Shown here: piece after piece, positions 1-64,000 of the stretch
How the letters are laid out: the number at the start of each line of letters is the position of its first letter
Position numbering within the stretch: position 1 is the stretch's first letter
Assembly: GCF_030036535.1 (NCBI RefSeq)
Contig: NZ_CP080387.1
Span: forward strand, 744,001-808,000
Source: Agrobacterium cucumeris
GTDB taxonomy: Bacteria; Pseudomonadota; Alphaproteobacteria; Rhizobiales; Rhizobiaceae
Direction: 5' to 3'
Length of the DNA stretch: 64,000 bases
The notes under the pieces: model-generated
Seen by the model: only the letters and a program-made list of their open reading frames with translations
Databases searched by the model: none
Told to the model about the DNA's origin: nothing
Program-made: the position numbers and the translations under genes

Positions 1-1662
1 ACGGAAGCGATGGAACTGCCCGAACGCGAAGCGATGGAATTCGACGTTGTGATCGTCGGTGCGGGTCCTGCGGGTCTTGCCGCCGCGATCCGGCTGAAGC
101 AGGTGGAGCCTGAGCTTTCGGTTGTCGTTCTCGAAAAGGGTGCTGAAGTCGGCGCCCATATCCTCTCCGGCGCGGTGGTCGATCCGATCGGCATCGACCG
201 GCTTTTGCCCGGCTGGCGCGAAGAGGAGGGGCATCCCTTCAAGACCGAGGTCAAGGACGACCAGTTCATGTTTTTAGGCCCGGCCGGCTCCATCCGCCTG
301 CCGAATTTCATGATGCCGCCCTTGATGAACAATCACGGCAATTACATCGTCTCGCTCGGCCTCGTCTGTCGATGGCTGGCGGAAAAGGCGGAAGGGCTCG
401 GCGTCGAGATCTATCCGGGCTTTGCCGCCACCGAAGTGCTTTATAATGACGAAGGCGCTGTCATCGGTGTCGCCACCGGTGATATGGGCATCGAAAAGAA
501 CGGCGAGCCTGGCCCTGCCTTCACCCGCGGCATGGAACTGCACGGCAAATACGTGCTGATCGGCGAGGGTGTGCGTGGTTCGCTCGCCAAGCAGCTGATT
601 TCCAGGTTTGATCTGTCGAGGGATCGCGAGCCGCAGAAGTTCGGCATCGGCATCAAGGAGCTCTGGCAGGTCAAACCGGAGCACCACAAACAGGGTCTCG
701 TGCAGCATTCCTTCGGCTGGCCGCTGGGTTTCAAGACGGGTGGCGGTTCGTTCCTCTATCATCTCGAGGACAATCTCGTTGCCGTCGGCTTCGTGGTGCA
801 TCTCAACTACAAGAACCCCTATCTTTATCCCTTCGAGGAATTCCAGCGCTTCAAGACACACCCGGCCATTCGCGATACGTTCGAGGGCGGCAAGCGCATT
901 TCCTATGGCGCGCGCGCCATCACCGAAGGCGGGTATCAGTCGGTGCCGAAGCTCACTTTCCCGGGCGGCGCGCTGATCGGCTGTTCGGCCGGTCTCGTCA
1001 ACGTGCCGCGCATCAAGGGCAGCCACAATGCCGTGCTGTCGGGCATGCTGGCGGCGGACAAGATCGCCGCGGCGATTGCAGCCGGCCGCGCCCATGACGA
1101 GGTGGCTGAGATCGAGGCCGAATGGCGCGAAGGCGATATCGGCAAGGATCTGAAGCGGGTGCGCAACGTCAAGCCGCTCTGGTCGAAATTCGGCACGCTG
1201 GTTGGCGTCGGCCTCGGCGGTCTGGACATGTGGACGAACCAGCTGTTCGGTTTCTCGCTCTTCGGCACGCTGAAGCATGGCAAGACGGATGCGCAGAGCC
1301 TCGAGCCGGCTTCGAAGCACAAGCCTATCGCCTATCCGAAGCCGGATGGCGTTCTGACTTTCGACCGCCTGTCCTCGGTATTCCTGTCCTCCACCAACCA
1401 TGAGGAAGACCAGCCGGTGCATCTTCAGGTGAAGGACATGGAGCTGCAGAAGCGCTCCGAACACGATGTCTATGCCGGTCCTTCGACGCGTTATTGTCCG
1501 GCAGGTGTCTACGAGTGGGTGGAGAAGGATGGAGAGGAGGTCTACGTCATCAACGCCCAGAACTGCGTGCACTGCAAGACCTGCGACATCAAGGATCCCA
1601 ACCAGAACATCAACTGGGTGCCGCCGCAGGGCGGTGAGGGGCCGGTTTACGCCAATATGTGA
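1..1662 (+). CDS. Electron transfer flavoprotein-ubiquinone oxidoreductase (ETF-QO), 5' end at or outside the window
   Basis: Membrane-associated FAD/4Fe-4S enzyme that passes electrons from ETF (fatty-acid and amino-acid dehydrogenases) to ubiquinone. The N-terminal dinucleotide fold VGAGPAGLAAA follows MEFDVVIV, and the C-terminal iron-sulfur region has RYCPAGVYEW, then NCVHCKTCDIKDP and the closing NWVPPQGGEGP. In-frame ATGs lie at 10 and 34, but the frame is open to base 1. A start just outside would give about 554 residues, the usual family length, so the first codon is probably missing here. No ETF subunit gene is adjacent. Family assignment is secure; only the start is uncertain. Confidence 0.93.
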   Translation, partial: TEAMELPEREAMEFDVVIVGAGPAGLAAAIRLKQVEPELSVVVLEKGAEVGAHILSGAVVDPIGIDRLLPGWREEEGHPFKTEVKDDQFMFLGPAGSIRLPNFMMPPLMNNHGNYIVSLGLVCRWLAEKAEGLGVEIYPGFAATEVLYNDEGAVIGVATGDMGIEKNGEPGPAFTRGMELHGKYVLIGEGVRGSLAKQLISRFDLSRDREPQKFGIGIKELWQVKPEHHKQGLVQHSFGWPLGFKTGGGSFLYHLEDNLVAVGFVVHLNYKNPYLYPFEEFQRFKTHPAIRDTFEGGKRISYGARAITEGGYQSVPKLTFPGGALIGCSAGLVNVPRIKGSHNAVLSGMLAADKIAAAIAAGRAHDEVAEIEAEWREGDIGKDLKRVRNVKPLWSKFGTLVGVGLGGLDMWTNQLFGFSLFGTLKHGKTDAQSLEPASKHKPIAYPKPDGVLTFDRLSSVFLSSTNHEEDQPVHLQVKDMELQKRSEHDVYAGPSTRYCPAGVYEWVEKDGEEVYVINAQNCVHCKTCDIKDPNQNINWVPPQGGEGPVYANM

Positions 1663-1719
1663 TGGTGGCTAAAAGGGGTGAATTCCCCTCCGTCGTTGTA
1701 TTCGGGCCTATCCCGTTTC

Positions 1720-1831
1720 CGCCATTCCGGCCTTGAGCCGGAATCCAGCCGGCGCGCGCCTGCGCGGCGAGAACGCCTTTTCACGGCACAGACGCGCCGT
1801 GGCCGGATGCCGGCTCAAGGCCGGCGTGACG
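1720..1831. repeat. Family A palindromic intergenic repeat (degenerate copy)
   Basis: Outer arms of the type CATTCCGGCCTTGAGCCGG and CCGGCTCAAGGCCGGCGTG can fold into one long hairpin around a GC-rich core. It fills much of the 363-bp gap between the ETF-QO gene and the pentapeptide gene. Better copies lie at 12128, 16943, 30141, 36304 and 40222. I see no gene in this gap. Confidence 0.7.
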
Positions 1832-2025
1832 AAGGCGAAAGCGTTCTTTGCCCCTGCCTATTTGTGGATTGCTCTTCGATTTCTTACATATAGGATGTTG
1901 GGGTGTCCTGCCGTCAACTGGCCCGTGGAATGCGGGATGGAAATGCGGTAACGCCTTGAATGTGCATATGGTCCCCAGGGGCGGCTCACGTTTGCGCCGT
2001 CGCTCCGGTGGCAGGGAGTAAGAGA

Positions 2026-2766
2026 ATGCCCGGCTTTCAGAAGCTGAATATCGTGCGGACGACAAGGTTTGGTGCCGCTTTGGCGGCCGGCGTGGTTATT
2101 GCCGTTTCGCTGAGCGGCGGTCCGCTGGTGGCTGCCAGCTGCCGCGCCGATGCCATGGCCGGCATCGACTGGCGCGAATGCAACAAGCGTCTCCTGATGC
2201 TGGGTGGCAGCAATCTCGATTCGGCGATGCTTTACGGAGCGGACTTTACCTATACCGACCTGCGTGGCTCGTCGATGAAGGGCGCCAATCTCGAAAAGGC
2301 GAAACTCATCCGCACGGCGCTGGGGGAGGCGAACCTGCAGGGCGCCAATCTGACCAAGGTGGAAGCTTATCGTAGCGACTTTAGCGCCGCCGACGCCACC
2401 AACGCCAAATTTATCAACGCCGAAATGCAGCGCACCAAGTTCGAAAAAACCAAGCTCGACGGTACGGATTTCACCAAGGCCGAACTCGGCCGCGCCGATT
2501 TCGAGGGCGCGACGCTGAACGGCTCGAAATTTTCCCTCACCAACCTGTCGCGCGCCCGCTTCGGTGGCGCAACACTCGGCGGCCCGGTGGATTTCACCAG
2601 TGCCTTCCTGCTCCTGACGCGCATCGAGGGGGTGGATCTTTCCACCGCGACAGGGCTGGAGCAAAGACAGGTCGATATTGCCTGCGGCGATGCCAAGACA
2701 AAATTGCCGAGCGGCCTGACCACGCCCGCATCATGGCCGTGCCCTGAAGATCCGGACGACGACTGA
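2026..2766 (+). CDS. Secreted pentapeptide-repeat protein
   Basis: About 246 residues. A hydrophobic N-terminal segment (GAALAAGVVIAVSLS, residues about 13-27) looks like a signal peptide or anchor. It is followed by Cys-containing CRADAMAGIDWRECNK and then a run of A(D/N)Lxx repeats (GADFTYTDLRGSSMKGANLEK onwards) to about residue 200, which should form a right-handed quadrilateral beta-helix. The ATG at 2026 is preferred over an upstream in-frame ATG because AGGGAG lies 7-8 nt before it and the signal-like segment then sits at the N terminus. Function unknown; it probably acts in the periplasm. Two Cys near the start and CPEDPDDD at the end could form a disulfide (inference). Confidence 0.82.
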   Translation: MPGFQKLNIVRTTRFGAALAAGVVIAVSLSGGPLVAASCRADAMAGIDWRECNKRLLMLGGSNLDSAMLYGADFTYTDLRGSSMKGANLEKAKLIRTALGEANLQGANLTKVEAYRSDFSAADATNAKFINAEMQRTKFEKTKLDGTDFTKAELGRADFEGATLNGSKFSLTNLSRARFGGATLGGPVDFTSAFLLLTRIEGVDLSTATGLEQRQVDIACGDAKTKLPSGLTTPASWPCPEDPDDD

Positions 2767-2777
2767 CAAGACAAAAT

Positions 2778-2800
2778 CCACGCGAGTTTTTTGCGCGTGG
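2778..2800 (+). terminator. Weak hairpin between convergent genes
   Basis: CCACGCG and CGCGTGG form a 7-bp stem around a T-rich loop, 12 bp after the pentapeptide-protein stop. There is no U-run after the stem, so it is a poor intrinsic terminator and may be only a 3'-end hairpin. Confidence 0.3.
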
Positions 2801-2856
2801 CAGCGGCACAGGGCGGAATTGGCGCGCCCGCACAGGCGGACGCGCCGTCGCGTCGG

Positions 2857-3873
2857 TCAGAAGCCTGAAAGCACGATCTTGCCCTTGGCCTTGTTGCTCT
2901 CGATCAGCGCATGCGCCTTGATGAGATTTGCGGCATTGATAGTGCCGAAGACTTCCGTCAGCGTCGTCTTGATCTTGCCAGCATCGACCAGTTTCGCAAC
3001 GTGGTTCAGCAGCTTGTGCTGCTCGATCATGTCTGGTGTCTCAAAGACCGCGCGGGCGAACATCATTTCCCAATGGATCGATACGCATTTGCGTTTGAAG
3101 GCCATGACATCGAAACCGCCGGCTGGATCGTCGATCAGCGCGAAACGGCCCTGCGGCGCAATGGTCGCCACGCTGTCGGCGGCGTGGATGTCGCTATGGG
3201 TGGTTGAAAACACGAAGCCCGGCGCGCCGAGGCCAAGCGCCTCCACCTGCGGGGCAATCGGCTTGCTGTGATCGACGACATGATGCGCGCCGAGGTCTTT
3301 CGCCCAGGCCATCGTTTCCGGCCGCGAGGCGGTGGCGATGACGGTAAGGTCCGTCAACGCCCGCAGAAGCTGGATGGCAATTGAACCGACGCCACCGGCG
3401 CCACCGATGACCAGAACGGCGTTGGCTGCGCCCGGAACCGGATCCTTCACCCGCAGCCGGTCGAACAACGTCTCGTAAGCGGTGATTGCCGTCAGCGGCA
3501 GGGCTGCGGCTTCCTCGAAATTCAGCGATTTCGGCTTTTCGCCGACAATGCGTTCATCGACCAGGTGGAATTCGCTGTTGGAGCCGGGACGGTTGATGAC
3601 ACCGGCGTAAAACACCTCGTCGCCGGGCTTGAACAGCGAGACCTTGTCACCGATGGCCTTCACCACGCCCGCCGCATCGAAACCGAGCACGCGGGTAGCA
3701 CCATTTTCCGGCGACTGGTTGCGGCGCACCTTGGTGTCAACGGGGTTGACCGAAACGGCCTTCACCTCCACCAGAATGTCGTGCCCCTTCGCCTCCGGCT
3801 GCGGCAGGTCGATATCGACAAGCGCATCGCTGGCGGTGATGGGCTGGCTTGTCCTGTAACCGATGGCGCGCAT
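2857..3873 (-). CDS. Zinc-type alcohol dehydrogenase family / NAD(P)H:quinone oxidoreductase
   Basis: A 338-residue medium-chain dehydrogenase/reductase. The GroES-like N-terminal part includes VLGFDAAGVVKAIGDKV, and the Rossmann part has VIGGAGGVGSIAIQLLRAL (about residue 155). The Cys cluster of structural-zinc enzymes is absent, which fits the quinone oxidoreductase branch, so the zinc in the family name probably does not apply. The gene is divergent from an HxlR regulator 103 bp away. In Gram-positive bacteria HxlR-family QorR/YodB regulators control such reductases, which suggests a role in quinone or electrophile detoxification (inference). Confidence 0.85.
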   Translation of the reverse strand: MRAIGYRTSQPITASDALVDIDLPQPEAKGHDILVEVKAVSVNPVDTKVRRNQSPENGATRVLGFDAAGVVKAIGDKVSLFKPGDEVFYAGVINRPGSNSEFHLVDERIVGEKPKSLNFEEAAALPLTAITAYETLFDRLRVKDPVPGAANAVLVIGGAGGVGSIAIQLLRALTDLTVIATASRPETMAWAKDLGAHHVVDHSKPIAPQVEALGLGAPGFVFSTTHSDIHAADSVATIAPQGRFALIDDPAGGFDVMAFKRKCVSIHWEMMFARAVFETPDMIEQHKLLNHVAKLVDAGKIKTTLTEVFGTINAANLIKAHALIESNKAKGKIVLSGF

Positions 3874-3908
3874 GAACAGTCTCCTTTGCTTGTTTGCGTG
3901 CCTCTTAC

Positions 3909-3960
3909 TTGATACATATGAACATCAATCGCAAGAATGCACATTTTGTGATGATACATA
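3909..3960. promoter_or_regulatory. Candidate operator region of the divergent HxlR/quinone reductase pair
   Basis: The short AT-rich gap between the two start codons holds TTGAT-N10-ATCAA (3909-3928). It also holds a direct repeat GATACATA at 3911-3918 and 3953-3960, 42 bp apart, about four helical turns. This is the expected place for the HxlR protein to bind. No footprint is known to me; the assignment rests on position and symmetry. Confidence 0.4.
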
Positions 3961-3976
3961 CAAAAAGGATACTGTG

Positions 3977-4366
3977 ATGTCGCGACCGCGCGCCAAGCTC
4001 ACCGGCAATTTTCCCGGTTGCCCGGTGGAATCGACCTTGAGTTTTCTCGACGGAAAATGGAAAGGCGTGATCCTTTATCACCTCATCAACGAGGGCACGC
4101 TGCGCTTCAACGAGCTGCGCCGCCATATTCCAAGCGTCACCCAGCGCATGCTCACCAAGCAGCTGCGCGAACTGGAGGAGGCGGGTCTGATTTCGCGCAC
4201 CGTCTTCCCGGTGGTGCCGCCACGTGTGGACTACGCGCTGACGCCGCTTGGCGACACGATGAAGCCGGTGATTTCGGCGCTGAAAAGCTGGGGCGACGCC
4301 CATGTCGTCTGCAAGAATGGCGCGAAATACACACAGCTTCCCCAGGCCGAGGAAAAGGCCGCCTGA
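3977..4366 (+). CDS. HxlR-family (DUF24) winged-helix transcriptional regulator
   Basis: A 129-residue winged-helix protein with the HxlR pattern CPVESTL...DGKWKGVILYHL...LRFNELRRHIPSVTQRMLTKQLRELEEAGLI. The ATG at 3977 has AAAGGA upstream and puts the conserved Cys at residue 15, the position used as thiol sensor in YodB/HypR/QorR proteins. It is divergent from a quinone reductase, the usual target of redox-sensing family members. There is a second Cys near the C terminus (VVCKNGAK). Redox sensing of quinones or electrophiles is inferred from this context. Confidence 0.87.
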   Translation: MSRPRAKLTGNFPGCPVESTLSFLDGKWKGVILYHLINEGTLRFNELRRHIPSVTQRMLTKQLRELEEAGLISRTVFPVVPPRVDYALTPLGDTMKPVISALKSWGDAHVVCKNGAKYTQLPQAEEKAA

Positions 4367-4486
4367 AAAATCACGGGTAAGACCACGTGCCGCTTTCCAT
4401 GCTCGCGATGGTGCGATGCAACATGTATTTGCCCCGATTAATGCATAATGCTGCCATCGTGATTCGCAGCAGGGACATCAAAGCAC

Positions 4487-5323
4487 ATGAGCATGGGTTG
4501 GATGGAGGCCGGATTTCTCGGCCTTTTGCAAGGACTTACGGAATTTCTTCCGATTTCTTCAAGCGCGCATCTGAGGATAGCCGGGGAGTTCCTGCCCTCC
4601 GGCGCCGATCCCGGGGCCGCCTTCACCGCGATTACGCAAATCGGCACGGAAATGGCCGTGCTGGTCTATTTCTGGTCGGATATCATGCGCATTGCCGCCG
4701 CCTGGCTGCGGCAGAACCTGCGCCTCGGCCCCTATGACAAGGCGGATGCCCGCCTTGGCTGGCTCATCATCGTCGGTTCTGTGCCGATCGTGTTTCTCGG
4801 CCTGTTCTTCAAGGATGCCATCGAACATTCGCTGCGCAACCTCTATATCACCGCCGTGATGCTGATCGTCTTCGGCATCGTTCTTGGCATTGCCGACAGG
4901 ATCGGTGAAAAACGCTACAAGCTGAACCAGCTGATCTGGCGCGACGGTATCCTCTTCGGTTTCGCGCAGGCCATGGCGCTCATCCCCGGCGTCTCGCGCT
5001 CGGGCGGCACCATCAGCGCCGGCCTGCTGCTCGGCTACACCCGCGAGGCGGCGGCCCGTTATTCCTTCCTGCTCGCCGTTCCCGCCGTCTTCGGTTCCGG
5101 TTTCTACCAGCTCTTCAAGAGCATCGGCGAGGACAATCCGGTCGGCTGGGGGCAGACGGGACTTGCCACCCTGATCGCCTTCATCGTCGGTTATGCGGTT
5201 ATTGTCGTCTTCCTCAAGCTGGTCTCCACCAAGAGCTACATGCCCTTCGTCTGGTACCGCGTGGTTATCGGCTTCATCCTGCTGGGGCTTCTGGGAACGG
5301 GCGCCATCAGCGCCGGCGGGTGA
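4487..5323 (+). CDS. uppP: Undecaprenyl-diphosphate phosphatase UppP/BacA
   Basis: A 278-residue polytopic membrane enzyme that dephosphorylates undecaprenyl pyrophosphate to recycle the lipid carrier for peptidoglycan and O-antigen; it is linked to bacitracin resistance. Both catalytic signatures are present: LTEFLPISSSAHLRIAGE near residue 20 and IPGVSRSGGTISAGLLLG near residue 165. The rest is alternating hydrophobic helices. AGGGA lies about 11 nt before the ATG. It is transcribed alone and ends in a strong terminator. Confidence 0.95.
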   Translation: MSMGWMEAGFLGLLQGLTEFLPISSSAHLRIAGEFLPSGADPGAAFTAITQIGTEMAVLVYFWSDIMRIAAAWLRQNLRLGPYDKADARLGWLIIVGSVPIVFLGLFFKDAIEHSLRNLYITAVMLIVFGIVLGIADRIGEKRYKLNQLIWRDGILFGFAQAMALIPGVSRSGGTISAGLLLGYTREAAARYSFLLAVPAVFGSGFYQLFKSIGEDNPVGWGQTGLATLIAFIVGYAVIVVFLKLVSTKSYMPFVWYRVVIGFILLGLLGTGAISAGG

Positions 5324-5340
5324 GGGGAGCCGTACTCGCC

Positions 5341-5413
5341 GTCATCCTCGGGCTTGACCCGAGGATCCATCGTGAGCCGGGTTGTGGATCCTCGGGTCAA
5401 GCCCGAGGATGAC
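5341..5413. repeat. Family D perfect inverted repeat, 29-bp arms
   Basis: Bases 5341-5369 and 5385-5413 are exact reverse complements around a 15-nt loop. The arms start GTCATCCTCGGGCTTGACCC. Sequence and architecture differ from the family A element. It lies between the convergent uppP and mgtE genes. Confidence 0.9.
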
Positions 5414-5441
5414 AATGGCGAGATTTCGATTTGTAAAAGTG

Positions 5442-5475
5442 AGGCCCGCTCTTTCGAGCGGGCCTTTCGTCTTTT
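5442..5475 (+). terminator. Rho-independent terminator of uppP
   Basis: AGGCCCGCTC TTTC GAGCGGGCCT is a 10-bp GC-rich stem followed by TTCGTCTTTT. It ends just at the mgtE stop codon on the other strand. Confidence 0.85.
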
Positions 5476-6847
5476 AGAGCAACGTACCGCTCAAGATCAC
5501 CAGCGCCACCGAGAAGTAGATGACGAGGCCGCTGACATCCACTAGCGTGGCGACGAAGGGGGCAGATGCGCTGGCGGGGTCAAGCCGCAGGCGCTGCAGG
5601 ATGAAGGGCAGCATGGAGCCGGCAAGCGAACCGAAGGTAACGATGCCGACAAGTGCCGAAAACACGGTGGCGCCCACCAGCAGCCAGTGGTCGCCGTAAT
5701 CGTAAAAGCCGGCCTGCTGCCAGACCGTGAGCCGCAGGAAGCCGATGGCGCCCAGAATGCAGCCGAGCGTCAGGCCCGTCGGGATTTCCCGAAGCAGCAC
5801 CCGCCACCAGTCGGAAAGCTTCAGTTCGCCGAGCGCCAGCGCCCGGATGATGAGCGAGGTAGCCTGCGAACCGGAGTTGCCGCCCGAAGACATGATGAGC
5901 GGAATGAACAGCGTCAGCACCACGGCCTTTTCCAGCTCGCCCTCGAAATGCTGCATGGCGCTGGCCGTCAGCATTTCGCCGAGAAAGAGCGCTGCGAGCC
6001 AGCCGGCGCGCTTGCGGATCATGTCCGGAAAGCCGATCGTCATGTAGGGCTTGCCGAGCGCCTCCATACCACCGAACTTGTGGGCGTCTTCCGTTGTATC
6101 GGCGATCATGGTGTCGATCACGTCGTCAACGGTGACGATGCCGAGAATATGCGAGCGGTCATCGACAACGGGCAGCGCCAGCAGGTCGTGCTTGCGGATC
6201 AGCCGGGCAACATCCTCCTGCGACATCAGGGGGCTGGCGCAGACGATGCCTTCCTTCGATGCGACAGAGAGGATGGAAGCACCGGCTTCGCCGGTCAGCA
6301 GGCGACGCAGCGTCACGACGGTGGAAAGCGTTCCGTCCTGCGCCAGCACATAGATGGCATAGACCGTTTCACGCGACCGCTCGACAACGCGGATGTGCGA
6401 AAGGGTCTGTTCCACCGTCCAGTCATCAGGCACGCTGACGAATTCCGTGGTCATGATAGAGCCGGCCGTGCGCGGCGGATACCCCATCAGGTGCTTGATG
6501 GAGAGCGCCGTCGTGCGGTCCAGCCGGGAAAACAGCTTTGCGCGCGGTTCTTCGGCCATTTCCGCCATGACGTCGGCAACGCGGTCGTCAGACATCAGGT
6601 TGACGAAGCGGGCAGCCTGTTCGACAGGAATATGGGCGATGATGGCGGCTGCGCCGTGCAGTTCGGGCCGGTCGAGAATGGCGACGGCCTTTGCCTGCGG
6701 CATGGCGAGCAGGGCGGTTGCGGCTTCGCCGACATCAAGCGTGTTGAGGTGCTCGACGCGTTCGGCAATGGTGGTGGAGCCGGCATTTCCGCTACGAAGA
6801 AGACGTGCGGCCTTGCTGGCCCTCTGGGAGAGGTTGTGGAAGTTCAT
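5474..6847 (-). CDS. mgtE: Magnesium transporter MgtE
   Basis: A 457-residue Mg2+ channel/transporter of the inner membrane. The order is the MgtE N superhelical domain (about residues 30-130, LDVGEAATALLAMPQAKAVA), two CBS domains (about 135-255, including PVVDDRSHILGIVTVDDVID), then the C-terminal transmembrane domain from about 280. That domain has LAALFLGEMLTASAM and the conserved IPLIMSSGGNSGSQA pore-region motif. The cytosolic domains of known MgtE proteins bind Mg2+ and close the pore. The start at 6847 has GGTGAG five nt upstream, and that ribosome site lies in a hairpin of the structured leader described separately. Confidence 0.95.
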   Translation of the reverse strand: MNFHNLSQRASKAARLLRSGNAGSTTIAERVEHLNTLDVGEAATALLAMPQAKAVAILDRPELHGAAAIIAHIPVEQAARFVNLMSDDRVADVMAEMAEEPRAKLFSRLDRTTALSIKHLMGYPPRTAGSIMTTEFVSVPDDWTVEQTLSHIRVVERSRETVYAIYVLAQDGTLSTVVTLRRLLTGEAGASILSVASKEGIVCASPLMSQEDVARLIRKHDLLALPVVDDRSHILGIVTVDDVIDTMIADTTEDAHKFGGMEALGKPYMTIGFPDMIRKRAGWLAALFLGEMLTASAMQHFEGELEKAVVLTLFIPLIMSSGGNSGSQATSLIIRALALGELKLSDWWRVLLREIPTGLTLGCILGAIGFLRLTVWQQAGFYDYGDHWLLVGATVFSALVGIVTFGSLAGSMLPFILQRLRLDPASASAPFVATLVDVSGLVIYFSVALVILSGTLL

Positions 6848-6990
6848 GATTGCTCACCTTTCCGTCGATTCGCCGATAACGGCGAACGCGGTGGTGAGCC
6901 GACAGCGGTCGGATCAGTTCACGTTCGCCGGTCTCGGCAAAGGCAATCGACTGCTACTGTCGCTAGACATCTAATGATGCTCCGTTGAAA
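6848..6990 (-). promoter_or_regulatory. Structured mgtE leader with mutually exclusive hairpins
   Basis: Read on the minus strand. Arm 6922-6930 (CGGCGAACG) is exactly complementary to 6880-6888 (CGTTCGCCG). The second of these also lies in a competing hairpin, TTCGCCG TTAT CGGCGAA (6869-6886). GCTCACC (6893-6899) is complementary to GGTGAGC (6852-6858), which holds the mgtE Shine-Dalgarno, so the competing fold hides that site. CCGAC CGCT GTCGG (6899-6912) is a further small hairpin. The first arm lies inside the last codons of the leader ORF, so translation of that ORF should choose between folds. Pairings are seen directly; regulation is inferred. It does not match the M-box pattern I know. 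Confidence 0.55.
6914..6970 (-). CDS. Putative proline-rich leader peptide of mgtE
   Basis: An 18-codon ORF, MSSDSSSRLPLPRPANVN, begins at ATG 6970 and stops at TGA 6914-6916. GGAG is placed 9 nt upstream. Prolines are at 10, 12 and 14, in RLPLPRP. It shares PLPR and an acidic/serine N terminus with enterobacterial MgtL, whose prolines make translation sensitive to Mg2+ and switch on mgtA. The last codons overlap arm 6922-6930 of the leader. The stop is 66 nt before the mgtE ATG. The peptide itself probably has no separate function. Nothing here proves translation, but the site, position upstream of a Mg2+ transporter and composition fit together well. Confidence 0.55.
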   Translation of the reverse strand: MSSDSSSRLPLPRPANVN

Positions 6991-7095
6991 TCCGCGCCGT
7001 GCCGCAAGGCATGCGCGTAAGGCCGTGTTGCGCCTGAAACCGAAAAGAGTCAAGCGCCCGATTGTGAAATTTCCGTAAGCTGCGATAGGGTCGGC

Positions 7096-8340
7096 TCAGG
7101 CCGCCTTTTCGCGCCGCTCGACGGTGACGGAAATGAGGAAAACGCCGAGCCCGAGCAGCGACAGAACTGCGCCGACATAACCTGTCGAGGCATAGCCATA
7201 ACCCATGGCGATGACCAGCCCGCCGAGCCAGGCGCCAAGCGCATTGGCGATGTTGAAGGCGGAGTGGTTGGAGGCGGCGGCCAGCGTCTGGGCATCCTGC
7301 GCCACATCCATCAGCCGCGTCTGCACGGCAGGACACGCGGCAAAACCGCAGCCGATCAGGAAGACGCAGAGGCACAACATGAACGGTTCATGCGCCGTCA
7401 TGCCGAACACGACCATGACCAGCACGTTGAAGGCGAGCATGCCGCCAATCGTGCCGTTGAGCGAGATATCCGCCAGCCGCGAGCCGACCACATTGCCGAC
7501 ATTCATGCCGATGCCAAATAGCGCCAGCACCATGGAGACGGTGGAAACCGGCATCATCGCCACATCAGTGGTGGTCTTGGCGATATAGCTGAACACCGAG
7601 AACATGCCGCCGAAACCGACAGACGCGATGGCAAGCGTAAGCCACACCTGCACGCGGCGAAAAGCGCCGAGTTCGCGCCAGACGCTTGCACCTTCCTCCA
7701 CCCGGTCACGCGGCTGGAACAGCCAGAGCAGGGCGACGGTCAGAAGTGCTATGCCGCCGACCAGCATGAAGGCGGCGCGCCAGGACAGCAGCTGGCCGAA
7801 AAAGGTGGCAAGCGGTGTGCCGAGCAGCGTGGCGACGGTGAGGCCGAGCATGACGCGGCCGACGGCGCGGGCGCGTTTATGGATCGGCGCCATCGAGGCC
7901 GCCACCAGCGCGGCGACGCCGAAATAGGCGCCATGCGGCAGGCCGGTGATGAAGCGCAGTACGGTGAAGCTCAGAAAGTCAGGTGCGACGGCGCTCAAGA
8001 TATTGCCGGCTGCAAAAAGCCCCATCAGGCCGAGGAGCAAAGCGCGCCGTGTCATGCGCGCGGCAAGGATGGCGATGATCGGCGCGCCGATGACAACGCC
8101 GAGCGCATAGGCCGTGATAACATAACCCGCCTGCGGCACCGTCACGCCATAGGTCGTGGCGACGTCAGGCAACAGGCCCATGATGGCGAATTCGCCGGTG
8201 CCGATGCCGAAGCCGCCGGCGGCCAGCGCCAGCTCGATAAGCGCGATGGCAAGCGGCGAGAGCGCCACGGCCGGAGTGTCCGTGTAAACGGTTTCATTCC
8301 CCGCTGCGGGACGGGCTTCGGAAATTTTCGACTGGCTCAT
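7096..8340 (-). CDS. MFS transporter, AraJ/YdhP-like efflux permease
   Basis: A 414-residue 12-helix major facilitator. The first helix region reads GFGIGTGEFAIMGLLPDVA, typical of the arabinose-efflux/drug-efflux (DHA1) branch. Helices 2-3 carry ILAARMTRRALLLGLMGLF and the next segment FITGLPHGAYFG, and a hydrophilic central loop follows (QPRDRVEEGASVWREL). The ATG at 8340 is chosen over 8382 because the extension is proline-rich and unlike the family. Substrate unknown. No regulator is adjacent. It ends about 105 bp before the mgtE leader in the same direction. Confidence 0.85.
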   Translation of the reverse strand: MSQSKISEARPAAGNETVYTDTPAVALSPLAIALIELALAAGGFGIGTGEFAIMGLLPDVATTYGVTVPQAGYVITAYALGVVIGAPIIAILAARMTRRALLLGLMGLFAAGNILSAVAPDFLSFTVLRFITGLPHGAYFGVAALVAASMAPIHKRARAVGRVMLGLTVATLLGTPLATFFGQLLSWRAAFMLVGGIALLTVALLWLFQPRDRVEEGASVWRELGAFRRVQVWLTLAIASVGFGGMFSVFSYIAKTTTDVAMMPVSTVSMVLALFGIGMNVGNVVGSRLADISLNGTIGGMLAFNVLVMVVFGMTAHEPFMLCLCVFLIGCGFAACPAVQTRLMDVAQDAQTLAAASNHSAFNIANALGAWLGGLVIAMGYGYASTGYVGAVLSLLGLGVFLISVTVERREKAA

Positions 8341-8577
8341 GATGACCTGAGAAGGGGGAGGACCCCACAGAAAAAAGGGCAAGACCGTATGGGAGCGGTC
8401 TGCCCTGACTGGAGATGCGCGGTCATGAAAATGACCTTAAGTGATCCCTAACATGAAATGATGCGTTGCGGTAGAGCGATTCTCGGTAAAAGAGCATCTT
8501 CACGCGATGGTGTTCGGAACTCTATATGAAGCCAGGCATTTACGCGCGGCTGCGAACGTTACGGGACCGGGTTGGAC

Positions 8578-9486
8578 ATGAAGCTCATTGCAATTTTCAA
8601 TCGTGATGGCGGCACCTTTCGCACCACCGATATGGACGCCTATTGCGACCACGCCCGTGCGGTCTTTTCCCGGGCGGGGCACCAGATCGAATGCCGTCTG
8701 GTTTCCGGAAAGGACATTGTCGAGGAAATGCAACGCGCTGCCGATGAGCCTGATATTGAAGGCATCATTGCCGGTGGTGGCGATGGCACCATTTCGGCCG
8801 CCGCCGGCATCGCCTGGAAACAGGGCATTGCGCTCGGCATCGTGCCGGCCGGCACCATGAACCTGTTTGCCCGCTCGCTGAAACTGCCGCTCGACATTCG
8901 CCTGGTGCTGGAAACGCTGGCAAATGGCGAGATCGCCAGCGTGGATATAGCCAGCGCCAACGGCCGGCTTTTCGTTCACCAGTTTTCCGCCGGCCTGCAT
9001 TCGCGCATGGTGCGTTATCGCAACAACCTCGCTTTCGCCTCCCGCCTCGGCAAGATCAAGGCAAGCATCCGCGCGGCCATCAGCGTCATCCTCAATCCGC
9101 CGGTCTTCGAGGTGGAATATACCGTCAATGGCGAAACCCAGCACCGCAAGGTCTCGGCCATTTCCGTCTCCAACAATGAATTCGGCCAGAACTCGCTGCT
9201 GGTGGCGGATAATGTATCCGGCGGTCATCTCGGTTTTTACCTCACCGATCCGCTGCGCCCTTCCGGTGTCGCAAGGCTTGCCTTCGACATTCTGCGCGGC
9301 AGGCTGAAGGAAAACGCCGCCGTGACAGCCATGACGGTGACGGATGTGGAACTGCATTTTCCGAAGAAACGCCACGATGTGCGCTGCGTCATCGATGGCG
9401 AATTGCTGCCGATGGAGCGGGATGTGGCGCTGGAGGTGCATGCCGGCGAGTTGAAGGTGCTGGTGGGGCGGGCGTTTTTCGCATAG
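8578..9486 (+). CDS. Diacylglycerol/sphingosine-type lipid kinase (YegS/DagK catalytic domain)
   Basis: A 302-residue protein with the DAGK catalytic signature: GIIAGGGDGTISAAAG (about residue 65) followed by GIVPAGTMNLFARSL, the nucleotide-binding GGGDGT and the Asn-containing GTxNxxA motif. It would phosphorylate a diacylglycerol-like or ceramide-like lipid at the inner membrane. The ATG at 8578 starts MKLIAIFNRDGG, the usual beta-strand beginning. Upstream TTG 8572 is less likely, and no strong Shine-Dalgarno is visible. The gene is monocistronic. The natural substrate cannot be told from sequence. Confidence 0.87.
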   Translation: MKLIAIFNRDGGTFRTTDMDAYCDHARAVFSRAGHQIECRLVSGKDIVEEMQRAADEPDIEGIIAGGGDGTISAAAGIAWKQGIALGIVPAGTMNLFARSLKLPLDIRLVLETLANGEIASVDIASANGRLFVHQFSAGLHSRMVRYRNNLAFASRLGKIKASIRAAISVILNPPVFEVEYTVNGETQHRKVSAISVSNNEFGQNSLLVADNVSGGHLGFYLTDPLRPSGVARLAFDILRGRLKENAAVTAMTVTDVELHFPKKRHDVRCVIDGELLPMERDVALEVHAGELKVLVGRAFFA

Positions 9487-9520
9487 CGCGAACGGAGTAC
9501 GTTGGATTGGGTGATCGCCG

Positions 9521-9652
9521 CTTGTTTCTTCTCCCCGAGGGGGAGAAGTCCGCGGCAGCGGGACGAGGGGGCGAACTCTCCGTCTCTCGCTGGCGTCGCC
9601 CCCTCATCCGACCCTTCGGGCCACCTTCTCCCCGGCGGGGAGAAGAAACAAG
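9521..9652. repeat. Family B mosaic repeat (RIME-like)
   Basis: Outer inverted arms are CTTGTTTCTTCTCCCC and GGGGAGAAGAAACAAG. Inside are GGGGGAGAAGTCCGCGGCAGC and CCCTCATCCGACCCTTCGGG blocks, giving two sub-hairpins. It resembles Rhizobium-specific intergenic mosaic elements, a comparison made from memory. It occupies the gap after the lipid kinase. Confidence 0.8.
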
Positions 9653-9743
9653 GGGCGATATCCTGCCCCTTCATTACTGTCCCAAGAACGCCAGCGTCGC
9701 CAAATCGAATCCGCTTCACCATGTTAGAAATGAGCGAATGCCG

Positions 9744-9873
9744 CTTGTTTCTTCTCCCCGAGGGGGAGAAGTCCGCGGCAGCGGGATGAGGGGGCGAGCT
9801 CTCCGAATTCCGGCAACCTCGCCCCCTCATCCGACCCTTCGGACCACTTTCTCCCCCTCGGGGAGAAGAAACC
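9744..9873. repeat. Family B mosaic repeat (second tandem copy)
   Basis: Same arms and internal blocks as the copy at 9521 but with a different central filler, ending ...CCCCCTCGGGGAGAAGAAAC. The two copies are about 90 bp apart in a 513-bp gap (9487-9999) that otherwise shows no gene. Confidence 0.8.
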
Positions 9874-9999
9874 CGGCCGCCTCCGTTCGTCCAGGCCGCC
9901 CCCTGAAAATCACCAGCCTTGCCAAATCAAAGCCGCCCGGCCATGTTCGGCGGGCGCGGTGGCGTGAGCGCCGTCGCCTTTATGGGAGTGCGATCTGTC

Positions 10000-11373
10000 A
10001 TGAATGAAGTCTCCAAGCCGATGTCCAACCTTGCCGCCATCGATGCCGCCCATCACCTCCATCCCTTTTCCGATATGGGCAAACTGAATGCCGCCGGCAC
10101 CCGCATCATCGAACGGGCCGAAGGGGTGTTCATCTATGACAGTACCGGCAAGAAATACCTCGACGCCTTTGCCGGCCTCTGGTGTGTGAATATTGGCTAT
10201 GGACGCCGCGAAATCGCTGATGTCGTTCAGAGGCAGATGAACGAACTGCCCTATTACAACGCTTTTTTCGGAACGACCACGCCGCCCGCGACACTTCTGG
10301 CGCAGAAGATCGCCTCGCGCGCCGGGCCTGGCATGAACCATGTGTTCTTCACCAATTCCGGTTCGGAAGCCACCGACACCTGGTTCCGCATGGCGCGGGT
10401 CTACTGGAAGGCGCTTGGCCATCCGACGAAGACGAAGGTCATTGCCCGCCGCAACGGCTATCACGGCTCGACGGTTGCCGGCGCCTCGCTCGGCGGCATG
10501 AAATGGATGCACGAGCAGGGCAACCTGCCGATCGAAGGCGTTGCCCATATCGGCCAGCCCTATTGGTATGCCGAAGGCGGCGATCTTTCGCCCGCCGAAT
10601 TTGGCCTGAAAGTGGCCCGCGAACTGGATGCGAAGATCGATGAACTCGGCGAGGAAAACGTCGCCGCTTTCGTCGCTGAACCCATTCAGGGGGCAGGCGG
10701 CGTCATCGTGCCGCCGGAAACCTATTGGCCGGAAATCGCCCGCATCTGCAAGGCGCGCAATATCCTGCTCGTATCGGATGAGGTGATCTGCGGTTTCGGC
10801 CGTCTCGGCTCATGGTTCGGTTACCAGCATTTCGGCGTGGAGCCGGATTTCGCCCCCGTCGCCAAGGGCCTTTCATCCGGTTATCTGCCGATCGGCGGCG
10901 TCATCGTTTCCGACCGGGTGGCGGAAGTGATGTTGTCGGAAGTCGGCGACTTCAACCACGGCTTTACCTATTCCGGCCACCCCGTCTGTGCCGCCGCCGC
11001 GCTGGAAAACCTTCGCATCATCGAGAATGAGGGTCTGGTGGAGCGGGTGCGCGACGATATCGGTCCGTATTTCTCCAAAGGCTGGAAAAGTCTTGATGAT
11101 CACGAATTGGTGGGCGAGGCCGTGAATGTCGGCCTGATGGGCGGCCTGCAGATAACGGCCGACAAGGCAATCCGCAGACGTTTCGCCAAGCCCGATGATA
11201 TCGGTACCGCCGTGCGCAACCATTGCCTGGCAAACGGCCTTGTCATGCGTGCGACTGGCGACCGCATGCTGGCCTCACCGGCGCTGACCATCAGTCGCTC
11301 GGAAGTGGATGAGATCATAGAAACGTTGCGCAAGGGGCTCGATCATCTGCGCGATACGCGAGAGCATTTCTAG
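10000..11373 (+). CDS. Class III pyridoxal-phosphate aminotransferase (omega-amino acid/diamine:pyruvate type)
   Basis: A 457-residue fold-type I enzyme. Recognisable blocks are FFTNSGSEATDTWFRMAR (about residue 115), RRNGYHGSTVAGASLGG (about 155), FVAEPIQGAGGVIVPP (about 225), LLVSDEVICGFGRLGSWFG (about 255, PLP-contacting Asp) and PVAKGLSSGYLPIGG, whose Lys carries PLP. This set is typical of putrescine-, beta-alanine- or taurine-type pyruvate aminotransferases. The ATG at 10000 is chosen over 9919 because the family starts near LHPFSDM and GGGAG lies upstream. Amino donor unknown; no transporter or regulator adjoins it. Confidence 0.88.
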   Translation: MNEVSKPMSNLAAIDAAHHLHPFSDMGKLNAAGTRIIERAEGVFIYDSTGKKYLDAFAGLWCVNIGYGRREIADVVQRQMNELPYYNAFFGTTTPPATLLAQKIASRAGPGMNHVFFTNSGSEATDTWFRMARVYWKALGHPTKTKVIARRNGYHGSTVAGASLGGMKWMHEQGNLPIEGVAHIGQPYWYAEGGDLSPAEFGLKVARELDAKIDELGEENVAAFVAEPIQGAGGVIVPPETYWPEIARICKARNILLVSDEVICGFGRLGSWFGYQHFGVEPDFAPVAKGLSSGYLPIGGVIVSDRVAEVMLSEVGDFNHGFTYSGHPVCAAAALENLRIIENEGLVERVRDDIGPYFSKGWKSLDDHELVGEAVNVGLMGGLQITADKAIRRRFAKPDDIGTAVRNHCLANGLVMRATGDRMLASPALTISRSEVDEIIETLRKGLDHLRDTREHF

Positions 11374-11414
11374 GAAAAGTCGACACCAGTTTTCCGTTAG
11401 AGAATGCGAAAAAA
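11374..11414. repeat. Family C repeat fragment
   Basis: AAAAGTCGACACCAGTTTTCC and GAGAATGCGAAAA form a degenerate copy of the short rhizobial intergenic motif AAAAGTG-N-ACCGGTTTT seen more fully at 29476. It sits immediately after the aminotransferase stop. Confidence 0.45.
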
Positions 11415-11437
11415 GTTTCCAAGGGAGGAATAATCAG

Positions 11438-11908
11438 ATGGCAGGACAGGAACATCATTACGCCGTGCAGGTGAAATGGACCGGCAATCGCGGCAAGGGC
11501 ACATCCGGGTACCGCGATTATGAACGCGACTACACGATTTCCACCGCAGGGAAAGCCGATATCGCCGGCTCCTCGGATCCAGCCTTCCGCGGCGATCCCG
11601 CCCGCTGGAACCCGGAAGACATGCTGGTCGCCTCGCTCTCGGCTTGCCACAAGCTCTGGTACCTGCATTTCTGCTCGGTCAACGGCATCATCGTTGAAGA
11701 CTATGTCGACAACGCCGAAGGCACTCTTGTCATGGAAAAAGACGGCGCGGGGCAATTCAGCGAAGTGGTGCTGAAACCGGTCATCACCATCTCGAAGGGC
11801 GATCCTGCCCGCGCGGATGAGCTGCACCATGATGCGCATGATAAGTGCTTCATCGCCCGGTCGGTGAATTTTCCGGTGCGGGTGGAGGGGACGGTGAAAG
11901 TGGTTTGA
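11438..11908 (+). CDS. OsmC-family peroxiredoxin-like protein
   Basis: A 156-residue OsmC/Ohr-fold protein. The two redox cysteines are in place: LVASLSACHKLWYLHFC (about residue 70) and AHDKCFIARSVNFPV (about residue 138). The family reduces organic hydroperoxides or handles other electrophiles. GGGAGG 9 nt before the ATG supports the start. It follows the aminotransferase by 64 bp across a repeat fragment, so co-transcription is possible but unproven. Sequence alone does not separate OsmC from YhfA-like members. Confidence 0.88.
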   Translation: MAGQEHHYAVQVKWTGNRGKGTSGYRDYERDYTISTAGKADIAGSSDPAFRGDPARWNPEDMLVASLSACHKLWYLHFCSVNGIIVEDYVDNAEGTLVMEKDGAGQFSEVVLKPVITISKGDPARADELHHDAHDKCFIARSVNFPVRVEGTVKVV

Positions 11909-11963
11909 GACGGATGCGGCGCGCGATCTGCGCGAGTGGACCGCGGCGGGCAACTTCACGAGA

Positions 11964-12058
11964 GAATGTCCAGTAAAAGTGCGTAGTTGTTTTGCTGGAC
12001 ATCCGTAAAAATAAAGGGATAGAGCGCTTCCAAAGATCTCGATTTGTCTGAAGCGCTA
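11964..12058. repeat. Family C repeat, extended copy
   Basis: Contains ATGTCCAGTAAAAGTGCG...GTTTTGCTGGACAT, an inverted pair, followed by AGCGCTTC...GAAGCGCT, a second inverted pair with 8-bp arms. It is part of a 376-bp gene-free gap (11909-12284) that also holds a family A copy. Confidence 0.6.
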
Positions 12059-12127
12059 TAGGCTCAGTCATAATTGTTGTTGTCCGCTAAATGCGTTATT
12101 TTGCTGTGATTGTATTGTTTCTTTCTC

Positions 12128-12240
12128 CGTCATTCCGGCCTTGAGCCGGAATCCAGTCAGCCCAAGTCTTTGGGCTGAAAAGACTCTTCTCGCCGCGCGG
12201 ACGCGCGTCGGCTGGATTCCGGCTCAAGGCCGGAATGACG
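12128..12240. repeat. Family A palindromic intergenic repeat
   Basis: Outer arms CGTCATTCCGGCCTTGAGCC and GGCTCAAGGCCGGAATGACG are exact complements. The core holds AGCCCAAGTCTTTGGGCT and CGCGCGGACGCGCG hairpins. It lies immediately downstream of the vapB-like gene, where a toxin gene would normally be. Confidence 0.85.
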
Positions 12241-12284
12241 GAGGTTATGTTCCTTGATGGCAGTGAGAGCATTGAGTGAGTCAA

Positions 12285-12476
12285 CTAGGACTCATCCGTT
12301 CTCCAGCTGTCGCGGATTCCATTGAGATTGCCTTCACGGCCGACGTCTCGAAGTTTCCGGTGTATGCGGATGAATTCTCTCAGAGCCATTTCAACCGCCG
12401 CTTCGGTGTTGGATAGCCCGGTAATTTCCATAATCTCTGCGATCAGTGCATCATCCAGATCGATCGTTACTCGCAT
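12285..12476 (-). CDS. Orphan VapB-type antitoxin-like protein
   Basis: A 63-residue protein that begins MRVTIDLDDALIAEIMEITG and continues LSNTEAAVEMALREFIRIHR. This is the VapB/DUF2191 ribbon-helix-helix antitoxin pattern, with beta-strand residues RVTIDLD and two helices. In a VapBC operon a PIN-domain RNase toxin follows directly, but here the 376 bp downstream contain only repeats and no PIN reading frame. GAGG overlaps an inverted repeat upstream. It is either an antitoxin remnant or a free-standing repressor/anti-toxin. Confidence 0.75.
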   Translation of the reverse strand: MRVTIDLDDALIAEIMEITGLSNTEAAVEMALREFIRIHRKLRDVGREGNLNGIRDSWRTDES

Positions 12477-12483
12477 TGCAATG

Positions 12484-12518
12484 CCTCAAGGTGTCTGGGC
12501 CACATCAGCACCTTGAGG
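12484..12518 (-). promoter_or_regulatory. Inverted repeat before the vapB-like gene, candidate autoregulatory operator
   Basis: CCTCAAGGTG (12484-12493) and CACCTTGAGG (12509-12518) are perfect 10-bp arms with a 15-nt spacer, between the amn stop and the antitoxin start. There is no T-run, so it is unlike a terminator. Ribbon-helix-helix antitoxins bind such repeats at their own promoters. It also overlaps the antitoxin Shine-Dalgarno. Confidence 0.45.
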
Positions 12519-12534
12519 GCGAGGATGTGCAATT

Positions 12535-14040
12535 TTACTGGAACGCCGTCTCGTAAAAGCTTCGAAGCTTGCGCGAATGCAGCGTTTCCGTCGGCATGGC
12601 GGCGAGTTTCTGCACGGCGCGGATGCCGATTTGCAGATGCTGGGCGACCTGCGTGCGGTAAAACTCCGTCGCCATGCCCGGCAGCTTCAATTCGCCATGC
12701 AGCGGCTTGTCGGAGACGCAGAGCAGGGTGCCGTAGGGCACGCGGAAGCGGAAGCCGTTGGCCGCGATGGTGGCCGATTCCATGTCGAGTGCTATGGCGC
12801 GCGACTGCGACAGGCGCTTGACGGGGCCGGCCTGATCGCGAAGTTCCCAGTTGCGGTTGTCGATGGTGGCGACGGTGCCGGTGCGCATGATGCGCTTCAG
12901 CTCGAAGCCCTCGTAACCGGTAACTTCCGCCACAGCGCCTTCCAGCGCCAGCTGCACTTCGGCCAGCGCCGGGATTGGCACCCAGACCGGCAGGTCGTCA
13001 TCAAGCACGTGGTCCTCACGCACATAGGCATGCGCCAGAACATAATCGCCCAGCCGCTGGCTGTTACGCAGGCCGGCGCAATGGCCGACCATCAGCCAGG
13101 CATGCGGGCGCAGTACGGCGATATGGTCGGTAATCGTCTTGGCGTTGGAAGGGCCGACGCCGATATTGACCAGCGTGATGCCGGCATGGCCCTTTTTCTT
13201 CAGGTGATAGGCAGGCATCTGCGGCAGGCGGGCGAGCACGGCGTCCGTTTCCGGCCTGTCGGAACCGGCATTCGTGATGATGTTGCCCGGCTCCACGAAG
13301 GCTGTGTAACCTTCGCCGCCATTCTTCATCATCTGCCGCGCCCATGCGGCGAACTCGTCGATATAGAACTGGTAGTTGGTGAAGAGCACGAAATTCTGGA
13401 AATGGCTGGCGCTGGTCGCCGTATAATGGCTGAGGCGGGCAAGCGAATAATCGATGCGCTGCGCGGTAAAGGGCGCAAGCGGTGCGGGTTCGCCCGGCAC
13501 CTGGTCATATTCGCCATTGGCGATGAGATCATCGGTATTGTTGAGATCGGGCGTATCGAACAGATCGCGCAGCGGCACGTCGGAGAGCGATGATGCGGCC
13601 GCCGCCTCGACATAGGCGCCTTCGCCAAAAGCGAAGTGCAGCGGAATGGGTGTGGCCGATTCCGACACCGTGACCGGAACACCGTGGTTCTTCATCAGAA
13701 GCCCCAGCTGCTCTTTCAGGTAATGGCGGAACAGCTCCGGCCGGGTGATCGTCGTCGTGTAGACGCCGGGCGCGGTGACGTGGCCATAGGAGAGACGCGA
13801 GTCGACATGGCCGAAGGTTGCGGTCTCCAGGCTCACCTGCGGGTAGCAGGCGCGGTAGCGGCCGGCAATCGGCGCGCCTTTGGCAAGGTCGGTGAAGGAA
13901 TTGATCAGGAACGCCGTATTGCGTTCGTAAAGCGCGGTCAAAGCCTCGACTGCTTCTTTCGGGTCCGTGAAGGACTGCGGCGCGAAAGGCTCGGGGCTGA
14001 TGAAGGTGAAGGGCGGAATCGTTCGTTTTGCTATTGTCAT
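12535..14040 (-). CDS. amn: AMP nucleosidase
   Basis: A 501-residue cytoplasmic enzyme hydrolysing AMP to adenine and ribose 5-phosphate in purine salvage; E. coli Amn is 484 residues. The N-terminal regulatory part covers about residues 1-190. The nucleoside-phosphorylase-like catalytic part includes TLVNIGVGPSNAKTITDHIA, MVGHCAGLRNSQRLGDYVLA, HVLDDDLPVWVPIPALAEVQ and ALDMESATIAANGFRFRVP, the last with the catalytic Met-Glu region. It is transcribed towards the vapB-like gene and has no other partner. Assignment rests on the full length and these motifs. Confidence 0.93.
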   Translation of the reverse strand: MTIAKRTIPPFTFISPEPFAPQSFTDPKEAVEALTALYERNTAFLINSFTDLAKGAPIAGRYRACYPQVSLETATFGHVDSRLSYGHVTAPGVYTTTITRPELFRHYLKEQLGLLMKNHGVPVTVSESATPIPLHFAFGEGAYVEAAAASSLSDVPLRDLFDTPDLNNTDDLIANGEYDQVPGEPAPLAPFTAQRIDYSLARLSHYTATSASHFQNFVLFTNYQFYIDEFAAWARQMMKNGGEGYTAFVEPGNIITNAGSDRPETDAVLARLPQMPAYHLKKKGHAGITLVNIGVGPSNAKTITDHIAVLRPHAWLMVGHCAGLRNSQRLGDYVLAHAYVREDHVLDDDLPVWVPIPALAEVQLALEGAVAEVTGYEGFELKRIMRTGTVATIDNRNWELRDQAGPVKRLSQSRAIALDMESATIAANGFRFRVPYGTLLCVSDKPLHGELKLPGMATEFYRTQVAQHLQIGIRAVQKLAAMPTETLHSRKLRSFYETAFQ

Positions 14041-14142
14041 GGCCCATTATAAGAGGGCAATTTCGACAGGCAAGCGACAGAAATACGAAGAAACTGAAAA
14101 GAAACGGAAAAAGCGGCTGGATCGACAAAGCGTGTGCTAGAT

Positions 14143-14316
14143 TCAGCCGAGCGCGCCGCGCTGCAGGCTCATCAGGAGCACAAAACCGGCGCCCTTGGAT
14201 GCCGGGCGGGGATCGGCCTTGTAAACCGCAAGTCCTGCCACCGGGCCGAGAAAGATCGAGGCCATCAGCACCAGCCGCAGGGCAGAGAACAGGCCGTTTG
14301 AAAAAGTGTTGGTCAT
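14143..14316 (-). CDS. Small membrane protein (57 aa), unknown
   Basis: Starts MTNTFSNGLFSALRLVLMAS at ATG 14316, with GAGGA 7 nt upstream. One hydrophobic helix (ALRLVLMASIFLGPVAGLAVY, about residues 11-31) is followed by a short basic tail. It is preceded by a second small gene whose stop is at 14327, only 10 nt before this ATG, so the two form a unit. No family recognised. Base composition matches the neighbours. A real gene is likely because of the ribosome site and the paired arrangement. Confidence 0.6.
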   Translation of the reverse strand: MTNTFSNGLFSALRLVLMASIFLGPVAGLAVYKADPRPASKGAGFVLLMSLQRGALG

Positions 14317-14326
14317 CGGTCGGTCC

Positions 14327-14503
14327 TCAAAGTACGACGGGGCAATTGGCGGCGGGCGCCGGGCTGTGCTGGCAGGCAATTGCCGCGCCGGCATTCACCC
14401 GCTGAAAACTGCGGTTCGGATTAACGACGAGCGAAGCGAAGGACATGGCGAAGATCGCCATGAGAAACGCGAAGATTGCCAACCGGCTGATCAACTTTGC
14501 CAT
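14327..14503 (-). CDS. Small membrane or secreted protein (58 aa), unknown
   Basis: The ATG at 14503 is favoured over 14509 because AAGGGG then has proper spacing. The protein begins MAKLISRLAIFAFLMAIFAM, a clear transmembrane or signal segment, then a soluble tail with NPNRSFQRVNAGAAIACQHS and a Cys pair (IACQHS, NCPVV). It lies just upstream of the 57-residue gene and is probably co-transcribed with it. The function is unknown; the paired Cys suggest a periplasmic disulfide (inference). Confidence 0.6.
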   Translation of the reverse strand: MAKLISRLAIFAFLMAIFAMSFASLVVNPNRSFQRVNAGAAIACQHSPAPAANCPVVL

Positions 14504-14668
14504 GTCCATTCCCCTTTATTGGAGTTGATGGACAGAGTTTTGCCATACTCGGACTGAACGGACCCTGAGACCCCGGTTCATATGGTGTTCAGGGATGTTA
14601 ACGGGTGGTGACAGGACAGATTGATGCCGCAATGGCCTCGCTGGAGACCTCGGTCACCCGTCTTTTGA

Positions 14669-15265
14669 TCACGCGGAAGAGGCGGTCACGCGCGCGGCAA
14701 GATCGGCCATGAGGGTTTCGAGTGCTTGCGGTTTCGTCACATCGACGACCGGCACGTTATGTTGCTGCGCCGAGGCCAGCATCTCGGTATTCTCCCGCAG
14801 CGATCGCTCGATGAAGGCGTCCATGATCCGCCGCTGGCTGGCCGTTGCATCATCGTATCGGGCGTGAGAGTGCATCCTCTCGAGAAGGAAATCATTCCCG
14901 GCATGCAGAAAGACACCGGCGATCGCGCTGCCGAGGAGGGGTGATATAAGTTCCGGGCGCAGCGCCGCACCCTCGAAGATCACGGGATTGCCGGTATTGC
15001 AGCTGTTGTCGATCCGCGAGCGGATCAGCGGCCAGATGTTCTGGTGATGAATCTTCAGAAACCAGTGGATCGTGTCTGCCGAAAGCTGCGTGTAATATTC
15101 CTCCACCGGTGCCGGTATGCCCGGCCAGGGCCTGCCGGGGTGGCGGGCGAGGCTGTCGGTCGATATCGCCTCACAGCTGAGCCGTTCGCTCAAAAGACCG
15201 GCAAGGGTGCTTTTGCCCACATGCGAGGTGCCGGCAATCAGGATCGTCGAAAGGGGGAGGGGCAT
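14669..15265 (-). CDS. P-loop nucleotide kinase (2-phosphoglycerate-kinase / AAA_33-like)
   Basis: A 198-residue protein with Walker A at the N terminus: ILIAGTSHVGKSTLAGLLSE (about residues 8-27). It then has EAISTDSLARHPGRPWPG, as in small-molecule kinases, and NPVIFEGAALRPELI, a Walker-B-like strand. The ATG at 15265 places the P-loop at the usual distance, whereas the ORF start at 15310 adds unlikely residues. Substrate unknown; zeta-toxin-like and adenylylsulfate-kinase-like folds are alternatives. No toxin-antitoxin partner is adjacent. Confidence 0.75.
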   Translation of the reverse strand: MPLPLSTILIAGTSHVGKSTLAGLLSERLSCEAISTDSLARHPGRPWPGIPAPVEEYYTQLSADTIHWFLKIHHQNIWPLIRSRIDNSCNTGNPVIFEGAALRPELISPLLGSAIAGVFLHAGNDFLLERMHSHARYDDATASQRRIMDAFIERSLRENTEMLASAQQHNVPVVDVTKPQALETLMADLAARVTASSA

Positions 15266-15440
15266 GCGTGGCTCTCGTTGGGGTGCGGCTGGGTGGCCAC
15301 GATACATCAACGTTCAGGGATGTTCCACGCGGCATCCGTTTGTGGCTCTGGGTGCAAAAAATTTCCCAGTGCCGCGCTGGCTGGTCAGGCCGCGCCTGCT
15401 GGCTGGCGGGCAGCCGAAAGTCCACCCGCCGCCTATTCAG

Positions 15441-15779
15441 TTACAGGCGTGTCCAGGTCTGCGATTTGCACAGAACCTTCAGCACGCAGCCCTTCATGCT
15501 CAGTGAATTGCCGGAAACGGTGCCGGAACCGCTATAGGTCTTGTCGTTGGCGGGATCGGTGATCTCACCGGCATAGCTGTTTCCCTTGCCGGAAAGCTTG
15601 CCGATCTGTTTTCCGGCATGTTTGCCGGTCTTCAGCGTCACGCAAAAGGCCGTGCCGCAGGGGCCGATCACGGCGGTTTCGCCGCTGGCCGTTTTCCAGT
15701 TGCCCTCGATGGCTTCTGCGGCAACAGCAAGGTTGCTGCCCATCATCAGGGCAGCGGCAATCATCATTACACGCTTCAT
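15441..15779 (-). CDS. DUF2147-domain periplasmic protein
   Basis: A 112-residue protein with a cleavable signal peptide (MKRVMMIAAALMMGSNLAVA, likely cleaved after AVAAEA). The mature part has the DUF2147 pattern EGNWKTASGETAVIGPCGTAF, then GKQIGKLSGKGNSYAGEITD. It is a small lipocalin-like beta domain with two conserved Cys. GGGAGG is five nt before the ATG. Function unknown in the family. An 18-bp palindrome lies about 176 bp upstream. Confidence 0.82.
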   Translation of the reverse strand: MKRVMMIAAALMMGSNLAVAAEAIEGNWKTASGETAVIGPCGTAFCVTLKTGKHAGKQIGKLSGKGNSYAGEITDPANDKTYSGSGTVSGNSLSMKGCVLKVLCKSQTWTRL

Positions 15780-16365
15780 AAAAACTCCTCCCGAAATTTG
15801 CGCAGACCCTTCCGAACCGCACCGGTCATGAAGAATGGATGCGCATTAAACCCTGTCCTGCATTGCCGATGGTGTGGCGTCCTGCGACGCGGTCACCTTT
15901 TGGCCATGCTATCCTTTGCCTGCCTCATCCTCATAAACAGACAGCCGGATACTATTTTACGTTAACGTAAAAGGAAACAGAAATTTGCCGCCATGGAGAG
16001 GCATTTGCGACGGTTTGCGCAGTGGAGACGGTCGAATTTGAAAATCGATGTTTTCATCGTGGTGAACGAAGGGTTTAAATCCAGATGTAAACTTTTCGTA
16101 AAAATAGCCTGAAAGTCCTTAATTTCCGCACCTCGTGATATTTAACAAAAACCCAATTTTACCAATCGTTTGCAGTTTGTTTGCGGCCCATTAATCATGC
16201 CTTTTAAGCGCCCGTTGAAAGGCTTGCGGCATAGTGAAGTCATCAAAAGCGCAGGGAAAACCTGCCGGCCCGAAGAACAAAAAAGCCGCATAAGACGGCG
16301 GTTCTGAAGGTTAGCCTCGTAAAGAAGGCGATTGATGAAACAGGCAGAAGACAGGGATTAAAACG
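15780..16365. other. 586-bp intergenic region without a recognised gene
   Basis: AT-rich for this genome, especially 15950-16200. It holds the palindrome at 15955, a CGATGTTTTCATCG mini-hairpin near 16047 and, on the minus strand near 16280-16296, a short GCCG..CGGC stem followed by T6. A small RNA is possible, but I cannot support one. No credible ORF. Confidence 0.5.
15955..15972. promoter_or_regulatory. Perfect 18-bp palindrome, candidate operator
   Basis: TTTTACGTTAACGTAAAA is fully self-complementary. It lies between the divergent DUF2147 and Sel1 genes, 176 bp from the former and about 390 bp from the latter. The form TTTACGT-N2-ACGTAAA recalls MerR-family LiuR-type operators, from memory and unverified. 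No regulator gene is nearby. Confidence 0.45.
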
Positions 16366-16632
16366 ATGGCACGCTTTGAAATTCGCGATATCGAAATGGC
16401 AGTTGCCGGTGGCGAAACCCGCGCCGACACCCTTTGCAATCTCGGCCTGGTCTATGCGACCGGCCGGGGCTGCACGGTGGATCTGGTCGCGGCCCACAAA
16501 TGGCTCAACATCGCCGCGATCCGTGGATCGGAAAGAGCCGCTTCTCTGCGTGCGGATCTCGCCCGCAACATGACCAAGGCGGAACTGGCCGAAGCGCTGC
16601 GTGCCGCCCGCGACTGGATGACGATGCACTGA
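16366..16632 (+). CDS. Small Sel1-repeat protein
   Basis: An 88-residue protein with one to one and a half Sel1-like TPR units: LCNLGLVYATGRGCTVDLVA then AHKWLNIAAIRGSERAASLR, followed by an amphipathic helix KAELAEALRAARDW. It has no signal peptide or membrane segment, so it is probably a cytoplasmic protein-protein adaptor. AGGGA lies upstream of the ATG. Such one-repeat proteins are common in rhizobia with no known role. A terminator-like hairpin follows about 130 bp later. Confidence 0.8.
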   Translation: MARFEIRDIEMAVAGGETRADTLCNLGLVYATGRGCTVDLVAAHKWLNIAAIRGSERAASLRADLARNMTKAELAEALRAARDWMTMH

Positions 16633-16759
16633 TCCATCCAGTTTATCAGTGAGATTTCCGGTCCGGCTCCCTCCAGTCCCGATGACCGGTGCAAACGAAA
16701 GTAAACCCGAAGGGGAACGCGGCGAGGGCTTTGAAAAGAAGCTTTTGCGCTGACACATC

Positions 16760-16799
16760 AAACCGCGACCGGCAGGAACAAGGCCGGCGCGGTTTTCTT
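16760..16799 (+). terminator. Terminator-like hairpin downstream of the Sel1 gene
   Basis: AAACCGCG-A-CCGGC pairs with GCCGG-C-GCGGTTT around AGGAACAA and is followed by TCTTAT. The U-run is short. It is about 130 bp past the stop, so either the mRNA has a long 3' end or a small transcript lies between. Confidence 0.5.
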
Positions 16800-16942
16800 A
16801 TGTCTGGACGTCTCGTCCGGAAAACGATTCGCAGGCAGGGGCTTGCGGGCGGATTTTGAATCGCATTCGCATCACGCTGTAGTGGGGATGAAACCGCTGC
16901 GGCAGGCATGGCAGATGCGGTTTTCAAATTGCTTCCTTCTTC

Positions 16943-17054
16943 CGTCATGCCGGACCTGATCCGGCATCCAGCCACGCCGCGTCTGCGGCGTGAAAGAGTC
17001 TTTCGCGATCAAGGACTTGATCGCGCTGGATTCCGGCTCAGGGCCGGAATGACG
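16943..17054. repeat. Family A palindromic intergenic repeat
   Basis: Arms CGTCATGCCGGACCTGATCC and GGCTCAGGGCCGGAATGACG, slightly mismatched. The core has CACGCCGCGTCTGCGGCGTG and a CGATCAAGGACTTGATCG palindrome that differs from other copies. It ends about 20 bp before the stop of the HisC-like gene on the other strand. Confidence 0.8.
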
Positions 17055-17073
17055 GAAAGGAAAGCACTAAATA

Positions 17074-18186
17074 TCACCCGATCGCCTTGATAACCTTCGG
17101 CAATGCCTGCTCGAAAAGATCGAGCTTGTCGTCTGGCCCGACACTCACGCGAATGCAGCGGTTGAGTGGCGCGACGCCCGGCATGCGGATGAACACGCCA
17201 TGTTCCATCAGTCCATCGACGATGGCACGGGCATAAGCGCCGTCGCGGTGGCAGTCGATCGTGACGAAATTGGTGGCCGAGGGCAGGGGCAAAAGACCGT
17301 TATCGCGGGCGATTGCGGAAATGCGGTCGCGGGCATCGGAAATTTTACCAACGACCTCATGCAGATAGGCCTGATCCTTCAACGCTGCCAAAGCACCCGC
17401 GACCGAAATGCGCGCCATGCCGAAATGGTTACGGATCTTGTCGAAGGCTTCGACATTGCCGAGCGTGCCGATGGCATAACCGACGCGCGCGCCGGCCAGC
17501 CCATAGGCCTTTGAGAAGGTGCGCATGCGCAGGATGTTCGGCTGGCCGATCAGCGCATCGATTGCCGGCACGGCGCTGGCGGGCGCGGTTTCGCAATAGG
17601 CCTCGTCCAGAATGAGCAGGCAGGTTTCCGGCAGCGCGCGCGCAAAGGCAACAACTTCGCTCGCCTCCCACCAGCTTCCCATCGGATTATCCGGATTGGC
17701 GAAATAAACGAGCGGCGCATTTTCCCGAATGACGAGATCGAGAAGGCCATCGAGGTCTTCGTGATCGTCGACATATGGCGTGGTCACGAGTTTTCCGCCA
17801 AAACCGTTCACATGGTAATTGAAGGTGGGATAACCGCCGAGCGAGGTGACGACAGGCGTGCCGGGCTCGACAATCAGCCTTGCGATCTCACCCAGCAATC
17901 CGTCCACGCCGCTGCCGATGGCGATATTACCGCGTGCAACGCCATGATGGATGGCAAGCGCTTCCTTCAATTCGAAATTTTCCGGGTCGCTATACATCCA
18001 GGTATCGGCTGCAGCATCCCGCAGGGCCAGAAGCACTGAAGGGGCGGGGCCAAAGCCGCTCTCATTGGCACCGATCCGCGCTTCCACCTTCAGGCCGCGA
18101 TTCCGCTCGATGGCTTCCGGGCCAACGAAAGGAACGGTTGAAGGGAGCGAGACGGCAAGCGGCGTGAGGCGTGAAAAAGCGGACAT
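17074..18186 (-). CDS. HisC-like pyridoxal-phosphate aminotransferase
   Basis: A 370-residue fold-type I (class II) aminotransferase. Key blocks: RIGANESGFGPAPSVLLAL near the N terminus, GNIAIGSGVDGLLGEIARLI, VYFANPDNPMGSWWEASEVV with the PLP-contacting Asn, LLILDEAYCETAPAS with the PLP Asp, and RTFSKAYGLAGARVGYAIG, whose Lys binds PLP. The C-terminal IRMPGVAPLNRCIRVSVG carries the substrate-carboxylate Arg. These fit histidinol-phosphate aminotransferases, but there is no his operon here, so it may be a paralogue using another acceptor. The ATG at 18186 gives the expected start MSAFSRLTPLAVSL; 18228 is an unlikely extension. Confidence 0.85.
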   Translation of the reverse strand: MSAFSRLTPLAVSLPSTVPFVGPEAIERNRGLKVEARIGANESGFGPAPSVLLALRDAAADTWMYSDPENFELKEALAIHHGVARGNIAIGSGVDGLLGEIARLIVEPGTPVVTSLGGYPTFNYHVNGFGGKLVTTPYVDDHEDLDGLLDLVIRENAPLVYFANPDNPMGSWWEASEVVAFARALPETCLLILDEAYCETAPASAVPAIDALIGQPNILRMRTFSKAYGLAGARVGYAIGTLGNVEAFDKIRNHFGMARISVAGALAALKDQAYLHEVVGKISDARDRISAIARDNGLLPLPSATNFVTIDCHRDGAYARAIVDGLMEHGVFIRMPGVAPLNRCIRVSVGPDDKLDLFEQALPKVIKAIG

Positions 18187-18237
18187 TGGCTGAAAGTTCC
18201 GGTAGCTGTGTTTGAAAACCCGGCTCACAATAGGTGC

Positions 18238-18266
18238 AAAAAAACCGGACGCAAGCCGCGCCCGGT
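18238..18266 (-). terminator. Rho-independent terminator of the PilZ-like gene
   Basis: On the minus strand AACCGG-G-CGC pairs with GCG-T-CCGGTT across GGCTT, followed by a run of T. It is placed about 57 bp after the PilZ-like stop. Confidence 0.75.
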
Positions 18267-18323
18267 TATCCGATGGCTGTTTTGGAACAGTTTTTCCGCC
18301 CCCGTGCCGCCCGTCGTGCCCGC

Positions 18324-18671
18324 TCAGGCGCTGGTTTCGAAACTCAACCGGCGCACATGGTGCAGGAATTCCGCATCGATCAGCATGTTGAAACCGATGG
18401 TCACCTTTTCCTCTTCCCGGCGGATCAGCGTGCAGCCGATCTCATCTCGAATACCCAGAATTTCCAGATAGAAATTGGCGGGCATTTCCAGGTGGGGGCT
18501 GACCTCGATCTCTGCGCCATAAAGAGAAATGGTGCGCACGAGGCAGCGCAGGGTGTCGCTGGCGCTGAGATGATGCCCGATAAAGGTGATCTTGCCGGGC
18601 CGGTCGATCTGAAATTTCTCGTACTTCTCGTCCTGGGGGACGTTCTGACGGGGATCCATATGCAAAGCCAT
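18324..18671 (-). CDS. PilZ-like protein with degenerate c-di-GMP motif
   Basis: A 115-residue protein. The start at 18671 is set by GGGAGG five nt upstream; the longer frame to 18872 has no such support. KFQIDRPGKITFIG and CLVRTISLYGAEIEVSPHL match a PilZ beta-barrel. The c-di-GMP-binding motif (RxxxR then D/NxSxxG) is incomplete: the second part reads TISLYG, with Thr in place of Asp/Asn, and the first Arg pair is not clearly spaced. It may be a non-binding adaptor or not a true PilZ. No flagellar or cellulose gene adjoins it. Confidence 0.65.
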   Translation of the reverse strand: MALHMDPRQNVPQDEKYEKFQIDRPGKITFIGHHLSASDTLRCLVRTISLYGAEIEVSPHLEMPANFYLEILGIRDEIGCTLIRREEEKVTIGFNMLIDAEFLHHVRRLSFETSA

Positions 18672-18999
18672 GACAACCTCCCGGATTGCCTCTCCTGATG
18701 CTGATTTTAACGCGGCTTCCTTGCCAGGTCGTGAAGGAAATTGGCGCAATTGTCTGTTGTCCGTCTCGACATGGGCCAATCGTCCTTTCGCAAGCCGATG
18801 TTTCCCTTGATAGAATGCGCTTGGCTCGGTCCGGTTGCAGGCGTGTCGCAGCCTGTGCTGATAATGTGTCATGCTTGCACCGGGCTGGCGTCGCAGCGTG
18901 GTTGACGCGGGCCGTACTTGGCGTTACGCCTGATCCGGCAATATGGCTTCGCGAGCATGGCAGGGTTGGCCCATCGCGATTCGTGTCTGGGAGTGGAAT

Positions 19000-20217
19000 G
19001 TGACGGGAAGGCTGGTAATCGTCGGGGCGGGGCAGGCCGCTTTCGCGCTGGCGGCAAAGCTCCGGGCGCTGAAGGATGAGCGTCCCATCACCATCATCGG
19101 CTCCGAGGATGCCTATCCCTACCAGCGGCCGCCGCTCTCTAAAAAATACCTTCTCGGCGAGATGAGTTTTGACCGGCTGATGTTCCGCCCGCAGGAGTGG
19201 TACGCGGACAATAATGTCGATATCCGACTGTCCACATGGGTGGAAGATATCGACCGCAGGGCCAAAACGGTGCGCATGCAGGATGGCAGCACGCTCGCCT
19301 ATGACAAGCTGGTGCTGGCGACCGGGGCCGCACCCCGCCTGCTGCCCGCCAGCATCGGCGGCGATCTGGAAGGGGTCTTGACCGTTCGCGACAAGCGCGA
19401 CGCTGACCGGCTGATGGAAGAAATGAAGCCGGGCCGCAGGTTGCTGGTGATCGGCGGCGGTTATATCGGCCTTGAAGCGGCGGCGGTTGCCCGCAAGCTC
19501 GGCCTCGATGTGACGCTGATCGAAATGGCCGACCGTATTCTCCAGCGCGTGGCGGCGAAAGAAACCGCCGATATCATGCGCGGCATCCATCAGGCGAACG
19601 GCGTTTCTATTCGCGAAAAGACCGGCCTCGTGCGCCTTGTCGGCATGGATGGCCGGGTGGCCGCCGCCGAACTGTCCGATGGCTCGATGCTTGATGTGGA
19701 TTTCGTCATCGTCGGCATCGGCGTGACACCGAATGACCGGCTTGCCCGCGAATCGGGCCTCGATGTCGGCAACGGCATTGTGGTGGATAACCATACCCGC
19801 ACATCCGACCGGGACATTCACGCGGTGGGCGATTGCGCCCTGCTGCCATGGCGCGGCCAGCACGTGCGTCTCGAATCAGTCCAGAATGCCGTCGATCAGG
19901 CCGAGGCGACAGCTGCCGTGCTTGCCGGCACTGAAACCGCCTATGAGGCGAAACCCTGGTTCTGGTCGGATCAATATGAGGTGAAGCTGCAGATCGCCGG
20001 CTTCAATCTCGGTTATGACGAGACGGTATTGCGGCCCGGTGCTCGTGAAGGCAGCTGGTCGGTCTGGTATTTCCGCGACGGGCGTTTCGTGGCGGTGGAT
20101 GCCGTCAACGATGCCAAGGCCTATGTCGCGGGCAAGAAACTGCTCGATACCGGTGTGGAACCGGATCGCGCCATCCTGGCGGACGCCTCCGCCGATCTGA
20201 AATTATTGCTCTCCTGA
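19000..20217 (+). CDS. FAD-dependent ferredoxin/rubredoxin reductase
   Basis: A 405-residue pyridine nucleotide-disulfide-type reductase without the redox Cys pair, as in ThcD/PdR ferredoxin reductases. FAD fold: LVIVGAGQAAFALAAKLRAL. YQRPPLSKKYLLGEM follows, then the NAD fold LLVIGGGYIGLEAAAVARKL and the second FAD motif RDIHAVGDCALLPW. A C-terminal reductase domain (WSDQYEVKLQIAG) follows. The GTG at 19000 is chosen because GGGAG is about 8 nt upstream and the FAD strand starts right after. No ferredoxin or P450 gene is adjacent. The stop overlaps the ribosome site of the aldolase gene, so the two are co-translated. Confidence 0.85.
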   Translation: MTGRLVIVGAGQAAFALAAKLRALKDERPITIIGSEDAYPYQRPPLSKKYLLGEMSFDRLMFRPQEWYADNNVDIRLSTWVEDIDRRAKTVRMQDGSTLAYDKLVLATGAAPRLLPASIGGDLEGVLTVRDKRDADRLMEEMKPGRRLLVIGGGYIGLEAAAVARKLGLDVTLIEMADRILQRVAAKETADIMRGIHQANGVSIREKTGLVRLVGMDGRVAAAELSDGSMLDVDFVIVGIGVTPNDRLARESGLDVGNGIVVDNHTRTSDRDIHAVGDCALLPWRGQHVRLESVQNAVDQAEATAAVLAGTETAYEAKPWFWSDQYEVKLQIAGFNLGYDETVLRPGAREGSWSVWYFRDGRFVAVDAVNDAKAYVAGKKLLDTGVEPDRAILADASADLKLLLS

Positions 20218-20224
20218 GGACATC

Positions 20225-21025
20225 ATGCCTGCTCCCGAAAACCGTTTCAAATCCGCCATCCATGCCGGCAAGCCGCAGATCGGCCTCTGGCTCGACATGG
20301 GCGAGGCCATCGCGGCGGAAATCGCCGGAACGGCGGGTTTCGACTGGCTGGTGATCGATGGCGAGCACGGGCCGAACGATCTGCGCAGCATCATCGACCA
20401 GCTGCGCGCGCTTGCCACGTCGCCGGCAGAACCCGTGGTGCGCGTGCCAGTGGGCGAAAGCTGGATGATCAAGCAGCTTCTGGATGCAGGCGCACGCACG
20501 CTTCTGGTGCCGATGGTCGATTCGGCCGCGCAGGCGGAAGCTTTGGTCAGCGCCATGCATTATCCGCCGCGCGGCATTCGCGGCATGGGGGCAGCCGTTG
20601 CCCGCGCGTCAGCCTTCAACACCATAACCGATTACGCCGACAGCGCCTCCGATAGCGTCTGTCTGCTGGTGCAGGCCGAAACGCGCGCCGCGATCAACGA
20701 TCTCGACAATATCCTTGCCGTGGAAGGGGTGGATGGCGTCTTCATCGGCCCGGCGGATCTCGCTGCCGACATGGGTTATCTCGGCAGGATCGACGAGCCG
20801 GAAGTGCAGGCGGTGATCGAAGCCGCGATCGTCAAGATCGTTGCGGCCGGCAAGGCCGCCGGCATTCTCACCTTTAACGAGACCTATAATCGCCGTTATC
20901 TCGAACTCGGTGCGTCCTTCGTCGCCGTCGGCGCCGATGTCACGGAATTCGCCAACGCCCTGCGCGCCCTGTCCGGCCGCTACAAGGGCGGGGCAGCGCC
21001 GGCGCCTTCCAGATCGGGCTACTAA
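20225..21025 (+). CDS. HpcH/HpaI-family class II aldolase (2-keto-3-deoxy-acid aldolase)
   Basis: A 266-residue metal-dependent aldolase that cleaves 2-keto-4-hydroxy acids to pyruvate and an aldehyde. Motifs: IGLWLDMGEAIAAEIAGTAG, FDWLVIDGEHGPNDLRS with the catalytic His, EPVVRVPVGESWMIKQLLDA, RTLLVPMVDSAAQAEALVS, and the metal-ligand strands LLVQAETRAAINDLD and GVFIGPADLAADMG. GAGGA precedes the ATG and overlaps the stop of the reductase gene. Whether the substrate is 4-hydroxy-2-oxoheptanedioate or a sugar-derived keto acid cannot be told. The pairing with a ferredoxin reductase is unusual and unexplained. Confidence 0.9.
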   Translation: MPAPENRFKSAIHAGKPQIGLWLDMGEAIAAEIAGTAGFDWLVIDGEHGPNDLRSIIDQLRALATSPAEPVVRVPVGESWMIKQLLDAGARTLLVPMVDSAAQAEALVSAMHYPPRGIRGMGAAVARASAFNTITDYADSASDSVCLLVQAETRAAINDLDNILAVEGVDGVFIGPADLAADMGYLGRIDEPEVQAVIEAAIVKIVAAGKAAGILTFNETYNRRYLELGASFVAVGADVTEFANALRALSGRYKGGAAPAPSRSGY

Positions 21026-21028
21026 GCC

Positions 21029-21205
21029 TCAATCATCGTTGCTGGCATTCAGCTTTTCTGGCGGAATGCCTTCTTCGCCGGAAGCGAGGTAACCGCTGTT
21101 GATAAGGGCGGCGCGGACGATGCGCTGGAGGGCCTCGTCCCTGTCGATGCCATGATCTCTGGCAAAATCCGCCAATGCCTCTTCAAGATCGTCGCTGAAC
21201 AGCAT
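21029..21205 (-). CDS. Small acidic hypothetical protein (58 aa)
   Basis: A short gene converging on the aldolase. GGGGG lies 6 nt before the ATG at 21205. The product begins MLFSDDLEEALADFARDHGI and continues DRDEALQRIVRAALINSGYL, ending in an acidic tail KLNASNDD. Two predicted helices with DRDEALQRIVRAAL resemble the helix part of ribbon-helix-helix proteins, but there is no clear N-terminal strand. No family recognised. It stops 3 bp past the aldolase stop. Confidence 0.6.
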   Translation of the reverse strand: MLFSDDLEEALADFARDHGIDRDEALQRIVRAALINSGYLASGEEGIPPEKLNASNDD

Positions 21206-21241
21206 TTCTGGCCCCCATTCTGGTTGTCTTTAAATCAATGC

Positions 21242-21275
21242 AAAAAAGGCAAGGCGGGACTTTGCCGCCTTGCCT
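21242..21275 (-). terminator. Rho-independent terminator of the DUF883-like gene
   Basis: On the minus strand AGGCAAGGCGG pairs with CCGCCTTGCCT around CAAAGTC, followed by TTTTTT. It lies just past the stop at 21299 and upstream of the 58-residue gene. Confidence 0.88.
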
Positions 21276-21298
21276 GAATTCTAACGCTCGTGCGGTAT

Positions 21299-21640
21299 TC
21301 AGCGCCAGCGATAAAGGCTGCTGTTCGACGAGTTCTGCTGCGTGCCGGCACCAACCGCATAACCGATTGCAAAACCGAGTGCGCCGACGATCGTCAGCAG
21401 CGAGGTTGCCGTGCCGGGATTTTCCTTCACCGCTTCCACCACATTCTGGCCCTGGGCACGCACATTGCTCGCAGCCTTGCGAACACGGCCGCGTGCCTCA
21501 TCCAGAAATTCGGATGCATCCTCACCCACGCCTTCCGCACGGGCGGAAACGGACTTGGAAAGCGACGAGATTTGCGAGCGCAGCTCGGCAATCTGGTTTT
21601 CGATCGTGTCTTCGACAACATTCAGTTTGGTCTGAGCCAT
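21299..21640 (-). CDS. DUF883-like (ElaB/YqjD-type) membrane-anchored protein
   Basis: A 113-residue protein. A long amphipathic helix (about residues 8-70: DTIENQIAELRSQISSLSKS, then DEARGRVRKAASNVRAQGQN) is followed by a single C-terminal transmembrane helix (LLTIVGALGFAIGYAVGAG) and a short tail NSSLYRWR. This is the layout of E. coli ElaB/YqjD, inner-membrane proteins that bind stationary-phase ribosomes, but the sequence similarity is only general. The start at 21640 has AGAGGTG upstream. Adjacent to tRNA-Ser; terminator downstream. Confidence 0.72.
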   Translation of the reverse strand: MAQTKLNVVEDTIENQIAELRSQISSLSKSVSARAEGVGEDASEFLDEARGRVRKAASNVRAQGQNVVEAVKENPGTATSLLTIVGALGFAIGYAVGAGTQQNSSNSSLYRWR

Positions 21641-21803
21641 TAGAAACACCTCTTTTGTTACCGAAGCGAGAACGTGCCGGCCTTAAAGAAGTTCCCGAAT
21701 TGCCCGCAAAGTTTCGCGCGTGGCTGTTCAGCCAACAGGTTTTTCGGCTTCTTGGCGAAAAACCCTTGCATTCATTTTTTTTACGCAATAATCAGGCCGC
21801 ACC

Positions 21804-21894
21804 GGAGAGGTGGCCGAGTGGTCGAAGGCGCTCCCCTGCTAAGGGAGTATACGTCAAAAGCGTATCGTGGGTTCGAATCCCATCCTCTCCGCCA
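21804..21894 (+). tRNA. tRNA-Ser (anticodon GCU)
   Basis: Acceptor GGAGAGG pairs with CCTCTCC. The D arm is GCCGAGTGGTCGAAGGC, the anticodon stem-loop CTCCCCTGCTAAGGGAG has GCT at the anticodon, the long variable arm (TATACGTCAAAAGCGTATC) is class II, the T arm is GGGTTCGAATCCC, and CCA is encoded. It reads AGC/AGU serine codons. No repeat of its 3' end was noticed downstream, so there is no sign of an integrated element. Confidence 0.97.
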
Positions 21895-22183
21895 TCAAAT
21901 TTTCCCAGGACTTATATTGTTGGACAAAATCAGGCTGACTGGTTTGTTGTTCATTTGTCTGTGCGTTGCAGGCCGCCTCCAGGTTGCAGCCACGCTTCGC
22001 CTTTTTTATCGTAAAGCCGAATGCGCGTTGATGGTCCCTCCAGTAGTCTGGAGTGGAGCCAGCTGCGCGATCACGCATATTTTAGAAATTTGATCCGGTG
22101 TTTTGCGCGGATGATCAAGGATACATCTCGTTCTTTGACAAAGAGCACCTATCTAGGTTTTTCAGGCATGCGAAGGAGATTTG

Positions 22184-22492
22184 ATGATCGACGAATACGG
22201 CCCCTACGTGCAGATGGGCACGCTTGCGGAGCAGATGGCCACTCGGTTCCAGATGGACGCGAATCTTGAACTGGGATCGCATCTGTCGCACTACATGGAT
22301 GAGGTCGAAGTGAACATCGCCGCCGACCGCTTTGACCATGTGGGTTTCATGAACAAGATCCGTGGGCGACTGACAATGACACTGGCAACAGCCGCCGAGC
22401 CTCGCCGCCGGGAGTTCCTGCACGCCGTTGTGGTCGCGCTTCAAGAGCGCATCGATCGACATTCGCTCGATGTGGCGGTGGATGGCGTCTAA
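22184..22492 (+). CDS. Hypothetical protein (102 aa)
   Basis: The ATG at 22184 has AAGGAG upstream, a strong site. The product begins MIDEYGPYVQMGTLAEQMAT and is mostly helical, with no membrane segment or signal; there is one basic patch near EPRRREFL. The family is not recognised. It stands alone between tRNA-Ser and a 690-bp gap, has ordinary composition, and is followed by a 9-bp-stem hairpin. Being isolated next to a tRNA it could be lineage-specific, which cannot be tested here. Confidence 0.7.
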   Translation: MIDEYGPYVQMGTLAEQMATRFQMDANLELGSHLSHYMDEVEVNIAADRFDHVGFMNKIRGRLTMTLATAAEPRRREFLHAVVVALQERIDRHSLDVAVDGV

Positions 22493-22499
22493 GTGTTGT

Positions 22500-22531
22500 G
22501 ACCGGCCCGTTCTGAGCGCAGGGGGCCGGTC
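22500..22531 (+). terminator. Hairpin after the 102-aa gene
   Basis: GACCGGCCC and GGGCCGGTC form a perfect 9-bp stem around a 14-nt loop, starting 8 nt past the stop. The nearest U-rich stretch (ATTTTTAAG) is 15 nt further on, so termination may be weak. Confidence 0.5.
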
Positions 22532-23164
22532 AATCCCCACGGTTGATTTTTAAGGCTGGGCCAGTTCGTAAATCCAGCTGGCATCGCGGCCCCCATAGGG
22601 GCTGCCACGACAACGAGATCTCCAGGACGGAAGCACAAAAGGAAAGCGCCTGCGTCAACAAGGTACAGCCCCCGCCGAGAGCAAATCAGTTTGCCAAATC
22701 GCCGACATCTTCCGCTTCTCGAATCATTATCGGGTGAATCAGTCGTCGGGCGAAGGGTTTTCCCGCCGTTTCCTGACAGACGCATCCGCGTGGTGTCATG
22801 TGGAACGATAGATCAAAGCAAAAATTTCTCCCACATGCCGCCGGCAGAGCAACACATCGCCGAAAAGGCCGGTAGTTTAGAAAGACCTTGTTAACCGCGC
22901 TAACTAACGGATTTTCAAGGAAATTCTTAACGCATCGTAAAAGCCTAGGTCGGTCGCTGTGGCGCTGTGTGTTGTTTCCGCAACAAACCGAAATGAAGCA
23001 TATACGTAAATGCTATTTATCGGATGTTCGCGATTGCAAGCGGCGAAACCTTTTGTATTTTCACGACCAGAAGCGAGGCGGTGGATCGTTTGGCTTCTAA
23101 GAACACGGGAATGGGGCAGGGAATGCTGTCCTTCAGCGAAAGAACCCAGACCCTTTTAAAAACT
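22532..23164. other. Long upstream region of the first porin gene, no gene seen
   Basis: About 630 bp with no credible ORF. The second half, from about 22880, is AT-rich (TTAACCGCGCTAACTAACGG, GCTATTTATCGG) and probably holds the porin promoter and its regulatory sites. I could not identify a specific box. The length fits a heavily regulated outer-membrane gene. Confidence 0.45.
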
Positions 23165-23179
23165 TTGACTGGAGGTCAA
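23165..23179 (+). promoter_or_regulatory. Shine-Dalgarno in a hairpin loop, porin gene 1
   Basis: TTGAC TGGAG GTCAA is a 5-bp stem whose loop carries the Shine-Dalgarno (GGAGG 23171-23175), three nt before the ATG. The same 15 bases precede the second porin. Confidence 0.6.
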
Positions 23180-23181
23180 CC

Positions 23182-24207
23182 ATGAACATCAAGAGCCTTC
23201 TGATCGGCTCCGCTGCGGCTCTCGCAGCAGTATCCGGCGCCCAGGCTGCTGACGCTATCGTCGCTGCTGAGCCTGAGCCCCTCGAATACGTTCGCGTTTG
23301 CGACGCTTTCGGCACCGGTTTCTTCTACATCCCCGGCACCGAAACCTGCCTGAAGTTCCAGGGCTACGTTAGTTTCCAGACCGACTTCAACCGTGGTACT
23401 CCGGCAAACGGTCGTACGTCTGACTGGAACAGCTTCACGCGCGCTCAGTTCGAAGTTGACACCCGCACCGACACCGAGCTCGGCGCTCTGCGTGGCTTCA
23501 TCGGCTTCCGTGGCAATGCTGACAACGGTTCGTCCTCTTCTTCGAGCGTTTTCGTTGACCAGGCTTTCATCGAGCTCGGCGGCCTGAAGGTCGGTAAGTT
23601 CTACAGCTGGTGGGACGATAGCCTCTCTGGCGAAACGGACGAGCTGTCCTCCAACGCTCTGTTCAACTCCATTCGTTACACCTACGACGCTGGTTCTTTC
23701 TGGGCAGGCGTTTCGGTTGACGAACTGCAGGGCGTAACTGTTGGTGCGTTCAACGAATCTGACAACAACGTTGGTGTTGCTCTCGGCGTTGGCGCCAAGC
23801 TCGGCGCTGCTTCCTTCCAGCTCATCGGTGGCTACGACACCGACCGCGAAAACGGCTCTGTACGCCTGATCGCAACGGCTGACGTTGGTCCGGGCACGCT
23901 TGGCCTGGCTGGTGTTTGGGCTTCCGGAGCAAACGCTTACTACAACGTCTCCGAGTGGGCGGTTGCTGCGGAATATGCCATCAAGGCAACCGACAAGCTG
24001 ACGATCACCCCCGGCGTTCAGTACTACGGCAACTACGGCCTGGTTTCCTGGGATGACTTCTCGAACGACGACGGCTGGACAGCTGGTCTGACGCTCGACT
24101 ACAAGATCACGCAGGGCCTCTCCACGAAGATCGCTGTTAACTACGTTGACATCGACAACCGTGACGACCAGGTTAAGGGTTTCGTTCGCCTTCAGCGTTC
24201 GTTCTAA
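23182..24207 (+). CDS. ropA: Outer membrane porin (Omp2b/RopA family), first copy
   Basis: A 341-residue general-diffusion porin of the alphaproteobacterial family. It has a signal peptide (MNIKSLLIGSAAALAAVSGA, cleaved near AQAADA), the family N terminus EPLEYVRVCDAFGTGFFYIP with GTETCLKF (Cys pair), alternating beta-strands, and the closing aromatic FVRLQRSF, where the terminal Phe is the outer-membrane assembly signal. Codon use is biased to GCT, GTT and TAC, unlike neighbours, as expected for a very highly expressed gene. Nearly identical in its first third and 3' end to the second copy, pointing to duplication with gene conversion. Confidence 0.92.
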   Translation: MNIKSLLIGSAAALAAVSGAQAADAIVAAEPEPLEYVRVCDAFGTGFFYIPGTETCLKFQGYVSFQTDFNRGTPANGRTSDWNSFTRAQFEVDTRTDTELGALRGFIGFRGNADNGSSSSSSVFVDQAFIELGGLKVGKFYSWWDDSLSGETDELSSNALFNSIRYTYDAGSFWAGVSVDELQGVTVGAFNESDNNVGVALGVGAKLGAASFQLIGGYDTDRENGSVRLIATADVGPGTLGLAGVWASGANAYYNVSEWAVAAEYAIKATDKLTITPGVQYYGNYGLVSWDDFSNDDGWTAGLTLDYKITQGLSTKIAVNYVDIDNRDDQVKGFVRLQRSF

Positions 24208-24232
24208 TCTGATCTGACATTGTCAGTGATGG

Positions 24233-24266
24233 AAAGCCCGGCTCTCGAGCCGGGCTTTTTCGTTTT
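24233..24266 (+). terminator. Rho-independent terminator, porin gene 1
   Basis: AAGCCCGGCTCTCGAGCCGGGCTT is an almost perfect palindrome followed by TTTCGTTTTT. Before it, TCTGATCTGACATTGTCAGTG is shared with the second copy. Confidence 0.92.
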
Positions 24267-24800
24267 TGTAACGCCCGTCCGGCAAGAGGGGTAGGGATGC
24301 ATCGCCACGCCGGTGGCCGGGTGCCGCCAATTGGCTGTAATGTTCGACCGGCGTCGCAGCGGATGGCTGGCCTCTGACGGCAATTGCGGCTGCTGATTCG
24401 TTCGGAATCCTCTGCCTCCGGAAATGTATGAAGGCGAGACGATAAGTCGATTCTGAGCGCTACCTGTGAATTCTGAAGAGCCGCAGATCGCTTTTTGGAC
24501 AATCTCACATGGCCTGATTGCGTCGGTATTTTGTTTATGCGACGGATTTGACTCATGAAGAAGATTTGCCGTTTTCCGCAAGTGTTTGAAATAAATCAAA
24601 AATTAACGATTCTTTAAGAAGTGGACCGGGGTCGGTTAGAATTGTAGCTATTTCGCAACAATGAAAAACTAAGGACACCTTACTGTCTTCCTTTCGTCAT
24701 GATTACGATTGCCCGCCCGCCCGGTTTTGGCTCTAATCAGCTACATAAGCGGCACGCATTCCTTAGTGCTTTCCCACCCGCTGCTTAGAAGATTAAGCGT
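24267..24800. other. Upstream region of the second porin gene, no gene seen
   Basis: About 530 bp between the two porin genes. From about 24540 it is AT-rich (GTTTGAAATAAATCAAAAATT, ATTCTTTAAGAAGTGG) and probably contains the promoter. It shows little similarity to the upstream region of the first copy apart from the last 20 bp. Confidence 0.45.
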
Positions 24801-24815
24801 TTGACTGGAGGTCAA
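24801..24815 (+). promoter_or_regulatory. Shine-Dalgarno in a hairpin loop, porin gene 2
   Basis: Same 15-base TTGAC TGGAG GTCAA stem-loop as at 23165, two nt before the ATG context ACC ATG AAC AT. Its conservation while the rest of the upstream region differs suggests function. Confidence 0.6.
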
Positions 24816-24817
24816 CC

Positions 24818-25852
24818 ATGAACATTAAGAGCCTTCTCATCGGCTCCGCTGCAGCTCTCGCAGCAGTATCCGGCGCACAGGCCGCTGACGCTATCGTCGC
24901 TGCCGAGCCTGAGCCCCTCGAATACGTTCGCGTTTGCGACGCTTTCGGCACCGGCTTCTTCTATATCCCAGGCACCGAAACCTGCCTGAAGTTCGGCGGT
25001 TACATCCGTTTCCAGACCGACTTCAACCGCGGTAACCCGGCTACCAATGGCCGTACGTCTGACTGGAACAGCTTCACGCGCGCTCAGTTCGAAGTTGACA
25101 CCCGCACCGACACCGAGCTCGGCGCTCTGCGTGGCTTCATCGGCTTCCGTGGCAATGCTGACGGTGGTTCTTCTTCTTCTTCGAGCGTTTTCGTTGACCA
25201 GGCCTTTATCGAACTCGGCGGCCTGAAGGTCGGTAAGTTCTACAGCTGGTGGGATGACGATCTGAACGGTGAAACCGACATTCTGTCGACCAACACCCTG
25301 TTCAACTCGATCAAGTACACCTACGATGCAGGTTCTTTCCAGGCTGCACTCTCGGTTGATGAACTGCAGGGCCAGTACGGTCAGTATCAGTATGATCCCG
25401 ACAACAACGTCGGCATCGGCGGCATGATCGGCGGCAAGTTCGGCGCTGTTACGGCTAACCTGATCGCTAGCTACGACTTCGACGCAGAAAACGTTGCTAT
25501 CCGTGGCATGCTGTTCGCGGACATCGGTCCGGGCACCTTTGGCCTCGCCGGTGTATGGGCTTCGGGCGACAACGCTTACTACGCGAAGTCTGAATGGGCT
25601 GTTGCTGTTGAGTACGCGATCAAGGCTACCGATCGCCTGACGCTTACTCCCGGCTTCGAATACCTCAGCAAGCTGGACGTGAACCCACTTGACGGCGACT
25701 TCACTGGCGACCGTGATGCTTGGACTGCTGGTCTGACGGTTGACTACAAGATCACCGAAGGTCTGAGCACCAAGATCACCGCCAACTACTACGATGAAGA
25801 TGGCGCTGACGACCAGGTCACCGGTTTCGTTCGCCTTCAGCGCACGTTCTAA
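24818..25852 (+). CDS. ropA: Outer membrane porin (Omp2b/RopA family), second copy
   Basis: A 344-residue paralogue of the preceding porin, in tandem 610 bp downstream. It has the same signal peptide and N terminus, and a 111-bp block (25052-25162) identical to 23413-23523. Divergence is concentrated in the middle (VDELQGQYGQYQYDPDNNVG versus the shorter loop in copy 1) and near the C terminus (LSKLDVNPLDGDFTGDRD), that is, in predicted surface loops and the pore-lining region. It ends FVRLQRTF. Codon bias is again that of a highly expressed gene. The two copies have separate upstream regions and terminators, so they may be expressed under different conditions (inference). Confidence 0.92.
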   Translation: MNIKSLLIGSAAALAAVSGAQAADAIVAAEPEPLEYVRVCDAFGTGFFYIPGTETCLKFGGYIRFQTDFNRGNPATNGRTSDWNSFTRAQFEVDTRTDTELGALRGFIGFRGNADGGSSSSSSVFVDQAFIELGGLKVGKFYSWWDDDLNGETDILSTNTLFNSIKYTYDAGSFQAALSVDELQGQYGQYQYDPDNNVGIGGMIGGKFGAVTANLIASYDFDAENVAIRGMLFADIGPGTFGLAGVWASGDNAYYAKSEWAVAVEYAIKATDRLTLTPGFEYLSKLDVNPLDGDFTGDRDAWTAGLTVDYKITEGLSTKITANYYDEDGADDQVTGFVRLQRTF

Positions 25853-25877
25853 TCTGATCTGACATTGTCAGTGATGG

Positions 25878-25905
25878 AAACCCTGGCAGAAATGCCGGGG
25901 TTTTT
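25878..25905 (+). terminator. Rho-independent terminator, porin gene 2
   Basis: AAACCCTGGCA and TGCCGGGGTTT stem with GAAA loop followed by TT CGTTT. The hairpin differs in sequence from that of copy 1, although the 3' UTR before it is the same. Confidence 0.88.
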
Positions 25906-25950
25906 CGTTTGGATGCTTCACATATCGAAGCGTGCGCTACTCGGATCTGG

Positions 25951-25983
25951 AAAATAAAAAAAAGCACCGGGCCAGCCGGTGCT
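25951..25983 (-). terminator. Rho-independent terminator of the lytic transglycosylase gene
   Basis: On the minus strand AGCACCGG CTGGC CCGGTGCT is followed by TTTTTTTATTTT. It lies 38 bp past the stop at 26021 and close to the end of the porin transcript on the other strand. Confidence 0.9.
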
Positions 25984-26020
25984 CGAATGCTCTGGGATGA
26001 CCTTCGCCGGTTATACCGGT

Positions 26021-28105
26021 TTACCCCGCACGGCCATGGCGCAGATCATCGACAATATCGGCCTGTTGTCCAAGCCGGGTCTTGTAGACCTGATAATTCT
26101 CCATCACCCGCTGCACATAATTGCGCGTTTCGGGGAAGGGGATGCGTTCGATCCAGTCCACCACCTCATCGATGGGCTTGCCGCGCGGATCTCCGTAGCG
26201 GGCAATCCATTCCGGCACGCGTTTCGGACCGGCATTATAAGCGATGAAGGTGAGGATGTAGGAACCGCCGAAACTGTCGATCTGCTCGCCAAGATAATGG
26301 GCGCCGAGCGTGGCGTTGTAGCCGGCATCGCTGGTCAACATTGCCTGTGTGTAGGGCAGGCCGTGGCGCCCGGCCACGCCCTTGGCGGTTCCCGGCAGCA
26401 ATTGCAGCAGCCCGCGGGCATTGGCAGCGGAGACGGCGGAGGGGTTGAAGGCGCTCTCCTGCCGGGCGATGGCATAGGCGAGCGCCTTGCCGGAGCCGGC
26501 AATATTGGCGCTGGCGGGAATGACGCCGAGCGGATAGGCAAGTGCTGCCGCATCGATGCCGCGGCTGAAGGCCGTCTTGCCGATCTGCAGCGAAACCTGA
26601 TGATTGCCGTTGCCTTCCGCCCTTGCCGCCAGAATGGCAAGCTCGCCGGGGCTGTCCAGCTGGTCGGCCAGCGAGCGGTAAAGACTGTCGGCCCGCCAGC
26701 CATAACCGGCGGCCTCCAGCCGGTCGATGGCGCGCACGGCCTCACGACCGGCAAAGCGTTCCCGGTCACCGGTGCTTGGGCTCGGATAGGTGACGTTCAG
26801 CGTCGTGGTGCCGATTCGTGCGGCGGCCAGCTGGCCATAAAACGTGCCGGGGTGGGCCGCGGACTTGGTGAAGAAGTCACGGGCATTGCCCGGTCCGCCC
26901 GCTTCCGCCGACCGCCCGAGCCAGTAATAGGCGCGTGAGGCGGAAAGCGGCCGGTTTGAGGTCTGCAACAATGTGTTGAAGTGACGTGAAGCTGCCGCCG
27001 GATCGCGCAGCGCTCTCAGCGCATACCAGCCGGCATGGAACTCCGCATCGGCGATGTCGACGGGCGAGGTGGCCGAATGATTGGCGACGATGCGATAGGC
27101 TTCGGCAAAATCGCCGAGATCGGCAAGCCCGCGCGCGATGATACGCCGCTCATTCCACCACTCGCCGGCATTGACGAGTTTGGCCGCCTCTTTGGGGGCC
27201 TGCCGAAGAAGGGCGGCCGCTTCAGGATATTTCTGCTGGTTGCGCAGGTTTTCTATGCGCGCGAAGAGAAAAGCGGGATCGCTGCGCCAATTGGCGTCAA
27301 CCTTGCCCAGCAAGGCGCCGACAGTGGCGGATCGCTGCAGAACGGCGGCCCAGGCATTATAAAGCGACTGCGCCTTGCCGAGATCACCGAAACGCTTCGC
27401 CTGGCCGATGCGGCTGCGATACATCAGATAATCCATGCGCGCCTTGTGATCGGCGGGCGTCAGATAGGCGGGAAACTCGGCGAGAACACGGTCTTCCATG
27501 TCCTTGTCCATACCTTCGCTGACCCAGAGCTGGCGAATGAGGCGCTGGGAGTCCACCGCCTTGCCGGAGGAGGCGAGTGCCTTGGCGAGAACGACGGTGC
27601 CCTCGGCCGTTTCCGGCCGGCTGCTGCCGAAGGCGGCGAGTACCTGAGGTACCGGTGGATCTTCGCGATAAAGCGCTTTTTCAGAATTGGCCCGCAGGGT
27701 GGCGGCACCCGGCCAGCCGGAAAGCTCGCGCTGGGCGGCGGCAATTTCGGATGAAGGCACATCCTTCTGGCCGGAAACGGCAATTGCCCAGCTGAGAATA
27801 TGCCGGTCCAGGCTGCCGGTTGGCATGGCGTTGCGCAACGCAATCGCCCGCGTCGCATCGCGGCTGGAAAGCGCGTCGAGGCCGGCCTTCAGCTGGCCTG
27901 CATCATCGGGGCGGTTGAGGCGCGGTATGGCGCCGGTAATCTCGGGCGAGGCGGGCATGAAGGCGGGAACGGTCGGCGCATTCGGCTTCACATAGGGAAG
28001 CGGCACCGCGCCTTCCGGCAGCGGCCCGGCCAGCGCGTTCCAAACGGTTGCGGCGAGGCCCGCCGCCATCAATCCCCAAACTGTTTTTTTCATACCGTTC
28101 TTCAT
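26021..28105 (-). CDS. Soluble lytic murein transglycosylase (Slt-type)
   Basis: A 694-residue periplasmic enzyme that cleaves peptidoglycan glycan strands with 1,6-anhydro ring formation. It has an N-terminal signal (TVWGLMAAGLAATVWNALAG), a long helical superhelix domain (about residues 60-500) and a C-terminal goose-lysozyme-like domain. That domain has AIARQESAFNPSAVSAANAR carrying the catalytic Glu, then GLLQLLPGTAKGVAGRHGL and FIAYNAGPKRVPEW. The order matches E. coli Slt70. It is divergent from dapA across 390 bp. Confidence 0.92.
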   Translation of the reverse strand: MKNGMKKTVWGLMAAGLAATVWNALAGPLPEGAVPLPYVKPNAPTVPAFMPASPEITGAIPRLNRPDDAGQLKAGLDALSSRDATRAIALRNAMPTGSLDRHILSWAIAVSGQKDVPSSEIAAAQRELSGWPGAATLRANSEKALYREDPPVPQVLAAFGSSRPETAEGTVVLAKALASSGKAVDSQRLIRQLWVSEGMDKDMEDRVLAEFPAYLTPADHKARMDYLMYRSRIGQAKRFGDLGKAQSLYNAWAAVLQRSATVGALLGKVDANWRSDPAFLFARIENLRNQQKYPEAAALLRQAPKEAAKLVNAGEWWNERRIIARGLADLGDFAEAYRIVANHSATSPVDIADAEFHAGWYALRALRDPAAASRHFNTLLQTSNRPLSASRAYYWLGRSAEAGGPGNARDFFTKSAAHPGTFYGQLAAARIGTTTLNVTYPSPSTGDRERFAGREAVRAIDRLEAAGYGWRADSLYRSLADQLDSPGELAILAARAEGNGNHQVSLQIGKTAFSRGIDAAALAYPLGVIPASANIAGSGKALAYAIARQESAFNPSAVSAANARGLLQLLPGTAKGVAGRHGLPYTQAMLTSDAGYNATLGAHYLGEQIDSFGGSYILTFIAYNAGPKRVPEWIARYGDPRGKPIDEVVDWIERIPFPETRNYVQRVMENYQVYKTRLGQQADIVDDLRHGRAG

Positions 28106-28342
28106 CGCCAGACGGAAACAATCGACCTTCTTGTACTGTCGTTCTTGTATTGTCGTTTCATTGCAGCGGGATTGCGTAAATCGCTCAAGGCGTGGCCTCG
28201 TATTCCGCTCTCGTGTTCTGCATTGAATCTACGGAGATTGAGATTAACGAAACCTTAACCGCCCCCCCGCGCAATCCCATCAACTTTTATTCACCGGCCC
28301 GCGAGCGGCCTGCAATTTCACCGCCGCGATTTTTTAACTGTG

Positions 28343-28367
28343 GTGTGACGTTTCCGGACTGTCACAC
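28343..28367. promoter_or_regulatory. Inverted repeat in the slt-dapA intergenic region
   Basis: GTGTGAC (28343-28349) and GTCACAC (28361-28367) are perfect 7-bp arms with an 11-nt spacer, about 130 bp before dapA. The spacing is too wide for a CRP site. The rest of the 390-bp gap (28106-28495) shows AT-rich promoter-like DNA but no gene. Confidence 0.35.
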
Positions 28368-28495
28368 TTCCGACAATTTCGGACAAAATAGGCTGCCTTT
28401 GCGCTTGTCGGCGCCAAGGGCTGGCACTAATGTGTGCCGGTTTTAACCATCGAATGCGGCCGAAGCATGAACCGGCTCGGCGCCAGGAGCTTTGC

Positions 28496-29380
28496 ATGTT
28501 CAAGGGATCAATTCCCGCCCTCATTACTCCGTTCACGGACAATGGTGCCGTGGACGAACAGGCCTTTGCCGCCCATGTGGAATGGCAGATCGCCGAAGGC
28601 AGCAAGGGCCTTGTGCCCGTGGGTACGACGGGGGAATCCCCGACGCTTTCCCACGACGAGCACAAACGGGTCGTTGAACTCTGCATCGAGGTTGCGGCGA
28701 AACGGGTTCCGGTCATTGCGGGCGCAGGCTCCAACAATACCGATGAAGCAATAGAGCTTGCGCTGCACGCGCAGGAAGCCGGCGCGGATGCGCTGCTGGT
28801 GGTGACGCCCTATTACAACAAGCCGACGCAGAAGGGCCTGTTTGCCCATTTCTCGGCTGTTGCCGAAGCGGTGAAACTGCCGATCGTCATCTACAATATC
28901 CCGCCGCGCTCGGTGGTGGACATGTCGCCGGAAACCATGGGTGCGCTAGTCAAGGCGCATAAGAACATCGTCGGCGTCAAGGATGCAACGGGCAAGCTCG
29001 ACCGCGTTTCCGAACAGCGCATTTCCTGCGGCAAGGATTTCATCCAGCTCTCGGGCGAAGATGGCACGGCACTTGGTTTCAACGCCCATGGCGGCGTCGG
29101 CTGCATTTCGGTTACGGCCAATGTGGCGCCGCGCCTCTGTTCGGAATTCCAGGCGGCGATGCTGGCAGGTGACTATGCCAAGGCTCTGGAGTATCAGGAT
29201 CGCCTGATGCCGCTGCACAAGGCGATCTTCATGGAGCCCGGTGTCTGCGGCACGAAATATGCGCTGTCGAAGACACGGGGCGGCAACCGCCGGGTCCGTT
29301 CCCCCTTGATGAGCACGCTGGAGCCGGCGACCGAAGCAGCCATCGATGCGGCGCTGAAACATGCCGGCCTGATGAACTAA
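28496..29380 (+). CDS. dapA: 4-hydroxy-tetrahydrodipicolinate synthase
   Basis: A 294-residue TIM-barrel aldolase condensing pyruvate with aspartate semialdehyde, the first committed step to diaminopimelate and lysine. Signatures: [19 protein letters not shown] (about residue 42), [35 protein letters not shown] with the catalytic Tyr, and [15 protein letters not shown], whose Lys forms the Schiff base. The ATG at 28496 gives the standard start [13 protein letters not shown]; the frame opens upstream but lacks support. It is followed by a nested terminator and then smpB. Confidence 0.96.
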
Positions 29381-29397
29381 GAGACGCCTGAAAGCCT

Positions 29398-29452
29398 TAA
29401 AGGCGCGCAATGGGCCCGCTTCGCGACAGAAGCGGTTCCGCGCGCCTTTTCT
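29398..29452 (+). terminator. Nested terminator of dapA
   Basis: Outer AAAGGCGCGC pairs with GCGCGCCTTT, and inner CCGCTTC pairs with GAAGCGG. TTTTCTTTTT follows. It is a strong long hairpin 17 bp past the dapA stop. Confidence 0.85.
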
Positions 29453-29475
29453 TTTTGCGACGACGATACTAAATA

Positions 29476-29532
29476 GAGCATGTCTCCCAAAAGTGGGCAC
29501 CGGTTTTGGGACAAAGACGTGCGGAAAAGCAG
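29476..29532. repeat. Family C short intergenic repeat
   Basis: GCATGTCTCCCAAAAGTGGG followed by CACCGGTTTTGGGACAAAGA and CGTGC, an inverted pair around the AAAAGTGGGCACCGGTTTT core. This motif is familiar from many rhizobial intergenic regions. It lies between the dapA terminator and smpB. Confidence 0.65.
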
Positions 29533-29603
29533 GAACCATATCTCGAAAACCGCTCCGGCCGGCAGGCTGCGGCGCAATAAGAAAAACAAGGGATTGAAAT
29601 ATC

Positions 29604-30086
29604 ATGGCCCCCAAAGGCAGCCAGCGCGTGGTGAACAAGATCGTTGCGGAAAACCGCAAGGCTCGTTTCAACTACGAAATCATCGACACCTATGAGGCAG
29701 GCCTCGTGCTGACCGGCACCGAGGTCAAGTCGCTGCGCGAGGGCAAGGCGAATATTGCCGAATCCTATGCCTCGGATGAGGGCGATGAAATCTGGCTGAT
29801 CAATTCCCACCTGCCGGAATATCTGCAGGCCAACCGGTTCAACCACGAGCCGCGCCGCCGCCGCAAGCTGCTTTTGAGCAAACGCGAAATCAGCCGCCTG
29901 CGGGCCGGTATCAACCGCGATGGCATGACGCTGGTGCCGCTGAAGGTCTATTTCAACGAAAAGGGCCGCGCGAAGCTGGAACTGGCGCTCGCCAAGGGCA
30001 AGAAGCTGCACGACAAGCGCGAGACCGAGAAGGAACGCGACTGGAACCGGCAGAAGTCCCGGCTGCTGAAGGGCAACAACGCCTGA
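29604..30086 (+). CDS. smpB: SsrA-binding protein SmpB
   Basis: A 160-residue partner of tmRNA in trans-translation, which rescues stalled ribosomes. Conserved blocks: [60 protein letters not shown], and the basic C-terminal tail [20 protein letters not shown] that enters the mRNA channel. The position after dapA is common in rhizobia. The ssrA gene is not in the window. Confidence 0.97.
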
Positions 30087-30140
30087 GCGGCAGGAAATTT
30101 CGCGGCCTAGAGGATAGCGGCCTTTCGCCACTTGTTCTTC

Positions 30141-30253
30141 CGTCATGCCGGACTTGATCCGGCATCCAGCCACAGCGCGTCTGCGCTGTGGAACGAGCCC
30201 TTTCAGCCCAAGGACTTGGGCTGGCTGGATCCCGGCTCAAGGCCGGGATGACG
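30141..30253. repeat. Family A palindromic intergenic repeat
   Basis: Arms CGTCATGCCGGACTTGATCC and GGCTCAAGGCCGGGATGACG. Core hairpins are CCACAGCGCGTCTGCGCTGTGG and CAGCCCAAGGACTTGGGCTG. It sits between the convergent smpB and chemoreceptor genes and could terminate both. Confidence 0.85.
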
Positions 30254-30277
30254 GGGTGAATGTAGTCTTGTCGTAGT

Positions 30278-31777
30278 TCAAGCAGCCCGATATGTCCGCT
30301 CCACATGGTTCCTCGAAGCCGAGACGCTGAACCGGCTGACAAGTGCCGCCAGATTGGCGCTGACATCGCTCAGATTATGCGTGGCCGCATTGGTTTCTTC
30401 CACCATGGCCGCATTCTTCTGGGTCAGATTGTCCATGCTGTTGATCGCGGCGCTGATTTCCTGAATGCCGACGGACTGTTCCTGCGCCGCCTTGGTCAGC
30501 GAGGCGATATGTTCCTGAATGTGATCCACCTTGTTGCCGATCGTATTCAGGGATTCGCCCGTCTTGTTGACCAGCGAGACACCCTGCATAACATCGTCGG
30601 AAGATTTGGCGATCAGCGTCTTGATTTCCTTGGCGGCGGTGGCCGAACGCTGGGCCAGTTCGCGCACCTCCTGGGCGACGACGGCAAAACCCTTGCCGGC
30701 CTCACCGGCGCGGGCGGCCTCCACGCCGGCATTCAGGGCCAGAAGATTGGTCTGGAACGAGATCTCGTCGATGACGGAAATGATCTGGGTGATCTTCTGC
30801 GACGATTCCTCGATGGCGCCCATCGCCTTGACGGCTTCCGTCACCACATCGCGGGAGCGCGCTGCCTCAACGGCCGAGCTTTCGACGATGGCCTTGGCCT
30901 CTTCCGAGCGCTGCGCCGAGAGTTTGGAAATGGTGGTGATTTCCTCGACGGCTGCGGCGGTTTCCTCAAGGGCGGCGGCCTGCTGTTCGGTTCTGCGGGC
31001 CATGTCGTCGGTCGCAGAGGTCAGCTCGCGGGTGTTGCCGGAAATCTTGTTGGCCTCTTCGACGATCTGCCCAAAGGCACCAGAGAGATTGCCGACCGCG
31101 GCGTTGAAATTGGCGATCAGCCCTTCAAATTGCGGCGCGGTCTTTTCCGTGATGCTGGAGGTGAGGTCGCCATTGGCCAGCTTGTTCAGCGCATTGTTGA
31201 GCAGTTCGAGAACGTGTTCCTGTTCCTTCTTCATCTGCGCCTGCTCAGCTTCCACCTTCAGCCGCTCGGCGGCCAGCACGTCGAGATAGACGGAGATCGA
31301 ATAGTCCATGTCGAGAAGCGCGGCCTTGATGGTGGCAGACAGCCCGTCCTTCAGCTTCCTGGCCTTCTTCTCCATGAAGAGGCCCTTCAGTTCGGACTCG
31401 ATGACCGCCTTGACGATGCCGTCAAGCATCAGCGCATAACCGCCAATATACCAGCGCGGCTCCAGCCCCAGTCTTGCATGGGTGCGGCCGATGGCGGTGA
31501 CGGCGTCGGTGTAATCGTCGTTGAACGTGCCGGAGGCGATCCGCGCCCAGTGTTTCAGCTGCATGCTCTTGGCATGGTGGATATGCGCATCGTTGGCGAA
31601 GAACTTTGCCGTTTCCGGCACCGCGCGAACCTTGGCATAAAAACGGTCGAGCGAAGCATCGAGCGAGCCGGTGATGACACCTTTCATCTCGGAGAGATTT
31701 TGCCGCTGTTCGTGGCCAAGTCCCAGAAAATTCAGTCTTTCATCGAGCTGTCGGTCGGTTTTTGCTTGGCCATGCAT
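30278..31777 (-). CDS. Globin-coupled methyl-accepting chemotaxis protein (HemAT-like aerotaxis sensor)
   Basis: A 499-residue soluble chemoreceptor with no transmembrane segment. The N terminus (about residues 1-175) is a protoglobin sensor. [19 protein letters not shown] contains the proximal haem His (His100) in the HemAT pattern. A linker and HAMP-like region follow ([19 protein letters not shown]), then the signalling domain, with the hairpin tip [20 protein letters not shown] and [20 protein letters not shown]. It should bind oxygen and control CheA. There is no C-terminal NWETF-type pentapeptide. The ATG at 31777 has AGGA 9 nt upstream; the 31804 start does not. Confidence 0.9.
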
Positions 31778-31829
31778 GTCTAAACATCCTGATTTGGCAC
31801 CCAAATCATATCGTTGGTGCCCTAATGTC

Positions 31830-31847
31830 TTTTAGACACGTCTAAAA
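31830..31847 (-). promoter_or_regulatory. Palindrome upstream of the chemoreceptor gene, candidate operator
   Basis: TTTTAGAC AC GTCTAAAA has perfect 8-bp arms 53-70 bp before the chemoreceptor ATG. A half-site (TTTAGAC) recurs between the Shine-Dalgarno and the ATG at 31778-31785. The outer pair GGCACC...GGTGCC (31796-31822) lies between them. No regulator is adjacent. Confidence 0.45.
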
Positions 31848-31934
31848 TTAACCAAGTTATAATTTCGACTTGCCGAATTTGATGTTTGTTAATTCTAAAA
31901 AGAATTTTTACCTCGCCGGTGGAGTGCAAACAGA

Positions 31935-31965
31935 AACGCGCCCGTCTTTGCAGGACGGACGCGTT
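31935..31965 (-). terminator. Terminator of the NYN-domain gene
   Basis: On the minus strand AACGCGTCCGTC pairs with GACGGGCGCGTT (one mismatch) around CTGCAAA, followed by TCTGTTTGC. It lies 29 bp past the NYN stop. Confidence 0.75.
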
Positions 31966-31993
31966 GATGGCTTCGTCGCAGCAAAAACCTGGA

Positions 31994-32563
31994 TCAGATC
32001 GTCTCGGGGCTCTCGACATGCCGGGCAGGGCGCTCGTTCGGGTCGCGCCCGATCTCTGCCTTCAGCGTCATCAGATCGATGAAGTGATCGGCCTGCCGGC
32101 GCAGGTCGTCTGCAATCATTGCGGGCTGCGTCGCCATGGTGGAAACCACGGACACCTTGCGGCCCTTGCGCTGCAGCGCATCCACCAGCGTGGTGAAATC
32201 GCCGTCGCCGGAGAACAGGACGAGGTGGTCAACCGTTTCGGACTGTTCCATGGCATCGACCGCGAGTTCGATATCCATGTTGCCCTTGATCTTGCGGCGG
32301 CCGAGCGCGTCGGTGAATTCCTTCGCCGGCTTCGTCACGACCTTGTAGCCGTTATAGTCCAGCCAGTCGATCAGCGGACGGATCGAGGAATATTCCTGAT
32401 CCTCGATCAATGCGGTGTAATAATAGGCGCGCAGCAGGTATCCACGCTTCTGAAACGCCTTAAGGAGCTTGCGGTAGTCGATATCGAATCCCAGGCTTTT
32501 CGATGCTGCATAAAGATTGGCTCCGTCTATGAAGAGCGCAATTTTCTCCCGTGGATCGAACAT
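31994..32563 (-). CDS. NYN-domain (LabA/DUF88) protein, putative RNase
   Basis: A 189-residue PIN-like NYN nuclease-fold protein. Acidic active-site residues are in the expected places: KIALFIDGANLYAASKSLG (first Asp), GNMDIELAVDAMEQSETVDH (middle Asp) and LVLFSGDGDFTTLVDALQRK (third Asp pair). It probably cleaves RNA or processes transcripts; the cellular role is not known. The start codon at 32563 gives MFDPREKIALFIDGAN. Single gene, with terminator downstream and rpoZ divergent upstream. Confidence 0.88.
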   Translation of the reverse strand: MFDPREKIALFIDGANLYAASKSLGFDIDYRKLLKAFQKRGYLLRAYYYTALIEDQEYSSIRPLIDWLDYNGYKVVTKPAKEFTDALGRRKIKGNMDIELAVDAMEQSETVDHLVLFSGDGDFTTLVDALQRKGRKVSVVSTMATQPAMIADDLRRQADHFIDLMTLKAEIGRDPNERPARHVESPETI

Positions 32564-32955
32564 TCCATCCCATTCCTTTTTTTGGAAAGGCCATTATCTG
32601 GCTTTTATATCCGGTCGATAACGCAAAAAGACATGTGGTATCAACGAGCTTTGCGCACCGCCGTTGCGTTTTAAGTAAGCTACCTTCCCCCGTATTCCAA
32701 GACAATTCTTCTAGACATTTTGTTCATCAGACGCCAAACATCGGCAATAAGGTGCCAAAAGACGCCAAAGACAGGAAAAACTTGAATTCCGCGGCCAATG
32801 GCTGTATCGGAAGCTGGAAAGCTTCGTCGCGAGAAATCCTGAATGTTTTTCGCAGGGCACGAAGCGCAGATTCAATAGGTTAGAGCATCCCTTGTGCATC
32901 CCGAAGAAAGCACGGCGCTCTGATCCACGACATTACGACACGCAAAGGACAGGCA
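32564..32955. other. 392-bp region between divergent NYN and rpoZ genes
   Basis: No gene or repeat seen. It should hold both promoters. The stretch before rpoZ has TTCAATAGGTTAGAGCATCC; no specific box recognised. Confidence 0.4.
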
Positions 32956-33348
32956 ATGGCCCGCGTCACAGTTGAAGATTGCATTGATAAAGTAGACAAC
33001 CGTTTCGAACTGGTGCTTCTCGCCAGCCACCGTGCGCGCCAGATTTCCCAAGGCTCTTCCATCACGGTTGACCGCGACAACGACAAGAACCCGGTTGTGG
33101 CGCTGCGCGAAATCGCTGACGAGACGCTGTCGCCTGACGACCTGAAGGAAGACCTCATCCATTCGCTGCAGAAGCATGTGGAAGTGGACGAGCCCGAGCC
33201 CGATCCGGTCACGCTTGCCGCCTCCACTGGCGCCGATGGCGAAGACGACGACCAGCCGGAAACCGTTACTTTCGACCAGATGTCGGAAGAAGAACTGCTG
33301 GCCGGTATCGAAGGCCTTGTGCCGCCGGAAAAAAATGACGACTATTGA
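32956..33348 (+). CDS. rpoZ: RNA polymerase omega subunit
   Basis: A 130-residue protein. It begins [20 protein letters not shown], then [19 protein letters not shown] and [18 protein letters not shown], the standard omega fold that clamps beta-prime. The C-terminal acidic extension ([20 protein letters not shown]) is typical of alphaproteobacteria. Omega contributes to a ppGpp-binding site, and the next gene makes ppGpp. A strong terminator separates them. Confidence 0.96.
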
Positions 33349-33435
33349 TCTAAGTTTATGACGCCATTGGCGGGCGGTGGTTACCGTCTGTCAATATTTC
33401 CCGTCATAATCTGATCCCTATTGATGCAGCATTGT

Positions 33436-33468
33436 GCGCCGACCCCTAGGTTGGCGCGCTTTCTTTTT
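33436..33468 (+). terminator. Terminator or attenuator between rpoZ and rel
   Basis: GCGCCGACC CCTA GGTTGGCGC is a 9-bp stem with one G-U pair, followed by GCTTTCTTTTTG. It ends 12 nt before the rel ATG, so any transcript entering from rpoZ must pass it. Confidence 0.8.
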
Positions 33469-33480
33469 GTGGAATATCGC

Positions 33481-35715
33481 ATGATGCGGCAATACGAACT
33501 CGTCGAGCGGGTTCAAAAATATAAACCGGATGCGAATGAGGCCCTGCTGAACAAGGCCTATGTTTATGCCATGCAGAAACATGGCCAGCAGAAGCGGGCC
33601 AATGGCGACCCCTATATCTCGCATCCGCTGGAAGTTGCCGCCATCCTCACCGAAATGCATCTCGACGAATCGACCATCGCGGTGGCGTTGCTGCACGATA
33701 CGATCGAGGACACCACCGCCACCCGCGCTGAAATCGATGAACTCTTCGGTGAAGATATCGGCCGGCTGGTGGAAGGGCTGACCAAGCTCAAGAAACTCGA
33801 TCTCGTCACCCGCAAGGCCAAGCAGGCCGAAAATCTGCGCAAGCTGCTGCTTGCCATTTCCGATGACGTGCGTGTTCTCCTGGTCAAGCTCGCCGACCGC
33901 CTGCACAATATGCGCACCATGGAATATATGCCGGCCGACAAGCGCAGCCGCATTTCCGAGGAGACGATGGAAATCTATGCGCCGCTCGCCGGCCGCATGG
34001 GCATGCAGGATATGCGCGACGAGCTGGAGGACCTGTCCTTCCGGTATCTCAACCCGGAAGCCTATGGCACGGTGACGAACCGCCTGCAGGAACTGGAAAC
34101 GCGCAATGAAGGGCTGATCAAAAAGATCGAGGACGAGCTGCGCGAGCTTCTCGTGGCGAATGGTCTGGTCGGCGCCAATGTCAAAGGGCGGCAGAAGAAA
34201 CCCTATTCGGTGTTCCGCAAGATGCAGTCGAAGTCGCTTTCCTTCGAGCAGCTTTCCGATGTCTACGGTTTCCGCATTCTGGTGGATGATATTCCGTCCT
34301 GCTACCGGGCGCTGGGTGTCGTACATACCCGCTGGCGCGTCGTGCCGGGCCGCTTCAAGGATTATATCTCGACACCCAAGCAGAACGACTATCGTTCCAT
34401 CCACACCACCATCGTTGGCCCGTCGCGCCAGCGTATCGAGCTGCAGATCCGCACCAAGCGCATGCATGAGATCGCCGAATTCGGCATCGCCGCCCACGCG
34501 CTTTACAAGGATGGTGAAAACGGGGAGGGCGATCTGCTATCGCCGGAATCGAACGCCTATTCCTGGCTGCGCCACACCATCGAATCGCTGGCCGAAGGCG
34601 ACAGCCCGGAAGAGTTCCTCGAGCATACCAAGCTCGAACTCTTCCAGGACCAGGTGTTCTGCTTCACGCCGAAGGGCAAGCTGATTGCGCTGCCGCGCGG
34701 CGCGACGCCCATCGATTTCGCTTATGCCGTTCATACCAATATCGGTGACACCACGGTTGGCGCCAAGATCAACGGGCGGATCATGCCGCTCGTCACCCGG
34801 CTCAACAATGGCGACGAGGTGGAGATCATCCGCTCCGGCGTGCAGGTGCCGCCGGCCGCTTGGGAAGAGGTGGTGGTGACCGGCAAGGCCCGCTCGGCCA
34901 TCCGTCGCGCCACCCGCATGGCCATCCGCAAGCAATATTCCGGCCTCGGTTACCGTATTCTCGAGCGCACCTTCGAGCGCGCCGGCAAGGCCTTCTCGCG
35001 GGAAGCCCTGAAGCCCGTGCTGCATCGCCTGGCGCAGAAGGATGTCGAAGACGCCATCGCCGCCGTCGGTCGCGGTGAGGTTTCCTCGCTGGATGTGCTG
35101 CGGGCGGTCTATCCGGATTATCAGGATGAGCGCGTCACGGTGAAGATGACCGGCGATGATGGCTGGTTCAACATGCGCAGCGCTTCCGGCATGGTCTTCA
35201 AGATCCCGGGCAAGTCGCGTTCGGTACTTGAGGACGATGGCGCGGCCGAGATGCTGGATGGACCCGACCCGCTGCCGATCCGCGGCCTTTCCGGCAATGT
35301 CGACGTGCATTTCGGTGCCGCCGGCGCCGTTCCGGGAGACCGCATCGTCGGTATCATGGAAAAAGGCAAGGGCATCACCATCTATCCCATTCAGGCGCCG
35401 GCGCTGCAACGCTTCGACGATGAACCGGAGCGCTGGATCGACGTCCGCTGGGATCTCGATGAGGCCAACAAGTCGCGCTTCATGGCGCGGGTGATGATCA
35501 ATGCGCTGAATGAGCCGGGCACGCTCGCCTCGGTGGCACAATCGATCGCGACGCTGGATGTCAATATTCGCGGGCTGAACATGGTCCGCATCGGTACGGA
35601 CTTCTCCGAGCTGGCGCTGGATGTCGAAGTCTGGGATCTGCGGCAGCTGAACCAGCTTCTGTCGCAGTTGAAAGATCTCGACTGCGTATCAACAGTGGCA
35701 CGTGCCTTCGATTGA
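33481..35715 (+). CDS. rel: Bifunctional (p)ppGpp synthetase/hydrolase RelA/SpoT (Rsh)
   Basis: A 744-residue stringent-response enzyme, the only long Rsh in the window. Order: HD hydrolase (ISHPLEVAAIL, LLHDTIEDTTATRAEIDELF), RelA-type synthetase (YRSIHTTIVGPSRQRIELQI), TGS (RGATPIDFAYAVHTNIGDTT), helical and zinc-finger-like region, and C-terminal ACT (FMARVMINALNEPGTLASVA). HD motif intact, so both activities are expected. The ATG at 33481 or 33484 is preferred. An upstream in-frame extension from 33421 would run through the terminator hairpin and is unlike the family. It ends with a strong terminator. Confidence 0.95.
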   Translation: MMRQYELVERVQKYKPDANEALLNKAYVYAMQKHGQQKRANGDPYISHPLEVAAILTEMHLDESTIAVALLHDTIEDTTATRAEIDELFGEDIGRLVEGLTKLKKLDLVTRKAKQAENLRKLLLAISDDVRVLLVKLADRLHNMRTMEYMPADKRSRISEETMEIYAPLAGRMGMQDMRDELEDLSFRYLNPEAYGTVTNRLQELETRNEGLIKKIEDELRELLVANGLVGANVKGRQKKPYSVFRKMQSKSLSFEQLSDVYGFRILVDDIPSCYRALGVVHTRWRVVPGRFKDYISTPKQNDYRSIHTTIVGPSRQRIELQIRTKRMHEIAEFGIAAHALYKDGENGEGDLLSPESNAYSWLRHTIESLAEGDSPEEFLEHTKLELFQDQVFCFTPKGKLIALPRGATPIDFAYAVHTNIGDTTVGAKINGRIMPLVTRLNNGDEVEIIRSGVQVPPAAWEEVVVTGKARSAIRRATRMAIRKQYSGLGYRILERTFERAGKAFSREALKPVLHRLAQKDVEDAIAAVGRGEVSSLDVLRAVYPDYQDERVTVKMTGDDGWFNMRSASGMVFKIPGKSRSVLEDDGAAEMLDGPDPLPIRGLSGNVDVHFGAAGAVPGDRIVGIMEKGKGITIYPIQAPALQRFDDEPERWIDVRWDLDEANKSRFMARVMINALNEPGTLASVAQSIATLDVNIRGLNMVRIGTDFSELALDVEVWDLRQLNQLLSQLKDLDCVSTVARAFD

Positions 35716-35741
35716 GGCATTTTTAGTCGCCATCGTAACTC

Positions 35742-35784
35742 AAAAGGCCGCTGTTATGCACTCATTGCATGGCAGCGGCCTTTT
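35742..35784 (+). terminator. Rho-independent terminator of rel
   Basis: AAAAGGCCGCTG-TT-ATGCA pairs with TGCAT-GG-CAGCGGCCTTTT, a very long stem with a small internal bulge. It can work in both directions. Confidence 0.92.
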
Positions 35785-35912
35785 CCTGTCTCTGGTCGCA
35801 GACAGGGTTTGAGACTATCTTCCTTTCAGAAATTGAAGACGGGAAACGCGGCGTGCCGGTGGGATTTACACCGATGAGAAACGCCACTCCCAAACCGAAA
35901 GGACCTAAAATC

Positions 35913-36059
35913 ATGTTTACTCCGCTTCGCAAGATCGCCCGCGCCGTTCGTGGCAAGACCACGCAGGAACGCGAATTCGAATATCTCAGCGGCTCGGTAT
36001 CGAATGTCGACCTCGAGTTCCGCCAGCGCGAAATCGACCGCGGCATGTTCCGCCGGTAA
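35913..36059 (+). CDS. DUF3563 family small protein (48 aa)
   Basis: Begins MFTPLRKIARAVRGKTTQER and ends REIDRGMFRR; the middle EYLSGSVSNVDLEFRQREID matches the DUF3563 pattern of short basic proteins (YL..S...DLE.R.REIDRG). AAAGGA lies 10 nt before the ATG at 35913. The longer in-frame extension to 35769 overlaps the rel terminator and is rejected. Function unknown; these proteins are often multi-copy and abundant in alpha- and betaproteobacteria. Confidence 0.75.
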   Translation: MFTPLRKIARAVRGKTTQEREFEYLSGSVSNVDLEFRQREIDRGMFRR

Positions 36060-36303
36060 TGCGCTCAGCGCATGGCAGCCCTTCGCCATGCGTATGAGAC
36101 TTGGAGGGTGTGCGGCTGTTGTTGGCACGCTCGCCCCTGTATCTTGCAAAACTATGTGAATGCGCGCTTCAAGCGGTTGTCCCAAACTGGTTGACCAATA
36201 CGCCGCAAAAAATCCCGGTTCAGTCCCCTGTCGCAATAGACGACACTAAATTGGGACTGATATCGAATGCTCGATATTCACTGTATTCGTGACATCCCGC
36301 GTC

Positions 36304-36415
36304 CGTCATGCCGGACTTGATCCGGCATCCAGCCAGCCAAGTCCTTGGGCGGGAAAGAGTCTTCTCGCCGTGCAGACGCATGTCGGCTGGGTTCCCGCTC
36401 AAGGCCGGAATGACG
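36304..36415. repeat. Family A palindromic intergenic repeat
   Basis: Arms CGTCATGCCGGACTTGATCC and CGCTCAAGGCCGGAATGACG. Part of a 442-bp gap (36060-36501) before the DUF2062 gene. The remaining part, 36060-36300, shows no gene. Confidence 0.8.
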
Positions 36416-36501
36416 GAAGCGGAGAATACACCTGCAAAAGAAATCCCTGCGTCGTCTATGATGCTCTTGGCTGCGCCCGGGCGATGAAATAGACTGTCTC
36501 C

Positions 36502-37080
36502 ATGCCGTTTCGCCGCCGTGAACCCGTTGGTTTTTCAGAAAAGATTCGTGACCTCTTCTGGCCGCGCACGGGTTTTTCCCGTTCGCTGCGCTATATGAAG
36601 CTGCGTCTGCTCAGGCTTTCCGCCTCTCCACATTCGGTTGCTGCCGGTGTTGCCCTCGGTGTCGGCGTGGCGTGGACGCCGTTTCTCGGCGTTCATATCC
36701 TCATAGCCATGGCACTCGGTTTCCTCACGCGCGTCAATCTGGTTGCGGCCGCGCTTGGCACCACATTCGCCAACCCGCTGACATTTCCCTTCATCTGGGC
36801 ATCCACCTGGGAGATCGGCCACTTCATCCTCGGCCGGCAGAAGATGGAAAGTGCCGAACATGTGGATTTCGTGGCGCTGTTCAGTCATCTCGAATTCCGG
36901 CAGATATGGACGCCGGTGCTGGAGCCCATGACGGTTGGCGCGCTGCTTCCAGCCGCAATCAGCGCGGTCATCGTCTATTTCGCGGTTTATAGCCTGATCA
37001 GCGGCTTCCAGCGGCGCAAGATGGAAAATCTTGCCCACCGTGCCGCAAACAGGAATGCTTCTCTGGAGATGTTGAAATGA
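36502..37080 (+). CDS. DUF2062 membrane protein
   Basis: A 192-residue protein. Basic N terminus, then the DUF2062 core: [20 protein letters not shown], then [20 protein letters not shown] and [18 protein letters not shown], each a membrane helix, and a last helix near [14 protein letters not shown]. Function unknown. The stop overlaps the acpS start by 4 nt (ATGA), so the two are translated together. The pair is common in rhizobia, which suggests a link to envelope lipid metabolism (inference). Confidence 0.88.
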
Positions 37081-37481
37081 TCATTGGATTGGGCAGCGAC
37101 CTGATCGACATTCGCCGTGTTGAAAAATCGATCGAGCGTTTCGGCGAACGTTTCACGCGTCGCTGTTTCACCGATATAGAGCGCGCCAAATCTGACGGCC
37201 GCAAGAACCGCGCCGCTTCCTATGCCAAGCGTTTCGCCGCCAAGGAGGCCTGTTCCAAGGCGCTTGGAACCGGGCTTGCGAATGGCGTCTTCTGGAAGGA
37301 CATGGGTGTCGTCAATCTGCCGGGCGGCAAGCCGACCATGCTTCTGACCAATGGGGCAGGGGAAAGACTGGCGGCCATGCTGCCGGCCGGCCACCGCGCC
37401 AATATCCACCTGACGATCACGGATGATTTCCCTTATGCTCAGGCATTTGTGATTATCGAGGCGCTTCCCGTGAATGGCTGA
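37077..37481 (+). CDS. acpS: Holo-[acyl-carrier-protein] synthase
   Basis: A 134-residue phosphopantetheinyl transferase that activates ACP. It has the signature [20 protein letters not shown] with the Mg-binding Asp, and [18 protein letters not shown] with the catalytic Lys-Glu pair. The start overlaps the DUF2062 stop. It heads the acpS-lepB-rnc-era run typical of alphaproteobacteria, with 210 bp to lepB. Confidence 0.96.
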
Positions 37482-37691
37482 GACCCGGTGCGGCCGCATT
37501 GGCGGCCTATTTGCACCCGTGTCATAGAAGCGCTTCCCTTCGGGCTGGAAAGGTTCTAGAGAAGTCGCAGAAATATGAAAGCGTTGCCGGCTGTGTGAAG
37601 ACTTCTTCATGCGGCGCAGGCACGACAAAACAACGGCCCCGATGCCTTCGTCAAACCGAAGAAGCCGGGAAACAATCAGGCAGGTCTTTAA

Positions 37692-38438
37692 GTGTCCGAA
37701 AAAGCTGAGAAGAAGCAGAACGCCCTCTGGGAGAACGTCAAGGTCATCATTCAGGCGCTGCTGCTGGCCATGGTCATCCGCACCGTTCTGTTTCAGCCCT
37801 TCACGATCCCATCGGGCTCGATGATGCCGACGCTTCTGGTTGGTGACTATCTTTTCGTCAACAAGTTCTCCTACGGCTATTCGAAATATTCGCTGCCCTT
37901 CTCGCCGAACCTGTTTTCTGGTCGTATTCTGGAATTCAGCAAGCCCAAGCGTGGCGATGTCGTGGTGTTCCGCCTGCCGCCAAATCCGGAAGTGGATTAC
38001 ATCAAGCGTCTCGTCGGCCTGCCGGGTGATCGCGTTCAGGTGACGAACGGCGTGCTGTTCATCAACGGCCAGCCGGTGCCGAAGCAGCCAGACGGCACCT
38101 TCACCTCGGATTACCGCGCCGATCCGGGCGCCAATGTCCCTGTCTTCCGCGAAACGCTGGATAACGGCGTCACCTATGACACGCTTGACCAGTCGCCCGA
38201 TTCGCGTGGCGACAACACCCGGGAATTCCTGGTGCCGGAAGGCCATTATTTCATGATGGGCGACAACAGAGACAATTCGCTCGACAGCCGCTTCGATGTC
38301 GGCTTCGTGCCGGAAGAAAACCTGATCGGCCGCGCCAGCGTCATCTTCTTCTCGCTGGGCAATGACACGCCGTTCAGCCGCATTTGGGAATGGCCGGCCA
38401 ACATGCGTTGGGATCGCCTCTTCAAGGTTGTGGAATGA
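37692..38438 (+). CDS. lepB: Signal peptidase I
   Basis: A 248-residue inner-membrane protease that removes Sec signal peptides. One N-terminal transmembrane helix (VIIQALLLAMVIRTVLF) is followed by the catalytic Ser box IPSGSMMPTLLVGDYLFVNK, the Lys box DYIKRLVGLPGDRVQ, and GHYFMMGDNRDNSLDSR. The start is GTG at 37692, with AGG upstream. The 210 bp before it hold no gene. The stop overlaps the rnc ATG. Confidence 0.95.
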   Translation: MSEKAEKKQNALWENVKVIIQALLLAMVIRTVLFQPFTIPSGSMMPTLLVGDYLFVNKFSYGYSKYSLPFSPNLFSGRILEFSKPKRGDVVVFRLPPNPEVDYIKRLVGLPGDRVQVTNGVLFINGQPVPKQPDGTFTSDYRADPGANVPVFRETLDNGVTYDTLDQSPDSRGDNTREFLVPEGHYFMMGDNRDNSLDSRFDVGFVPEENLIGRASVIFFSLGNDTPFSRIWEWPANMRWDRLFKVVE

Positions 38439-39154
38439 GCAAGACCAAGCCGCTTTCGGCGGACGAGATTTCGCGTCTGGAAGCGTTGATCGGATATGAA
38501 TTCAAGGACAAGGCCCGGCTGGACCGGGCCTTGACCCATGCCAGCGCGCGCTCCGCCGCCGCCGGCAATTACGAACGGCTGGAATTTTTAGGGGATCGTG
38601 TTCTCGGCCTCTGCGTGGCGGAGCTGCTGTTTTCGACCTTCCGCAATGCCACCGAGGGTGAATTGTCCGTTCGCCTGAACCAGCTCGTCAGTGCCGAATC
38701 CTGCGCCGCGATCGGTGACGAGATGGGCCTGCACAATTTCATCCGCACCGGGTCGGACGTGAAGAAACTGACCGGCAAGGCGATGCTGAACGTGCGCGCC
38801 GATGTGGTCGAAAGCCTGATCGCCACCATCTATCTGGATGGCGGGCTGGAGGCATCCCGCCGGTTCGTTCTGAAATATTGGCAAAGCCGGGCGACACGCG
38901 TCGATGCGGGGCGGCGCGACGCCAAGACCGAGTTGCAGGAATGGGCGCATGCCAGATTTGCGACGACGCCCGCTTATCGGGTTGACGATCGCTCCGGACC
39001 GGATCACGATCCAAGCTTCACCGTGACGGTGGAAATTCCCGGCGTGAAGCCGGAAACCGGCGTCGAGCGCTCCAAGCGCGCGGCCGAACAGGTGGCGGCC
39101 ACCAGATTGCTGGAGCGCGAAGGCGTCTGGCAGAAAAGCCCCACCAAAAACTGA
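38435..39154 (+). CDS. rnc: Ribonuclease III
   Basis: A 239-residue double-strand RNA endonuclease for rRNA processing. It has the signature NYERLEFLGDRVLGLCVAEL with the catalytic Glu and Asp, and NVRADVVESLIATIYLDGG. The C-terminal dsRNA-binding domain starts at about residue 160 (KTELQEWAHARFATTPAY). The ATG at 38435 overlaps the lepB stop (ATGA), so the upstream ORF start at 38384 is not used. Confidence 0.96.
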   Translation: MSKTKPLSADEISRLEALIGYEFKDKARLDRALTHASARSAAAGNYERLEFLGDRVLGLCVAELLFSTFRNATEGELSVRLNQLVSAESCAAIGDEMGLHNFIRTGSDVKKLTGKAMLNVRADVVESLIATIYLDGGLEASRRFVLKYWQSRATRVDAGRRDAKTELQEWAHARFATTPAYRVDDRSGPDHDPSFTVTVEIPGVKPETGVERSKRAAEQVAATRLLEREGVWQKSPTKN

Positions 39155-39237
39155 GCACCCACCCATAGGGTGCCAAAATCGAGCGCATGGCGGACCCGCG
39201 GGCCGCATGTTGAATACCTCTGACCTTGATGGATAAC

Positions 39238-40179
39238 ATGACCGATCACGAAAACCCCGCCATTGAAGGCGAAGACAACAACCTTCCGACCCGTTCCGGC
39301 TTTGTGGCCCTTATCGGCCCGACCAATGCCGGCAAGTCGACGCTGGTGAACAGGCTGGTTGGCGCCAAGGTTTCGATCGTCAGCCACAAGGTGCAGACGA
39401 CGCGCGCCGTGATGCGCGGCATCGCCATTCACAAGAATGCGCAGATCGTTTTCATGGACACCCCCGGCATCTTCAAGCCGCGCCGCCGGCTTGACCGCGC
39501 CATGGTCACCTCCGCCTGGGGTGGGGCAAAGGATGCCGATCTCATTCTGCTGCTGATCGACAGCGAGCGCGGCCTGAAAGGCGATGCCGAGGCCATTCTT
39601 GAAGGGCTGAAGGACGTTCCGCAGAAGAAGATCCTCTGCCTCAACAAGATCGATCAGGTGAAGCGCGAAGACCTGCTGAAGCTTGCCGCCGCCGCCAATG
39701 AGACGGTGGCTTTCGATCGCACATTCATGATTTCGGCCACCAATGGTTCGGGCTGCGAAGACCTGATGGATTATCTGGTGGAGGCGCTGCCGGAAGGTCC
39801 GTGGTATTATCCGGAAGACCAGATTTCCGATTTGCCGATGCGCCAGCTCGCCGCCGAAATCACCCGCGAGAAGCTGTTCCTGCGCCTGCACCAGGAACTG
39901 CCCTACGCCTCGCATGTCGAGACGGAAAAGTGGGAAGAGCGCAAGGACGGCTCCGTACGCATCGAGCAGGTGATCTATGTCGAGCGCGACAGCCAGAAGA
40001 AGATCGCGCTCGGCAAGAACGGCGATGCGATCAAGGCGATCTCCACCGCCTCGCGCAAGGAGCTTTCGGAAATCCTCGAGCAGCCGGTCCATCTCTTCCT
40101 GTTCGTCAAGGTGCGCGAGAACTGGGGCGATGACCCCGAGCGCTTCCGTGAAATGGGACTGGAATTTCCGCGGGGGTAA
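39238..40179 (+). CDS. era: GTPase Era
   Basis: A 313-residue essential 16S rRNA-binding GTPase for 30S assembly. Motifs: G1 IGPTNAGKSTLVNRL, the switch region KVQTTRAVMRGI, G3 VFMDTPGIFKP and G4 CLNKIDQVK. The C-terminal KH domain has VIYVERDSQKKIALGKNGDA. Starts at 39229 and 39238 are both possible; neither has a strong Shine-Dalgarno. It follows rnc by 83 bp. In most alphaproteobacteria recO follows, but here a family A repeat, a crp/fnr gene and a response regulator intervene. Confidence 0.95.
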   Translation: MTDHENPAIEGEDNNLPTRSGFVALIGPTNAGKSTLVNRLVGAKVSIVSHKVQTTRAVMRGIAIHKNAQIVFMDTPGIFKPRRRLDRAMVTSAWGGAKDADLILLLIDSERGLKGDAEAILEGLKDVPQKKILCLNKIDQVKREDLLKLAAAANETVAFDRTFMISATNGSGCEDLMDYLVEALPEGPWYYPEDQISDLPMRQLAAEITREKLFLRLHQELPYASHVETEKWEERKDGSVRIEQVIYVERDSQKKIALGKNGDAIKAISTASRKELSEILEQPVHLFLFVKVRENWGDDPERFREMGLEFPRG

Positions 40180-40221
40180 CGCGCAGGCGCGATATGCGCG
40201 ATGCGAAAACACACCCGCTTC

Positions 40222-40334
40222 CGTCATTCCGGCCTTGAGCCGGAATCCAGCCAGCCCAAGTCCTTGGGCTGAAAAGAGTCGTCCCGCCGCGCCGACGCGC
40301 GTCGACTGGATTCCGGCTCAAGGCCGGAATGACG
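40222..40334. repeat. Family A palindromic intergenic repeat
   Basis: Arms CGTCATTCCGGCCTTGAGCC and GGCTCAAGGCCGGAATGACG are exact. Core hairpins are CAGCCCAAGTCCTTGGGCTG and a CGCGCCGACGCGCG block. It follows era and starts the 345-bp gap before the Crp/Fnr gene, which otherwise has only a G8 tract at 40402-40409. Confidence 0.85.
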
Positions 40335-40524
40335 GGCGGGAAATGTCGCGAACCGACGAGAACGTCGAGGTTGCCCAAGCCCTTCGCTTTTGTGTGTTCA
40401 AGGGGGGGGCGCGACGCAATCCTTGAACGAACTGAATATCTTCAGCCACCATCGGGAACCGAATGCGTTCGGGCGGGTTGTTCCAAAACAATTGGGCGCA
40501 ACCTTTTTTCGATGACGGATATTC

Positions 40525-41277
40525 ATGTCGCCAAAAAAACCGAACGGGATTTCCACAACGCCGTGCCAGCAATGTCCCCTGCGGGACCTGCCGCATTTCA
40601 GGGATTTCGCCCCTTCCGAACTCGATTTCGTCTCCCGTTTCAAGACGGGGGAGCTGGCGGTGGAAAGCGGCTCTGTCATTTTGATGGAAGGGTCGCACAG
40701 CGCCCATCTTTATACCGTGCTGCATGGCTGGGCCTTTCGCTACAAGACGCTGGAAGATGGCCGGCGGCAAATCCTCAACTATGTCATGCCGGGCGATCTT
40801 GTTGGCTTGCAGGGCACGGTTATGGGGGAAATGCAGCATTCGGTCGAAGCGCTGTCACCGGTAACGCTGTGCGTTTTCGAACGATCGCGCCTCAACAACC
40901 TCTTCACCGATCACCCGACCCTTGCTTATGACCTGACCTGGATTGCTGCGAGCGAGGAACGCATGCTCGACAGTCATCTGCTCAGCATCGGCCGACGCAC
41001 TGCGCTGGAGCGCGCCGCCTATCTCATCGCCTTTCTTTACAGCAAGGCGAAGGCGGTCGATCTCATCCGCGGCGAAACGCCTATTCCCGTCACCCAGCAG
41101 CATGTGGCCGATACGCTCGGCCTTTCCATCGTCCACACCAACAAGACCTTGAGAAAGCTTGTTGATCGCGGCCTCATCCGCTGGACGGACAAGGGCTGTC
41201 TGGTGCTCGACAACGCCGGATTGAGCCATGTGGCCGGCTGGGAAAGCGACGAAAAGCGGCAAAGACCCTTCATCTGA
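40525..41277 (+). CDS. Crp/Fnr-family transcriptional regulator
   Basis: A 250-residue protein with a cyclic-nucleotide-like sensor domain (GSHSAHLYTVLHGWAFRYKT, MPGDLVGLQGTVMGEM) and a C-terminal helix-turn-helix (VTQQHVADTLGLSIVHTNKT). The N terminus has CQQCPLRD but no third Cys close by, so the Fnr cluster ligand set is incomplete, and it probably does not bind 4Fe-4S. It is unlike FixK in lacking FixK-type DNA helix residues as I remember them. It stands between era and recO, next to an orphan response regulator. Signal unknown. Confidence 0.86.
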   Translation: MSPKKPNGISTTPCQQCPLRDLPHFRDFAPSELDFVSRFKTGELAVESGSVILMEGSHSAHLYTVLHGWAFRYKTLEDGRRQILNYVMPGDLVGLQGTVMGEMQHSVEALSPVTLCVFERSRLNNLFTDHPTLAYDLTWIAASEERMLDSHLLSIGRRTALERAAYLIAFLYSKAKAVDLIRGETPIPVTQQHVADTLGLSIVHTNKTLRKLVDRGLIRWTDKGCLVLDNAGLSHVAGWESDEKRQRPFI

Positions 41278-41413
41278 TCTTCTTTTGACATGTCTTTTTT
41301 AAATGACGGTGGGGTCGCAATTTGCGACTGCTAAGCCATGGCGCTGGAACATCACGTTGAAGGGAGCGGCGCGCAGCCAGTTGGCTGCCCCTCCTGTTGA
41401 AAGAAGAAAACAT

Positions 41414-41791
41414 ATGGTGCCACAACGGGTTATCATCGTTGAGGATGAATATCTGGTGGCGCTTGACGTCGAAGCGGTCCTCCAGTCCATGGGTGTCGAA
41501 ACCATCGTCATCGCAACGACGCTTGCGCAGGCAAGGCAGGCCGTCGAGCAGGACGGTGCCGATTGCGTGCTTCTCGATGTCAGCCTTTCCGACGGCATGA
41601 GTTATGATTTTGCGCGCCAGCTGCGCGAGGCCGGTATTCCCTTCGGTTTCGTCAGCGGTTACGGCGATACGACAGGGTTTCCAGACGATCTTTCGCATGC
41701 GCCTCTGCTCGGCAAGCCCTTCGGAGAAAATGAAATCATGGATTTCGTTCTCGACCTTCTCGGCGTTTCGAATGACGCCGTAAAAGAATAA
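41414..41791 (+). CDS. Single-domain response regulator
   Basis: A 125-residue receiver-only protein: VIIVEDEYLVALDVEAVLQS with the acidic pair, CVLLDVSLSDGMSYDFARQL with the phosphoacceptor Asp, and PLLGKPFGENEIMDFVLDLL with the conserved Lys. No output domain. It is like the small receivers downstream of HWE-type kinases in rhizobia, but no kinase is adjacent. The ATG at 41414 with AAAGAAG upstream is chosen; an in-frame extension to 41303 is possible but has no ribosome site. It follows the Crp/Fnr gene by 136 bp. Confidence 0.85.
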   Translation: MVPQRVIIVEDEYLVALDVEAVLQSMGVETIVIATTLAQARQAVEQDGADCVLLDVSLSDGMSYDFARQLREAGIPFGFVSGYGDTTGFPDDLSHAPLLGKPFGENEIMDFVLDLLGVSNDAVKE

Positions 41792-41847
41792 CGTTTCGCC
41801 GCCGGATCGGTTATGATCCGGCTTGAATCGAAATTCGGACAGGTTTC

Positions 41848-42612
41848 ATGCAGTGGCAGGATGAGGCAATCATTCTCGGGGTAAAACGCCATGGTGAGAC
41901 GAGCGTCATCGCCGAGGTGATGACCCGTACGCGCGGCCGCCATCTGGGCATGGTCCGCTCCGGTCGCTCTCGCAGCATGCAGCCGGTGCTGCAGGCGGGA
42001 AACCGGGTGGATGTCATCTGGCGGGCGCGACTTGACGACCATCTTGGCGAATACCGCATCGAGCCGCTGCAATTGCGCGCCGCACAGCTGATGGAAACGG
42101 CGACCGCCGTTTACGGCGTGCAGGCCATGGGCGCGCTTCTCAGGCTTCTGCCGGAACGTGATCCGCACCCGCATCTCTATCAGGCGCTCGATATCATCCT
42201 CGACAATCTCCACGATCCGGCCGATGCCGGGGAATTGTTCGTGCGTTTCGAACTCGCCGTGCTGAACGATCTCGGTTTCGGGCTTGATCTCACCGAATGC
42301 GCGGCAACCGGGCTGCGCTCCGATCTCATCTACGTGTCGCCGAAAACCGGCAGGGCGGTCTGCCGCACGGCAGGCGCGCCCTATGCCGCCCGGATGCTGT
42401 CACTGCCCGCTTTCTTGAGCGAAGGCCAGTCAACGGCCGCCGATCCCGAAAGCCTCGCGGCGGCCTTCCGCCTGACGGCCCATTTTCTTAACCGGCATGT
42501 CTATGATCCGCGTGGCCTGAATGAAAACGCCGCCCGCGACGGTTTCGTGCAGGCGGCGCTGAAGGCGCTGCAGCGCAGGGCGTCACCGCCCGCGCTTGAT
42601 AAGGCCGTGTAG
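41848..42612 (+). CDS. recO: DNA repair protein RecO
   Basis: A 254-residue RecFOR-pathway recombination mediator that loads RecA on SSB-coated DNA. The N-terminal OB fold [20 protein letters not shown] continues [17 protein letters not shown]. The C-terminal helical domain has [20 protein letters not shown]. Length normal. The stop is 2 bp from the stop of the MFS gene on the other strand. Confidence 0.93.
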
Positions 42613-42614
42613 TC

Positions 42615-43829
42615 TCAGGCCATGGCCGGGCGCGGTGCGGGCCGCTCCTGAATGGGCCAGTGCACGATGGCCGCAAAAATCCCCATGCCGACGCCAAGCC
42701 ACCAGACGAGGTCATAGGAGCCCAGCCGGTCGTAAAGGAAGCCGCCGAGCCAGACGCCGAGGAACGAGCCGATCTGGTGCGACAGGAACACGACGCCGCC
42801 GAGCATGCCGAGATGGCGTGTGCCGAACATGATCGCCACCAGCGCATTGGTGGGCGGCACGGTGGAAAGCCAGAGAATGCCCATGACGGCTGCGAAGAGG
42901 ATGACCGAAAGCGGTGATTGCGGCAGGAGCAGGAAGGCCGTCACGACAACCGAGCGGGCGATATAGATATAGGCCAGCATATAGGGTTTCGAATAACGCT
43001 GGGCGATGACGCCGGCGGCGAGCGACCCGATGATATTGAAGAAGCCTATCAGCGCCATGGCAATGACGGCGTAGCGCGGCTCGATGCCGATATCGCCGAG
43101 ATAGGCCGGGAAATGCGCGGTGATGAAGGCCACCTGGAAACCGCAGACGAAAAAGCCTGTCGTCAACAGGAGATAGCTCTTGTGGCCAAGTGCTTCCCGC
43201 AACGCTTCGCCCGCCGTCTGCTGGAACTGCGTCTGTGACTGGCTGCCGGAAGAGGAGTTGCCACGCATCGGGAAGGCGAGCAGCGGCACCAGCATCATCA
43301 TCACGGCAAGCCAGACGAGGCTGTCCGACCAGCCATAGGCGGAAATCAGCCCCTGGCTGATCGGTGCGAAGAGGAACATGCCGGCAGAGCCTGCCGCCGT
43401 GCCGATGCCGAAGGCAAGCGAGCGCTGCTGCGGTGTCACATGGCGTGCAAAGGCCGACAGGATGACGCTGAAGGAGCCGGCGGCAATGCCAAGCCCGACA
43501 AGCACGCCGCCGCCGAAATGCAGCCAGAAGGGAGAGGTGCCGAAGGACATGCAGATGAGGCCGGCGGCATAAAGAAAGCCTGACAGAACGAGCACGCGGC
43601 CCGTGCCGTATTTATCGGCGATTGCGCCGAAGAAGGGCTGGCCGAGGCCCCAAAACAGGTTCTGCAGGGCCATGGCGAGGCCGAAGGTGGAACGATCCCA
43701 ACCGGTGTCGGCCAGCATCGGCAGCTGAAAAAAGCCCATGGCCGAACGCGGACCGAAGGTCATGACGGCAATCAGCGACCCGGCGGCGATAATCAGCCAG
43801 GGCATGGTCTGGCGTGTGGCTTGCGACAT
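42615..43829 (-). CDS. MFS transporter (oxalate/formate or monocarboxylate-like family)
   Basis: A 404-residue 12-helix permease. Helix 1-2 region: SLIAVMTFGPRSAMGFFQLP and RSTFGLAMALQNLFWGLGQP, then FFGAIADKYGTGRVLVLSG, the MFS motif A. HLGMLGGVVFLSHQIGSFLG in the second half is typical of the OFA/YbfB-like group. CAGGAG 6 nt before ATG 43829 fixes the start. Substrate unknown. Convergent with recO and divergent from the methyltransferase. Confidence 0.86.
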   Translation of the reverse strand: MSQATRQTMPWLIIAAGSLIAVMTFGPRSAMGFFQLPMLADTGWDRSTFGLAMALQNLFWGLGQPFFGAIADKYGTGRVLVLSGFLYAAGLICMSFGTSPFWLHFGGGVLVGLGIAAGSFSVILSAFARHVTPQQRSLAFGIGTAAGSAGMFLFAPISQGLISAYGWSDSLVWLAVMMMLVPLLAFPMRGNSSSGSQSQTQFQQTAGEALREALGHKSYLLLTTGFFVCGFQVAFITAHFPAYLGDIGIEPRYAVIAMALIGFFNIIGSLAAGVIAQRYSKPYMLAYIYIARSVVVTAFLLLPQSPLSVILFAAVMGILWLSTVPPTNALVAIMFGTRHLGMLGGVVFLSHQIGSFLGVWLGGFLYDRLGSYDLVWWLGVGMGIFAAIVHWPIQERPAPRPAMA

Positions 43830-44009
43830 GAAATTCTCCTGCTGCAGCATGCGCCTTGGAGATGGCACAAATCTTCTGCAGATTCCCTCTGATCGGGATG
43901 AATATTAGCTTTTGTCAGCCGTCCCCACTAGCGACTTTTCTTGACCCCCATTATTCATGGGATTGATGGGATGCCCGCACATTATTGCCGGAATTCCGGA
44001 GAGATGACG

Positions 44010-44744
44010 ATGAAGCAGAATATTTACGACGACCCCGGGTTCTTCGAGTGCTACAGCGCCATGCCGCGCTCCGTGGAAGGGCTGCGGCAGGCCGGCGAAT
44101 GGCACGAGCTGCGCGCCATGCTTCCGCCGTTGCAGGGCCGCAGCCTTCTCGATCTCGGCTGCGGTTTCGGCTGGCATTGCCGTTATGCGGCAGAGCAGGG
44201 GGCGGCCCGTGTCGTCGGCGTTGATCTTTCGGAAAACATGCTGCGCCGTGCCGCCGAAATAAATGGCGGCCCCGGTATCGAATATCGTCGGGCGGCAATC
44301 GAGGACATCGATTTTCCGCCGGAAAGTTTCGATGTGGTGCTGAGCTCTCTCGCCCTGCATTATGTCCGCGATCTCGACCTGGCATTCGCGAGAGTTTCCG
44401 CCGTGCTGAAATCCGGCGGTGAGTTCATCTTTTCCATCGAACATCCCGTTTTCACCGCGTTGGAAAAACAGGACTGGTTCTACGACGAGGAGGGCGAAAT
44501 CCTCCACTGGCCGCTCGACAATTACCAGAACGAAGGCGTGCGCCATTCCAACTGGATGGCGGATGATGTCGTCAAATATCACCGCACGGTGTCAGGCATT
44601 CTCAACAGCCTGCTTTCTGCCGGCTTTGCCCTGACGCGTCTGGCCGAACCGAGGCCCGATCCCGCCTTGCTCGCGGAGCGACCGGAGATGAAGCACGAAG
44701 ATCGCCGTCCGATCTTTCTTATCGTTGGCGCCCGCAAGCCGTGA
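44010..44744 (+). CDS. Class I SAM-dependent methyltransferase
   Basis: A 244-residue protein. SAM motif I is SLLDLGCGFGWHCRYAAEQG (about residue 47), followed by ARVVGVDLSENMLRRAAEIN and VLSSLALHYVRDLDLAFARV. It belongs to the UbiE/BioC-type methyltransferase group, and the substrate is not clear. GGAG about 8 nt before ATG 44010 supports this start over 44004 and 43941. Transcribed alone. Confidence 0.88.
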   Translation: MKQNIYDDPGFFECYSAMPRSVEGLRQAGEWHELRAMLPPLQGRSLLDLGCGFGWHCRYAAEQGAARVVGVDLSENMLRRAAEINGGPGIEYRRAAIEDIDFPPESFDVVLSSLALHYVRDLDLAFARVSAVLKSGGEFIFSIEHPVFTALEKQDWFYDEEGEILHWPLDNYQNEGVRHSNWMADDVVKYHRTVSGILNSLLSAGFALTRLAEPRPDPALLAERPEMKHEDRRPIFLIVGARKP

Positions 44745-44774
44745 TGGCATTGCGGACGTTGCACCGCCCGTGGC

Positions 44775-45617
44775 CTACCGCCTCTTGATTGCCCAGCCTT
44801 CCGACCGTTCCTCGACCACCTTGGCCACATCGCCGACCGACAGTCTGCCCTGACTGCGCGGCGTCACGTTCCAGCCGAACAGCGGGCCGGGCACGCGCCG
44901 ATCCCCCGACATGCGGATGCGGCCCATGGCTTTCATGGGCGAGGGCACATCGCGGGAGCCGGTTATCTGGTCCTGCGTGGTCATGATGCAGCGAGCACAG
45001 GGCTTGACCAGATCAAAACGGATGCCGCCGATCTCGATGGCCGCCCAGTGGTCTTCCGCCCATGGCTCGTCCGTATCCAGCACGATATTCGGCCGGAACC
45101 GCTCCATGCCGACCGCGTCCTCGCCATTGGTGCGCATATTGTCGTTCAGCGCGGCAAGCGAGGCGGTGGTGGTGACGAGGATCTGGTAGCCATCCGCAAA
45201 GGTGACGGGCGTTTCGTTGCCGGTCCATTCGAGGCTCGCAATGCGTTTCGAGGCATCATCGAAGAATGCCAGCTTCACCTCGCGACCGAGCCATGCCGAG
45301 AGCGTATCGTTGGTCTCGTCATCGGCAATATTGGCGCTGACGATCGATTTCCACACCGCCACATCCATGCGCTCTCCGGACGGTCTTGCGACGATCTCGT
45401 CGTCCTTTTCCCGCGCAAGGGCCATGCCGCCATCCTCATGCCGCGCCAGAACCGTGGCGAGAGCAGGCAATTCGCGCTGGGTGATGAAATGGCCGGAAGG
45501 GTCGATCAACATGGCGCGACGGTCGCCGGGCAGGCCCTCGGCCGAAACAGCGCTCTCGGAGAGGGGAATGCCGCGCGCGCTTTTCAGCGGATAGATGTTG
45601 AGTTCGGTCACACGCAT
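44775..45617 (-). CDS. MOSC-domain molybdenum-cofactor protein (YcbX/mARC-like)
   Basis: A 280-residue protein. The N-terminal beta-barrel ELNIYPLKSARGIPLSESAV is followed by the MOSC domain, with FDLVKPCARCIMTTQDQITG. The Cys in PCARC is the ligand of the molybdenum cofactor in mARC/YcbX reductases. It may reduce N-hydroxylated compounds or S/N-oxides. The ferredoxin domain of YcbX is absent, so an outside electron donor is needed. The ATG at 45617 has GAGGA 9 nt upstream, overlapping the stop of the HD gene. Confidence 0.88.
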   Translation of the reverse strand: MRVTELNIYPLKSARGIPLSESAVSAEGLPGDRRAMLIDPSGHFITQRELPALATVLARHEDGGMALAREKDDEIVARPSGERMDVAVWKSIVSANIADDETNDTLSAWLGREVKLAFFDDASKRIASLEWTGNETPVTFADGYQILVTTTASLAALNDNMRTNGEDAVGMERFRPNIVLDTDEPWAEDHWAAIEIGGIRFDLVKPCARCIMTTQDQITGSRDVPSPMKAMGRIRMSGDRRVPGPLFGWNVTPRSQGRLSVGDVAKVVEERSEGWAIKRR

Positions 45618-45628
45618 CTTGGATATCC

Positions 45629-46273
45629 TCAAATCTCGTCGAGAAACAGGTCGAGTACTTGTTGCAGTCGCTCATGGCGGGCCTTGGCCATTTGCCGCCC
45701 CGTCCCGGTGCGAAAGCCGTCCGCCAGTTTGAAAAGCTTGGTTTCGAAATGATCGATGGCAAAGGCGCGGTCGTCAAGCGGCCGGTCCTTCGCCAGCGGA
45801 TCGGCCGGATCGTAAAGCGCCGAGCCCATGCGTCCGGCAATGTAAAAGCAGCGGGCTGCCCCCACCATGCCGATGGCATCCAGCCGGTCGGCATCCTGAA
45901 GGATTTTTGCCTCCAGCGTCTGCGGCTCGATATTGGCGGAAAAGCTGTGGGTGGTGATGGCGTGTGTGGCGGCGTCGATATCTTTCTGCTGCCAGCCGAG
46001 CCCGGCCAGAATGCCGGAGGCCTTTTCTGCCGCCAGCCGTGAGGCTTGCGCGCGAAGCGGCGAGTTCTTTTCCACCGCCACGCAATCATGCAAAAGCACG
46101 CTCGCCGCCAGCACCCTGCCATCACCGCCTTCGCCCGCATGGATGCGCATGGCGTTGCGGAAGACGCGGTGAATATGGGCAAGATCATGCGAGCCGTCGC
46201 CGGCATCGGCGGCGTGCGGTATCAGATCCTGCGCAAGCGCCGCATAGGGCGCGAAAGCCTCGGCCGCGATCAT
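45629..46273 (-). CDS. HD-domain metal-dependent phosphohydrolase
   Basis: A 214-residue HD-superfamily protein with DGSHDLAHIHRVFRNAMRIH (His ligand) and LAASVLLHDCVAVEKNSPLR (HD ligand pair), then LQDADRLDAIGMVGAARCFY (Asp). It is similar to YedJ-type proteins that hydrolyse nucleotides. It overlaps the DUF2339 gene start/stop by 4 nt (ATGA at 46270-46273) and leads directly into the MOSC gene. Substrate not known. Confidence 0.87.
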   Translation of the reverse strand: MIAAEAFAPYAALAQDLIPHAADAGDGSHDLAHIHRVFRNAMRIHAGEGGDGRVLAASVLLHDCVAVEKNSPLRAQASRLAAEKASGILAGLGWQQKDIDAATHAITTHSFSANIEPQTLEAKILQDADRLDAIGMVGAARCFYIAGRMGSALYDPADPLAKDRPLDDRAFAIDHFETKLFKLADGFRTGTGRQMAKARHERLQQVLDLFLDEI

Positions 46274-49041
46274 GCCTGCGGCTTCCGGGTCAGGATTTTC
46301 TGGTAGAACAGGCCGATGCCGATCAGCACTGCGCCGAGCCCGATGAAGGACAGGGCTCTCAGCACGCCTTCAAGGTTGCTCATGTCGATCAGGAATGCCT
46401 TGGCAACCGAGATCAGCACAAAGGCGGCCGATGCCAGACGCAGGCTGCGGGCATTAAAGCGCGAGCCGAGCACCAGCAGCAGCACGCCGATCAGCAACCA
46501 GACCACCGAATAGCTGTAGGTCTCGCCCTGCATAAAACCCTTCCAGTCGGCGATGTTTTCGCCCTGCCAGAACCGGCGGACCGAAAGCGTTGCCCAGGCA
46601 AAACCGAGCGCCGCACCCGCCACCGCCAGCATGCTGACATAGGGCGGGGGACGTTTGCCGCGCGCATAATAGGCAAGGCCGCCATAGGCGAGCGCCGGCA
46701 ACAGGTAACCGATCAGCAACAGGTTGAGGACCGGAATGCGCCCGGTATTTTCGCCGGTGAAATAAGGGTTGAGCGTGAAGAAATGCATCGTCAGCACGTT
46801 GATGACGGCAATCACGCCGGCAATCATCGAACCGTAACGGAAGACGGGGCTGGGGCTCTTGAGATCCAGCGTCATCAATACACCCGAGAAGCCGATGGTC
46901 AGCAGCGTGTAGATCGACTGTTCGCCGAGCGTCGGCACGCTGTTATCAAGCGTGCCGCCATTCATCGCGTGGCGGATGAGGATGGCGACGGCGAGAAGAC
47001 CCATGACGCTGGCAATCGCCTGCAGGAAGTTTTTCGCCCTGACCCCCGGCCAGTCGCGCAGCAGCCAGGCCGAGGCGACGGCCAGCAGTGCGGGAATGCC
47101 ATAACCCGGCAGAAGCGCGTTGAAGACTGGTGTGGTCCCGAGATTTTGTGGCCCGACAATGGTGGGTTCCCAGGCTATGCGGCCGAGAACGGCAACGCTT
47201 GCTACCGCCATGACCCAGGGCAGCACATCCCAGTTGCGGTAACGGCTGGCCAGCACATAAACAAAGCCGATGACGGACAGCAGAACGGTTGTCGCGAGCC
47301 CTTCCGTCAGCGTGTGCAGGCTGAGCGCGAAGGCGGCAAACGAGCCGAGCACGAGAATGTTGAGCGGCCTGCGATAGACCTCTTTGTCCTGCCGGTGCAG
47401 CCACTCGGCCCCGGCAATCAGCACCAGGCCGAGGCCGAGACCATAGGCGGCGTGCAGCCAGTCGCGGCCGAGATTGCCATATTCAACGAAGCTTGCGGTT
47501 GCCAGCCAGACCGGGAACAGCGCGGCAATACCTGCCCACAGCTGGGCGAAATCCGCATCGTCAGCGCCCTTGCGTTTCAGGAAGGAGAAGGCGCAGAGCA
47601 CGAAGACCGCGCCGAGGCCAAGCGCCATGGCGATTTCAGCCGTATAACCTGTTCCGACGGGCGGAAGCGTTACGCCGGTATCGTTGATAAGGCCGATGAA
47701 ATCGATGCCCTGCCGCGACATCAGCGCGACCGCCGTCTGCGCGCCGAGCGCGGCGATGATGGCCGGCCAAACCGCGTAGTGGCGGGCGGCGCCAAGGGCC
47801 GCAAGCGCTGCGATGAGCGCCGAGACGATCAGCGCCGGGTGGGTGTCGATGCCGCCACTGGCGAACAGGAAGCCGATGGCCGGCAGGATGACGGCCATCG
47901 ATACCGTGAGGTTGATGGCAAGCGACGGGCGCAACAAAAGCCGTAGCGCACGGATGGCGCGCCGCTCCGGGGCGGCGGTTTCGCCGGTTTCTGCCGGCGG
48001 CGTATCGAGGTGTTTCCCGGGCCACAGGAAGATCGTGCCGGCCAGCATGACGAGCAATGCAAGTGTTGGTGGTTCGGCATTGATCGTCTCGGAAAAGCCG
48101 ATATAGCCGAGCGCCCAGAGGCCAAGGCCGGCATTGGCAAGAGACGGAACCACGGTCCAGCCCTGCCTGCGTGCGGCCGCCGCCGTCGCCAGCCACGAGA
48201 TCGTCAGGAAAACGAACAGCGCCCAGATATTTGGCGTTTCGCTGGAAATCAGCGCCGGCGTCAGCATCGAGCCAAGAAGACCGAGCCCGGCCAGCGCCTG
48301 CCCATGCAGAAGCGATAGGCCAATGGTGGCAAAGGCGACAAGCCCGAGCAGGATAAAGGCGGTTCCGGAGCCGATATAGTCATAAATTCCATAGGCCGCA
48401 TAAACCACGCCGAACAGCGTCAATGCGCCGGCCGCCGTCAGCACCCCCGGTATCATGGCGTTGGAATAGGCGGTGGCGATGCCCGGCACCGCCTTGCGGC
48501 GGATCGCTTCGCCGGCAAGCCCGAGAACGAGGCCGAAAATGGCGGCAAGCGAAAGCCTGACCGCTGGGCTCAGCAGCCCCGATTCGATCGAATATTTGAC
48601 GAGGAAAATACCGCCGAGCGCCAGCGCCAGCCCGCCGGCCCAGACCGCCCAGCGTGCGCCGAGCAGGCTTTCGAAGCTTTCTTTCGTGGCCGGCGCGGAC
48701 GCGGTCTCGCTGGCAAGCGCCGACGGCGCTTCTTCACGGGCTACGTCCCCAGCTTCCACTATCGCGGCAGCTTCTTCCGGCTTTGAGGCATATTCAGCTT
48801 GGGAAGCCGCTGCTTCGGGCAAATCTCCATTTGTCTCTTCCGCCTCGAAATCCGTCTTTTTCGAGGATTCCGCGCTTTCAGCCTGTGCCGTCACGGGAGA
48901 CGTGACCCCGGCAGCCATCAGCCGCTTGAGGCTGAGGACCTCACGTTCCAGCGACTTGATTCGGCTTGAATTACGGATGCTCGCGACCAGCGTGTAGATA
49001 AAGGCCGCGATGAGGGCGAGGATGAGAAACGGGATTTCCAA
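46270..49041 (-). CDS. DUF2339 multi-pass membrane protein
   Basis: A 923-residue protein. It begins with one membrane helix (FLILALIAAFIYTLVASI) and a coiled-coil (LEREVLSLKRLMAAG), then an acidic Ala/Glu-rich soluble linker to about residue 125. After SLLGARWAVWAGGLALALGG come about two dozen or more further hydrophobic helices to the C terminus. The DUF2339 family has no known function; its size suggests an envelope lipid or polymer transporter or a stress protein. The start is TTG at 49041, with GGAGAG five nt upstream. It overlaps the HD gene. Confidence 0.88.
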   Translation of the reverse strand: MEIPFLILALIAAFIYTLVASIRNSSRIKSLEREVLSLKRLMAAGVTSPVTAQAESAESSKKTDFEAEETNGDLPEAAASQAEYASKPEEAAAIVEAGDVAREEAPSALASETASAPATKESFESLLGARWAVWAGGLALALGGIFLVKYSIESGLLSPAVRLSLAAIFGLVLGLAGEAIRRKAVPGIATAYSNAMIPGVLTAAGALTLFGVVYAAYGIYDYIGSGTAFILLGLVAFATIGLSLLHGQALAGLGLLGSMLTPALISSETPNIWALFVFLTISWLATAAAARRQGWTVVPSLANAGLGLWALGYIGFSETINAEPPTLALLVMLAGTIFLWPGKHLDTPPAETGETAAPERRAIRALRLLLRPSLAINLTVSMAVILPAIGFLFASGGIDTHPALIVSALIAALAALGAARHYAVWPAIIAALGAQTAVALMSRQGIDFIGLINDTGVTLPPVGTGYTAEIAMALGLGAVFVLCAFSFLKRKGADDADFAQLWAGIAALFPVWLATASFVEYGNLGRDWLHAAYGLGLGLVLIAGAEWLHRQDKEVYRRPLNILVLGSFAAFALSLHTLTEGLATTVLLSVIGFVYVLASRYRNWDVLPWVMAVASVAVLGRIAWEPTIVGPQNLGTTPVFNALLPGYGIPALLAVASAWLLRDWPGVRAKNFLQAIASVMGLLAVAILIRHAMNGGTLDNSVPTLGEQSIYTLLTIGFSGVLMTLDLKSPSPVFRYGSMIAGVIAVINVLTMHFFTLNPYFTGENTGRIPVLNLLLIGYLLPALAYGGLAYYARGKRPPPYVSMLAVAGAALGFAWATLSVRRFWQGENIADWKGFMQGETYSYSVVWLLIGVLLLVLGSRFNARSLRLASAAFVLISVAKAFLIDMSNLEGVLRALSFIGLGAVLIGIGLFYQKILTRKPQA

Positions 49042-49144
49042 ACGGGCTCTCCAATTACGAAGCTGTTTTTAAAGCCCTTTTGGCGAATTTATGCAAGGCC
49101 CGGTTGATGTATGGCAGGGAGTAACAGACAGCGAGTGGCTCCCG

Positions 49145-49271
49145 CTTGTTTCTTCTCCCCGCCGGGGAGAAGTCCGCGGCAGCGGGATGAGGGGGCAAGC
49201 TCTCGGTCCATCGCTGGCGTTGCCCCTCATCCGGGCCTTCGGGCCACCTTCTCCCCGGCGGGGAGAAGAAA
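49145..49271. repeat. Family B mosaic repeat
   Basis: Arms CTTGTTTCTTCTCCCCGCCG and CCTTCTCCCCGGCGGGGAGA with GAAGAAA. Located between the dioxygenase-fusion stop and the DUF2339 gene; the rest of the 269-bp gap has no gene. Confidence 0.8.
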
Positions 49272-49310
49272 TGGGCGGCACTCGCTCGGCGCATGCCCAT
49301 CTATCGAAAA

Positions 49311-50870
49311 TCAGGAAGCATCCGCCAGCCAGCGCCGTGCCGCTTCTATATCGGCAAGCCCCAGTTCATGCCCGTCATCCAGCATTTCCACCCGTGCCTC
49401 TGCGCCGCTCGCCGCAAGCCGGCCTTGCAGCTCGGTTGCTCCGTCGCGATATTTGTCGCGTTCACCGGCGACGAGCAGGAAATTTCGGCCGGAAAGATCA
49501 GTTTGCGGCCATGTGTCGAGAACCGGCATGGGCCGGTAGAGCAGGGCGTCTCCGGCAAGGTCGGGATAAAGTGCGGCAAAGGCCGCATAGAAATTTGCAC
49601 CATTCGAATGGCCGATAAACCGCAGTTTCGAGCGATCAAGACCGTAGGAACGGATCGCACCTTCGACAAAGGCGGCAAAGGCCTCTGCTTCTGCCGCAAT
49701 ATCAGTCTGGTCGAAGCTGAAATCGGGGAAACGCCGGAACCAGCGGGCGATCTCTTCTTCCGTGCTGCGGCCGCGCACGCCTAAGAGTGTCGCGCCGCGC
49801 GCGGCCCTGTGCGCCAGCGGCATCAGGCTCGTTTCGCTGCCGCCAGAGCCGTGCAGCAGGATGATGGTGCTGCCATCCGGTTCCTCCGGCGTATAGAACC
49901 GGTGCACGAAGGGCAGGTCGCGATAAATGATGCGCTCCTCGCCCGGCATGGAAAATTGCGGCAGGGCGACGCGCACATCCGCCTCGTCCTTCATGAACAG
50001 CGGCGGAATGAACAATTGTTCGCCGAGCGCTTCCAGCGGTTCGTCGATCGTCATGCCGGGGCCGTCGGTTGCCATTTCGATCAGCACGCCGCCCGGTTCG
50101 CGGACATAGAGCGAATGGAAATACTTTCGGTCATGGGCATTGGTGGTGCTGGAATTGAGCGATTTCAGCCCGGTAAGCACCGCATTCAGCTCATCGATAT
50201 CCTCGGCGCGGAAGGCGATGTGATCGACCGTGCCGGTGCCCGGTGCGCTGGACCAGAAGCCGGTGGCATCGCGCACGTCGATGATGTCGCCGCTGTCGGA
50301 GACGAGCCGGCGGATCGCGCCGATCTGGCTTTCCTGCCGGTAACCGAAGTGCTTTTCTAGAAACGCCACGGTTTCTTCCGGTACCTCGCTCAGCATCGTC
50401 GCACCATAGATGCGGCGAATCGCGTCCTGCGCAGAAATGTCGTCCGTCACATGTGGCGTCGCATCGGCAAAGGCATGGGTGCCGACCAACTTGACGATCA
50501 GGCCGTCAGGATCTTTCAGCCGGATGACCGGCTCACCGAATTCGTCGGATGGCCCCTCGGCGCGGATGCCGAATTTCAGTGCCCGCGTCAGCCAGAAGCC
50601 GATCGAGGCGGGATCTATCGCTACCGAGACTTCCAGTGTCTGGCCGTAACCGACGCGGCCCTGGCCGCCATCTTCCCAGACGAGAAATGTCAGAAGTGAG
50701 CCGGGCGAGGCGATGTCGTCGCCATAAAGCAGGTGAAGCTGCATGGCGTCTTCGAAGCCGGCGGTGCGCTTGACCAGTTTCAAACCGAGAAAGCCGGCGT
50801 AGAAATCCACATTCGCCTGCACCTTCCGGGTGATCATGGTGATGTGGTGTATGCCCAGTGCAGAGTTCAT
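49311..50870 (-). CDS. Fused ring-cleaving dioxygenase (VOC) and alpha/beta hydrolase
   Basis: A 519-residue two-part enzyme. Residues about 1-310 are a double vicinal-oxygen-chelate dioxygenase similar to PcpA/MhqO. The metal ligands fit GIHHITM, TVDHIAFRAED and VLIEMATDGPG (His, His, Glu). Residues about 320-519 are a serine hydrolase like MhqD: IILLHGSGGSETSLM (oxyanion), LRFIGHSNGANFYAAFA with GHSNG nucleophile, and DDGHELGLAD with the catalytic His. In Bacillus, MhqO and MhqD are separate neighbours for hydroquinone breakdown. Here they are one polypeptide, so substrate may pass between sites (inference). Divergent from the ABC operon. Confidence 0.87.
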   Translation of the reverse strand: MNSALGIHHITMITRKVQANVDFYAGFLGLKLVKRTAGFEDAMQLHLLYGDDIASPGSLLTFLVWEDGGQGRVGYGQTLEVSVAIDPASIGFWLTRALKFGIRAEGPSDEFGEPVIRLKDPDGLIVKLVGTHAFADATPHVTDDISAQDAIRRIYGATMLSEVPEETVAFLEKHFGYRQESQIGAIRRLVSDSGDIIDVRDATGFWSSAPGTGTVDHIAFRAEDIDELNAVLTGLKSLNSSTTNAHDRKYFHSLYVREPGGVLIEMATDGPGMTIDEPLEALGEQLFIPPLFMKDEADVRVALPQFSMPGEERIIYRDLPFVHRFYTPEEPDGSTIILLHGSGGSETSLMPLAHRAARGATLLGVRGRSTEEEIARWFRRFPDFSFDQTDIAAEAEAFAAFVEGAIRSYGLDRSKLRFIGHSNGANFYAAFAALYPDLAGDALLYRPMPVLDTWPQTDLSGRNFLLVAGERDKYRDGATELQGRLAASGAEARVEMLDDGHELGLADIEAARRWLADAS

Positions 50871-51046
50871 CTTGCCGTCCCGTCGTTTCGCCTGCTGTTC
50901 GTGGCCCTATTTGTCCTACGCTGCGCCTGATCCGCAACCCCGGCAAATGAGAACGCTGTGTTCTCTGCGTGAACGATGTTGCTTCCGCTTCGTTGCACGC
51001 ACGCTGCGCAGAAACTGGGCTTTGTGCCTCCATATCAATCCGATTT

Positions 51047-51096
51047 GCATATAAAATAAGCATACAAAATAATGGCTATTTTGTATGCAATTTTGT
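51047..51096. promoter_or_regulatory. GntR-like operator cluster between the dioxygenase and ABC genes
   Basis: GCATACAAAATA (51060-51071) and TATTTTGTATGC (51077-51088) form perfect 12-bp arms with a 5-nt spacer. A third, imperfect direct copy GCATATAAAATA sits at 51047-51058. TTGTATGCAA cores resemble GntR/FCD operators. The region lies in the 290-bp gap between the divergent genes. No regulator gene is next to it. Confidence 0.55.
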
Positions 51097-51160
51097 CTTG
51101 CCTTGCGGGTGGGAATTGGCTCTTATGCAACCAATCCAACAAAACCATCAGGGGGAATAG

Positions 51161-52204
51161 ATGATCTTAACGCGCAGGTTGTTGTCCAAAGCGCTAGTCA
51201 TTGCTGCCATCGGCGTTACGGCCGGAATGGTGCTGCCGGTGACGGGCGCTTATGCCGAAACGCCGGTCAAATTCACGCTCGACTGGAAATTCGAAGGCCC
51301 CGCCGCCGGCTTCCTGCTGGCGCTCGACAAGGGTTACTTCAAGGCGGAAGGCCTCGACGTCACGATCGACAGCGGCAACGGTTCGGTGGAAGCCATTCCG
51401 CGCGTGGCAACGGGCGCCTACCAGATGGGGTTCGGCGATATCAACTCGGTGATGAAGTTCCTCGACGAGGATCCGAGCCAGAAGATCAAGGCCGTTTACA
51501 TGGTCTATGAGCGCCCGACCTTTGCCGTCGTCGGCCGCAAGTCGCTTGGCGTCACGGGTGATCCGAAGTCGCTGGAAGGCAAGAAGCTCGGCGCGCCGCC
51601 GCCGGATGGCGCCTTTGCGCAATGGCCGGCCTTCAGGCAGGTCGCGGGTCTCGATGAAAGCAAGATCAAGATCGAATCGATCGGTTTTCCCGTGCGTGAA
51701 CCGATGCTTGCCAAGGGCGATGTCGATGCCGTCTTCGGTTTTGCTTTTTCTGTCATCCTCAACCTGAAGAAGCAGGGCATTGCCGATGACGACATCTCGA
51801 CCATCCTGATGGCCGAGCACGGCTTGAATCTCTATGGCAATGCGGTGCTGGTAAACACTGATTTCGCTGAGAAAAACCCTGAAGCCGTCAAGGGCTTCCT
51901 CAAGGCGCTGGCCAAGGGCTTCGCCGATTCCGTCAAGACCCCGGAAGAGGGCGTGGCGGCGGTGTTGAAGCGCAACGAGACGCTCGACAGCGCCATTGAG
52001 CTGGAGCGCCTCAACATGGCCAACAGCATGAACATCAAGACGCCCTATGTGGTGGAAAACGGCATGGGTGGCGTCGATCCGGCCCGGCTTGCCGCCTCCA
52101 TCGAGACGTTGAAGGTTTCCATGGGCCTGAAGGGCAATGTGAAGGCGGAACAGGTGTTCGATGCGACCTACCTGCCGGCCAAGGAAGAACGCATGCTTCC
52201 CTGA
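51161..52204 (+). CDS. ABC transporter substrate-binding protein, NMT1/ThiY-SsuA type
   Basis: A 347-residue periplasmic binding protein. It has a signal peptide (MILTRRLLSKALVIAAIGVT, cleavage near AYA). The domain starts VKFTLDWKFEGPAAGFLLAL, and KGYFKAEGLDVTIDSGNG and GAYQMGFGDINSVMKFLDED follow, typical of binding proteins for taurine, sulfonates, HMP or related compounds. The gene starts the ABC operon. The ligand cannot be identified; ThiY-type hydroxymethylpyrimidine and aromatic/sulfonate uptake are alternatives. The next gene is 410 bp away, separated by two mosaic repeats. Confidence 0.9.
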   Translation: MILTRRLLSKALVIAAIGVTAGMVLPVTGAYAETPVKFTLDWKFEGPAAGFLLALDKGYFKAEGLDVTIDSGNGSVEAIPRVATGAYQMGFGDINSVMKFLDEDPSQKIKAVYMVYERPTFAVVGRKSLGVTGDPKSLEGKKLGAPPPDGAFAQWPAFRQVAGLDESKIKIESIGFPVREPMLAKGDVDAVFGFAFSVILNLKKQGIADDDISTILMAEHGLNLYGNAVLVNTDFAEKNPEAVKGFLKALAKGFADSVKTPEEGVAAVLKRNETLDSAIELERLNMANSMNIKTPYVVENGMGGVDPARLAASIETLKVSMGLKGNVKAEQVFDATYLPAKEERMLP

Positions 52205-52226
52205 AGGATAAAACGAGCGGGTGCCG

Positions 52227-52358
52227 CTTGTTTCTTCTCCCCGCCGGGGAGAAGTCCGCGGCAGCGGGATGAGGGGGCAAGCTCTCGGCCTATCGCTGAC
52301 GTAGCCCCCTCATCCGACCCTTCGGGCCACCTTCTCCCCGGCGGGGAGAAGAAACAAG
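52227..52358. repeat. Family B mosaic repeat inside the ABC operon, copy 1
   Basis: Arms CTTGTTTCTTCTCCCCGCCG and CCTTCTCCCCGGCGGGGAGA with AACAAG. Starts 22 bp after the binding-protein stop and could form a strong hairpin in the transcript. Confidence 0.85.
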
Positions 52359-52428
52359 CGGAACGGTTTTGCCATGCTCTTGAAGCGGCAGCCTCCGCAG
52401 GACAATCGAATGGGCCGAGTGGGCGCCG

Positions 52429-52560
52429 CTTACTTCTTCTCCCCGCCGGGGAGAAGTCCGCGGCAGCGGGATGAGGGGGCAAGCTCTCGGTTTCTCGATG
52501 GCGTCGCCCCCTCATCCGACCCTTCGGGCCGCCTTCTCCCCCTCGGGGAGGAGAAACAAG
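52429..52560. repeat. Family B mosaic repeat inside the ABC operon, copy 2
   Basis: Same layout as the copy at 52227, 70 bp downstream, ending 54 bp before the ATPase ATG. Together they fill most of the 410-bp gap. No other feature seen there. Confidence 0.85.
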
Positions 52561-52614
52561 CAGCAACGCTGCGGGATTAAACGGCCCGATCAGCAACTGA
52601 AAACGGGAACTGCG

Positions 52615-53403
52615 ATGTCACATCTCGTGGAAATAGACAATGTCGACATGCGTTATGGCGGGTCGGCCGGCACGCTGGCCGTATCCGGTTTGAACCTGAC
52701 GGTCGACAAGGGTGAATTCGCCGCCGTGGTCGGCCCGTCGGGCTGCGGCAAGTCCACGCTGATGAAACTGGTGACGGGGCTGCATATTCCGCAAAAGGGC
52801 AATGTCATCGTTGCCGGGCGGCAGGTTACGGAGCCCGTCTCCATCGTTGGCATGGCTTTTCAGAACCCGACGATGCTGCCCTGGCGCACGACGCTTGAGA
52901 ACATCCTGCTGCCGCTGGAAATCGTCGAAAAACACCGCCGTCGTCTGCGCGCCCACAAGGCGGAATATGTCGCAAAGGCCGAGCGCCTTCTGGAGATCGT
53001 CGGCCTGAAGGGTTTTGGCGCGAAATATCCATGGCAGCTTTCCGGCGGCATGCAGCAGCGCGCCAATCTCTGCCGCGCGCTGATCCACGAGCCGGATTTG
53101 CTGATGCTCGATGAGCCATTTGGCGCACTGGATGCCTTCACCCGCGAGGAATTGTGGTGCGTCATCCGTGACCTGCACGCCGCGCAGCGCGTGACCATCA
53201 TTCTGGTAACCCACGATCTGCGCGAAGCGACTTTCCTCGCCGACAAGATTTTTGTGATGAGCGCAAGGCCGGGCCGCGTGCTGGCGGAACACCGCGTGCC
53301 GTTTGCCCGTCCGCGCCAGCTCGATCTTATGTATGACAAGGGTTTCAACGACATGGTGCAGGCACTGCATGGTGAAATCGCGCAGGCGAGGGTGGCGGCA
53401 TGA
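52615..53403 (+). CDS. ABC transporter ATP-binding protein (nitrate/sulfonate/taurine type)
   Basis: A 262-residue ATPase. Walker A GPSGCGKSTLMKLVTG, Q-loop GMAFQNPTMLPWRTT, signature LSGGMQQRANLCRAL, Walker B LLMLDEPFGALDAF, and switch His VTHDLREATFLADK. The ATG at 52615 is chosen as the natural domain start; the ORF frame runs upstream through repeat DNA. It overlaps the permease gene by 4 nt (ATGA). Confidence 0.93.
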   Translation: MSHLVEIDNVDMRYGGSAGTLAVSGLNLTVDKGEFAAVVGPSGCGKSTLMKLVTGLHIPQKGNVIVAGRQVTEPVSIVGMAFQNPTMLPWRTTLENILLPLEIVEKHRRRLRAHKAEYVAKAERLLEIVGLKGFGAKYPWQLSGGMQQRANLCRALIHEPDLLMLDEPFGALDAFTREELWCVIRDLHAAQRVTIILVTHDLREATFLADKIFVMSARPGRVLAEHRVPFARPRQLDLMYDKGFNDMVQALHGEIAQARVAA

Positions 53404-54218
53404 GCGCGATCATGGAAAGCACCGTCACGGCCGAGCCGCGCAAGCCGCTGATTGCCCGCGTCAACTGGGTGAAGGCCGCCCCCTGGCTTTATACGCTGGC
53501 GCTCTTCGCGCTGTGGGAACTGCTGGTCTATGCGCTGAAAATGCCGCCCACCATCCTGCCGTCGCCGGTAAGGGTAGGTCAGGCCATCCTGCAATATTGG
53601 TCGCCGATCTGGAAGAATTCGCTGCAGACGCTTTATACGACGACTTTGGGCTTTGCCATTGCTGTTGTCGCCGGCCTTGCCATCGGCCTGTTCATCGGCT
53701 GGTCGAAAACCATTTATGCCGGGCTTTATCCATTGATGATCGGCTTCAATGCCATCCCGAAGGTGGCGCTGGTGCCAATCCTCGTCATCTGGTTCGGCAT
53801 CGGCACTGTTCCCGCGGTGTTGACCGCCTTCCTGATTTCCTTCTTCCCCATCGTCGTGAATGTCGCCACAGGCCTTGCCACCATCGAGCCGGAAACCGAG
53901 GACGTGCTGCGGGCGCTGGGCGCGAAGAAGATGGATATCATGCTGAAGGTCGGCATTCCGCGTTCCATGCCTTATTTCTTCGGCTCGCTGAAAATCGCCA
54001 TCACGCTCGCCTTCGTCGGCTCGGTCGTCTCGGAAACCGTCGCTTCCAATTATGGCCTCGGCAACATGATGAGTTCGGCACAGAGCCAGTTCAACGTGCC
54101 GCTGGTTTTTGCCGGCCTCCTGATGCTGGCCGTGGAAGGCATCGTCATGTACGCCATCATGGCCTGGCTTGAAAAACGAATGACCGGCTGGGCGCATCGT
54201 TCGACCATGGGACAGTGA
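53400..54218 (+). CDS. ABC transporter permease (nitrate/sulfonate/taurine type)
   Basis: A 272-residue inner-membrane permease of the BPD_transp_1 family with about six helices and the EAA-type loop (ALGAKKMDIMLKVGIPRSMP). It pairs with the ATPase gene, which it overlaps, and with the binding protein upstream. The stop TGA at 54216-54218 is directly followed by a family B repeat. Confidence 0.92.
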   Translation: MSAIMESTVTAEPRKPLIARVNWVKAAPWLYTLALFALWELLVYALKMPPTILPSPVRVGQAILQYWSPIWKNSLQTLYTTTLGFAIAVVAGLAIGLFIGWSKTIYAGLYPLMIGFNAIPKVALVPILVIWFGIGTVPAVLTAFLISFFPIVVNVATGLATIEPETEDVLRALGAKKMDIMLKVGIPRSMPYFFGSLKIAITLAFVGSVVSETVASNYGLGNMMSSAQSQFNVPLVFAGLLMLAVEGIVMYAIMAWLEKRMTGWAHRSTMGQ

Positions 54219-54346
54219 GGCCACCTTCTCCCCGCCGGGGAGAAGGTGGCCCGAAGGGTCGGATGAGGGGGCGACAGCAGAGATATGCGGCGAGCTTGCC
54301 CCCTCAACCCGCTGCCGCGACTTTCTCCCCGGGGGGGAGAAGGCGA
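54219..54346. repeat. Family B mosaic repeat abutting the permease stop
   Basis: GGCCACCTTCTCCCCGCCGG and GGGGAGAAGGTGGCCCGAAG form a long hairpin right after the stop. The remaining blocks (GGGGGCGACAGCAGAG, CCGCTGCCGCGACTTTCTCC) are the usual mosaic in changed order. It probably acts as the 3' end of the ABC transcript and stabilises it. The 183-bp gap to zinT has nothing else. Confidence 0.75.
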
Positions 54347-54401
54347 AAGAGGCACTGCTCGGCGTTCCTCACGCTCCGGAAAGCCGTGAGCCTGCCAGGG
54401 C

Positions 54402-55088
54402 TCAATGCGCCGCCATTTCCTTGACGATATCAGCGCCGTCCATCAGGAAGGGATAATAGGTCGGCCAATTGGTGACTTCGTCCAGCAGGGCCTTGCGGTC
54501 ATTCCCCCAGTAGAGGTGGTAATGGCCGGCCTTTACCGGAGCGATGGAGTGGTCGCTGAACTGGATGAACTGCGGAGCGGCCTCGTCGCCGGCGGTCTTC
54601 TTGAAGATGTATCTTACGCCGCGATTGCCCTTCTTGTAGGTCAGGATTTCCTGGCCGTCACTGGCATAAGTACCCTCGACCGGTTTGCCTTCCTTGTAGA
54701 AAGCCACGCTGTCGCCCTTGATGACGATGCGGTTCACATCCGTCTTGTAACCGATGTCGTAATAGGCGCGATATTCTGCGGCCGTCTTGTCGCCATGGGC
54801 GGCTTTTTCGGCCATGACGGAATCAAGCGAACCGTTCAGCAGGTAAGGATAAACAGACTGCCAGTCGCCGTCCCAGTCGGAAAGCGTGCGCGCCTTTACC
54901 TGGGCATCCTCGAAATAACCGCTGTAAATCTTCTTTTCCGCCTCGGTCATCTGGTGGCCGTGATCGTGCCCATGGTCATGGCTGTGGGCGGCGGATTTGT
55001 TACCGCCGGCGGCCGTGGCAGCGGCTGCCACCAGCAGCATGGAAGCAAGCGCGACCGCGCCGGTGACGCGGATGAGTGTCTTCTGCAT
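54402..55088 (-). CDS. zinT: Periplasmic zinc-binding protein ZinT
   Basis: A 228-residue periplasmic protein. Signal peptide (residues about 1-27), then a His-rich linker SAAHSHDHGHDHGHQMTEAE that may bind zinc, and the ZinT/YodA lipocalin-like domain: YSGYFEDAQVKARTLSDWDG, HGDKTAAEYRAYYDIGYKTD, VKAGHYHLYWGNDRKALLDE, ending VTNWPTYYPFLMDGADIV. ZinT helps ZnuA gather zinc under shortage. GAGAGGG six nt before the ATG; a Zur-type box lies 36 bp upstream. Function very likely; znuABC is not in the window. Confidence 0.93.
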   Translation of the reverse strand: MQKTLIRVTGAVALASMLLVAAAATAAGGNKSAAHSHDHGHDHGHQMTEAEKKIYSGYFEDAQVKARTLSDWDGDWQSVYPYLLNGSLDSVMAEKAAHGDKTAAEYRAYYDIGYKTDVNRIVIKGDSVAFYKEGKPVEGTYASDGQEILTYKKGNRGVRYIFKKTAGDEAAPQFIQFSDHSIAPVKAGHYHLYWGNDRKALLDEVTNWPTYYPFLMDGADIVKEMAAH

Positions 55089-55123
55089 TGTTTGGCCCTC
55101 TCATATCTGTCGTCGAAAAGTCA

Positions 55124-55141
55124 GTTACGTAATAACATTAC
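55124..55141 (-). promoter_or_regulatory. Zur-type box upstream of zinT
   Basis: GTTACGTAATAACATTAC is an 18-bp imperfect palindrome of the alphaproteobacterial Zur type (GTAATGTTAT-like half-sites), 36-53 bp before the zinT ATG, where it would block transcription when zinc is ample. The match is from memory of the motif. Confidence 0.65.
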
Positions 55142-55202
55142 AATCCGACCTATAGAGACGTCTTTTGCAGGAAGCAAGGGCGGGAGCTGGCGGGCGGTGA
55201 TG

Positions 55203-55238
55203 AAAAAAAGCGCGATGGCCGGGAAAGCCACCGCGCTT
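55203..55238 (-). terminator. Rho-independent terminator of mscS
   Basis: On the minus strand AAGCGCGGTGGC pairs with GGCCATCGCGCTT around TTTCCC (small mismatch) and is followed by TTTTTTTC. 36 bp past the mscS stop. Confidence 0.85.
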
Positions 55239-55273
55239 GAGACATGGAGGGTGGGGAAGAGAGTTTCGAGGCC

Positions 55274-56095
55274 TCAGGCGGGCTGCGCGCTCACTTCCGC
55301 CTTGCGTTCATCAAAGGCGAGTTTCATTGCCTTCGTCACATCGCGGGTCGTTACGAAATAACTGTCGCTGCGCACCCAATAGCGCAATTTGACCGTCGCG
55401 CTGTCGGCGCTGACGGAATCAACGAAGGTGACGGGGGCAGGGTCCAGCAGCACCCGGCTTTCGGAGCGCACCACGCGCATCAGCATATCCTGCGCAGCAG
55501 CCAAGTCCTCGTCATTCTTCACCGTCAGGCTAAGCTCGTGGCGGCGCGAGGGAAAGCGGCTGTAATTGGTGATCGGTACGTTCCAAAGGGTGGAATTGGG
55601 CGCGAGGCGATAAAGCCCGTCACTGGTCTTAAGCTCGGTGGCAAACAAACCGATTTCCACTACGGTGCCGCTGACCGTGCTGGTCTCGATATATTCACCG
55701 ACCCGGAAGGGGCGCAACACCAGAAGCATGATGCCGGCGGCAATGTTCTGCAGCGTGCCCTGCAGCGCAAGGCCGATGGCGAGACCTGCGGCACCCAGCG
55801 CCGCGAGAATGGAGGCCGTCTGCACGCCGAACTGGCCAAGCACCATGACCAGCACCAGAATAAGCACGACATAACGGATCGCGCCCGCGAAGAAACCGGC
55901 GAGTGTCGCATCGAAACCGCGAATGCGCGACAGGCCCTGAAAGGCCCATCGCTGCAGGAAGGTGGCGGCCAGCCAGCCGACGATCAGCAGCAGAAGCGCG
56001 CCAACGATCGAAAAGGAATATTGCACCGCCAGCGCGCTCGCCTGCCGCACGGCCGCCTGCGATGCGACGATGATATCCGTTGCCTGTTGTTCCAT
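55274..56095 (-). CDS. Small-conductance mechanosensitive channel (MscS family)
   Basis: A 273-residue channel for release of solutes on osmotic downshock. Three N-terminal helices; the pore helix is AAILAALGAAGLAIGLALQG (glycine/alanine-rich TM3), with LQNIAAGIMLLVLRPFRVGE following, then beta domain (GTVVEIGLFATELKTSDGLY) and C-terminal alpha/beta domain. This is the size of E. coli MscS (286). Same strand as the phosphatase gene, 78 bp downstream of it, so possibly in one transcript. Confidence 0.92.
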   Translation of the reverse strand: MEQQATDIIVASQAAVRQASALAVQYSFSIVGALLLLIVGWLAATFLQRWAFQGLSRIRGFDATLAGFFAGAIRYVVLILVLVMVLGQFGVQTASILAALGAAGLAIGLALQGTLQNIAAGIMLLVLRPFRVGEYIETSTVSGTVVEIGLFATELKTSDGLYRLAPNSTLWNVPITNYSRFPSRRHELSLTVKNDEDLAAAQDMLMRVVRSESRVLLDPAPVTFVDSVSADSATVKLRYWVRSDSYFVTTRDVTKAMKLAFDERKAEVSAQPA

Positions 56096-56173
56096 GAATT
56101 ATCCCGTGATTTTCATTGTTGTTCAGGGTTGGTAACGAATGGGTGCCGCAGGGGTTCCGCCAAAAATCGGGAG

Positions 56174-56692
56174 TCAGCCGGCAAGCGGCAACACAAAAGG
56201 CACATTGCCGTCGGTATCGGCTCCCCTGCCGATCGCCTTGATTGCCTTGACCAGCCGGCCGTCACGCGCCAGCAGCCGGTCGCCGATGGCGATGATGCGG
56301 GCATTGGGGGTGACATAGGGCGAGACGGCGCGCAGGCGAAGCGCAAGCGCCATTTCGTCCTGATCCGGATAAAGGCAAAGTGCGGCAATGACGGCGGCGG
56401 CCGGCGAGCGCGAAATCCCCATCCAGCAATGGATGAGCAGCGGTGCGGACTGATCCCATTCCCGGGCAAAATCGATTAGCTTCAGCACATGCGCATCATC
56501 AGGGGCGATAAGATCGCCGGTGCCCTTGAAGGTGATGTCGTTCATGGCAAGCGTCAGATGCCGGTCGGCGGCAATCACCGCCGGGCGGTGAAAGCTCTGC
56601 TCCTTGGCAATCAGCGTCACCATTTCGCGAGCCTTGTGCTTCACGGCCATTTCCGCGATCCGCGACAGCGGCGATACCACGATTGCCGTCAT
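56174..56692 (-). CDS. Protein tyrosine phosphatase-like protein
   Basis: A 172-residue cysteine phosphatase with LLIHCWMGISRSPAAAVIAA, matching HCX5RS. Its N terminus is short, and DDAHVLKLIDFAREWDQSAP precedes the catalytic loop. Rhizobial homologues are annotated as tyrosine/dual-specificity phosphatases; target unknown. The start overlaps the stop of the HD gene (ATGA at 56689-56692), so it belongs to the ygfZ-HD-phosphatase unit. Confidence 0.85.
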   Translation of the reverse strand: MTAIVVSPLSRIAEMAVKHKAREMVTLIAKEQSFHRPAVIAADRHLTLAMNDITFKGTGDLIAPDDAHVLKLIDFAREWDQSAPLLIHCWMGISRSPAAAVIAALCLYPDQDEMALALRLRAVSPYVTPNARIIAIGDRLLARDGRLVKAIKAIGRGADTDGNVPFVLPLAG

Positions 56693-57312
56693 GTCGCGCT
56701 CCCGGTCTTCGTTGCGCGCAGCGCCTCGATTGCTTCGAAACGTTCGATGAACAGTTTCTGTGCTTCCGTCGAGGGCAGGGGCGTGATGGTGAACATGTCG
56801 CGGGTAATGCCGCGCGGCAGGCCGAAGAATTTCTGCGCCTCGGCAGTGGAAAAACCGGCAAGCTCCGTCGCCTCGAAAAAGGCGGCAACCGTATCGGCCT
56901 TCTTGATCCGGTCCTTCAAATCGCGTGATGCATGCGGTGGTAGGCCGAACCGCAGATGCACGGCGGCCTCCAGCCGCTTCTCGACGGTCTTGTAACCGCC
57001 GCCGACCACGGATTTGAACGGAGAGATCATGTCGCCGATGACATATTCCGGTGCATCATGCAGAAGCGCCATCAGCATGTCGCCGGGCGTCGCATCCGTG
57101 CACATGCGGCAGAAAATCGTCTCGACGATGAGGCTGTGCTGGGCAACGGAAAAGGCATGATCGCCGCGCGTCTGGCCGTTCCAGCGGGCAACGCGGGCAA
57201 GACCATGGGCGATATCGGCGATTTCCACGTCGAGCGGCGAAGGATCGAGCAGATCGAGCCGTCGACCGGAAAGCATGCGCTGCCAGGCGCGCGGACTTTT
57301 TGCGGGAGCCAA
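56689..57312 (-). CDS. HD-domain hydrolase (YfbR-like)
   Basis: A 207-residue HD-superfamily protein with GDHAFSVAQHSLIVETIFCR and LMALLHDAPEYVIGDMISPF, as in YfbR 5'-deoxynucleotidases. The start is probably TTG at 57312: GGAGG is 7 nt upstream, its stop-to-start distance from ygfZ is 2 nt, and it gives LAPAKSPRAWQRMLSGRRLD, the family N terminus. The first ATG (57276) would lose the conserved opening. Middle gene of a three-gene unit. Confidence 0.84.
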   Translation of the reverse strand: MAPAKSPRAWQRMLSGRRLDLLDPSPLDVEIADIAHGLARVARWNGQTRGDHAFSVAQHSLIVETIFCRMCTDATPGDMLMALLHDAPEYVIGDMISPFKSVVGGGYKTVEKRLEAAVHLRFGLPPHASRDLKDRIKKADTVAAFFEATELAGFSTAEAQKFFGLPRGITRDMFTITPLPSTEAQKLFIERFEAIEALRATKTGSAT

Positions 57313-57314
57313 GC

Positions 57315-58163
57315 CTAGTCCTCCGCCCGCGCTGCCGGATCGGCGGCCGGGAAGGAAAGGCCACTCCAGGCCGGCAGGGCCACTGTTACGGTGACATCTT
57401 CCGCAAGAAGCGGGGTACCGGAGGCAAGCGCATCGGCAATGCGATCGATCCGCACGATGGCGAGCGCTGTGCTGCCGCAAACGGTCCCGAGCGTGCCGAC
57501 CGGTTTTCCATTGGCGGCAATCTCTGTCCCGCTGTCTGGAAGCGGACCTTCGGCCGAAACGGTAACGACGCGCCGCCTTGCGGTGCCGCGATGTTTCATG
57601 CGTGAGACGACTTCCTGGCCGACGAAGCAGCCCTTCCTGAAGGAAACGCCGTCATTCACATCCATCAGCACATCATGGGGAAATGCATCCTGCAGCGCAT
57701 AGTCCCGTCCGGATTCGGCAATGCCGTGTTCGACGCGCAACGCATCATAGGCCGCAGCGTCGCCGGCGGACGAGGCGCCCGGCAGGCGGAACAGATCAAC
57801 GCCGGCCTTGGCAAAACGGCCATCCCGGATGCCTGCCTCGGGCGCTTTCTCGTTCCAGAAAACGCTGACACCTTCAGTCGCTTCGGATTTCAGATCGACG
57901 GGCGCGCGCAGCTTGTACATTGTCAGGCGGCGCAGCAGCGCATCCTGTTCTGCAGCACCTGTCTCGATCAGGTAATCGGTTCCGTCGCGCGCGATCAGGA
58001 AATCGAACAGGATCTTGCCCTGCGGCGTCAGCAGCGCCGCAGCGCGGGCTTCGCCCTCGCCCAAATTTTCAACATCGGCGGTGATGAGATTATTCAGAAA
58101 TTCCTCGGCGCCTGTGCCGGAAACTCTGATCAGGCGGCGGTCGGCAAGAAAGGCGGAAGGCAT
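57315..58163 (-). CDS. ygfZ: Folate-binding protein YgfZ/CAF17-type (GcvT-like)
   Basis: A 282-residue tetrahydrofolate-binding protein that helps assembly and repair of certain iron-sulfur enzymes. It has the signature KGCFVGQEVVSRMKHRGTAR with the functional Cys of KGCxxGQE. The N-terminal GcvT-like part begins DRRLIRVSGTGAEEFLNNLI. First gene of the ygfZ-HD-phosphatase unit. Homologues of similar length. Confidence 0.92.
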   Translation of the reverse strand: MPSAFLADRRLIRVSGTGAEEFLNNLITADVENLGEGEARAAALLTPQGKILFDFLIARDGTDYLIETGAAEQDALLRRLTMYKLRAPVDLKSEATEGVSVFWNEKAPEAGIRDGRFAKAGVDLFRLPGASSAGDAAAYDALRVEHGIAESGRDYALQDAFPHDVLMDVNDGVSFRKGCFVGQEVVSRMKHRGTARRRVVTVSAEGPLPDSGTEIAANGKPVGTLGTVCGSTALAIVRIDRIADALASGTPLLAEDVTVTVALPAWSGLSFPAADPAARAED

Positions 58164-58285
58164 GGCGTCACCGTTCGGTTCATCGAGACTGCGCGATCTC
58201 CGGCAAAATGCAGATGCACTTCGCCGGACGGCTCATTCCGCACAGTTAGGATTTTTACCGGAGAACGGCAAGCACCGCGAGGCGA

Positions 58286-59053
58286 TCAATCGCCGGCGGT
58301 GAAGAACTTCCACTTGCCATCAGGCGAAATGCCGATGCGGTAAAAGCTATAATTGCCATATTCCTGCATATCCGCCAGATCGCCCGCCGTGATGATGCGC
58401 AGCAGTTCCACCTTCTCCGGCGGCGTCAGCGTATTCAGCGGCTTTCCGGCAAAATACGGGAAGACATAGGCTTCATCAGGCGTGCCGGCATCGATATGGG
58501 CATAACCGGTCGACAGCAGGTCGATGATGATCGCCAGCACTTCCAGCCCGTCGGGATCGCCGGAATAGCTTTTCAGCGCCGCGATCGGGTCTTCGCTGTC
58601 GCTGCCGTCGATGCGGAATTCGTTCTGGCCGGCGGCGATGAAGGGCCGCAATTTTTCGATGTCACCCGAAGCGGCGGCGTCGATGATCTGCTGGCGCAGC
58701 TTGCGAACGGCTTCCGGGGCCTTGGAAATGTCGTGCTCGATGACGACGGACATTTCCGGAGCATTGTCCGGCTTGGAGGATTGCTGTTTGGTCTGGGCAG
58801 CGGAACGGTCGACCAGGGGGTCGGGCAGGGGAATGCCTTCCGAATCGCCTTCGATTTCGTCCGGCTCCGCGGGCTGGGCCTGCTGCGGCTGGTCACCATT
58901 CTGGGCCTGCGGCTCGCTTTCGGTGTTTTGCGCCGGTTTCAGCTCGGAAAGGGCGAAAGCGCGGTTCGGCAAGCCAATCGACCCGGCGGTCAAAGCAAGC
59001 ACGATGGACAGCATGGCGGAAGAGCGCAAAAGCCCCTTGCTCAGGCAAGACAT
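58286..59053 (-). CDS. Conserved periplasmic hypothetical protein
   Basis: A 255-residue protein. Signal peptide (SAMLSIVLALTAGSIG... to AFA, about residues 12-34), a low-complexity Gln/Pro/Glu-rich linker (about 35-100), then a folded domain with EAVRKLRQQIIDAAASGDIE and YVFPYFAGKPLNTLTPPEKV and a Trp-Lys-rich end (GKWKFFTAGD). It looks like a rhizobial conserved protein of unknown function. The short gap to the next gene (14 bp) on the same strand suggests co-transcription. Confidence 0.8.
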   Translation of the reverse strand: MSCLSKGLLRSSAMLSIVLALTAGSIGLPNRAFALSELKPAQNTESEPQAQNGDQPQQAQPAEPDEIEGDSEGIPLPDPLVDRSAAQTKQQSSKPDNAPEMSVVIEHDISKAPEAVRKLRQQIIDAAASGDIEKLRPFIAAGQNEFRIDGSDSEDPIAALKSYSGDPDGLEVLAIIIDLLSTGYAHIDAGTPDEAYVFPYFAGKPLNTLTPPEKVELLRIITAGDLADMQEYGNYSFYRIGISPDGKWKFFTAGD

Positions 59054-59067
59054 GATAGACCCCGGCT

Positions 59068-59325
59068 TTACTGTATCACCCGCTGCGGAGAAAATTCGCC
59101 TTCAAGCATACGCTGGCGCAGCGATTCCAGCATTGCTTCCGCACCGGCTTCGCCATGCATGCGGATGGTTTCGCGCATGGCCAGAGCAATGGCGGCATCG
59201 GCGATGATCTCAGGCTCGATGCCGTCGGCCATGCCGTCAGCCCATGCCTCGTTCTGGTGTTCCAGAGCGACCTGCATCTTTTCATGCACGATCATGTCGT
59301 CGATTTCGTTACGGCTCGTCTGCAT
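59068..59325 (-). CDS. Conserved hypothetical protein (85 aa)
   Basis: A small, mostly helical soluble protein that begins MQTSRNEIDDMIVHEKMQVA, with ALAMRETIRMHGEAGAEAML in the middle and ending SPQRVIQ. Acidic. No recognised family. It is 14 bp upstream of the periplasmic protein gene and probably in the same transcript. Confidence 0.68.
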   Translation of the reverse strand: MQTSRNEIDDMIVHEKMQVALEHQNEAWADGMADGIEPEIIADAAIALAMRETIRMHGEAGAEAMLESLRQRMLEGEFSPQRVIQ

Positions 59326-59430
59326 TTTTCATCCTCGACAGGGCGGGCAAGTCCTTACCACCCTGTTAACAACACTAGCAGCCTTTTATCAAAACGGCAC
59401 GGGCTGCGGCGAAAAGAGGTTAACAATCCT

Positions 59431-59886
59431 CTAATTTCCGAACCTGGACGCGATTTCCTGAGCGAGTGTTGCCCCTTCGTTACGGTAGTTCTCTTCTGCC
59501 ATGACGGCGGCGCGTGTGCAACTGGTGTGGATGGCCGCAAAGGAGCGGTATCCACGGTTGAATGCAGCCGTCATGCGCTGGCGTCTTTCGGGTTCGTTGG
59601 CCGTGTCCGCAGCCAGAAGATCGCTCATCGATCTGCGCCAGTCCTCCGGACCGGAAGAGGGGCACAGGGTTCTCAGATATTGCACCGCGCCCAGTATTTC
59701 GGAAAGCCGTGCCAGCTTGTCGTCATAGGGAGCGGGTTTGGGCGGCGTCACTTCCGCAGGGCGCACTTCCTTGGAAGCCGCCTTTGAAGGCTGCGCATAA
59801 GCGATGCCTTCTTGCCCGGCCGGCAACATGGCCAGGAAAAGAGACAGGAAAATGGTTGATCTTATCAAAATTCTATTCTGCCCCAC
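59431..59886 (-). CDS. TIGR02301-like conserved periplasmic protein
   Basis: About 151 residues. Signal-like segment (STIFLSLFLAMLPAGQEG) then APYDDKLARLSEILGAVQYL, RTLCPSSGPEDWRRSMSDLL and AAFNRGYRSFAAIHTSCTRA, a helical domain with two Cys typical of a Rhizobiales-only family (TIGR02301, from memory). No ATG fits; a GTG at 59886 or TTG at 59868 is the likely start, and the ATG-initiated longer frame from 59991 is unlikely. Start uncertain. Confidence 0.68.
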   Translation of the reverse strand: MGQNRILIRSTIFLSLFLAMLPAGQEGIAYAQPSKAASKEVRPAEVTPPKPAPYDDKLARLSEILGAVQYLRTLCPSSGPEDWRRSMSDLLAADTANEPERRQRMTAAFNRGYRSFAAIHTSCTRAAVMAEENYRNEGATLAQEIASRFGN

Positions 59887-59966
59887 ACATACGCGTGAAC
59901 TGCTGGCTGGTGAACATCCGGCGGGCGGACATGCCCTAAATAATCGCGATTCTGGCTGGCTGGCAA

Positions 59967-60383
59967 TCATGCAAGCAGGCGCTCGGCGCATTCGACGACG
60001 CTTTCAGGCGCCGGCAGCCGGCGGATTTCCGCCAATGTGTACCACCCCGCATCCGCCGCATCGTCGGCCGCCGTCACTGCCGGATCGGCATCCGTTTCCA
60101 CCGTAAAGACCGACAGGAAATAGTGGCTGGTCAGCACGCCGTCTGCGTCGCGCGACGGCAGGTCATAGGTCGCGAACAGTTGCGGTTTGCGCGCGAGGAT
60201 GCCGGTTTCCTCGTGAAGTTCGCGAATCGCCGTCTCCGCCGGTGTTTCCCCCTCTTCGCCGCGCCCGCCCGGAAAGGCGAACATGTCCTTTGACGGCGGA
60301 TTGATTCGGCGCACGAGAAGCAGCCGGTCGCCATTCCTGACGATGGCGGAGGAGGCGGGGCGGGGCTTGATGCGAAGGGTCAT
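59967..60383 (-). CDS. NUDIX hydrolase
   Basis: A 138-residue NUDIX protein. The NUDIX box begins [18 protein letters not shown] and continues HEETGI (GX5EX7REUXEEXGU), preceded by [20 protein letters not shown]. It would hydrolyse a nucleoside diphosphate derivative; substrate unknown. The ATG at 60383 starts [17 protein letters not shown]. Divergent from the ynfA-like gene, with a 142-bp gap. Confidence 0.88.
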
Positions 60384-60525
60384 AAAGGGTTTCACTCGTT
60401 TCGGCCGTCTGAGGCCTGTCTGCATATTGTGGTGCGAGAGCGCCGATGCGCCCTTTCGGATGAGGCGCGGAGGCTCTAACCTGTTGCGAACAACACGCCC
60501 CATTGTGCACGCAGAAGACGGTGGA

Positions 60526-60849
60526 ATGAAGGTCTATCTTATCTATGTATTGGCGGCACTTGCGGAAATCGCCGGTTGCTTCTCCTTCTGGGCCTGGCTG
60601 AAACTCGGCAAGCCGGTCTGGATATTATTGCCGGGCATGCTGTCGCTTGCCGCTTTCGCCTGGCTATTGGCACTGGTGCCGACCGAGACGGCGGGCAGAG
60701 CCTATGCCGCCTATGGCGGGATCTACATCGCCGCATCGCTTCTCTGGCTCTGGGGCGTTGAAGGGCAGTTGCCGGATAAATGGGATGTCGCCGGCGGCGC
60801 CGTTTGCCTCGCCGGCACGGCCATCATCCTGTTCGGTCCACGCGCCTGA
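60526..60849 (+). CDS. YnfA/UPF0060 small membrane protein
   Basis: A 107-residue inner-membrane protein with four helices ([77 protein letters not shown]). The UPF0060 family is related to small multidrug-resistance proteins, and some members are reported to export drugs. The ATG at 60526 is the natural start. It is 10 bp before the HMCES-like gene, so they may share a transcript. Confidence 0.9.
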
Positions 60850-60859
60850 GGAGAAGAAG

Positions 60860-61621
60860 ATGTGCGGACGTTTTGTCCTGAAGGCGACGCCGGAAGAAAT
60901 CGCCGATTATCTCGATCTGATCGGGCTTGAGGATTTTCCCGCCCGTTTCAACATTGCGCCCACCCAGCCGGTTCTGGTGGTGCTGGAAGGCGAGCGGCAG
61001 GAGCGCGGCAGCAACCTGCCCAACCGCCGGGCGGTGCTGGTCCGCTGGGGCTTTCTGCCGGGCTGGGTGAAGGACCCCAAGGATTTTCCCCTGCTGATCA
61101 ATGCGCGCTCGGAAACCGCCATCGGCAAGGCCTCCTTCCGCGCCGCCATGCGCCATCGCCGCGTGCTCATTCCCGCCACCGGCTTTTACGAATGGCGGCG
61201 ACCACCCAAGGAGGACGGCGGCAAGCCGCAACCCTATTTCATCCGCCCGAAAAACGGCGGCATCGTCGCCTTTGCCGGCCTCATGGAAACATGGTCTTCC
61301 GCTGACGGATCTGAAGTCGACACCGGCGCAATCCTGACGACGGCCGCCAATGCCGCAATCGGCCGCATTCACGACCGCATGCCTGTCGTCATCGCGCCCG
61401 AGGATTTCAGCCGCTGGCTGGACTGCAAGACGCAGGAACCGCGCGAGGTGGCCGATCTGATGCGACCGGCCCAGGACGATTTCTTCGAGATGATCCCGGT
61501 GTCGGACAAGGTCAACAAGGTCGCCAATGTCGGCGCCGATCTCATCGAGCCGGTGCCGGAAAGCGTGCCGCTGGCCAAAATCAAACCGCCGAAGGACGAG
61601 GGGCAGATGTCGCTGTTTTGA
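60860..61621 (+). CDS. SOS response-associated peptidase (YedK/HMCES)
   Basis: A 253-residue SRAP-domain protein that crosslinks to and shields abasic sites in single-stranded DNA. It begins MCGRFVLKATPEEIADYLDL, so Cys2 after Met removal is the catalytic residue, and has FPARFNIAPTQPVLVVLEGE with the Asn, and FYEWRRPPKEDGGKPQPYFI with the Glu. No LexA box was recognised. It starts 10 bp after the ynfA-like stop with GAGGAGAAG upstream. Confidence 0.93.
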   Translation: MCGRFVLKATPEEIADYLDLIGLEDFPARFNIAPTQPVLVVLEGERQERGSNLPNRRAVLVRWGFLPGWVKDPKDFPLLINARSETAIGKASFRAAMRHRRVLIPATGFYEWRRPPKEDGGKPQPYFIRPKNGGIVAFAGLMETWSSADGSEVDTGAILTTAANAAIGRIHDRMPVVIAPEDFSRWLDCKTQEPREVADLMRPAQDDFFEMIPVSDKVNKVANVGADLIEPVPESVPLAKIKPPKDEGQMSLF

Positions 61622-61698
61622 GGAGCTTTCGGGGCTAGGCACCGCGGCTGAACGCCGCTGCTTGTTTCCCATAAACGACTATCTTCTTCGAAGGGCTC

Positions 61699-62991
61699 TC
61701 AGCCGTTCTGCCCCATCTTCTGCAGGCCTTCCTGGATCATCACGTCGGAATACACCCGGTTGCGGCCATTCGCCTTGGCGAGATAGAGCAACTGGTCGGC
61801 GGCATTCAGCTGGTTGTCGAAAGGTTCGCCCTTTTCGATTTCCACCACGCCGAGCGAAATCGTCAGCGCCAGGCTGCTGCCGCTGAGCTGGCGGCCGTTG
61901 CTTTCAACAGCGCCGCGCAATTCCTCACAGAACTGATAGGCGGCATGGGCATCGAGCCCACGCAGGAACACGGCGAACTCTTCGCCGCCGAGGCGGGCGG
62001 GAATATGGCGCTTCTCATGGCACATGTCGTGCAGCAGTTCGGCAAGCTTCTTCAGCGCCCGGTCGCCGGCATCGTGCCCGAGTGTGTCGTTGATCTTCTT
62101 GAAATGGTCGATGTCGAGAATGGCGACCGCACCGTTTTCGTCGTTTTCGTTGATGATATCCATCAACGCCCGGGTACGCTCGAAGAAGGAGCGGCGGTTC
62201 GGCAGGCCGGTCAGATGGTCGCGTTCGGCCAGTTCACGCAGGCGTTTCAGCTGCTTCAGCGTTTCGATATTATTGTCGATACGGCACTGCAACTCCTCCG
62301 GCACGAATGGGCGATAGACGAAATCCGACGCGCCTGCCTTGAGGAAACTGGCCGAAAGCAGCCGGTCGGTGGAGGATGAGATGCCGATCACCCGCAGATC
62401 CTCCGAGGAACGGCTGTCGCAGATACGGCGCGTCAGCTCATAACCGTCCATGTCAGGCATATGATAATCGGTGATGACAAGCTGGATCGAGGGATCCTGT
62501 GAGAGGATTTCCAGCGCCCGATTGCCCGAATGGGCCTCGCTGACCTTGAAATTCTGCCGCTCCAGTATTTCCACCAGGCCGGAACGCGCCGTGCGCGCAT
62601 CATCGACCACCAGAACGGAGAAGCGTCGGTTGGTCAAAATCCGGTCGACGGTCTTGACCACCGCATCGACGGTGCGATGCCCGTCCTTGACGATATAATC
62701 GATGATCTTCTTTTCGGCGTAACGTTTGCGCGCCTCTTCATCCACCGTTGCGGTGAAGACGATCGCCGGCACCTTGCGTTCGGAAAGAAGGCCCAAAATC
62801 TCGCCCTTCGGCGCGTCGGGCAGGTTGAGCCCCGTCAGCGCCAGCGTGAAATGATGGACGCTCAGAAGGGCACCGGCGGTAGCCATGCTGTCACAATGAA
62901 TGACCTCAGCCTCGGTCTCTTCCGAGAGCCGCGACTTCAGCAGCATGGAAAGAGCAACGGAATCTTCAATCAGAAGAATTTTATCCTGCAT
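61699..62991 (-). CDS. PleD-like diguanylate cyclase (REC-REC-GGDEF)
   Basis: A 430-residue protein. The first receiver (about 1-120) has Thr53 where the phosphoacceptor Asp should be (LALTGLNLPD), so it cannot be phosphorylated there. The second receiver (about 125-245) has LVVDDARTARS and VITDYHMPDMDG with Asp175. The GGDEF domain (about 255-430) has GGEEF at 335-339, an active-type motif. The inhibitory RxxD site is missing: the equivalent positions read EKRH before IPARLGGEEF, so feedback by c-di-GMP is not expected. Architecture as in PleD. Start at ATG 62991 (MQDKILLIEDS). Confidence 0.9.
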   Translation of the reverse strand: MQDKILLIEDSVALSMLLKSRLSEETEAEVIHCDSMATAGALLSVHHFTLALTGLNLPDAPKGEILGLLSERKVPAIVFTATVDEEARKRYAEKKIIDYIVKDGHRTVDAVVKTVDRILTNRRFSVLVVDDARTARSGLVEILERQNFKVSEAHSGNRALEILSQDPSIQLVITDYHMPDMDGYELTRRICDSRSSEDLRVIGISSSTDRLLSASFLKAGASDFVYRPFVPEELQCRIDNNIETLKQLKRLRELAERDHLTGLPNRRSFFERTRALMDIINENDENGAVAILDIDHFKKINDTLGHDAGDRALKKLAELLHDMCHEKRHIPARLGGEEFAVFLRGLDAHAAYQFCEELRGAVESNGRQLSGSSLALTISLGVVEIEKGEPFDNQLNAADQLLYLAKANGRNRVYSDVMIQEGLQKMGQNG

Positions 62992-63263
62992 GGCCGTCCC
63001 AAGCCCCCCTGGCCTGTCTTCACAATCTTTCCTGAACACCGGATATTCGTCATCCGCATGTCTGCGGATTTGGAAGTCGGCTTATGCATTGTTTTGGAAA
63101 AAACTGCGAAAAATAGAAAATTCTTTGTTATTCACTAGTCTATACGTTTGCGCTCGTACAGACGTTTCGTAGAGGCCGCGCTTTTTACTTCATTTTCGTT
63201 GCGGCTTCGTTACAAAAAGTTCCTGAATTTATGAATACCGGTCGTTCATGCTGCATGCCGGAC
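62992..63263. other. Upstream region of the PleD-like gene, no gene seen
   Basis: About 270 bp, AT-rich near 63095-63140 (AAAACTGCGAAAAATAGAAA), probably the promoter region. No repeat or clear operator. Confidence 0.4.
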
Positions 63264-63290
63264 AAAAAACGGCGCCGTTAAAGGCGCCGC
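63264..63290 (-). terminator. Terminator of the 43-aa gene
   Basis: On the minus strand GGCGCC TTTAAC GGCGCC is a 6-bp stem (longer with flanks CGCG..), followed by GTTTTTTG. About 90 bp past the stop of the small gene. Confidence 0.7.
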
Positions 63291-63380
63291 GCGATTGCTG
63301 AAGTTCTGCCGGGGAATGTTGATTCTTGATCCGATGCACCAGATGATCCGAAAACCGCTGGCCAAAAAAACTTAATGTTT

Positions 63381-63512
63381 TCAGGCGGGTTTGACGGCTG
63401 GCTTGCGCTTCAGCATCAGGGCTGCGGCCGCGACGGCCTTCAGTCCAAGCGGGCGGTAGTGGCTTTTGAGGTCCGGCTTCGCCTGCGGCTGTGCCTTCGT
63501 CTCGTTCGTCAT
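63381..63512 (-). CDS. Small basic hypothetical protein (43 aa)
   Basis: MTNETKAQPQAKPDLKSHYR followed by PLGLKAVAAAALMLKRKPAV. The ATG at 63512 has GGAG 8 nt upstream. The central hydrophobic stretch is short (AVAAAALML), so it may be a peripheral or weakly membrane-associated peptide. It lies downstream of the probable pssA on the same strand, with a terminator after it. No family recognised; a similar sequence may occur in other rhizobia. Confidence 0.55.
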   Translation of the reverse strand: MTNETKAQPQAKPDLKSHYRPLGLKAVAAAALMLKRKPAVKPA

Positions 63513-63683
63513 TTCTTTTCTCCATAATTCACGCCATTCGCCGGTGCGAAGCGTGTGAAGCCCCTTTCTCGGGGGTAATCTTGACGGATTCGAGGCGAAA
63601 AAAAATGAAGCCGGCTTTGGGGGATGCGACATTTTGTGCCACATCCACCGGCAAGGTCCCGCAGGAAAAATAAACCTGTGGTT

Positions 63684-64000
63684 TCAAATACCGCGATCGA
63701 GGCCGTTTCCGCCATTCGCCTCATCATGCGCGTCTTCTTCGATGGTCAGCGTGCCATAGCGGCGATGCCACAGGCGGGCGCTGATGGGAATGAAGACGAG
63801 ATAAGCGGCAACGGTCAGAACCAGCACTTCCCAGGTGAAGCTCATCAGCATCGCCACGTAGAGCACGACGACGAGGATCATCGGCAGCACCAGATCGCGG
63901 CGAATGCGGCTGGTGCCTGATTTTCCCGACCAGACCGGCAGGCGGCTGATGAGGAGATAACCGATCAGTACGGTATAGGCGGCGGCGACATAGGCGAAGG
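63684..64000 (-). CDS. pssA: Probable phosphatidylserine synthase (C-terminal part, cut by the window end)
   Basis: The reading frame is open through base 64000. The visible 105 residues are membrane helices: FAYVAAAYTVLIGYLLISRL, PVWSGKSGTSRIRRDLVLP, MILVVVLYVAMLMSFTWEVL, VLTVAAYLVFIPISARLW, ending in a basic RRYG and acidic tail. The helix-loop-helix with SRLPVWSGKS recalls the C terminus of CDP-diacylglycerol-serine O-phosphatidyltransferases in rhizobia. The catalytic CDP-alcohol motif lies beyond the window, so this is a partial call. Confidence 0.6.
   Translation of the reverse strand, partial: FAYVAAAYTVLIGYLLISRLPVWSGKSGTSRIRRDLVLPMILVVVLYVAMLMSFTWEVLVLTVAAYLVFIPISARLWHRRYGTLTIEEDAHDEANGGNGLDRGI

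Follow-up and report, generated by a model that had tools for sequence, protein, structure and literature searches.

A conserved upstream open reading frame and two exclusive RNA folds ahead of mgtE point to a probable translation-coupled Mg2+ switch in the Rhizobiales

How is the ribosome site of mgtE controlled in Agrobacterium cucumeris? In the window, the 64,000-nt stretch of contig NZ_CP080387.1 analysed here, mgtE (5474..6847, minus strand) encodes a 457-aa Mg2+ transporter with the Pfam domains MgtE_N, CBS and MgtE, and its TIGR00400 score of 318.7 bits, against a curated cut-off of 232.75, places it in that family. An earlier note on this DNA proposed that the mgtE leader encodes a short proline-rich peptide whose translation decides between two RNA folds, one of which hides the ribosome site. 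Comparison with related genomes and folding predictions retain most of this proposal, replace the suggested sensor and extend the element to other genes.

The leader of mgtE and its upstream open reading frame

The short ORF described in the earlier note is present on the minus strand: an upstream open reading frame (uORF; 6914..6970) of 18 codons that starts with ATG at 6970, encodes MSSDSSSRLPLPRPANVN and ends in TGA (6916-6914). A Shine-Dalgarno sequence, GGAG (6980..6983, minus strand), read from the sequence and matched by an SD-like motif in relatives, precedes it, and 66 nt separate the uORF stop (6914) from the mgtE start (6847). Further upstream, a conserved box, CTTGAC (7049..7054, minus strand), is the probable promoter -35 of the mgtE transcript. 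Because TTGAC lies about 80 nt upstream of the uORF in all 28 leaders compared (28 chosen of 137; CTTGAC in 25 of the 28 by eye count), transcription of the uORF is suggested, while a simple sigma-70 scan found no full promoter. The adjacent upstream gene (7096-8382, minus strand) encodes an MFS transporter whose closest models, Cmx/CmrA-type efflux and AraJ, score below their cut-offs; the Rhizobiales sRNA Atu_C4 (RF02499, 99.9 bits) overlaps the 5' end of this ORF at 8368-8437 (minus strand). On the other side, between an ORF ending at 5323 and the mgtE 3' end, lies a strong palindrome (ATCCTCGGGCTTGACCCGAGGATCCA ... TGGATCCTCGGGTCAAGCCCGAGGAT, about 5340-5425), which gives the impression of a dispersed intergenic repeat.

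To compare leaders, we collected MgtE orthologues from 39 of 39 genus genomes, from 62 of 297 family genomes (E 1e-100) and from the best 80 of 208 titled genome records (Agrobacterium, Rhizobium, Allorhizobium and Ferirhizobium, including R. leguminosarum, R. tropici and R. phaseoli). Among the upstream regions listed, out of 101 distinct ones, the uORF is present in all except one (L069), which has none. A pattern search located the element in 147 loci, corresponding to 98 distinct sequences that were thinned to 56; its end pattern left out two loci (L133, L140) in which the element is present. When these 56 are combined with 84 matches of the covariance models introduced below, 137 of the 140 sequences carry the ORF; the other three, which are without the motif, we regard as false matches.

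Agrobacterium and Rhizobium, as well as 13 other families of the order, keep the uORF start, its ribosome site, its approximate length and its stop. An SD-like motif precedes 124 of 129 parsed uORFs, and the start codon is ATG in 134 of the 137 and TTG in 3. The in-frame stop falls 54.4 nt from the start (sd 4.8, 137 of 137; between 42 and 66 nt in 136) and is TGA in 119 uORFs, TAG in 10 and TAA in 8. The two remaining frames have a stop in 91 and 119 of the 137, with standard deviations of 29.8 and 24.4 nt. The earlier note had held that lack of conservation of the ORF start and Shine-Dalgarno in close relatives would speak against it; both are conserved, and the recurrence of the ORF, the helices described below and the -35-like box in related genomes is more than chance would give.

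The constant part of the peptide is its N-terminus, M-[P/S]-[S/G/N/D]-D-S-x-S-R; peptides of the pattern-search set begin M-[P/S]-S-D-S-x-S-R-L. Codon 2 encodes Pro in 104 of 137 uORFs, with all four Pro codons (CCA, CCC, CCT and CCG) in use, Ser in 31 and Asn in the other 2, and codon 6 is unconstrained (among others Ser, His, Pro, Tyr, Arg and Asp); in these codon counts five rows parsed one codon early were corrected by hand, and in the folding set used below five rows have their start one codon too early. An acidic residue lies within positions 2-6 in 135 of 137 uORFs, usually one only, which is fewer than in the EPDP of MgtL. The PLPR prolines, which the earlier note had made the sensor, do not hold up in that role, as the first and third of the three vary (orthologues read RLFQPS, RLSKPR and RLRMPR). 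The proline at R+4 is kept in 114 of 128 rows, a few of them misregistered, and its CCG codon also lies in a conserved helix. Also against a fixed peptide, the C-terminal half of the uORF varies and some indels are not whole codons (alignment column 79, 10 of 56 sequences), the stop then falling slightly further on. In three loci (L066, L067, L072) the uORF ends early, after 14 or 10 aa, although these leaders retain both the long-range helix and the usual stop triplet.

Other codons are held almost letter by letter. Codon 4 is GAC in 128 of 137 uORFs and codon 5 is AGT in 124, never another Ser codon; in the Ser-Arg pair that follows, 121 of 128 rows have AGT and 124 have CGA, although in 41 window ORFs AGT makes up 3% of Ser codons and CGA 8.5% of Arg codons. 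The GAC-AGT of codons 4-5 (6961-6956), near-invariant as nucleotides, places its rare AGT codon in the loop of P0, a possible hairpin within the uORF (6948..6962, minus strand; CGAC 6962-6959 with GTCG 6951-6948) that would compete with the ON helix described below. P0 is invariant in 56 of 56 sequences and 96.5% of its cells are paired in an alignment of 94, with zero compensatory changes, hence its pairing is only possible, and pairing gives no reason for the near-freezing of codons 4-5. Because codon 2 varies synonymously while codons 4-5 stay frozen, the start of the uORF seems to be under constraint at the peptide and at the RNA level.

These frozen positions bear on two alternatives to a translation-coupled switch. 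Retention of the uncommon AGT and CGA codons is what an amino-acid or tRNA attenuator would ask for, in which ribosomes stall at Ser AGT, Arg CGA or Pro codons when charged tRNA is scarce; with codon 6 free, two of the three prolines variable and no amino-acid gene among the recurrent downstream classes, we regard such an attenuator as very unlikely. A trans-acting sRNA or protein that reads the GACAGT-(NNN)-AGTCGA block and sets the switch would explain why AGT in the P0 loop is near-invariant with neither a pairing nor a codon reason, but nothing in the comparisons made here points to a partner, and we hold this reading to be extremely improbable.

Two alternative folds of the leader

The 171-nt leader folds at -65.2 kcal/mol, compared with a mean of -51.0 for shuffled sequences (z -3.7; 0 of 200 dinucleotide shuffles as good). 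Its minimum-energy structure is the closed (OFF) fold, in which an anti-Shine-Dalgarno GCTCACC (6893..6899, minus strand) pairs with the GGTGAGC of the mgtE Shine-Dalgarno region (6852..6858, minus strand), a complementarity that had been correctly noted before. Between these strands lies a switch segment (6864..6888, minus strand) that either pairs with itself, forming the inner hairpin of the OFF fold, or pairs with the uORF, forming the ON helix. At the uORF stop, a further hairpin, H1 (6899..6912, minus strand), pairs CCGAC (6912-6908) with GTCGG (6903-6899); it is paired in 85.3% of cells, shows changes on both sides at 3 of its 5 pairs, has a clade-specific register and is less well supported.

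In the window the ON helix comprises three stretches totalling 21 pairs, all with their 5' strand in the uORF on the minus strand. The first (6945..6951, GTCGATT) pairs with AATCGAC at 6870-6864 and is the best conserved, near-invariant with 99.7% of cells paired. The second (6934..6938, GCCGA) pairs with TCGGC at 6876-6872, and the helix that contains it shows both-side changes at 4 of 7 pairs in the 56-sequence alignment. The third (6922..6930, CGGCGAACG) pairs with 6888-6880; it lies outside the counted alignment pairs and is covered by a swap test of whole uORFs. The earlier note had taken this third stretch as the pairing arm, and its complementarity is confirmed, but it is one of three, the helix also joining 6938-6934 to 6876-6872 and 6951-6945 to 6870-6864.

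Both folds leave a record of compensatory change. The 56-sequence MAFFT alignment was not fitted to structure, yet it is also the source of the structures, and the shuffles ignore relatedness; on this basis, 94.2% of the ON-helix cells are paired, with 42 both-side cells and a covariation of 0.132 against 0.054 in shuffles, and the anti-SD plus inner helix has 93.3% paired, 42 both-side cells and 0.247 against 0.152, with 0 of 500 shuffles reaching the observed value in either case. Two further measures were not clearly above shuffles in the same alignment: the number of pairs with both-side change was reached by 25 of 500 (ON) and 149 of 500 (OFF), and that of further pair types by 396 and 434 of 500. 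Within the OFF fold, the anti-SD helix has 99.2% of cells paired and both-side changes at 3 of 7 pairs in the 56 sequences, and at 7 of 7 pairs in the 94-sequence alignment, which was fitted to the OFF fold. Sliding one partner by 1 to 3 columns lowers pairing to 16-47% (ON) and 23-44% (OFF). In the swap test, the duplex between a uORF body and its own leader averages -37.1 kcal/mol, compared with -30.7 for permuted partners (sd 0.32, 0 of 5000); the excess is likewise 0 of 5000 within 55 family sequences and within the 74 others, and reversed uORFs average -27.6 kcal/mol.

These alignments support the earlier idea of two mutually exclusive folds: as predicted from the sequences, once the uORF pairs with the segment that immediately precedes the mgtE Shine-Dalgarno, the anti-SD hairpin cannot form, and both folds covary. 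A pseudoknot in which the two coexist was considered and is unlikely, given the short spacers in the Agrobacterium leader set against a full helix together with a closed site.

An RNA with two conserved folds raises the question of a classical riboswitch, in which the RNA itself binds Mg2+ or another ligand, the folds are its states and uORF translation is incidental. The near-invariance of GAC-AGT and AGT-CGA beyond codon needs, with AGT at 3% of Ser codons, would suit such an RNA, as would the riboswitch-like diversity of its target genes. Yet the ORF start, Shine-Dalgarno and stop are kept while ATG and TTG, and TGA, TAG and TAA, interchange; codon 2 varies synonymously; and much of the long-range helix varies with compensation. 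Moreover, no Rfam family matches the leader at its gathering score, nor at E up to 5 in 6800-7120. We consider a riboswitch unlikely.

What distinguishes a translation-coupled switch is its dependence on the ribosome, which was modelled by folding leaders with the uORF body kept single-stranded ("covered"), or with only -15 to +16 of the uORF kept so, as for a ribosome at the start. The folding set comprised 129 of the 137 uORFs (8 with a variant anchor were left out), and the closed helix could be defined in 124 (5 have none). The mean predicted probability of the closed helix in these 124 is 0.52 for the free leader, 0.94 with the body covered, a value that is partly by construction since the covered state itself served to define the closed pairs, and 0.23 with only the start covered. 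Body and start differ by more than 0.3 in 101 of 124 leaders, and 1 leader shows the reverse order.

Swap and shuffle controls are fairer: with the start covered, the closed probability rises to 0.67 with other species' uORFs and to 0.75 with codon-shuffled uORFs, and the leader's own uORF gives a lower value than swapped ones in 106 of 124 cases (higher in 11) and than shuffled ones in 107 (higher in 7). Still, 25 of the 124 leaders remain mostly closed with only the start covered, and the window leader, whose closed helix has a probability of 0.99 both free and covered and of 0.45 when the start is covered, is predicted to open only halfway. A cruder measure, the probability that the Shine-Dalgarno is unpaired, showed almost no difference (free 0.43, body covered 0.41, start covered 0.50); we ascribe this to a crude SD finder and adopted the closed-helix probability instead. 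The folding model predicts that the site is closed with a ribosome on the ORF body and open in most relatives with a ribosome at its start. Comparison and folding in this way support the polarity proposed earlier, with the mgtE site open when the uORF is free and closed when it is covered.

The same uORF and folds could in principle act through Rho-dependent loss of the transcript and not through translation initiation, which is how mgtL and corL act according to PMC11282234 and PMC11552253. A covarying OFF helix that sequesters the downstream Shine-Dalgarno would be needless for pure transcription control, and no terminator-like site occurs within the leader (6848-7054), the one found (7160-7143) being inside the upstream gene; a Rho output seems to us quite improbable.

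Spread of the element and the genes behind it

To follow the element beyond mgtE we relied on a covariance model, R1, built from mgtE leaders only and including no mgtE coding sequence beyond the start codon; a second model, R2, was trained also on corA and mgtA leaders, and only R1 results are independent evidence for those genes. At E 0.01, R1 matched 75 of 394 family genomes and 69 of 397 genomes drawn from the order, 57 of the latter in 13 other families. The window's genome has one credible copy; a second match there (L290) was judged false by eye for want of the motif. A second, distant MgtE-like protein of the same genome (L002, G000:C1:1284941-1286038; 29% identity) has no match to the leader model. 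The element is not universal, since 15 of 62 mgtE-bearing family genomes are not among the R1 family matches; 12 of these 15 are 1-2.4 Mb in size.

Of 141 distinct places, 84 were classified by their downstream DNA: 22 from the window's family and every one of the 62 from other families. The remaining 57 are mostly strong family matches, many at known mgtE loci, along with weak or partial ones (e.g. G354, G126). The gene behind the element is mgtE in 48 of the 84, a small membrane protein gene in 14, DUF1003 in 5, corA in 4, an mgtA-type ATPase gene in 4, an ABC permease gene in 3, OprB in 2 and none of these in 4, so that a known Mg2+ importer family follows in 56. Other families contribute MgtE (37), small membrane proteins (14), DUF1003 (3), ABC permease (3), OprB (2), an MgtA-type ATPase (1) and none (2), while the window's family contributes MgtE (11), CorA (4, in three genera), MgtA-type ATPase (3, in two genera), DUF1003 (2) and none (2).

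By sequence comparison, the element is larger in extent than first noted, standing before predicted corA, mgtA-type ATPase and further genes. Pfam and NCBIfam back CorA at L277, L280 and L282, with TIGR00383 below cut-off for L280 and, just, for L282; they give Mg-translocating P-type ATPase as the best match of the N-terminal part at L260, L278 and L279, and also back the DUF1003, BPD_transp_1 and OprB genes. CorA follows directly in L282, after a small membrane protein in L277 and L281 and after a 62-aa ORF in L280; in the four MgtA cases an ORF of 76-106 aa comes first. R1 gives the corA and mgtA leaders weak scores (E per genome 1e-7 to 1.3e-3), and both R1 searches together should yield about eight matches by chance at E 0.01, these E-values being rough. 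R1, however, is blind to the downstream gene, and matches by chance would not gather immediately ahead of Mg2+ transporter genes. Some model matches (L267, L284, L285) were judged false for lack of the motif, and one locus with the motif (L289) precedes no recognised Mg2+ gene.

Several genomes carry more than one copy. Leaders stand before both mgtE and mgtA in G281, G318 and G800, and before mgtE and an ABC permease gene in G742. In the genus of G593, which we judge to be Methylobacterium because a small protein of its member G538 equals one of M. bullatum, R2 matches 42 of 59 genomes, at as many as five copies; we examined 20 copies from six of these genomes, and of the five in G1199 one precedes mgtE and four precede small membrane proteins. 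A search of the class with R2 (385 genomes, E 0.001) matched 8, 6 of them in other orders, and among these six only L292, again before an ABC permease gene, looks real; L293-L296 were judged false by eye because the motif is missing, L296 having a partial motif and no such leader. A weak candidate match outside the order (L297) has an MSSDSP start and precedes a 431-aa protein, which we take to resemble the CorC/hemolysin (CNNM) family.

Two kinds of small protein recur behind the element. Proteins of 61-106 aa sharing, by eye, W-x-x-[N/D]-P-x-[N/T]-[G/R]-[R/K]-x-x-C-x-W (L278 at 1235-1552, L279, L260, L349, L354) lie between the leader and mgtA, and in Methylobacterium behind a leader with no mgtA seen; the L278 copy matches neither a Pfam nor an NCBIfam family. 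The second kind are small membrane-like proteins with V-F-x-P-[V/I] in common in an alignment of five (L211, L241, L245, L254, L281, and relatives); they stand directly before corA in two loci, and a sequence search with the L245 protein finds five proteins, itself included. By analogy, we presume that these could be MgtS-like partners.

A proposed switch and its relation to known systems

We judge it probable that the leader is a leader-peptide-coupled translational switch in which elongation through the uORF closes the mgtE site and its failure opens it, with Mg2+ taken as the signal by analogy with MgtL. The mgtE mRNA would begin with the 18-codon uORF and be translated there. Ribosomes running through the uORF body would cover its RNA, leaving the switch segment to fold on itself and the anti-Shine-Dalgarno to close the mgtE ribosome site (OFF). 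Were a ribosome to stall at the uORF start, or to drop off close to it, the body would be free to pair with the switch segment and the site would open (ON). Because a free uORF body corresponds to an open site, importers would be expressed when uORF elongation fails, a polarity that fits importers, which should be ON at low Mg2+.

We take Mg2+-dependent early elongation to be the most likely signal; low intracellular Mg2+ would cause pausing or drop-off at the N-terminal M-[P/S]-x-D-S, as in MgtL; by this analogy the start is plausibly a weaker version of an EPDP-like motif. Of the earlier proposal, the conserved uORF, the exclusive folds and the polarity are kept, and the PLPR proline sensor is given up. 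We conclude that the element is real and conserved, and that it is most likely a translation-coupled switch of a predicted Mg2+ regulon.

We also lean, with modest confidence, towards a broader reading: that one peptide motif, M-[P/S]-S-D-S-x-S-R, and the RNA switch attached to it form a portable Mg2+ control module of the order, present in up to five copies per genome before genes for MgtE, CorA, MgtA, OprB, ABC permease, DUF1003 and small membrane proteins. If so, these bacteria would have a Mg2+ sensor in the ribosome's elongation of one short start, and the unassigned genes that follow the element would be new Mg2+ homeostasis genes. The order concerned includes Agrobacterium, rhizobia and Methylobacterium, and the proposal offers it a testable Mg2+ regulon, with candidate Mg2+ roles for DUF1003, the ABC permease, the OprB porin and the small membrane proteins.

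Among the matches listed from open PubMed Central papers (titles and the starts of abstracts), no description of an mgtE leader in this order was seen, and an earlier account is possible. In Bacillus, mgtE is also preceded by an RNA element, the M-box. The M-box (ykoK) riboswitch RF00380 and the Mg sensor RF01056 are magnesium-sensing RNA leaders (PMC3766115), like the one proposed here. They differ in that the present leader matches no Rfam covariance model, by gathering score or at E up to 5, which covers RF01056 on the assumption that this family is in the Rfam copy used. The alphaproteobacterial motifs serC, speF, suhB, ybhL and metA (SAM-II) were, like this element, found by comparison in Agrobacterium and relatives, but are named after other genes, and neither "mgtE" nor "magnesium" occurs in the main text of PMC1273637.

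The closest parallels are enteric, and mgtL and corL are likened here by description, not by sequence. Two exclusive folds coupled to uORF translation, a feature of mgtL- and corL-type leaders, are found here by computation, through covariation and ribosome-position folding. In the mgtL leader of mgtA (Salmonella, E. coli), as set out in PMC11282234 and PMC11552253, a short uORF likewise precedes a Mg2+ transporter gene, efficient uORF translation means repression, alternative folds form, and Pro and acidic residues lie near the N-terminus; ribosomes drop off at EPDP in low Mg2+, turning mgtA ON (PMC11282234). The element described here differs in its peptide, in serving MgtE, CorA and others besides MgtA, in preceding several genes per genome and in belonging to another bacterial class; and whereas the mgtL output runs via Rho, here a conserved fold sequesters the Shine-Dalgarno. 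For corL (Salmonella, E. coli corA), PMC11552253 describes uORF translation inversely related to corA expression and two exclusive structures, with the same ON polarity as proposed here; corL differs in that it is reported to be Rho-dependent and is confined to one gene. The Rhizobiales element would be a second Mg2+ leader-peptide system after enteric mgtL and corL, common to unrelated transporter families, and another natural system for studying ribosomal Mg2+ sensing, one that differs in its peptide and probably also in its output.
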